64,000 nt of DNA, taken from the NCBI GenBank assembly GCA_905147135.1, contig LR990059.1:16949001-17013000 (forward strand), in the 5' to 3' direction. A program made the position numbers and the translations under genes. Below the pieces are notes generated by a model that ran no database searches, had not been told where the DNA came from, and saw only the letters and a list, made by a program, of their open reading frames with translations. The stretch's first letter is position 1. Every line of letters begins with the position of its first letter. Origin of the DNA: Blastobasis lacticolella (Eukaryota > Arthropoda > Insecta > Lepidoptera > Blastobasidae). Positions 1 through 64,000 of this stretch are shown here, piece by piece.

Positions 1-1057
1 ATGCGGGCAGCGCAATGCGGGCGTTACGGCCGCGGCGTGCGTCCGTCTATGCCTCAATAGGTCCCCTCGAACAGCGAACGCTCGCCCGCACTCCGGGCAG
101 GCGTGCGACCCACCCCCGCCCGCCGCCTCGTGCCGTCTCTGGTGCCGGGCTAAGGCCGCCCGCCAGCGGAACGCGCGCCCGCAAACCGGGCAGCGGTGCG
201 ATCGCGGCCCGCCGTGCGACTGCTCGTGGATATACAGCCCGGCGCGACTGCGGAATTTCGCCCCGCACACGGTACAGGCGTGCGGTCGCTCCGCAGAGTG
301 CACGACCTCGTGCTGTTTCAGCAGCCCGCGGGAACCGAACGCGCGCCCGCACTCGATGCAGGTGTGCTCGCGGACTGTCGAGTGGGCGTGCTTCACGTGG
401 TAGAAGTAGCTCGAGGAGGCCGTGTAGACTTTATGGCAGACGGGGCACGAGCGCTCGCGGCGGTGTCTTTTGGCAGGTGGTGCTGGCTCCCCGGATACTG
501 TTACTGCCCCGTCGGGCACGGCCGCCGCGTCGCGCGAATCCTCTATCGCCTCAAACACAGACTCCGGTATGGGGTCGAACTCAGCGTCGCTGTGGTCCGA
601 AAACTCGTCAACGGTCGCCAGCACACTCGGCTCGGCGTCGGTCGCGACATCGCTCTCCGGCAGTCGCGGCGGCGGCCGCCCGTCGAGCGTCGGCTTCGCG
701 CTCACCTCGGTGTTCTCGTTTTCGTCCTTCATCACTTTCTTTTTGGCTCGCTTCGATGGCAGTTTCACTGCCGGGGGCGGGGGCGCGGCCTCCGTTCCTT
801 CGGGAGGGGGCGGGGGCTCGGCCTCCGCTCCTTCGAGAGAGGGCGGAGCCGCGGCCTCCGCTCCTTCGAGATGGGGCGGAGCCGCGGCCTCCCCTCCATC
901 GAGAGGAGGCGTGGGCGAGTCCGGCACCGGCGAGGGCGGCTGGTACTGCACGGCGTGCTGCGACATGTGCACCACGAAGTCCTTCTGGTCGACGTAGGTG
1001 TGGCACTCCTCGCAGTGGAAGAGGAGGTGCGAGGCCGCGGGCGCGGGCGGCGACGAC
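1..1057 (-). CDS. zinc-finger cassette 4 (partial, runs off left edge)
   Basis: Open reading frame from the acceptor TGTTGCAG at 1058-1065 to the window edge, with one leading base G before TCG. It begins with a C2H2-like finger (FHCEECHTYVD..., about 973-1020). Next come a Pro/Ala/Glu-rich repeat and an acidic linker of roughly 160 residues. At least five regular fingers follow (RSCPVC, HTCIEC, HACTVC, HRCPVC, HACPEC starts), and the start of a sixth is cut by the edge. Its organisation of one isolated finger, a linker, then an array resembles cassette 1. No start codon is expected because it is a downstream exon. An in-frame TGA lies just upstream at 1075-1077, the stop of cassette 3. Confidence 0.8.
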
Positions 1058-4000
1058 CTGCAACAGAGCGCGGCTCAGCGATGCGAGGCGACGTGGGCGG
1101 CGAGCGCGGGCCGCCGGCGGAACGCGGCCGGGCAGCGCGGGCACGGCAGCGGGGCGCCGTGGCGGCGGCCGTGCGAGCGCAGCGCCGCCGCCGACTTCGT
1201 GGCCAGCCCGCAGCGCTCGCACACGAACTCGCGCCGCTCGGCGTGCGAGCGCATGTGGTCTTCGAGATGCGCGAGGCGGGCGAACGTCGTCTCGCATTGC
1301 GGGCATGTGTGCGGCCGGGCGTGGAGGTGCGTGTCGCGGATGTGCCGCGCGAGGTTCCCCGCCTCGCCGAACGCCCGCTCGCAGTGGGGGCACGCGTGCC
1401 GTTTGGTGTGCGCGGTGCGGTGCCGCCGCCAGCCGCGCGCCGCCACCCGCCGCCCGCAATCGGGACACGACACGTACCGCTTACCGTCCGGAGCGACGGC
1501 CGGAGTGTCCGCCGCGGCATCCGCCGGCGGTCTGGAAAGGCAGGGCTCGGTCACTTGGTTCGGGCGGGTGTAGAATCAACCACCCCAGCGTCAGTTAACA
1601 AATAGGAGATTATTCAACAGTCCGAAATTTACAAAACTTCGCGCTCTCTCATAAGTTCACTGGTACGGTCCGAGGGCGTACGTGTGCTGAGCATTGTCCG
1701 GCTCGGGCGCGGGGGCGGGGGCGGGCGCGGGCGCGGGCGGGCCGTGGTGCCGGCGATGGTGGTGGGCCAGCGCGGCGCGCAGCCGGAACGCGGCCGGGCA
1801 GAGCGCGCAGGCGTGCGGGCGCGGCGGGGCGGGCGACGCGGGCGCGGCGGGCGCGGGGGCCTCGTGGCGGCGGCGGTGGCGCGCCAGGGCCGCCCGCAGC
1901 CGGAAGGCGGCCGGGCAGTGCGGGCAGCGGTGCGGGCGGGCCGCGTCGTGCGTCCGCCGGTGGGCGTGCAGCGCGCCGCTCTGCGCGAACCGGCGGCCGC
2001 ACTGCGGGCACTCGAAGGGCCGCTCGCCGGTGTGCGTGCGGCGGTGCTGGCGCAGGTTCTGCGCGTTGGCGAAGGTGCCGCCGCAGTCGGGGCAGCCCAC
2101 GCGGCGGCGGCGCTCGTGCGTCTCGGCGAGGTGCCGCCGCAGCCCGCCCGGCGCGCGGAACTGCTTCCCGCACACGTGGCACACGCACGGCCGCTCCCCG
2201 GTGTGGATGCGCCGGTGCACCAGGTACGTGTGCGGGGAGCTCAGCCGCTTCCCGCAGGCGGCGCAGGCGTAGCGCAGCCGGCCGGCGGCGTCGCGGCAGC
2301 GCGCCAGCGACAGCTCGCGCCGCGCGGCCGGGTCGAGGCGGTCGCGGCGCATGTTGTCGCAGGTGAGGTCGTCGTAGCCGTCGGCGGCGGCGGCGGCCGA
2401 GCCCGCCGTGTCCGACGAGGCCGAGTCCGAGTCGGAGTCGGAGGCGAGTCGCGGGCCGTGGGCGGCGAGCAGGTGGTCGCGGAACCCGACGAGCGCGGCG
2501 TAGAAGGCGGCGTAGGCGGTCGCCGGGGCTGCCGCCGCCGCGAGCGGCCGGTCGTCCTCGTCGGAGGGCTCGTCGCTGCAACAATAAACCGCCCTTTACC
2601 GGCCGCTCCTGTGGCGTCGCGCGTGGTCTTTCAGGTGGGAGAGCTTCCGGAAGCGCTTCGGGCAGACCTCGCAGCTGTAGTTCCGCACGTCGAGGTGCAT
2701 GTGCAGGTGCGCGGCAAGGGCCTGGCCGGAGTGGAGGGCCTTGTCGCAGTAGCGGCAGCGGTGCGTCCCGGGCGCGGGCTCGGCGGCGTGCCGGCGAGCG
2801 TGCGCGGCACGCGCGGCGCGGTCGGGGAAGGCCTCGCCGCACGCGCCGCAGTGGAACCGCAGCCGGCCCTCGTGCGCCTGCCGCACGTGCTTCGCGAGGG
2901 ACTTCTGCCACTGGTACACCTTGCCGCAGCGGTCGCAGGGGAACCTCCGCGGGGCGGCGGCGGCGTCGTGCGTCGCCAGGTGCTCCGTCGCGTGGTACAC
3001 GTTCGAGAACGTCTTCTCGCAGACGGGGCAGGCGACCGGCTTCCGCTTGATGTTGTTCGGGCCGAGTTTTGTTTTGCCGCGGTTCCCGCCGGGCTCCGGG
3101 TGGGCGGCCCCGATGTGCTCCTTCAACTCGTTCTCGTCGACGGCTGTGTGGCCGCACGCGCGACACTTTACCCCGCCCCCCGCCTCCCCGCCCTCCACGT
3201 GCATCTCCTGCAGGTGCCAAGCGAAGGCGGCCTTGGAGTGGTACTCCTGATCGCAGCAGGTGACCCCGCTCGCGACGCAGACGTCGACGTGCCGGCTGAG
3301 ATGGCTCAGCAGCCGAGTCGGGGATGAGAATACGCTGCTGCAGAACGGACACGACAGATGGGGCAACTCTTCTTTGACCTCTTTAGCTATGGAGACCTCG
3401 TCGACATCCTCCAGGACCAGTTGCTCCTCAACGGTTATGTTGTCTTCCACGAATTGTTTAAGCGAGCCACTCATCAGATCAGCCTCATGTGTAGATGTCA
3501 AATGCCCGGCCATCGCGCCCGCCGTCGCCGCCGCCGGCTGCTCCGGACATTTCTGACAGACGAACTGCAAATCGGAACTCTCCCCGTCTATGCCAAGCGC
3601 GGACAAGTAATCGTTCAGAATACGCACAATCAATACGGTTCCTGACCTGTAATTTACAAATTTTACGATGTCGGGTGGGCCAAGAAGGAGGTTAAGGCAA
3701 TGATTTACGCCCGGTTCCTGTAGTCGGCGAATTGGCGTCAGTATTGGAGCAGTCATTCTTTTACTAACATTGAATCAACAAAATTATAGCCAATCACGGA
3801 TTAATTGGTTTGACTTATTTCTTAATTTCATTGGCTCATTAAAAGATCGTTGAGTACAAGAACTGGGGGTTACAAAAGTACATTACTTACTCTTTGTCAT
3901 TTGTATTTTCTAAACTTTGGTTTTCTTCTATGCTGGCTGGATTTTGTTCCTGAAATTAAATGAGATGCTTTAAAGTAGGTTAAGGTAAATTCATACTTGG

Positions 4001-7000
4001 AATTGAATGAATTTAACTTAGAAACTGACAATAAATTATCGGCGCAGGTTAAGAGAGCCACTTGAACAAACATTTCATTCCAAACAACAAGATCTCGTAG
4101 ATTGTCCGGAATATTCATATGCCCTTCAACTAACCCCAACACATTTAAACAGCTGTCCAATATCTTATTCATAATTTTTATAACACTAAAAGGTCAACAA
4201 AGGATTGTAACATTTGCGTAGTTGCTGGTACAGCAATGTGTTCTGGGGTTTTAGCGGTGGGCAATGCATTGTTGACACCCCTGCACGGGTTGTAGCATAG
4301 CTCGCGTCGCGGGAAAGCCTTCGTTTTCGTCTCCGTCTCTCAATACTAGATGAAAAAGATAACAGTATGTATGTCGCGTCATTTCTCGCTTATCTCGCGC
4401 AAGGGCACACTTGTACTAGCCGTACAGGTGTTGCTAATGTCCATTGCCAACGGGACCACTTTCTATCTCAGCGCACGACGACGCCAGCAAGGCGCAATCC
4501 AGCGCCAGAACCTGACCGGCCAGGACACAGCCTGGCCGAGAAGACGCCCGGGCACGGGCTTAAACCTATAGGCCCGCACCTGCCTCCGCAGATAAGGAGC
4601 AGAAGACCTGTGTGTGTATGAAGTGGCCCGCTTGTGTATTTTTTTTTTGAATACCACTAAAGTGGCAAACAAGCTTGCGGCCGGCCTGATGGTAAGCAGC
4701 CACCGCAGCCTATGGACGTTTGCAATACCAGGGGCATCACCCACGCGTTGCCGACCCCGTAAAAACCTTTTAACCCCTTTCTTGAAGAACTCCATGTTGG
4801 ACTCACCAGGGAAAACATCTCCAGGTAGTTCATACCACAACCTTAGTGTGCGTGGGAGAAAGTTCCTTTGGAACCGCAAAGAAAAGAAACAAAAAAAGCC
4901 CAGCGACCATCACCATTAACCACTTCCCTACACATACCCGTATCTTCTGCTCGAACCGCCACTGTGCTTCCCGCAGCGCGTGGTCGGCTCGCGGCGCGGC
5001 CGCCGCCACCTCGTGCCACGCCAGCAGCGCGTGCGCGCACTGGTAGCACATCGCCACCGGCAGAGTGTCTAGGGGACTCACCTGGGGATTGTTGGCACAT
5101 TTATTATACGCCATCACTGTCCTTCTGCAGGGAAAAGGCCTACCTAGCTATAGCTACCTAGAGATGTCGTCGTTGGCCGTATGGTGGCCGGTGGAGTAGA
5201 ATTGCAACAACCCCTTACAGTACCCCAACCTTCTTACTTGGCCAGGATGTGAGTGCATTTATTGTTTATTTTTTTGTGATTATTTCTTCGTTTGCCATCT
5301 TTTTAGTCCAACTGGAAACAGCGTTTAGGAATAAAAAAAGGTAATGTTTGGCCTTAATTTATTGGTTTTCATAAAAATAAGGTATATGTAATTATTTATC
5401 CCAAGTTTATTTATGTATAAGTAAATATTACAGGTTATACATCTAAAAATGTATTTCTTTTCTTTATTTTGTATTATATATATTGGTATTAATAATTAAT
5501 AATTTCTGTGTTAGCACGTCGTTCGCGTAGTGCGCGCATCGAGCTCTATTATGGGTCAGTCTGAAAACCAGCGCTGTGTTTGGCTGCTGCCATTCATAGC
5601 ATTAAGCTGAGGCTGGTCCAATTTGGTCCGAGGACGCATCGCCCTGCTTTCCTAATATGTATTTATTATGTTAGTTTTAAGTATTTGAATGTGTTATTGG
5701 ACCAAATAAAGTTACGTCTATGTCTATGTCTATGTCTAGTGGGTGTCGTACAAAGCGACTAATGTTTTCGACGCAAAAAATCTAGTCTCCGTAGGCTGGA
5801 CGATGGGCAACAGCATTTTCCATTGTTATATTTGTGATACTGCGATCTCCAATACGCCTGCCAAGCGTGGAGATTATGGAATTATCTCCCCTCTCCTGGG
5901 AGAGGCTCTCCTAAGTCCTGCACTCCTCATTAGCGTATCTAGGGCTATTTTCTAGGGGGGGGCCTGGCCCCCTGGCCGATGAAGCTGAGTCAATCGCCAA
6001 TGTACAACCAGTGAGCACCCCATCCTGGGGTGGGCACGCCCCCCCCCTTCCTACGCCTATGGCAGTACTGCATATACCAATGATTCATTTCTGAGTTATG
6101 TACGATAGTTGAACACTAACCGACGCCCTTACGGTGAGGGAAAATATCGTGATGAAACTTCAACTTTCAGGCAACTGAATGTGTCCATGACAGTGTCTCC
6201 ACTGTAATTATCTGATCTGCCAAACTGCCAAATTCTGCATCATGGTGAAGGCGCACCCCGGGCCCTGGCACACCAGAGCACAAACGGGACATGTTAATTA
6301 TCATGATGATGACATTTATAACCATGGTTTTGGCAATTTTATTTATTTTATTATTTGGCATTTGCCTGTTCGCTGACAAAGCAGCATTTTATAGAGGTTG
6401 CCCTTCCATCAGGCGGCCGCTGACCATAAGTAAGTCACATTAGTCACCTGTGAATAGGGATGGTGACTGGATCAAATTCTTGTTAGTTTGTCAGTTAGAT
6501 TATAAAAAAAATTGTTTTTTTTTTTTATCAAATTAATAAAAAATTACAAAGATAAAGTGTATCAAAGTTTCAGAGTGGGGTCTCATGATGTCACGCAAGT
6601 GTTTAATTTCTTGTATAAGTACAAAAGAAAGAATACGTGTCCAATATTTTTGACAGTCTACCATCCGACAAAAATATTTTGTTCCAGTCATTATCATAGG
6701 TTGGTGTTACGTTGTATTCTACTCAACACAGTCCAACTAAATACCTACCTAAACTAAACCATCTGTGATAACAGAAATAAAATGCAATTCTGTTATCAAT
6801 GCTTTGTTAGGTCTGAGTAAGCAAACAAATGTTAGTCTGTCTGACAATGTCATTTAATGACACTCTGAACACACCTCAATAATCTGTAATGAGCAGCCTT
6901 CAAGAATAGCTTTTCAATAATTTTCATAAATTGCGTGCTCTAAGGACTCAAACATTTTTTTTTATTTATAGTTGATTGTTCACAAGATAAAACATACATG

Positions 7001-8035
7001 TTTTGTTACAAAAGTTTAAGACAACAGGCATTATTATAATCTTTTGACTATATAGGGCTATTGTTGAAGTGGTATGGATTAGCCATACAACTATGTATTA
7101 CTGTCATCATTCATTGCCTCGGAACAAATGAAGTCATGTTAAAATTTACTTTTTACTACCATTTTAACTTACAGTCATAAAGGATGCTATTCATAATTTA
7201 AAAACAAGAAGGATTGTTAAAAAACTTACTTGTATGGGTAAATATTTGTTAACCTTCTCAGCAAGGTTACTCTGCAGCCCCTCACCCTCAAATATGGGAA
7301 TGAGGAATTCCGTAACATTAGCACATGTACGGCAAACATTTGAGAAGTCCTCCACATCTGTGTAATAATTTATATAAAACAAGATCAGTTTAGAAACATC
7401 TATTTTATTGTACTAATAAAATAAAGTTGATTGCCACATCTGTCTGAATTTAGTTCCATTATCTTCTACAAACCATTCAACGGATTTTGATGTGGTTTTC
7501 ACCGTCACTTAGAGAATTTCTTCTGGAAGGTTTATATGTATAATACATGCCTATTATTATAGAGTAACTCAGAGAAAACCCTTGTAAAGCTGGGGCGGTT
7601 CGCTAGTTTTCTAATAAGATATAATTTTTTTATATTAAGAAAAAGCTATAAAAATTTAAAATAATTGTAAATGTTACTTTAAATCACAATTTTACTGTTT
7701 AGATTCTATAGACAAGTATGCTTGATCCAGTGAGTTGCATTTGAGTGCAATAGTTGAGCTGAGAGTATTATTGGTGACAAATATTTGTGATCTAAAGATG
7801 TATGAATGAGTAAAATTATTAATATATTTGTACTAATTTTATACAGCTGTGTGACTATGAAAATAATTTCCTAATAATTATCATGATAGTACCTACAAAG
7901 TAAAAACACTTAATACTTACTTTCGAGGTTAGTAGGCCCTAAGGCAGGTGTTTCAATAAACTTTTGAGACACATCAGCAGAAATGTTGTCAGAAGGTGTT
8001 ACACATATAAATATTTGCTCCGTTTCAGTATTCAT
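1..8035 (-). CDS. ZAD-type C2H2 zinc-finger gene with tandem alternative zinc-finger cassettes (gene span, 3' end off the window)
   Basis: This is the gene-level entry. Shared exons are 7921-8035, 7230-7357, 4938-5081 and 3891-3949. Candidate terminal cassettes are 2596-3646, 1657-2575, 1075-1531 and 1-1057. Exons 2 and 3 together encode a ZAD domain (two CxxC pairs, CRTC and CYQC), a zinc-coordinating dimerisation module of arthropod transcription factors. Exon 4 is a short acidic linker ending in phase 2 (GA before GTAAGT). Every cassette acceptor leaves exactly one leading base, so each can be joined in frame. Predicted products are 498, 454 and 300 residues for the first three cassettes; the fourth is incomplete. 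The expected role is a nuclear, sequence-specific DNA-binding protein. That the cassettes are alternative 3' ends is my inference; exon order and phase are read directly. Confidence 0.8.
785..905 (-). repeat. 33-36 bp coding minisatellite in cassette 4
   Basis: About four imperfect units of a GC-rich sequence encode, on the minus strand, a repeated peptide of the type L-E-G-A-E-A-A-A-P-P. The repeat lies in the linker between the isolated first finger and the main array. Such repeats change length by whole units and keep the frame. Confidence 0.7.
1075..1531 (-). CDS. zinc-finger cassette 3 (terminal exon, five C2H2 fingers)
   Basis: The exon begins after the acceptor CCTTTCCAG (1532-1540), with leading base A completing a Glu codon with the GA of exon 4. 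It ends at TGA 1075-1077. Five C2H2 fingers are visible, starting VSCPDC, HACPHC, HTCPQC, FVCERC and LPCPRC, with little N-terminal linker. An ATG-initiated frame from 1554 also exists, but it starts inside the polypyrimidine/acceptor region and is probably not the real start. The spliced isoform would be about 300 residues. Only 17 bases separate its stop from the first base of cassette 4. Confidence 0.75.
1657..2575 (-). CDS. zinc-finger cassette 2 (terminal exon, six C2H2 fingers)
   Basis: The exon begins after the acceptor TATTGTTGCAG, with leading base C giving Asp with exon 4. It has an acidic Ser/Asp-rich and Ala-rich N-terminal part of about 90 residues, then six fingers. Two are classical Kruppel-type, joined by TGERP linkers (HTGERPCVC, HTGERPFEC). 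The last two are near-duplicates (CPAAFRLRAALA twice). A Pro-Ala run follows, then stop TGA at 1657-1659. The spliced isoform would be about 454 residues. The phase-2 sequence CA before GTGAAC at the extreme end could also act as a donor to cassette 3 about 125 bases away, so a serial cassette 2 to cassette 3 isoform is possible. Confidence 0.78.
2596..3646 (-). CDS. zinc-finger cassette 1 (terminal exon, eight to nine C2H2 fingers)
   Basis: The acceptor is TTTGTAAATTACAG, with leading base G completing Glu with exon 4. The reading frame stays open upstream to an ATG at 3756, but the splice site and phase favour the shorter exon. An isolated finger-like motif (FVCQKC...HLTSTH) and an acidic linker come first. 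Further C2H2 motifs start LSCPFC, VTCCDQ (irregular), VKCRAC, VACPVC, FPCDRC, FHCGAC, HRCRYC and YSCEVC. Stop TAA is at 2596-2598. The isoform with exons 1-4 is 1,497 nt, about 498 residues. Only 20 bases separate the stop from the cassette 2 exon. Confidence 0.82.
3891..3949 (-). CDS. exon 4 of the ZAD zinc-finger gene (shared linker)
   Basis: A 59-nt exon between acceptor TTTAATTTCAG and donor GTAAGT. It enters in phase 0 from exon 3 and encodes an Asn/Glu-rich stretch (EQNPASIEENQS...NDK). It ends with two bases, GA, which need one further base. All four downstream cassettes supply exactly one base (G, C, A, G), giving Glu or Asp each time. This donor is the presumed branching point for alternative cassette choice. 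Confidence 0.78.
3997..4185 (-). other. exon-like open frame of unknown status in intron 3
   Basis: The minus frame encodes a protein-like stretch (NKILDSCLNVLGLVEGHMN...). It is bounded by a possible acceptor TTTTAG and donor GTATGA, with one leading and two trailing bases, so it is phase-symmetric (189 nt). It would fit a phase-2 upstream donor, but exon 3 ends in phase 0, so it cannot simply be added to the model above. The frame also runs on to a stop at 3897. I do not recognise the sequence. It may be an alternative exon, a decayed exon or chance. Confidence 0.25.
4455..4880 (-). mobile_element. LINE 3'-terminal fragment, family A
   Basis: The minus strand encodes the C-terminus of a non-LTR reverse transcriptase (RNFLPRTLRLWYELPGDVFP, ending in NVHRLR). 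The same ending is seen in the LINE at 54796-56628 as FLARTIRMWNELPATVFP...DVHRRR. A poly(A) tail is seen as a T run at about 4640-4649. Related 3' ends occur at 20750-20945 and twice at 42285-42594. Upstream of it (4230-4450) is other repeat DNA that recurs near 37100-37210. Confidence 0.7.
4938..5081 (-). CDS. exon 3 of the ZAD zinc-finger gene (second half of ZAD)
   Basis: 144 nt (48 codons, phase 0 at both ends) between acceptor CAATCCCCAG and donor GTATGTG. It carries the second zinc-binding pair of the ZAD domain (LPVAMCYQCAHALL) and the long helix after it (ALREAQWRFEQKIR). The domain is split across exons 2 and 3 by a 2.1-kb intron holding repeats. Confidence 0.85.
5735..5945 (+). repeat. 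interspersed repeat family B copy
   Basis: Contains GTGTCGTACAA.GCGACTAATG, a GGGCAACAGCATTTTCCATTG block, CTGCCAAGCGTGGAGATTATGG and GGGAGAG motifs. The same ordered blocks recur at 56640-56915 (plus) and 58436-58672 (minus), so this is a dispersed element, probably the 3' end of a LINE. Confidence 0.7.
6095..6310 (+). repeat. tRNA-related SINE family C, partial copy
   Basis: Shares blocks with copies at 17285-17580, 21815-22140 and 32395-32755: GAACACTAACCGA, GGAAAA.ATCGTGATGAAAC, CAGGCAACTGAATGTGT and CACTGTAATTA.CTGATCTGCC, followed by GGACCCCGGGCCCT-like sequence. The tRNA-like head is missing here. Confidence 0.6.
7230..7357 (-). CDS. exon 2 of the ZAD zinc-finger gene (first half of ZAD)
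   Basis: 128 nt between acceptor TTACACAG and donor GTAAGTTTT. The two leading bases AT complete the A left by exon 1 (Asn), and it ends in phase 0. It encodes the first ZAD half with the diagnostic CRTC pair (NVCRTCANVTEFLIPIFEGE) and ends AEKVNKYLPIQ. Confidence 0.85.
7395..7612. repeat. dispersed repeat remnant
   Basis: Contains ATTCAACGGATTTTGATG.GGTTTTCACC and ends AAAGCTGGGGCGGTTCGCTAGTTTT, a pattern typical of non-autonomous insect repeats (possibly Helitron-like). Assignment is by pattern only. Confidence 0.4.
7921..8035 (-). CDS. exon 1 of the ZAD zinc-finger gene
   Basis: Starts at ATG 8033-8035 and ends in phase 1 before GTAAGT. It encodes MNTETEQIFICVTPSDNISA and on to TNLE. It has no upstream in-frame continuation worth preferring, and the sequence above it (8040-8130) is a plausible short promoter/5' UTR. 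The next gene on the same strand ends near 8429, about 400 bases upstream. Confidence 0.78.
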
Positions 8036-8428
8036 TGCGCTTATAAAAAATATTTCCTAATCTACACTACCAACAACAAACGCTCTTTCCCTTTTTGACA
8101 CTTCGCGTTTTGTTTGTCAAGAAAGCTACACTACAATACCTACATATAAGTTCAAGAACATTTCCTTCAGTGTTTATTAAATACAAAATCAATTAAAGAG
8201 AAAGAGGGTTTTCTATGAAATTGTTAAATTTGTAGTAAATATTACTTTTTTTTACTTAGGTACTTTAATTTCTACTAAAAATGAAAAGAGAAAATTATAA
8301 AAAATTATAGGCATCGCTATAAACAGCAACAAATTCACGCGCGCTGGCAAACGGAAGCGGAAATAACAGAACGGAAACGTAGACAAAAGTAAATAATACA
8401 AGAAATAAGTAATGCACTTAGTACGAGT

Positions 8429-8434
8429 TTTATT
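8429..8434 (-). terminator. AATAAA polyadenylation signal of the signal-peptide/TM gene
   Basis: AATAAA on the minus strand (TTTATT on plus), 23 bases after the TAA stop at 8458-8460. Confidence 0.6.
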
Positions 8435-8457
8435 TTTTAGAAATATTCGTGAATATT

Positions 8458-8547
8458 TTATGATCGTGTAGCTTGGTAGACGCGCCCAACTGCCGCCATC
8501 ACAGCTGGCACCATCATAGTTTTGTTTTTGTAGGTATGGATCACTTG
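8458..8547 (-). CDS. exon 3 of the signal-peptide/TM gene
   Basis: 90 nt after acceptor ATTGTTTCAG, phase 0. It encodes QVIHTYKNKTMMVPAVMAAV and a short tail ending ATRS, then TAA. It completes the hydrophobic segment begun in exon 2. Confidence 0.78.
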   Translation of the reverse strand, partial: QVIHTYKNKTMMVPAVMAAVGRVYQATRS

Positions 8548-11500
8548 CTGAAACAATCGTGAAAAATAAAAGAGCAAACAGCACCTCGAGACAAGTAGAA
8601 ATTTTCTATAAAAAATGGACGGAGATTTCTATATTTATTTAAACTAAACTTTAACCGTGGTCCCACTGCTATGCCCCACTAGTGGTTTTACAGGTAACAC
8701 ATAGATAGCCTTATCCCCGTTGGAATAGAATACATCTGTTGATATTCTAGAGGCCATGCATTGTCAAAAAAGCTTCATTCCACATTTTGCTATTTTATCT
8801 TGACTAATTGCAACCCAACGGATTTAGCGGATGTCCACGGACGACGGTAATCACTTACCATCATCAGGTGAACCGCATTTGCTTTCCTCTGAAAAATTAT
8901 TATTATTTCCGGTTTGCCCCGAGCGGCCGGAACCCCCGATACGCCACTGTTAGAATCAATTCATTGGTACCTACAGGTTCCCGATTGGGATTTGAAATAG
9001 ATCGCTTGCAAGAACGCTCCCAACATTCGGCCACAAGTCGTTTATATAATACCCAACTACTTACCAGCACCAACTTGATGAGGTAAACAGCGAACGTGAG
9101 GAAGGATATGGTCATGAGAGCGCTCTCCGCCGACGGGAACTCCACGTGCTGGCCGCGGGCCGTTGCGGAGCGCCCGCGCCGCTTGGGGCCGTCGTCGTCG
9201 GGGAATGCTGAATCTATTCGGTCTTCTGTTAGAGCAAAATGAGCTTACTGCACTGTATTGTACCAGTATACGGGATCTACCATAAGGGTCGGATGTACAC
9301 AGATAAGAATAAGATAGGCATGTATAGTCATGGGAGTAGAGGGGACACCAGACGGTAGGACTCTATTAAGCATGAGGCGCTGTCCCAATTGGCAACGGTC
9401 GTACGGCCGTAGTCGTGCGACGGGCGGTTTTGAGGTCTGCTATTGGTCAGGCGACGTCCATCGTATGACCATGGTCGCACGACCGTTGCCAATTAGGACA
9501 GCGCCTGAGGAGTCCCTGGATGGGTACCACTACCCCCTTATCTATTTTTCCCGCCAAGCAACAATGCTTTCACTGCTGTGTTCTAGTTTGAAAGATAAGG
9601 CATGAAACATATCATTTTCAGATTAGACAAAGAGGACGAGAAAAAGTAGGAAAGTTGACCCTGTCAGAATCCGGGTCAGATTGCTAGGGTGATGATGACT
9701 ACTTGACAAAGCAAAATCCAAAATTCGGAGCCGGTCGTCCGAAGAATAGTTATAGGTACTATCAAGCTGAATAAATGCTCGCTTGTTCATATTTCTTACT
9801 TAAAACTTTATTTTTAAATTATGACTGACTGAATTGTGACCTACCTATGTTAGCCATTATAGTGTCCCTGAGATCTTCCAAATATTGCAATTTCCCTTTA
9901 AAACTTTTTCTTGTATTTTGCGATATAGTGTCCGTGACTATTCGCAAGAATTTAATCAAATTCTTCATTGTATCAGCGTTTTTATCCTTTGTGACTGATT
10001 CCTCAGTACCTTCAGTATTATTTTTAATTTTTTCTGTACTTTCCTTTCTTTCAAAATCGTGCGGGGAACCTGCCGTGGCATCATCAGCATATTTTTGGGT
10101 TTCGTCTTTTTTGTACGGATTTTGTTGTTTCATAATAATCACATTTTGTTTATTTTTCATTAATTCACGGTTTCTCTCATTATTTTTCTTTTCTTCTTGA
10201 GAATTATTTTCCGTCATACTGTTAATGGGTGAATATTTACTATATTCGTCTGAATGAGAATTTTCTTCTACAATATTAGTTTTAGGGAAAGGTTTTACTT
10301 TTACGGTAGTTCGAATAGGTATCTCTTCAGTGCTGGTAGCAAGAACATGTTTGATAATTTCGACATCTTCATTCATATAAACTCCTGCCAACTCCCTGTC
10401 CACTTTGTCATGCACCGTATTAATGTTTATTTTTGGTGTTGTTGATGTGTCTGAGAGGAACGTCGTAGTTCCAGTTAGATTTGTTGACTTTTCTTTCATC
10501 TTGAAGATCTTAAATATTTCCTCTTGAACACCACTATGATTTAGTCGTTTTACTATGCCATGGTTATGTGTTTTATATACAGTATATTCGGGATTAGATA
10601 TTCTTTCTTCATTCTCTTGCATTTTAATATGAGGTATTTTGTTCGGGGCATTGGAAGCCTGTCGTTGATCGTTGCCTTTTACCTCATCCTGTAATATTTC
10701 TTTGATCATTACCTCTTCCGGATTAAGCGTATCAATCTTTTTAAAGGGTACCAAATTCTGTTCAAAAGGTTTAATTTCACCAATATTAGTTATTTTCTTA
10801 TTGCTGTTAGGATCCATTTCATCATTTTCAAGTTCAGTCTTCAATTTATTAAAGTTCTTAACGTTATTGGCAGTAGTATGTGCATAATTATTTGATTCAC
10901 TTATAATATTTACGTGTTTAATATCAATCACATCCTTGGATTCGTACACCTCGCCGTTGGGTTTATTTTTGTTATTTTCTTTATCAGTTAATGTGAAATC
11001 ATTGTTTATGTTGCTTTGAAAGGATGTCTTTTTAAGTGTTGGGCTTGTGCTCGTCGCTATCACGGGGTAAAGTGGTCTCTTTTCCGTTTTTGGATGTATG
11101 TCGGTATTTAGAAAAATTGAATTTGTTCGATTGTTCGTATTTAACTTCCATTTATAATCTTTGTTCAGTGCTTTCATTGTTTCTGGTTCAGGCGATATAT
11201 TTACAGTTAATTGTTTATTAACGTTTTTGAAACTATTAAATTGTTGGTCATCCGTTAATTTAACTGTAGAAAAGATGTCCTCATCTTGAGCATATTCTAG
11301 ATCTGATAAATCAACAACTTCTATGGGTTTACCTTTGTAAATATCCTCCGCTTGGATTCTCAAAGGTCTGAAAGTAGTTGATCCCTGATGCTTGTACGTA
11401 GTTACAAATTCCTTTGTTATATCTTCCACATTTTTGTCAAAACTTACTTTGTTGTCCGATAATTTAGTTTTAATTCTGACATTATCACCTTTCTCCTCTT

Positions 11501-11807
11501 CATCGTGATATGTATCTTCTCTTATAACATAATTTTCTTTGTTTCTATAGATATCATCTGAGAGTCTGTTGGCATAATCCTTAGACGGTTGGAAATTGTT
11601 ATATTTATTCCAACCGTGATCAGGTAGAGAGGTATTAAGGTATATCCTGTTTGCTCCGGTCGTTTTCTCCAAAGTTGTTTGAGTTCTATCGGAGTCCTTA
11701 TGGATGTTCAGGGCAGAGGCTGGTCGCAAGGGCTTGATGTGATACTGCTGCGAGATTTCAACCCATTCGCTGCTCGCTTGGCAGATCAGCAGTAGTAAGG
11801 TCAACAT
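8458..11807 (-). CDS. predicted signal-peptide, single-TM, low-complexity protein (three exons)
   Basis: Exons are 9845-11807, 9065-9225 and 8458-8547, totalling 2,214 nt or about 737 residues, with all phases consistent. The start chosen is the Met at 11807, because it opens a signal peptide (MLTLLLLICQASS); the frame is also open to a Met at 11927. Most of the protein is an Asn/Lys/Asp/Glu-rich, poorly ordered region with several N-x-S/T sites. The end carries a hydrophobic segment (ALMTISFLTFAVYLIKLVLQ) split over the last intron, then a short basic tail. It is likely secreted or membrane-anchored at the cell surface. The fast-evolving look of the long exon suggests a lineage-restricted protein. 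I do not recognise the family. Confidence 0.8.
9065..9225 (-). CDS. exon 2 of the signal-peptide/TM gene
   Basis: 161 nt between acceptor GCTCTAACAG and donor GTAAGT. Two leading bases join the G of exon 1 (Glu). It encodes an acidic patch (SAFPDDDGPKRRGRS) followed by the hydrophobic stretch ALMTISFLTFAVYLIKLVL. Confidence 0.8.
9377..9513. repeat. inverted-repeat element (MITE-like)
   Basis: AGGCGCTGTCCCAATTGGCA at the left and its near-perfect reverse complement at the right end. The arms continue into ACGGTCGT.CG, and about 70 bases lie between them. It sits in intron 1 of the TM gene. Confidence 0.7.
9845..11807 (-). CDS. exon 1 of the signal-peptide/TM gene (long low-complexity exon)
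   Basis: 1,963 nt from ATG 11807 to the donor ATAG/GTAGGT. If the donor is not used, the frame stops 27 bases later at TGA 9819. Splicing to exon 2 adds a conserved-looking hydrophobic C-terminus, which is why the spliced model is preferred. The sequence is rich in Asn, Lys, Asp, Glu, Ser and Thr, and nearly devoid of Cys after the signal peptide. Confidence 0.82.
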
Positions 11808-12097
11808 GTTGCACTGGCGGCAAACGGCCGTCCGCCCGCATGTTGTCTCACATGTGAATCGTACTGTGAAACGTGCTCTGAGCTGTAGATAAACGCTGTT
11901 TGACACAGTTAGGGCAGAGGTGTTCAATCTTTTAGTACTTGTTTATAATTTTATTTTGTAAATTTTCTTCTGAAGTTTCTACAAACCAGCGCCACTCACA
12001 ACGGTAATTGTCAACGCGTAATTTATATCGAGTCTGTTTGTTCTTCTTCTGAATTAAATAGATATAAGCAAATGGCCATGTGGTTGAACCAATGCAG

Positions 12098-12121
12098 GTT
12101 GGGTTAGGTTAGGTTAGGTTA
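12098..12121 (+). repeat. interstitial (TTAGG)n tract
   Basis: About four tandem units of GGTTA, the insect telomeric repeat, just upstream of the TM gene 5' end. Confidence 0.75.
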
Positions 12122-12179
12122 TATCGTATATGTATAGAACAGGTATCTTTTAGAATCGAATTTTGTTTACATAAATAAA

Positions 12180-12425
12180 TATAAATAGGCTTGGACAATT
12201 CAATCTAGCCTCAAAGTAAGCAAAGTTTGTGTTATGGGTGCTAGATAATTGATAAACTACTTATATACTTTTAAATACATACTTATCATACATATAACAC
12301 TCAGACCCGTAACAATATTTAAAATTCATCATTTCAATTTCTGCTCGGCCGGGAATCGAACCCGGGACCTCTGCGTGGCAGACCGGCACGTTAACCAACT
12401 GAACCACTCCGGTTGTCATACATGT
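12180..12425 (-). repeat. tRNA-Gly-derived SINE
   Basis: On the minus strand the head reads as a tRNA-Gly-like sequence: an anticodon-stem region TCTGCCACGCAGA and a B box GGTTCGATTCC. The body ends at TCTAGCACCCATA and TTTGCTTA. The same body occurs at 50526-51745, where it is split by a DNA transposon. Confidence 0.78.
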
Positions 12426-13439
12426 AAGTTGTAACTGTTTTATTTGTGTAAATGTACCTCCTTTTTGATAAGTAGGTAGGAACCTACCTAAAAGCAAAAG
12501 TCAGTAAATATCATTTTTACAACAAAGTACGAAGTATTTTTTTCTTTATGGTCAGATACAAGTAATAGAACAGTTATTTAATTTCCATGGTGTTTGTTTA
12601 CCCACAGTGTTTCTCGGAGAGCTATTTCACGGTCGACGCTTGCACACGTTCAGTTACCCCTATTAGATGCGCTCAAACGCATCAAGCTTTTGCGCATCCG
12701 TGGGTTCGCATTCGACTTAAGTTGTTTAGTTACTGTGTAGGTAGGTACTGTGAGAGTTTTCATCTTATTCCTCACAGTGACAACGCACCTGCGATTCTGC
12801 ATTTTGTTGCTTGCTACCTAAATGCAGTTCGTACGGAATCGAATATGTTATGGGCGACAGTTACCTCTTACCATCAGGTGGTTTCATCTACTCTTTTGTC
12901 ATAAACTTTGTTGAGTTGTTTGAAGTCAATGCAGTAAAATAGCATCAGTACCTAAGCGTTCTGTAGAAGCGCCAACATAAATATAATTGACGCGTGGCAA
13001 GAAATTACTCATTTTTGCCCAACAAATACAAAATGCGCCACAGGGGACGCCGGTACTGTTAAACCAGTCTCCAAAGCTGACCATGGTCTTCCGCTGTCCA
13101 AGAAATATTGGAGTAGGTAATTTTATTACACTGGATCTGTGTTTGTTGTGTGCTTGTCTTGTATAAATAAAATTCTGTTATTGTTAATCCAAAACGGCAT
13201 TTATTATTTTAAATAGTTATCAATACAATAGTAACACAATTTGTAAACGCTCTCTCCAAAATAGCCGGCTGGCTATAACACGACGGGCGAATGGCCGCCC
13301 TGCGCGGCCGCTGCCCAGCCACGACTTTGTTATAACTTTAGTAAACTGTAAATGGGTTTGCTTGAGACTATATATCTTAGTTCAAAGAAGTGAGCTTGCT
13401 GATTTCCTAAGATGCTGTATTATTCGATCTTTATAGGTT

Positions 13440-13690
13440 ATAAAAAATAAATAATTGCGATGCGCAAATGAATGAATGAATGAGGCGCGATGGAAGGACG
13501 ACATCGTCAAGAATCGGATTTTCTAAGGCTAAGCATTCCATGCTTTGCCTGATAGTGTTCCCGAATAGTACAACCTGGCTTAAGGGCCAGAATGAATAGG
13601 CCATTTCTGGACAGGCATACTCCATCTTCGGCCGCATCGTCACTTGCCATCAAGTGAGATGGGGTTCAAGTACCTGCCCAGTAAAAAAAA
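13440..13690. repeat. dispersed repeat fragment
   Basis: Shares GGACAGGCATACTCCATC, CGCATCGTCACTT and related blocks with copies at 49365-49465 and, inverted, 52970-53225. It includes a short (GAAT)n run. Confidence 0.5.
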
Positions 13691-15679
13691 GATCACATGG
13701 AAGCGGCGAGAATTGGGAGGATTACCTATGTCCAATTTTGGAATTGTAATATCTTATGATGATAAAATAATTATCTATATTAGATATATATTACTAACCT
13801 ACTACGAAATATTATTTCGAAATAAATAATTCGTTTACATTAATAGCTTAAACAGGCAGCGCAGGGCAGCGTCCGCGCACCTTACCAACCACATACACAT
13901 ATCAATATGGTGATGCTTTAAGATTACGGACATAATTACATTGTATTTTCATTATATTAACTACATAATATTAATAATAAGTTCATAAAATATCGATATA
14001 TTACTAACATTACTTAACACGGTTGGTCCAATCCGAGTGCCGGTGTGGCGGCGGCGAGGTTCAAAGCTACTGTTTCGAGGTAGTAACGGGAGCTCAGTAA
14101 CCGCTAGATGGCGTTAAGATCACCGAATCGAAAATGAGAAATAAATCCGCCTAAGCTGCTTCTATAGTTAGGAGCAGCTTAGTTTCACAGACGAAAAAAT
14201 GCGCAAAAGAAAGTGCGTCTTTTCCTAAAGCTTGGATACGTAGGTATGCCACACTCTATAGGAATTATACTTTTCTATTGTATTGTGTACACCGCCATCT
14301 AGCGTGCGAAAATGTCAACTAACATAAAAACAACACCGCCCATCGGCACCGCCTCCCCGCCGCTCCACCGACCCCCGTCAACAGGAGAGACAAAGATATA
14401 AATAAATACTCGAATTAGGTCGGAAATAGTAAGAAATAAATAATACTAAATAATTTTAAAGCAATCCACCAATCTCGTATTAGAAATGTTAGGCGATTTT
14501 CAACCTTAACTCTATGGGGTCGATTTAGGATGGCGATTGGTGGACGAACGTACAGTAGAATAGAATTGACAAGTTATAAAGTGTTTATAGTAATATTTAC
14601 ACCAGTAACACTTATGTTAGATATATTACTTATTTAGATCAAAATTGTATAGGTGCTCGATGCGTTAGACCGCCTCGCAAAGTTTTCAGAGCTTACGAAG
14701 TATAGGAAGTATACAGAATTATAAAGTAGTACCTACAGTATAGCAACAGCTGCAATGCAAATAAAAAATGCACGATAAACTCAAAAAAAGAAAAGATAGT
14801 TAAAAAAGTATCAAAAAGATCACAGAGAATGGAAGCTTGACTTGAGAAGTACAAAGAAAATCACAGTTACCGAAGAGGTGGTAAAATCATCGCTGGAATG
14901 ACTATTCAATCTGTAATAATATATCTTAATCTGTAATAATTATCTCTCTATTTAAATTGCATTAGTACAATATTTTACTAACCTATCCAGGGCGTGGCTA
15001 GGTGGCCATATAACAAGCTATTGGTCCGATCCTGAATTCTGACGGAAAACAAGTTACAAATAAATAATAAAAACATAAAACATGCACCCAGCAGTACTTA
15101 CATACATGTCCACACAAATCTTAATTACTGACTCCACATTTATGTACCTATATTGTACGGTGTACTTACAGGATCATCCGACATGTTACAAAACTTGACA
15201 CAGAGATTTTGACATTACTAATATCACTGTAGGAATGCAATCGCAAAGATCCCGCCGCACCTTCCAGCCACGCCCTGCGACCAAACACTGAGGTCCCGAT
15301 ATAATCTCAATTATATAAATAAAATAATAATAAAAATTCCATTATAATCTAACCAACAATAAAGTTCAAAAGACCTGTAAGATCCCAGCCACATTCGGAA
15401 CGAACAAAACAATCTTACACTAAATAATCTCGAATTAGTTATTCATAGGCGACATTATCTATTCCCATAATAATCGGAACGTTTTCCTTTCATTTTCGTG
15501 GAGTTGTCGGGTCGATTAGCTGATGACGCTAACCATAAGCAAAATTAAGTGTACTGGTGTACGTACGCACCATTGGTCCACACGCTCCGTAAGTCAACAA
15601 GAACAATTAAAATGCAGCTTATGTGTGCCGCATAAGACTGATATTGGCGTTTTTTATATATAATAGTAGATGGAAGCAC

Positions 15680-15800
15680 TACTGATTCTGACACAAGTGG
15701 ACCAGCAAAAATGTAGGTGGGCAGGCCATATGTTGAGACATAACAAGAAGAAATGGAGCAGGGCATCAATTAATGATACTCAAGAGGCGAAGAGAAATCA
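15680..15800 (+). mobile_element. degenerate LINE reverse-transcriptase C-terminal fragment
   Basis: The plus frame gives QKCRWAGHMLRHNKKKWSRA, which resembles the common LINE tail K-W-x-W-A-G-H-x-x-R. It is short and interrupted. Confidence 0.5.
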
Positions 15801-17284
15801 AGGAAGACATTAGTGAAGGCTCGATTCTTGAATGTTATGTGGTAATGGTCTGGAAACACTGCTGCAGGTAGGTCGTTCCATAGCGAGGTCGTACGAGGCA
15901 GAAAGTTAGGAAGGCGCAACGATAAGAGTGATTTTATTTTGCTTCCCCAATTTCAGCCGTATGCAGAGGGATTTGAGTTGCAATTCTATCGCTCTAGTCC
16001 TCAATACGGATCACGGGGACAACAGCGGGTCTAGCCAAGATGTTAATCGCTTGGTAGCGATTCTCTCGTGATTATGCTAGATCTCCCCAAAACAGAAAAC
16101 CGTTGCGATTATTGAGAGACAGATAAATAATCTAACCACAGTTTTGTCGGATAAAACGATGCGTTGGCACTGTGCGACCGATAGGCAAGGCCCAGCGGCA
16201 TGGGGCCTTCGCAGCGACTCGATTCACTATCTACGAATAAGTTATATATTATCTAAATTGTGACTTGTAAAACACCTCTCTTGTAACCTTAACCTGTGCC
16301 TGATTGCACGTCTGCTGGTCTTTTACTTACTAACTAGCTGTACCTGACGCCGTAGGCTCATTTTATATGTTTATACTTTTTTGGCTGGCTGTACTAACGT
16401 GTTAGTACGACAATAACAAAAGTGCTTTTCTACGCCGACCTCAAGGTTTCATTAAATTATGTGATGTGTAAGTACAGTATTGAAAGAAAAATACCCTAAT
16501 ATTTCGTAGATAAATAGGAGACAATATTAAATGCATTTGCGTTTAAAAAAATAGCTGCCACATTCACTCCATCAGCGACAACTGTTCAATAAGTTATTTG
16601 ATAAATTATAACGTTAAAAATCTCCGCCTTGGTATCGTAAAAGTTCCACACAGTCGCCATTTGTCTGGACCACGCGAGGTACTCCGGGGTCACTTTCACC
16701 CTAATCTATATTATAATTATTTAGGCCGTAATTACCAGGGGTGCTCAACCCCTCATTATTTTTACTTAAACTCACTAATGTTAGTAGAAAATATGTCAAA
16801 TATAATTTAAGTTACAATAAAGATTGTTCGATTATTTTCTCAAAAGCTGATTTTGATCATTCGTAAATATAAATATAAGCATTTCATATATTGGCACTAT
16901 TGAGTTAATTTTTCAAATGGAAGAATTGCATTTGTAAATCACTTGTATACCTTGTAAATAACTAACTATGGTTAAGTTTTGTATTTAATTACTTATCGTA
17001 GATTAGCAGATACGAAGAAGTTACCGTAAACTTAGAGACTAGTTGCTGAGTAACATTCATAGTGAGACATCAACTTAACTATTTGTTAGAGTAAAACATC
17101 GCATTAGAGATTTAAGAATTTCGATTTCTGCTCAGTTCATCGTAAATTTTGAACGGCAAACAAGGTAACTGCACTAGATTTTTGCCACAAAATATCCACT
17201 AGATGGCGTAACTGGCAAGTAAGATCTGTTGTCAAAATACGTCCTGCAATTGGTTAGAATCAAACGCTCAAGTTGGCAGATGGA

Positions 17285-17580
17285 TTTTAGCCAATGGTCA
17301 TCTTGGCGTTAATGTTTCGGTTGTGCTCTCGCGAGCGAGGGCCCGGTCCGCCTTGACCATGATCCAGGATTTGGTAGGTCAGGTAATTACAGTGGAGCGA
17401 CTGCCATCTGACCTCCATGACCCTGCTACCAGGGGAACCTGACCAGATTGGATCATGGTTACACATTCAGTCGCCTGAATGTGCAGGTTTCATCACGATG
17501 TTTTCCCTCACCGTAAGACCATCGATTAAAGTTCAACTAATGTACATAACTCAGGATAGAGTCATCGGTACAAGCCGACA
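17285..17580 (-). repeat. tRNA-related SINE family C copy
   Basis: Carries the full ordered set of family C blocks (GGTCCGCCTTGACCATGATCC, TAATTACAGTGGAGCGACTG, GGGGAACCTGACCAGATTGG, CATCACGATGTTTTCCCTCA) in the same orientation as the copy at 32395-32755. Confidence 0.7.
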
Positions 17581-17584
17581 CTGG

Positions 17585-19225
17585 GGTAGGATTTAAGTTA
17601 ATAATGCCGTTTTATTTTGACAGTGACAAGATCTTATTAGCCAGTGGCGCCACCTGGCGAGTAAAAATACGTTACTAGACCTTATTCCAAAATAGTTCAT
17701 AGTTAATCATTTTTTAAAACGTATATTTTTCCTCGTCTCCTCCTCGTATACTTTGCACCAAGCCGATTGGTCCATGCAAAACCACATTCATGGTCATCCT
17801 CTATTTCAAATGACAGCCACTCAACAATGAACTCTAATGCGACACACCAAGTATCATTTTCCTGTGCACTCGACTACGACACTTCAAACGTAGCATAGTA
17901 AGACACACGTTCTCACAAAGTTAGTCAACGAGTTGACCTAGTATTATGCAGGTATTCTTGCTCCTAAGAACTATCTAAAACTAATTGTGTGAATTATCAC
18001 AAAAAACACATAAAAAATACAATAATAAAACAACTAACTCAACGTTGCCGCCAACTAAATTAAAAATCCCAAAAAATAAATTAAACGCATGTATAAAATT
18101 AACACTAAAATACTAACATTACATTTAAAAACACAACTGTAGAGGAATGCTGTACATGACAACCAAAAATTGTTCTTTGTTCGCACGACACTGTCATTTG
18201 TAAAAATAACAACAATAAATTAACAAATAAGAAGGCATTGTGTACTTTTTATTTCTGCCCAATCGAGCAATGCAGATAAAACGACCATAAACACATCATA
18301 GACAAAGAAGGGCTTCAAAATTGCTCCAGATGGCACTACTGAGACCACACCCGACCTCAGAGACCCTGCTACCAGGTGAAGTAGCCAGGTGAATTTCGAA
18401 ATCGGAAAGCCTTCATGGCTGCATAAAAATTGTATAGAAGATTTATGTTTATAGATAGTTTGCTAAGATTGCGGCCATTTTGGAGCAAAATCACGCTTCA
18501 ACTATATTAGGCTCATAACAGAAGTAAATATAACGCTTAATTATATTATATTTATTTAACGTCCAGACTGGATTCACGTGTTAATGTCACATTTTGAAAT
18601 ACGATTCCTTCAAATCACAAATGTGAAATCTGTTCCAAATATACAAATAAATATCGTATTAACGAGACCTGATATATTTAAGAAAGGGGTTTTGTTCATT
18701 CAGTTGTAACATTTTTCTGACAGACAAAAGTATATGTCATCAGTGATGGCTCATCATGGATCCAACTTTCTTGCATTACATTATGCAAGAAAGTACTGGT
18801 ACTAACTAGAAGTATCGGACATCTCATTTGGAGACGATTTTTCGTTAATCGTCCACTTTGATATTGGACGATATTGGTACGGAAGATTTTAGAATTCTAT
18901 TCATTCAAATAGTCACTTTATAATGCCGAACATGACTTCAGTAAAGAGACAAAATTTACCACTTTACCAACTGTAAATATGTATCGTTACGATCGTAACT
19001 TTTCGTGAGTTTCATGTTAATTCTCCACTAATGAAATTTCCAACAAAGGCTATCCGTCTTATACCGAATGACATGTGTACTTTTTAGCAGTTTTATATAA
19101 ATCCTTCCAAACTTGTATTATGTGGTATTCCTTGAGCAGCTATAGCTATAAATGGGATGGTTGTGTGTAAGATCTTGTTGAGCGGCCGTGGCAGGGTAGC
19201 CGGGAGCTGGCAGCGTGGCTGGCAG
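17585..19225. other. gene-free AT-rich stretch
   Basis: No coding signal. It contains a GGCGCCA pair at 17641-17660 and a 12-bp hairpin ACTTTCTTGCAT/ATGCAAGAAAGT near 18767-18794. Nothing else is recognised. Confidence 0.5.
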
Positions 19226-19228
19226 GGC

Positions 19229-19295
19229 CTAGCGCTCGGCTAGCGCTCGGCTAGCGCACGTCTAGCGCAGGTCTAGCGGGTGTCTAGCGCACGGC
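19229..19295. repeat. GC-rich tandem repeat (CTAGCG units)
   Basis: Six or so 10-12 bp units built on CTAGCG(C/G) in an otherwise AT-rich flank, 3' of the PKD gene. It overlaps the end of a phase-compatible open frame (19284-19362, minus) that could be an alternative terminal exon. Confidence 0.65.
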
Positions 19296-19410
19296 TGGCA
19301 CGCGCGCCTTGCCCAGTAGCCGCCGCCAGCGCAGGCGCGCCCCGCCCGCGCCCGCCCTGAGGGTGATAAGAAATTCAGAGATCACTTCACCAGTTTTTTT
19401 AGTTCTCTGT

Positions 19411-19416
19411 TTTATT
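19411..19416 (-). terminator. candidate AATAAA of PKD
   Basis: AATAAA on the minus strand about 550 bases past the PKD stop. A second one lies at 19581-19586. Either could end the PKD transcript. Confidence 0.4.
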
Positions 19417-19967
19417 GTTAAGTATGTCAATTTTAAATTACATGTCGCCAAAAATCGCGGGCGATTTTCGCGCTTTCGACATTGGAATTCGATATTTTCT
19501 CTAGGCACAAATGTCTATTAAAGAGTTACTGAATCTCTATTGCAGGCAAAAAATTTATACCAAACGATTTTCGCAAATTTTTTATTGTCGAAGATCGTTT
19601 TAAATTACATTTTTAATAGATATATTTTGCTAGAAAAAATATCGAATTTGAGATTTCACAGCGCGAGAATTAGGCCCCTGGCCGTATTTTTGTTATCCTG
19701 CGGGTCTAGCATATAATATTCTATTATCGCAATCGACAGTAGCGCATATAAAGAAAAATGTATGGGATTTGACAAAAGCAATAGAAAAGTGATATCGCTT
19801 AGATCGCTAAATGTCATTCGTTAGCCAGAGCGCCTGCAGTACTGCGAACGCTGTTAGCCGGCCGAACGTAGCCGAAAAGTTTCGACCGTCAATCGCAATA
19901 GAATCGCAACTATGCGATTGTCTGCCTGGGCAATAAAAAACCCACTATGAAAGTACAGTTACCCGAG

Positions 19968-50317
<30,350 letters not shown>

Positions 50318-50642
50318 CTGGAAAAAAGAGGAGTGGCGGTTAGGGTCACGTCCATAATAAATAAATGAAAATAAAAATTTCTTTGTTTCTCAAATCTTCA
50401 CAATGTATGAGGTGAGTCCAGTGTCGAAATGTGAGCTCTATGCTCGTTCTTGTTTGTGGCTGTAATAACGAGCAGTCTTGGAGCCCCCTTTTTAAAACCG
50501 CTTGCTCCACGCGAGCGCTCGCCTTTTAATGGTCAACATGCCGGTCTGCCACGCAAGAGGTCCCGGGTTCGATTCCCGGCCGGGCAGAAATTTAAATGAT
50601 GAATTTTGGTTTCTGTTGCGGGTCTGGGTTTTGTAATAAGTA

Positions 50643-51625
50643 GGGGGAAGTCCCCTAGTGGCGGACACCTAAGGTTATTTATAAATAAAATAAAAAATAT
50701 TTTACGAAATGTTTATTAAATTATGACTTATGTTAGATAACAAAGTTAGAAATCAAATTAAATTAACAAAAATGCAACCTCTGCTAAAAAATAATTAATA
50801 CTATCAATCAAACTTTGGTAACAAAAAATATAATTTTAAAAAGTGGCACCTAGTACCGGACGAATATTTGTGCCATACCCCTAGCACCACTGATCCACCA
50901 AGACTTGTTCATACTCTGCTGAGAAGGTGCTAGTGAACCTACCTAACTTTGGTTTCATTGTTACTTCTTCTCCTCGATTTAGGGCCTTTATTTTATCATG
51001 TATAGTGCTTTTAGGAATATTGTATTGCATTGCAGCTTGTCTTACACTCAGTCCTTTTGACATAACCCAATAGCAGTTTTTAAGCTCTGTAGCTCCCAGG
51101 ATCCTTTCTTTTTCTTCTCTTCCATTTTAATTATCTTCTTTCTTCTATACTCTAAAACAAAATTAAATAATTAGAATAAATGACGTAAATTTTCACAAGA
51201 AATATCAATATGTTTACTGTCCGGCGCTAAGGGACGACTTAGTGTCCGGTGCTAAGGGACAGACATTTTCGTTCATTAGGTGGTGCCTACTAAAACTGTT
51301 TAAAAGATCTAATAATATTCTACCATTTTACGGATAACAATCAAGTACTACTTTTATCTTTGAATACCACTCAAATGTAAATGCATAAATATACTAGAAT
51401 TACTTACATTGATATTTAGGTGACGCCGTGATTTTGCGCCTAAAACAGCAAACGGCTGCTCCCGCCGAGGCCGTGTGCGTCACTGGCGAGGCGCGGCGCG
51501 TGATCCTGTACCTGTGTGCCCCCCGCGCCTCTTTCACTTGTATTTTGAAATAAAAAGATTTATACTCGCTTAAATAGTACGAGTGTCCGGCGCTAGGTGC
51601 CGTCCGGCGTTACGGGACTTCCCCC
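50643..51625. mobile_element. pogo-like DNA transposon, internally reduced (983 bp)
   Basis: Terminal inverted repeats start GGGGGAAGTCCC and contain a diverged (G/C)CCGGAC core. TA target duplications lie at 50641-50642 and 51626-51627. Subterminal copies of TCCGGCGCTAAGGGAC occur at 51220-51265 and 51585-51615. It retains a coding remnant at 50881-51063 but not a catalytic domain. Confidence 0.82.
50881..51063 (-). pseudogene. transposase N-terminal remnant with psq-type HTH
   Basis: Sixty codons including GLSVRQAAMQYNIPKSTIHD, the helix-turn-helix of Pipsqueak/pogo-family transposases that binds the element ends. The frame ends before any DDE domain, so the element is non-autonomous. Confidence 0.75.
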
Positions 51626-52429
51626 TATGTATTTAAAAATGTATTTAAGTAGTATATCAGTTATCTAGCACCCATAGTACAAGCTTTGCTTAGTTTGGGG
51701 CTAGATGGCGCTGTGTGAATTTGTCCACGAATATTTAATATTATTATTATTAATGCTTGTATTATTTATTTTTAGTATGTCAACATCATGGGTTCTTACA
51801 TAGATGTGTGTGACTGATATGAACCTATACGGTTTAATAGCATTGTCTGAGAGACGCTCAGACAACCAAACAACAATTCACCTGTGCATTTTATGCTTGC
51901 GAGACCGATAACGCAAACAGAGTCCGGGAAATATATGACCGTTTCGTACTTTGATGCTAGTCGAACTTTAGTTAGTTAGGCTCGCCACTCACTGGTTAGG
52001 TGTGCCTTAATACCGTTGCCTCTAATTGTTCATTGCTGGTTTCAAGTTAATGTAAGATAGTTATCATATCTATAAAAAAAGGAGAAAAAGTCAGAAGCCC
52101 TCCACAAACACGTAAACGTATGGTTGTGAAAGCGGCAAAAGAAAGGTAATTAAATAATGGTCCAAATGCCCAACAATCAAAGATGCCTGAACGAAAACGA
52201 TTCGCCTAACTCGGAGAATTGGGTTCTTGGAAATTCGCAGAATGCAGATTTGGGTGAGTTGCAGTTTTCCTCAATAGGTAGATTGGTGTTGGAACAAACA
52301 AGTTGTTTTTGGTAATCACAGGTGATCCGGGACCTCTCATGGTAGATAAGTAGATATTATAGGTAGTTCATTGGACGTGAACAACGTAATCGCAATGACA
52401 CAGTCAGTACCTAAAAACGCAATTTTACA

Positions 52430-52590
52430 ATATTTCCTTAACTACTGAACCGATTTTAATGAAACAAAGCTAAGAATCATCTCGATCAAACTGTTTTTCG
52501 AATAAAAAAAGCCGCTTCGAAATCGGTCCATCCGTTCGGGATCTATGACGCCACAGACATACACGTTATTATTTATAATAACCCCCGAGA
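52430..52590. repeat. dispersed repeat family F copy
   Basis: CATCTCGAT.AAACTG, TCGAAATCGGTCCATCCGTT and ATACACGTTATTATTTATAA blocks, also at 57925-58145 (inverted) and 61085-61300. Confidence 0.55.
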
Positions 52591-52757
52591 ACATTCAGTG
52601 CCATTACCAAGTCCTTCAATTGGCGGCCATTACTAGTTGCGTCACAGAACGATACAAGAAGCTATAAACGGTGCATTTAATTGGTTACGTAAACAGATTG
52701 CGCTCTGTATTCCAGGTACTGGTAATCAGCAATGACAGTTAGTGGGCAAATTGGTCA

Positions 52758-53525
52758 ATGCACCGACGACGATGCAAACAACCACGAGGATTACGCTACC
52801 CCGATATGAAAGTTTTAAGAGTCGCTATGGTACGGAGAAATGTTTCCGAGTGTCTGTTACTATTTTTTGACGAGCTGAGAAACAACCTTGCTGCTCATAG
52901 AGGAGTGCTCGTTCCGACATTGACGTATGGAAGCGAAAGTTGGGTATGGCAGAAGACGCATTAAGGTATTTTTTTATTCGATTACCCAGGCACTTGACCG
53001 CCGTCTCGCCTGTTAGTAAGTGACGATGCGGCCCAAAATGGAGTATGTCGGTCTAGGAACAACTATTTACTCCAGCCTTGAAGGCGTCCAGATTATAATG
53101 ATCGGGGAACACATTCGTAGGCAACGTGTTCCATTCCCTAGCCGTACGCATTATAAAGGTTGAACCAAAGCGGCTCGCGCGAATAACTGGAAGATCCACG
53201 ACATAAGGATGAAGCGTTCGCCTGGATAAATGCGGTAGAAATTAGAACTTTAAGAAGTATGTAAGGAGTAAGAATTAGAGGTCAATTACGGATTGGTGTG
53301 ATAAGGGAATGTGCTGGGGTGAAAATGCAGTTACTAGTAACTGGATAGTGGTGGTAGTAGTCTGGTAGTATCCTAGGATAGGCAAAGGAATGCTGAGTAG
53401 GTTTGGTCGTGTAAAGTGCATGAATGTGAGGAGGTTTATGATAAATATAGGTATGTATAGTGAATGGAATTGGAAGCGTTGGAAGGGGAAGACCGACACG
53501 CATACAGATCACAGAATACATACAT
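52758..53525 (+). mobile_element. degenerate LINE fragment interrupted by another repeat
   Basis: 52890-52962 reads LAAHRGVLVPTLTYGSESWV and WQKTH. After an interruption at about 52970-53225 the LINE resumes as [10 protein letters not shown], then GVRIRGQLRIGVIRECAGVK. These are consecutive parts of one RT tail. The insert starts with a T run and shares blocks with 13440-13690. Confidence 0.65.
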
Positions 53526-54432
53526 ATCTATCATAAATTATTGTATTGTTATTCAAAATACATACCAATGTAAAGTTTTAAATGTATACGATAATTAGAA
53601 CACTGTTAAAAATTTAAAACCGATTTCCTACTTTTGTTAGGTATAGGAATATGTTGGTAACATGTAAATGTAGGTTCTCCTGAACCTGATAAAATCGTGG
53701 TAAAAAAACAAATGCAAGTGGCACCAGCAAGACTGCGCTTCTTGCCAAATTTGAAATTTCTAGATCTACGGGAAGTAACTATAGATTATGATGACAGAGT
53801 TTGTTTGAAAGGATCAAAATATTTATCCTTTTGGGTCATATGTCAATCAATTCATGGTTTTCGGGTTTTACTTGTGCTGCAAGACCTCGGTTCGTGCCAA
53901 AGTTCAAGATCCTAGGTCTACGGGAAGTACCATATAGGTTTTCATGAATGTGTTTATGAGGAGGACCAAATCTTCTAAATTCGACGATGAAAAAGAATAT
54001 AGAAAGGTGATTTAAATCATCTCTAGAAATTGATCTAGAGATGATAAAAAAATCCTTGCAATAATGTTTGCCAAAAATAATAAAAACCACCTTCGGCGAA
54101 ACCTTCGGCTATGGTCGGGTTTCGGGCCGAAGCTGACCTTCGGTCGGACACTATTGTAGGTAAAATTTGATTGTATTCACAGCTTAATGAGCTCACCGAC
54201 CTTGTTTTTCTACGGAGGGCACGTCAAGTGGGCAGTTCCTGCTGTTAAGTAACGATAGGGCGTTGTGGTTCGCGGCAAGCGGCCACAACATTATGCTGAG
54301 GAGGGTCCATTTACGCTGGATGCCCACGAAAAATGCCACTGGGAACCCTATAATTGTCTCCGTGTTTTATGTACTATTTTTTTTTTGTGTTATATGTAAA
54401 TTATTATGTCGTGGCGTCCTTTGTAATAAATA

Positions 54433-54461
54433 TTTTCTTTCTTTCTTTCTTTCTTTCTTTT
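54433..54461 (+). repeat. (CTTT)n microsatellite
   Basis: About seven CTTT units. Confidence 0.9.
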
Positions 54462-54525
54462 AAAACCTGACACCAGAAATGACGCCTCACTCATAAATTT
54501 TTATTTATATAATTTGTTAAGTTTG

Positions 54526-54720
54526 TACAGCAGAAAGACTTGTGGAAAATATTCAAAATACTGAAAGATTTTCTTTAAAACACTTGAAATTTCTGGTAAT
54601 AGATGAAGCTGGCAGGATAATGGATCATATTCAAAATGACTGGCTGTGCCAGCTTGATCCTGAAAAATTTGAGCAGTGAGGCCTTTTCCAACTAAAGCTA
54701 TTTTCAGCTGCAACCATGAA
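54526..54720 (+). pseudogene. DEAD-box helicase (DDX51/Dbp73D-like) pseudogene fragment
   Basis: The plus frame from 54526 reads [20 protein letters not shown], then [17 protein letters not shown], and stops at TGA 54679-54681. A shifted frame then gives LKLFSAATM (about 54691-54718). This resembles motifs Ib, II and III of DDX51/Dbp73D helicases (GRLV..., LVIDEAD, FSAT). Motif II is DEAG rather than DEAD, and there is a stop and a frame change, so it is not functional. It lies directly upstream of the LINE that starts near 54796. The homology is from memory of the family, not a search. Confidence 0.7.
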
Positions 54721-54795
54721 TAAATTTGAAGATGATTGTTATAAAATACTTTACGTGCTTTTTGGTCTCTCTCCAAAGCTGTTAAGGGGAACTTT

Positions 54796-56594
54796 TGTCG
54801 GACCACCTTTCCACCTTTGCGCAAGCCGGATGACCAATTAGCCCACACAGCAAAGGAGAAAGCCGATCTCTTGGGAAATCTCTTTGCTCATAACTCAACT
54901 CTGGATGATGGGGGAGCTGCACCGCCTACCATCTCACGGTGTGAGGGCATCATGCCCGAGGTTCGTTTCACCCAAAAAATCATAAGACGTGTGCTTCTCT
55001 CCCTAGACATCCGGAAGTCCAGTGGACCTGATGGCATTCCGGCTATTGTTCTCAAAAAGTATGCTCCCGAGTTGTCTCCCGTGTTAATGCGCCTATTCAA
55101 GCTTTCCTACACCTCTGGAATGGTGCCGTCTTCGTGGAAGCTAGCCCTTGTGCATCCGATACCCAAGAAGGGTGATAATTCAGACCCATCAAATTACAGG
55201 CCTATAGCGGTAACCTCCTTGCTCTCTAAGGTGATGGAGCGGGTTATCAATATCCAGCTCCTCGGATACCTAGAGGACCGCCAGCTGATCAGTGACCGTC
55301 AATATGGCTTTCGCCATGGTCGCTCAGCTGGTGACCTTCTCGTGTACCTAACACACCGGTGGGCTGAGGCCGTCGAGAGCAAGGGGGAGGCTCTGGCTGT
55401 CAGTCTTGATATAGCCAAGGCATTTGATCGGGTCTGGCACAGGGCACTGCTAACAAAACTCCCGAAGTACGGTATCCCCGAGGGGCTCTGCAATTGGGTA
55501 TCCAGATTTCTGTCTGGACGGAGCATCCAAGTCGTTGTCGACGGATGCTGCTCCGATACCAAGACCATTAATGCTGGAGTACCCCAAGGTTCAGTGCTAT
55601 CTCCCACGCTGTTTCTTCTGCATATCAATGATATGCTGAATATTCCCAGTATTCACTGCTATGCAGATGACAGTACTGGAGATGCTCGTTATACTGGACG
55701 TGCGAATACCCCTCGTTTCGTGGTGTCGGAAAGCCGAATAAGACTTGTGTCAGAGATTGAACACTCCTTGGAGCAAGTTGCTCACTGGGGCAGACTGAAC
55801 CTGGTGGAATTCAACCCCTCAAAGACACAGGTCTGCGCATTTTCTGCCAAAAAAGATCCTTTTGTCATGGTGCCGCAGTTCCAAGGAACACCCCTTTCCA
55901 TCTCAAATAGTATCGGGATCCTTGGTGTCGACATATCGGATAGCGTGCGATTCCGGAGTCACCTAGAAGGTAAAGCCAAACTGGCTTCGAAAAAGCTTGG
56001 AGTGCTTAACCGGTCCAAGCGATACTTCACCCCAGGGCAGCGCCTGCTGCTGTACAAGGCGCAGGTGCGGCCTCATATGGAGTATTGTTCCCATCTTTGG
56101 GCCGGCGAAACTGCCGACCTGCTTAATCCTCTGGACTCCATACAGAGACGTGCCGCCCGAATTGTCGACGATCCCATACAAACAAGCAAATTAGAACCAC
56201 TGGCTAACCGAAGGGAATTTGGCTCCCTGTGTGTGTTCTACCGGCTGTACAATGGGGAGTGTTCCGAGGAACTTTTCGATTTGGTGCCAACAGCACAATT
56301 CCGCCATCGCACCACCCGCCGTGGGCTGGGTACTCATCCCCACTACGTAGACCCTCTGTTGGTCACCACGCGAAGGTTTGAAAGAACGTTTCTCGCTCGT
56401 ACGATTCGGATGTGGAATGAGCTCCCAGCCACAGTGTTTCCTTTGGACTATGACATGGGATCGTTCAAGAGGTATATTAGAGATCTCTTCAGAAGCGGGC
56501 AACGCATTGGTGACTCCCCTGGTGTTGCTGATGTCCATAGGCGGCGGTGACCACTTTCCATCAGGTGGCCCGCATGCCTGTTTGTCTGCAGGAT

Positions 56595-56628
<34 letters not shown>
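54796..56628 (+). mobile_element. 5'-truncated non-LTR retrotransposon (LINE) with open RT frame
   Basis: An RT frame, a short 3' UTR and a poly(A) tail of about 26 A (56600-56626). The 5' part with the endonuclease is missing. Family resemblance is to the Jockey/CR1 superfamily; the clade is not settled. Four 3'-end relatives lie in the window (20071, 44415, 58918 and, more distant, 4640). Confidence 0.88.
54817..56550 (+). CDS. LINE reverse transcriptase (577 codons, N-terminally truncated)
   Basis: RT domain: IRKSSGPDGIPAIVLKKYAP, WKLALVHPIPKKGDNSDPSN-YRPIAV, AVSLDIAKAFDRVWHRALL, GVPQGSVLSPTLFLLHINDM and the catalytic HCYADDST (Tyr-Ala-Asp-Asp, about 55660). The C-terminal region ends RMWNELPATVFPLDYDMGSF to DVHRRR. 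The frame is uninterrupted, so the copy is young. The first Met is internal to the original ORF2. Confidence 0.88.
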   Translation: MRKPDDQLAHTAKEKADLLGNLFAHNSTLDDGGAAPPTISRCEGIMPEVRFTQKIIRRVLLSLDIRKSSGPDGIPAIVLKKYAPELSPVLMRLFKLSYTSGMVPSSWKLALVHPIPKKGDNSDPSNYRPIAVTSLLSKVMERVINIQLLGYLEDRQLISDRQYGFRHGRSAGDLLVYLTHRWAEAVESKGEALAVSLDIAKAFDRVWHRALLTKLPKYGIPEGLCNWVSRFLSGRSIQVVVDGCCSDTKTINAGVPQGSVLSPTLFLLHINDMLNIPSIHCYADDSTGDARYTGRANTPRFVVSESRIRLVSEIEHSLEQVAHWGRLNLVEFNPSKTQVCAFSAKKDPFVMVPQFQGTPLSISNSIGILGVDISDSVRFRSHLEGKAKLASKKLGVLNRSKRYFTPGQRLLLYKAQVRPHMEYCSHLWAGETADLLNPLDSIQRRAARIVDDPIQTSKLEPLANRREFGSLCVFYRLYNGECSEELFDLVPTAQFRHRTTRRGLGTHPHYVDPLLVTTRRFERTFLARTIRMWNELPATVFPLDYDMGSFKRYIRDLFRSGQRIGDSPGVADVHRRR

Positions 56629-56630
<2 letters not shown>

Positions 56631-56639
56631 CAACAGCAT

Positions 56640-56915
56640 TGGCCGTGTGGTGACCGACAGAGTAGAATGGCACCAACCCCTTACGCTCATGGGTGTCGTA
56701 CAAGGCGACTAATGTTTTCGAGGCAAAAGATCAAAGTCTCCGTAGTCTGAAAAATGGGCAGCAGCATTTTCCATTGTTATATTTAAACACTGCGATCTCC
56801 AACCCGCCTGCCAAGCGTGGAGATTATGGCAATAACCTCCCCTTTCGTGGGAGAGACCCTAAGTCCTGCAGTGGACTGTTACGGGCTGTGATGATGTGAT
56901 GATGACACAACACCA
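56640..56915 (+). repeat. repeat family B copy
   Basis: GGCCGTGTGGTGACCGACAG, GTCGTACAAGGCGACTAATG, CTGCCAAGCGTGGAGATTAT and a GATGATGTGATGATGA tail. It directly abuts the LINE poly(A). Confidence 0.75.
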
Positions 56916-57411
56916 GCCGAAGGATTTTGGTGCTAGTTCCTGTGGTTGCGACCATCTTTTAGGTACTCGTATGCATACCTGTGTCAGGGGCTCTCGCTCT
57001 TCTAAATCAAGTACGATTATGTCTAATGTCTATTCATAGTATAGGGCCATGAAAGGCCGTGGTAGGGTAGGCGCAACAGTTCTTATGAAGTCATGCTGTA
57101 AAAAGTTTTAGCGATTAGGCCGGGCGCCTGCCTGCCGTTTCCTCCATGGGAACTGTTGATCACATAACAGAGAAGTGGCTGCATTGACCCAATCTACAGA
57201 GATCCTACCTGGTTAGCCTCGTAAGGTCGTCTCCCATTATGATATGCACACACGAGTCTAGTCTCGGGAGACTAGTCGCACGCTACGATATTCATATTCA
57301 TTTATTCGTAGTAATAATGTGAACGTAAGTTTGCCTGTTATTGGATTTACATTTAAGTGTTTACTATTTTTCATGTAATATTTAATGTACCAAAAAGTGT
57401 AAATCTGTTGG

Positions 57412-57434
57412 CAAATAAATAAATAAATAAATAA
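57412..57434 (+). repeat. (AAAT)n microsatellite
   Basis: Five to six units of AAAT. Confidence 0.85.
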
Positions 57435-57920
57435 TCATACATCGCCATTTAAAATAGTTTCATACCGGTATCCTACGCCTTCCCTAGTCTCACGATGGCT
57501 CCCAGACTTCCTACTTTTTTGACTAGTGCATAAGGACGTCTCCCGTACATGCTGATAGACTCAGCATAGTTTGGGTATCCGCCGGAACACCACAGTGCAA
57601 ACTATCTATGAGGTTCTATGGTGTTTCGATAAAATGCGGCTGTGTATACAGAGAGGGGTTTTAGTGTGTAGGGCCCTTTTCGGGCAATCTCACATATCCA
57701 CGTCACTCCCCCGGGTGAAGTGATATGTTTCGAAGATTTCCGCTCTTAAAAAAAAAGGTTAAGTATATCTTTAAAATGTTTGACATCCGTATCCCTGCTT
57801 GGGTTATCATAATGGAAGACGAGCCTAACACTTTAGTCGCTTTTTACGATCCCCTTAGTCGAGGCGGTTGGTGCAATTCCACTCTGCCGGTCGAACACCA
57901 CAAGACACTATATTTGTAAC
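57435..57920. other. no feature recognised
   Basis: A short plus frame at 57725-57919 has no recognisable domain and no splice context; it probably belongs to a decayed repeat. Confidence 0.4.
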
Positions 57921-57924
57921 CCCC

Positions 57925-58145
57925 AACGAAAAAAGAGTGGTGTTATAAGTTTCATGGGTGTATCTGTGTATCTGTCTGTGACATCGTAGCTCCCTAACGG
58001 ATGGACCGATTTCGATGCGGTTCTCTTTGTTTGAAAGCCAGTTTAATCGAGATGGTCAAGTTCGCTGTAAAATCGGTATAGTAGTTTAGGAACTATTTGA
58101 GTATAAGTATACTTGGTCGGGGGCTTTCCGTTCTTTTTCTGTCGG
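57925..58145. repeat. dispersed repeat family F copy
   Basis: GGACCGATTTCGATGCGGTT, AGTTTAATCGAGATGG and TATACTTGGTCGGGGGCTTT, related to 52430-52590 and 61085-61300. Confidence 0.55.
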
Positions 58146-58435
58146 TTAAGTAATTGTAGATTCACTAGCCGAGAGTCGCGAACAAAAAGTAGTTAACTGT
58201 CTCCTGCGTTTTACTATCAACACTGCAAATTATAATCACTTTCAATTTAATTAGCGTCGCCATTGTGAAATGGATATCTTTATTGTTTACATTTGGAGGT
58301 GCGTACTTGTATCGCGCTGGTTTTTTATTTATTGACCTTATTGCACCAGGCTATTACAATATTACCTTATATAAGTATTTAGATACTGATGATACTGTTT
58401 TTATAAGTTTAAATATCTTATTGCGACACTAATTA

Positions 58436-58672
58436 ACATCATTACCATCACAGCCCACTGCTGGACTCAGGGCCTCTCCCACGAGAGGTGGTTATTGGGT
58501 TGAAAATAGCTTTGCACAATGTAAAACGCGGTTGTCCATTTTCCAGCCTTCAGAGACTTTAGATCTGTTTTATCGAAAATATTAGTCGCCTTGTACGACA
58601 CCTACGAGTGTAAAGGGTTGATGCTATGCTGCTCTGCCGGACACGACACGGTACCAATAATATAAGAAGAAC
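58436..58672 (-). repeat. repeat family B copy (inverted)
   Basis: Reverse complement of the 56640-56915 blocks: CACAGCCCACTGCTGGACTC, TCTCCCACGAGAGG, GTCGCCTTGTACGACACC. Confidence 0.75.
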
Positions 58673-58917
58673 AAGGCAAGATAGCTCTATTTTTAAATTT
58701 TTGTTCTTTTTTCGAAAATTATATTTCGAGTTAGTGTCCTAATTTGGCTTTTTTTGTTTGTAGTAGTTATATTGGACAAAAGCGTCCAGTTATAGGATGA
58801 TGTAACCGACAATATTTTAATCAATGTTTATCTGTGAGAATCTGTAATTGACTTTCTGTTACTTAAGGTTACTTCCAATCCATGTTACAATAGCCGTTGA
58901 TTTTCCTAAGAATAAAG

Positions 58918-59233
58918 TTTTTTTTTTATGTTACACAGCAGACAAACAGGCAAGCGGGCCACCTGATGGAAAGTGGTCACCGCCGCCTATGCACATCAGC
59001 AACACCAGGGGAGTCACCAATGCGTTGCCCGCCTCTAAAGAGACCTCTAATATACCTTTTGAACGATCCCATGTCATAGTCCAAAGGAAACACTGTGGCT
59101 GGGAGCTCATTCCACATCCGAATCGTACGAGCGAGAAACGTTCTTTCGAACCTTCGCGTGGTGACCAACAGAGGGTCTACGTAGTGGGGATGAGTACCCA
59201 GCCCACGGCGGGTGGTGCGATGGCGGAATTGTG
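58918..59233 (-). mobile_element. 5'-truncated LINE copy, family of 54796
   Basis: The minus frame at 58977-59168 reads TTRRFERTFLARTIRMWNEL and so on to VHRRR, nearly identical to the end of the full RT frame. The poly(A) tail appears as T(9) at 58918-58927. Confidence 0.85.
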
Positions 59234-59239
59234 CTAAAT

Positions 59240-59940
59240 ATATAAAAATAATTTGGATTGTTACAAATCAGCAGCAATTTGCCACTGACGTCACCGGGAG
59301 TGTGTTTAATATCGCGCTAAAACCACGATATGCTGGACCGGCACATGTTCGCAGTAAAACTAATTATGCAGTGACCGTTTACAAACAAGCCCGATATTGA
59401 GCGCTGCCATAGCGACGATGTGACCCGCTTTATTTGTTTACAATACACCTTCGTTTAATTAATCCGCGATGCGAAACGACGTCTGGATGTGCACGTGTGA
59501 ATGCAGCTGAAGCTGGTTCAATCGATATCACAGGGCAGGGATGGCGAACCTTGGGCTGAACCCGAACGTCAAATAATATTTACTATTATTCGTTTCACGA
59601 TCGCTCAGAACAGAGCAAATAAGAGATTGCTGCAGCGATAGAGAGCTTGGCCCCCTTGATTATAATTATAATAAATTTCTGAAAACAATGATTTCCGGAG
59701 ATTAGCGTGACATACAAAAAGTTTAAAAATCCTTGTTCCATATGAGGAAATACTCTTTTTTCATCGCCCTAAATAATATTTATGTTAACATATTCAATGT
59801 ACAGACCCACTTGTTTTTCTGTATCATTATATGTATAAAGATTTCAGGTGTAAATCCAAAGATAACCATGTGCCACACGCTACGCCGCACAAGGAAAACC
59901 GATCGCAATTCGAAACATCGCGCAGACAGCTATAAGAAGG
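59240..59940. other. no gene recognised
   Basis: AT-rich unique-looking sequence. Confidence 0.4.
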
Positions 59941-59949
59941 ATTATATTT

Positions 59950-60085
59950 CGCTTCTTGGAAGGATCCTGGGAAAGGTGTCGCGGGGCGTGAGGGGCGCGG
60001 GGCCGGGGGCGCGGGGAGGGCGGAAAAGCTTGCTATGGCGTCGTCTGCGAACCGTCTGTGCGGGCTTGGTAAGGCGACGGTCGTA
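59950..60085. other. isolated GC-rich island
   Basis: The GC content rises sharply (GGCGCGGGGCCGGGGGCGCG) between AT-rich flanks. It is not part of any repeat family seen here. It could be a promoter or 5' exon, possibly for PKD, whose 5' exon is missing. No direct evidence of use. Confidence 0.35.
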
Positions 60086-60327
60086 CTGACACAGACTTTG
60101 TAAAAGTGAGTTGAAAACTTCTTTAGTTAGGTGATTAGGCCGAGAGATACGAACAAGCAAGCCGGTCACTATACGTTCATTGCCACGCACAACACCCTCT
60201 AATAATAATTTATAGTCACGGGCTCACGGGGTGACAATCGGCTCCCGAGGCCGTTGGACCAGTCTCAGGGAGCCAGCGGAAGACTTTGGTCAACCTCGCT
60301 TCGCCAACGGTATTAGGTAACGGTGTT

Positions 60328-60630
60328 AAGAGAGGTAGGGCATAGCGGGGTATCCCGTTCGATTTAGAGCCGGGAAGTACTGGGGAAGTACCTCCACCTT
60401 ACAGAATACCGCAGCTAAACAATACTCTTTTAAATAGTATTGTGTTTCTGCCTGTGAGTAAGGTTTCCAGTGCTCCATGGGGTGGGAATTTGGGGAACCG
60501 TGGCTCTGGCAGTGGAGGGACATTTGCCTTTTTGCTGCCAGAGCAACGTGTTATAGAGGTGTGCGCATTACCACTCTCCATCCGGTGGCCCGCTTGCCTG
60601 TTTGCCCACCGTATGACAAAAAAAAAGGTA
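60328..60630 (+). repeat. repeat family E, uninterrupted copy
   Basis: Contains GAGAGGTAGGGCATAGCGGG, TACCTCCACCTTACAGAATA and AATAGTATTGTGTTTCTGCC (the empty-site equivalent of the BEL insertion). It continues to GCCCGCTTGCCTGTTTGCCC and an A run. Confidence 0.85.
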
Positions 60631-60639
60631 AATTCCTAG

Positions 60640-61080
60640 GAGGCATAGCTAACGAGTGGCGATCTCGTTGCGGTGCTGAACACCCTGAGAAAACTGAGAT
60701 TTACAAAGCGAGCTTAACAAACAGCACAGCGGAACGAACCAATAATATTACTATGACGCTTTCTGTCCGAAGTAAAGTTCTCAAAACGCAATCTGACACC
60801 TAGTTATGTGGTTTTTCTGCATTTTTGATTCACATGAATCGTAATAGGTCACGGGCGACACATGCAATCAAGCGGACCGTTTGTAGTTTATCTAGTCATA
60901 TTAATTTCATCGAAAAATGTTGGAAAATTTCCGAACATGTTTACAAATATTTGGGGTTCTGGTGACCTTAAACACAGACTTGTCTATTTTAGGCACCAGT
61001 CTTCACTTGTATCTTCTTTTATTGGTACTAGTTTAAAACAAATAGAATGTGTAATAACGTTAAGGTTGTTGGTGAAGAAC
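60640..61080. other. no feature recognised
   Basis: AT-rich; short open frames without domain or splice support. Confidence 0.4.
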
Positions 61081-61084
61081 AAAA

Positions 61085-61300
61085 TAAGGACTTTTTAAAT
61101 TCATATATTTGCTAAACTAAAGAACCGATTTGAAGCTTTTTCTCTTTGAAGATTTTAAGCTAAGAAGCATCTCGATTAATCTGGCTTTCAATGAAAGAAA
61201 GACGCATCGAAATCGGTCCAACCGTTCGGAGCTACTGATATTCAGAGCCACTGATACACACGTCATAACTTATAATACTCCTCTTTGATCGGGGGCTAAA
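61085..61300. repeat. dispersed repeat family F copy
   Basis: AAGCATCTCGATTAATCTGG, CATCGAAATCGGTCCAACCG and ACACACGTCATAACTTATAA blocks. Confidence 0.6.
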
Positions 61301-61304
61301 AAAG

Positions 61305-62005
61305 GCGCAAATGTGACCGTGTCTCAAAGGCGCGTGCGCATCGGGATTCCTCACTGGTCGCCGGAATGTGCGGGCTCCCTGCAACTGCGCACGCCCCCTC
61401 CACCCGACACCTCACGCCACAAGATACAGAATCACTTTGGAAGTGTCACAATGAAACCCATGTGATTAGAACTAGGGTCATGTAAGAAGAGACGTGGCGG
61501 GTCACGTGGTTGTATTTGCGCAGTAGACGATTACCTGCGCGAAATCCCCTCTACTGCCATTTGACAAGTCTCTTCGTTCATGACGCGGATTTTACAAATA
61601 ATGATAACCCAAGTAATTAACAACGTGACCTGGCAGACGAGGTTAGGTTCCGAAATGGTGTGAACCAGTTGTGTTATCAACCGACGGTACTGTACAAATT
61701 TTTCTTCGCGGTCACCAGGTTAGGGACTAGTTATTAGAGAGAAAATAATAATCATAAGTGTGGTGACAAAGCCGATATATGTTGACGACACGCAGGTTTC
61801 ATCGAGCGGTCTTGCTGAATAACGACAGGATTGTCCGCCGATTCCTCTGTCTCACACCTTGACCCTCAGCCATTACACATCCTCTGCCGAGGGGTAACCT
61901 CCCGTGAGTAGGACTTAAATAAAGTATTTCAGGATATAATATAAAAAATAAATAAGTACAATACCCATATCATGTTAAATATTAAGTCTTAGTACCTACT
62001 ATGAT
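61305..62005. other. no gene recognised; GC-rich patch at 61310-61430
   Basis: A moderately GC-rich patch (GGCGCGTGCGCATC, CTGCGCACGCCCCC), then AT-rich DNA. No open frame of note. Confidence 0.4.
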
Positions 62006-62009
62006 GAGA

Positions 62010-62170
62010 GAAAACTTGCAAAACCAGGCGACGAATGTGCAGGTTCTCATATTTCACTGAGGTCTATTGTAATAACCTGATCTGCCAAAACTTGGATTAT
62101 GTAGAAGGCGGACCTCGAGAACTCGCGCGCGAGAGCGCAACCGGGTTATTAAAGCCAAGATTATTATAGT
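62010..62170 (+). repeat. SINE family C, partial copy
   Basis: ATTGTAATAACCTGATCTGC, GGCGGACCTCGAGAACTCGC and GCGAGAGCGCAACCGGGTTA blocks. Confidence 0.6.
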
Positions 62171-62589
62171 TTACTGTAGACACAATAGTTTATTATAAGT
62201 ATTTCTTCAGTCTGATGCGCCTGGAGATGAATGAGTATCTAGAAACATGCTATCACTATGTCCATGAAGGTGTACAGGTTACAGTTCATGGAACACACTT
62301 CAAGGGGATCGTGCCAAAATGCAGTCACAACTTCAACTTTCAACGATTAGTTTCAATTCGAATCACTTCGAAAATCGAAAACAAAGATTGTTTTGTATGA
62401 TCGTGACTCACAAATTCTTACATTCTACACGTGTGACATATTTGCTGGTCAAGTCAATGGACGGACGTGCGAAATCTACGCCTTGAGGAATCGAGACGTG
62501 ATTAATAATACGGGCGATGTTATTGATATAATTAATACCTTCCTTGTCCTGATTTATGAGGCTGATTCTATTTTAATTGCTTTTATCAA

Positions 62590-62765
62590 TCTTGACATCA
62601 ATTTCTCGGTTGTGCTCTCGCGAGCGATGGCCCGGTGTCCGCCTTGACCATGATCTAGGTCTTGGCAGATCAGATAATTAGTGGAGTTACACATTCAGTC
62701 GCCTGGGATTCGAAACCGGTACCTCTCGCTTACGAGTCACTACTCGGCCACCGACGCTCCTCATG
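62590..62765 (-). repeat. SINE family C, partial copy
   Basis: CAATTTCTCGGTTGTGCTCT, GTCCGCCTTGACCATGATCT, then a tRNA-like head with GGATTCGAAACC and CTCTCGCTTACGAGTC. The middle of the body is deleted. Confidence 0.65.
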
Positions 62766-62769
62766 CCGC

Positions 62770-63560
62770 GTGCTCTTTACTGTATAGGCTTAAAATGGAT
62801 AGGCCTATTGAAAAACTGAGACCACTCCAAAGAAATCAAATATTGCCAAATGATATTTTTCTACGAAAATACTATTCTTTCTATTCTAAACTTACTTACC
62901 AACGGGACCTGTCCCCTTCACTCCTGAGTGAAGGAAGCGGGCAGAAACGCATACTATACGCTTAGATAAAACTCAATCTAAAACTTGGAACATCTCCGAA
63001 ATCAGAATTTTTTGTTTGGTTATGTTTTTCGAGCCTATATAGGTGGAGCCTATTTCTTTGTATACTTTCTACTGTATATACTTTGAACTGCCCAATCTAA
63101 TACCCCCATCTTCGTTCCACCACTAAACGAGAAGAGCCTCAGCGAAATGACACTGTCTTACAGTCGAAATTACAAAGACTACAAACACAACAAGACTACT
63201 TTGCTTCAACATTTATTGTGCGAAGCGCGACGGAACTTTCTACCTGACTAACTATTTTTTGATAAATACAACCTGGGAGTTTTAAAATCCAATTAAAGGG
63301 TTATTTTTCATAATAGTGCTTCACCACACCACAGTGTTGCTTAAAGTTAGACGTACAAAACATCCTATAGTCCATGTGAACGAAGTCGCGGGCACGGCTA
63401 GTTTTCGGAGAACATTCTTTGTTCTTTTATGAACTAACCCGGGTCCAGTGGCGGCGCGCGAGCCCTGACCGCGCTAGCACGTGTAAATCTGTGCGTGCGC
63501 ATCTCCACACATGCCGCGAGATTCATAAATATGAACTGAAATATTTGTAATTTTAAATTG
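62770..63560. other. no gene recognised
   Basis: AT-rich with a small GC-rich patch at 63435-63530. No splice-supported exon. Confidence 0.4.
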
Positions 63561-63589
63561 TAACCTTGGTTAACCTCGCTTCGCCAACG

Positions 63590-63991
63590 GCATTAGACAG
63601 ACATACTACTACTCTCTTCCGACCGGTTTCGGCCATGGCGACCTCTTCAAACCCTAATCAGATCTGCGCTGATGCGCACGAAGATGGCTTGCATAGTCAA
63701 TCTTCGCGGCAAACTCCCGTGCATAATGTGGGCACGTCAGTTTGTTTTTATAAAATTGTAAGTGATGGCTGCTTGGCGCTGCTCCTCAAAGTCGCGTACT
63801 TTCCTCTGTACAAGCCCGCGCCATTCAGACCTTTGTGCTGCCAAATCTTCCCACAAAGAGGGCTGAATGTTACACCCTTTCATGTGACGCTTCTGAACAT
63901 CTTTATATCGAAGGAGTTGTCCGCCGCGTTTCCGCTTGCCCTCCTCTAGTTCAGGATAAAATATGCGCTTCGCTACTCTTTTCTCCGCCAT
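63590..63991 (-). mobile_element. LINE C-terminal fragment
   Basis: The minus frame from 63991 reads [40 protein letters not shown] and [20 protein letters not shown]. The G-G-Q-x-x-R-Y-K-D-x-x-K-R pattern ends many insect LINE ORF2 proteins. It stops near 63737 and the 3' sequence continues to about 63590. Confidence 0.75.
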
Positions 63992-64000
63992 ACGGGATAC

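Follow-up and report, generated by a model that had tools for sequence, protein, structure and literature searches.

Our data indicate that a single gene on the minus strand of the Blastobasis lacticolella genome very probably encodes four isoforms by alternative choice of the 3' splice site, as judged from its sequence. The gene lies in a stretch of 64,000 nucleotides (the window; C20:16949001-17013000 of a 577-Mb genome in 45 contigs). In the proposed mechanism, the single phase-2 donor of a ZAD head would be spliced to any one of four zinc-finger cassettes in tandem (c1 to c4), whose four acceptors would compete inside one terminal exon of ~3.8 kb. The cassettes would differ in the DNA sequence that they recognise, and the isoforms would pair with themselves and with one another through the common ZAD. 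The messages for c1, c2 and c3 would carry the later cassettes as 3' UTRs of about 2.8, 1.8 and 1.2 kb, respectively. Such very long 3' UTRs could expose these three messages to decay, which is a point against this mechanism.

The head comprises 446 nt over four exons. Coding exon 1 (8035-7921, minus strand) starts with the ATG at 8035 and ends in phase 1 before GTAAGT; exon 2 (7357-7230) and exon 3 (5081-4938) encode the first and second halves of the ZAD; and exon 4 (3949-3891) encodes a linker that ends at the shared donor. Joining these exons bore out the phase-2 end of exon 4 (GA/GTAAGT) that had been read in the first-pass annotation. The joined head contains both ZAD cysteine pairs, CRTC from exon 2 and CYQC from exon 3. 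A Pfam search identified zf-AD as its sole domain (E 9.6e-11; 42.2 bits against a curated cut-off of 28) and found no BTB domain, while the grauzone ZAD matched the head weakly in sequence (E 0.3). With zf-AD above the cut-off and C2H2 arrays at the C-terminus, the gene is of the ZAD-C2H2 type.

All four cassettes lie on the same minus strand and all match zf-C2H2 (Pfam). By pattern, c1 (2596..3646) holds seven C2H2 motifs, c2 (1657..2575) holds six distinct motifs, one finger short of the seven-finger array of its family, and c3 (1075..1531) holds five, the first of them without a preceding ATG; each of these cassettes is closed by its own stop. The part of c4 within the window (1..1057) holds six motifs by pattern, and the cassette continues to a stop at window coordinate -152. 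The shortest alternative intron measures 244 nt (3647..3890, minus strand), and the other three extend to 2576, 1532 and 1058. The acceptors at 3646, 2575, 1531 and 1057 contribute G, C, A and G to the split codon. Translation of the joins agreed with the earlier claims of four phase-matched arrays and three complete isoforms: the head plus c1, c2 or c3 amounts to 1497, 1365 or 903 nt, each divisible by three and open to a single terminal stop, and encodes 498, 454 or 300 aa. The c4 isoform is closed in the left flank at 551 aa (1656 nt, also divisible by three). The cassettes also hold non-finger segments of their own. An acidic motif of c4, FSDHSD...PESVFEAIEDS, was found by pattern in four of nine c4-containing records, and by eye in the window and, with one change, in Battus.

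The first-pass annotation had raised the possibility of more cassettes left of position 1, which the left flank did not support. Beyond the stop of c4 at -152, the finger pattern C-x2-C-x12-H-x3..5-H detected no further finger in 20 kb of left flank, although this pattern overlooks fingers of unusual spacing, among them the final finger of c4 (C-x4-C), which lies across the window edge. No finger-array-like ORF was present among the ORFs of at least 90 aa in the nearer 10 kb. Elsewhere in the window the pattern occurs at one isolated place only (11,916), which we take as chance. The set appears to be complete with these four cassettes, c4 being the last.

The cassettes are tightly packed. Each stop and the acceptor that follows it are separated by 20, 125 and 17 nt in turn, the previous stop thus lying only 20 and 17 nt ahead of the c2 and c4 acceptors. 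Neither AATAAA nor ATTAAA occurs between 3949 and 1, and AATAAA appears just past c4, at -163, -206 and -266; a non-canonical AGTAAA is found at 3765. Since both canonical signals are missing from exon 4 to the window edge, all isoforms probably share one 3' end. This layout, read from poly(A) signals and not from mapped 3' ends, points to acceptors that compete within a single terminal exon.

The acceptors were scored with a hand-made matrix, in each case within the region from the previous stop (or the donor) to a start of the conserved part that was set by hand. Among the AGs of its region, the named acceptor scored highest for c2 (of 5), c3 (of 8) and c4 (of 2), and the c1 acceptor at 3646 came third of 14. 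A rival c1 acceptor at 3763 is frame-compatible and scores marginally higher; the lengths ahead of the conserved VCQKC in other c1 proteins favour 3646. The c2 acceptor is weak, as its score is matched by 33% of the window's AGs on the same strand; the corresponding shares are 23% for e3 and 19% for c4. A stronger argument than these scores comes from other species, in which orthologous tails follow an identical head. We also examined docking-selector pairing, which is known from Dscam, by testing duplexes between the shared intron and the 120 nt ahead of each acceptor. Those of c2, c3 and c4 were no better than shuffles (174, 171 and 96 of 200 as low), and we rejected a Dscam-like arrangement; the c1 duplex was slightly better than its shuffles (8/200 as low), which we do not take as evidence.

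The same head with different tails was found in six other Lepidoptera: Battus, Papilio polytes, Manduca, Anticarsia, Galleria and Helicoverpa armigera. A search with the c1 isoform, which scored the 7994 candidates sharing most words with it, yielded 10 matches, including H. armigera 'isoform X2' with 44% identity over 99% of the query, and a search with the Battus ZAD yielded 36 proteins. Tail classes of the lepidopteran records were assigned by BLAST. Battus philenor isoforms X1, X2, X3 and X4 carry c4, c1, c2 and c3, respectively, behind an identical 145-aa head. The c1 class is also that of H. armigera X2, the c2 class that of Manduca X3 and H. armigera X3, the c3 class that of a Mythimna protein, and the c4 class that of Manduca X2 and H. 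zea X1. By species, the records of Papilio polytes, Manduca and Anticarsia cover c1, c2 and c4, those of Galleria and H. armigera c1 and c2, those of Plutella c2 and c4 (apparently from two assemblies), and that of Mythimna c3.

Database records of this kind are mostly automatic annotations, and isoform-numbered records rest partly on RNA alignments made by the annotation pipeline. The isoform-numbered lepidopteran records that we found hold one cassette apiece. Nine fused automatic models from eight species (Arctia, Tuta, Danaus, Chilo, Chrysodeixis, two from Papilio xuthus, P. machaon and Spodoptera exigua) keep the order c1>c2>c3>c4 as far as each extends, in line with the expectation that related Lepidoptera have the same cassette order. 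One record, P0019, joins the head to c4. Its contig has 2188 bases, far fewer than the gene spans here (roughly 8 kb), so P0019 probably derives from an assembled transcript. The isoforms of this gene are filed under more than 12 unrelated names, such as ZNF84, ZBTB49-like and PRDM9, and this scattered naming may be the reason why the gene went unseen as one thing.

A search with the Osmia ZAD extended the family beyond Lepidoptera. It found 126 proteins, 120 of them listed, and we take the named ones to be Hymenoptera by classification. No other order was present among the matches listed, which, in word-based searches such as these, is no evidence of absence elsewhere. Hymenopteran records of the same species share a common head and diverge at one point. 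Across both orders, we compared hand-picked species with at least two listed records, leaving out Papilio xuthus with its two fused models, and found a clean common head of 139-222 aa with a single end point in 32 of the 38 species groups. A clean head was lacking in six groups: H. armigera, with residue differences, Plutella, and Nomia, Megalopta, Cephus and Phymastichus, whose heads differ from the first residues onward; in Cephus, 192 aa are common to four of five records, and the junction of the fifth is the same. At the junction, Battus has the residues K, K, K, N and the window has E, D, E, E, and both sets fit a predicted phase-2 split codon in which two bases are fixed and the third varies. 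This residue is invariant in the remaining clean-head groups, save in Ceratina, where K versus R misfits the split codon and the record with the K has no annotated fingers. In 25 of the 27 clean-head hymenopteran groups, the shared part ends with R.

At a threshold of 0.5, the parts after the junction grouped 66 hymenopteran tails into five classes, with three tails left single, and Cephus cinctus holds all five classes. The outcome changes with the threshold: c2 falls together with nearly all hymenopteran tails at 0.35, two of the hymenopteran classes become one at 0.45, and further splits appear at 0.55 and 0.6. For this reason, orthology was not judged from raw best hits. Two cassettes are fused in each of four hymenopteran records, hSS then hFG in P0086 and P0148, and hCK then hLK in P0130 and P0144; P0130 is an isoform-numbered record (Solenopsis X3). 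Since hSS precedes hFG, while c2 precedes c3 in Lepidoptera, cassette order would be unconserved across the orders if the fused order is the genomic one. Hymenopteran-type tails were also found in P0093, P0010 and P0101, on contigs of 2169, 2049 and 1803 bases, respectively.

To compare tails between the orders, we built an alignment in fixed finger register, because MAFFT shifted c1 by one finger. The arrays share one plan, in which finger 2 has H-x4-H spacing. Among the 62 arrays tried, this finger-2 rule failed for two (Acrom_P0138 and Cotesia_P0149) and chose the wrong finger in two (c4_Pxut_P0033c4 and hLK_Venturia_P0104), and these four were dropped. The resulting tree of 58 rows, a hand-picked subset of the proteins found, supported c4+hLK (97/100) and c2+hFG (95/93), with lower values for c1+hWK (73/92). 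In a 54-row tree without the four long window rows, the values were 98/100 for c4+hLK, 98/94 for c2+hFG, 97/89 for c1+hWK and 76/50 for c3+hSS; three of the four cross-order pairs are thus well supported without the window rows, and c3+hSS is weak. In both trees, c4 is nested inside hLK and not beside it. A single clade of all lepidopteran tails was rejected in the AU test both with and without the window rows (p 0.0115 and 0.006, respectively), the tested clades having been named only after a first tree was viewed. The grouping of c2 and c4 as one clade was not rejected (p 0.097). With the window rows, c1+hCK reached p 0.57 and a likelihood slightly above that of c1+hWK, and c3+hSS was allowed (p 0.51). 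The branches between the two orders are long.

Comparison of profiles and of predicted DNA contacts bore on the same pairs. The best profile scores were 519 for c2-hFG, 370 for c4-hLK and 263 for c1-hWK (next 258), whereas c3 scored higher with hFG (331) than with hSS (323). DNA-contact residues occupy helix positions -1, 2, 3 and 6. Predicted contact identity was 11/28 for c2-hFG (other classes 4-7) and 11/23 for c3-hSS (other classes 2-5); for c4-hLK it was 12/24, with hSS (11/24) and hCK (10/24) close, and c1 was low with every class, at most 4/20. At the non-contact finger positions, c2 agreed best with hSS (18/42, versus 16/42 for hFG). Over the contact residues, the tree's assignment of c2-c4 was the best of 60, and with c1 included it was the second of 120. 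The four-cassette switch set probably predates the split between Lepidoptera and Hymenoptera, an age of more than 300 million years. On balance, we lean towards an ancestor that had a ZAD gene with at least four cassettes of distinct DNA specificities; both orders would have kept the four-way switch, with its ten possible pairs, and it would have been compacted here.

This view of an ancient set has to be weighed against independent duplication of the tails in Lepidoptera and Hymenoptera, with the head alone being ancient. The long inter-order branches, the c2+c4 clade at p 0.097 and the fused models, which suggest a differing cassette order in the two orders, all speak for independent duplication, which we nevertheless regard as unlikely, given the rejection of a single lepidopteran clade (p 0.0115 and 0.006) and the three starred cross-order pairs. 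We hold a similarly guarded view of separate last exons with their own poly(A) sites, or trans-splicing, as in mod(mdg4) and lola. Such an arrangement follows the same logic of a common head and variable tails, but everything here is on one strand in about 4 kb, the stretch from 3949 to 1 is free of AATAAA and ATTAAA, and signals come close after c4; this arrangement is therefore improbable.

Two further explanations concern how the cassettes are expressed. It is very unlikely that several cassettes are joined in series in one long protein or message. The nine lepidopteran and four hymenopteran models with two or three cassettes, among them the isoform-numbered P0130, would fit such joining, but a stop closes each cassette here, the isoform-numbered lepidopteran records found are single-cassette, and the gaps of 20 and 17 nt are below intron size, being too short for introns. 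Least probable of all are four adjacent zinc-finger genes with their own promoters, of which only the first has a ZAD. Every cassette does have its own stop, and genes with similar ZADs are usually found in small clusters (PMC5509000, in the part available); however, gaps of 20, 125 and 17 nt are too small for a promoter and a first exon, c3 is without an ATG ahead of its first finger, and each tail class carries the same head in other species. We favour alternative acceptor choice within one gene over these explanations.

One head with alternative zinc-finger tails is a familiar arrangement in fruitless and broad. Lola, fruitless and broad have a BTB head, and a separate 3' end for each tail is usual in them. 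In contrast, a poly(A) signal for each tail is not found here, where AATAAA occurs only after c4. We know of no gene of the lola, fruitless or broad type with a ZAD head. KRAB and SCAN zinc-finger genes of vertebrates have, as a rule, one array per gene. Our search of titles and abstract openings, which covered a small share of the matches and few subscription papers, found no description of this gene in the literature.

According to the accessible part of PMC4667647, lola, like this gene, has one head with alternative zinc-finger tails, and mod(mdg4), which is conserved across Diptera and Lepidoptera, likewise joins a common N-terminal domain to many alternative C-terminal zinc-binding tails. 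The same part of that source describes a BTB domain with FLYWCH tails for mod(mdg4), whereas this gene combines a ZAD with C2H2 arrays, and tails on both strands that are trans-spliced, whereas the four tails here are on one strand within about 4 kb (PMC4667647). The first-pass annotation had likened the gene to lola or mod(mdg4) with a ZAD in place of the BTB domain. The head-and-tail logic of that comparison is upheld by the same-head records from six Lepidoptera and many Hymenoptera, but the mod(mdg4) layout is not, in view of the gaps and the poly(A) signals. Among ZAD-C2H2 genes, cucoid, considered here with its 27 Drosophila relatives, also has isoforms that differ at the 3' end, but its short isoforms are one array minus the last fingers, whereas this gene has different arrays (PMC6783274, PMC9810180, both in part). 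In the available portion of that study, cucoid was found only in Diptera, fleas and Lepidoptera (PMC6783274, PMC9810180); this gene, in contrast, is widespread in Hymenoptera. Vertebrate KRAB and SCAN zinc-finger genes resemble this gene in combining an interaction domain with a finger array, and alternative splicing of KRAB zinc-finger genes affects the KRAB part (PMC5509000, in the part available).

The ZADs of Pita, ZIPIC and Zw5 form homodimers (PMC5509000, in the part available). By analogy, identical ZADs would allow the isoforms to pair freely, so that four isoforms could form ten pairs. If this is true, the choice of splice site sets which DNA sites can be bridged, and if ZAD pairing mixes the isoforms, the gene offers a ready test of combinatorial DNA bridging. 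The gene has apparently retained several finger arrays as alternative partners of a single head, rather than spreading as duplicates. Taken together, this set-up is common to bees, ants, sawflies and this lepidopteran, and is probably hundreds of millions of years old.

The c1 zinc-finger cassette of the ZAD gene (window 3646-2596, minus strand) has, besides its acceptor at 3646, a second, frame-compatible acceptor at window 3763, use of which would lengthen the tail by 39 codons. The c2 array (window 1657-2575, minus strand) is one finger short in this species compared with the seven-finger array of its relatives, and we read the missing finger from the sequence as finger 6, which would have been lost in this species. 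The C-terminal end of c2 is a proline/alanine-rich stretch.

An ORF scan also revealed a low-complexity ORF of 707 aa at window 9819-11942 (minus strand), which lies upstream of the ZAD gene and on the same strand. In the left flank, outside the window and roughly 2.2-2.5 kb past its edge, lies a tandem repeat (about 7497-7787 of L009) whose units (GGTCCTAGTTGAAAATACG...), judged by eye, are some 54-57 bases long.

On the plus strand, the ORF scan revealed long ORFs at window 23836-31444 that, judging by their motifs, resemble an LTR retroelement of the BEL/Pao type, with what we take to be a polymerase and a third, envelope-like frame. A 601-aa ORF found by the scan at window 54745-56550 (plus strand) resembles a non-LTR reverse transcriptase.

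The Blastobasis lacticolella genome contains at least 79 zf-AD matches, some of them close-set, for example on contigs C22 and C28. In public annotation, isoforms of the single ZAD gene (protein records P0001, P0017, P0024, P0096 and others) carry the names of unrelated vertebrate proteins, among them ZNF84, KRAB/SCAN 8-like, ZBTB49 and PRDM9.
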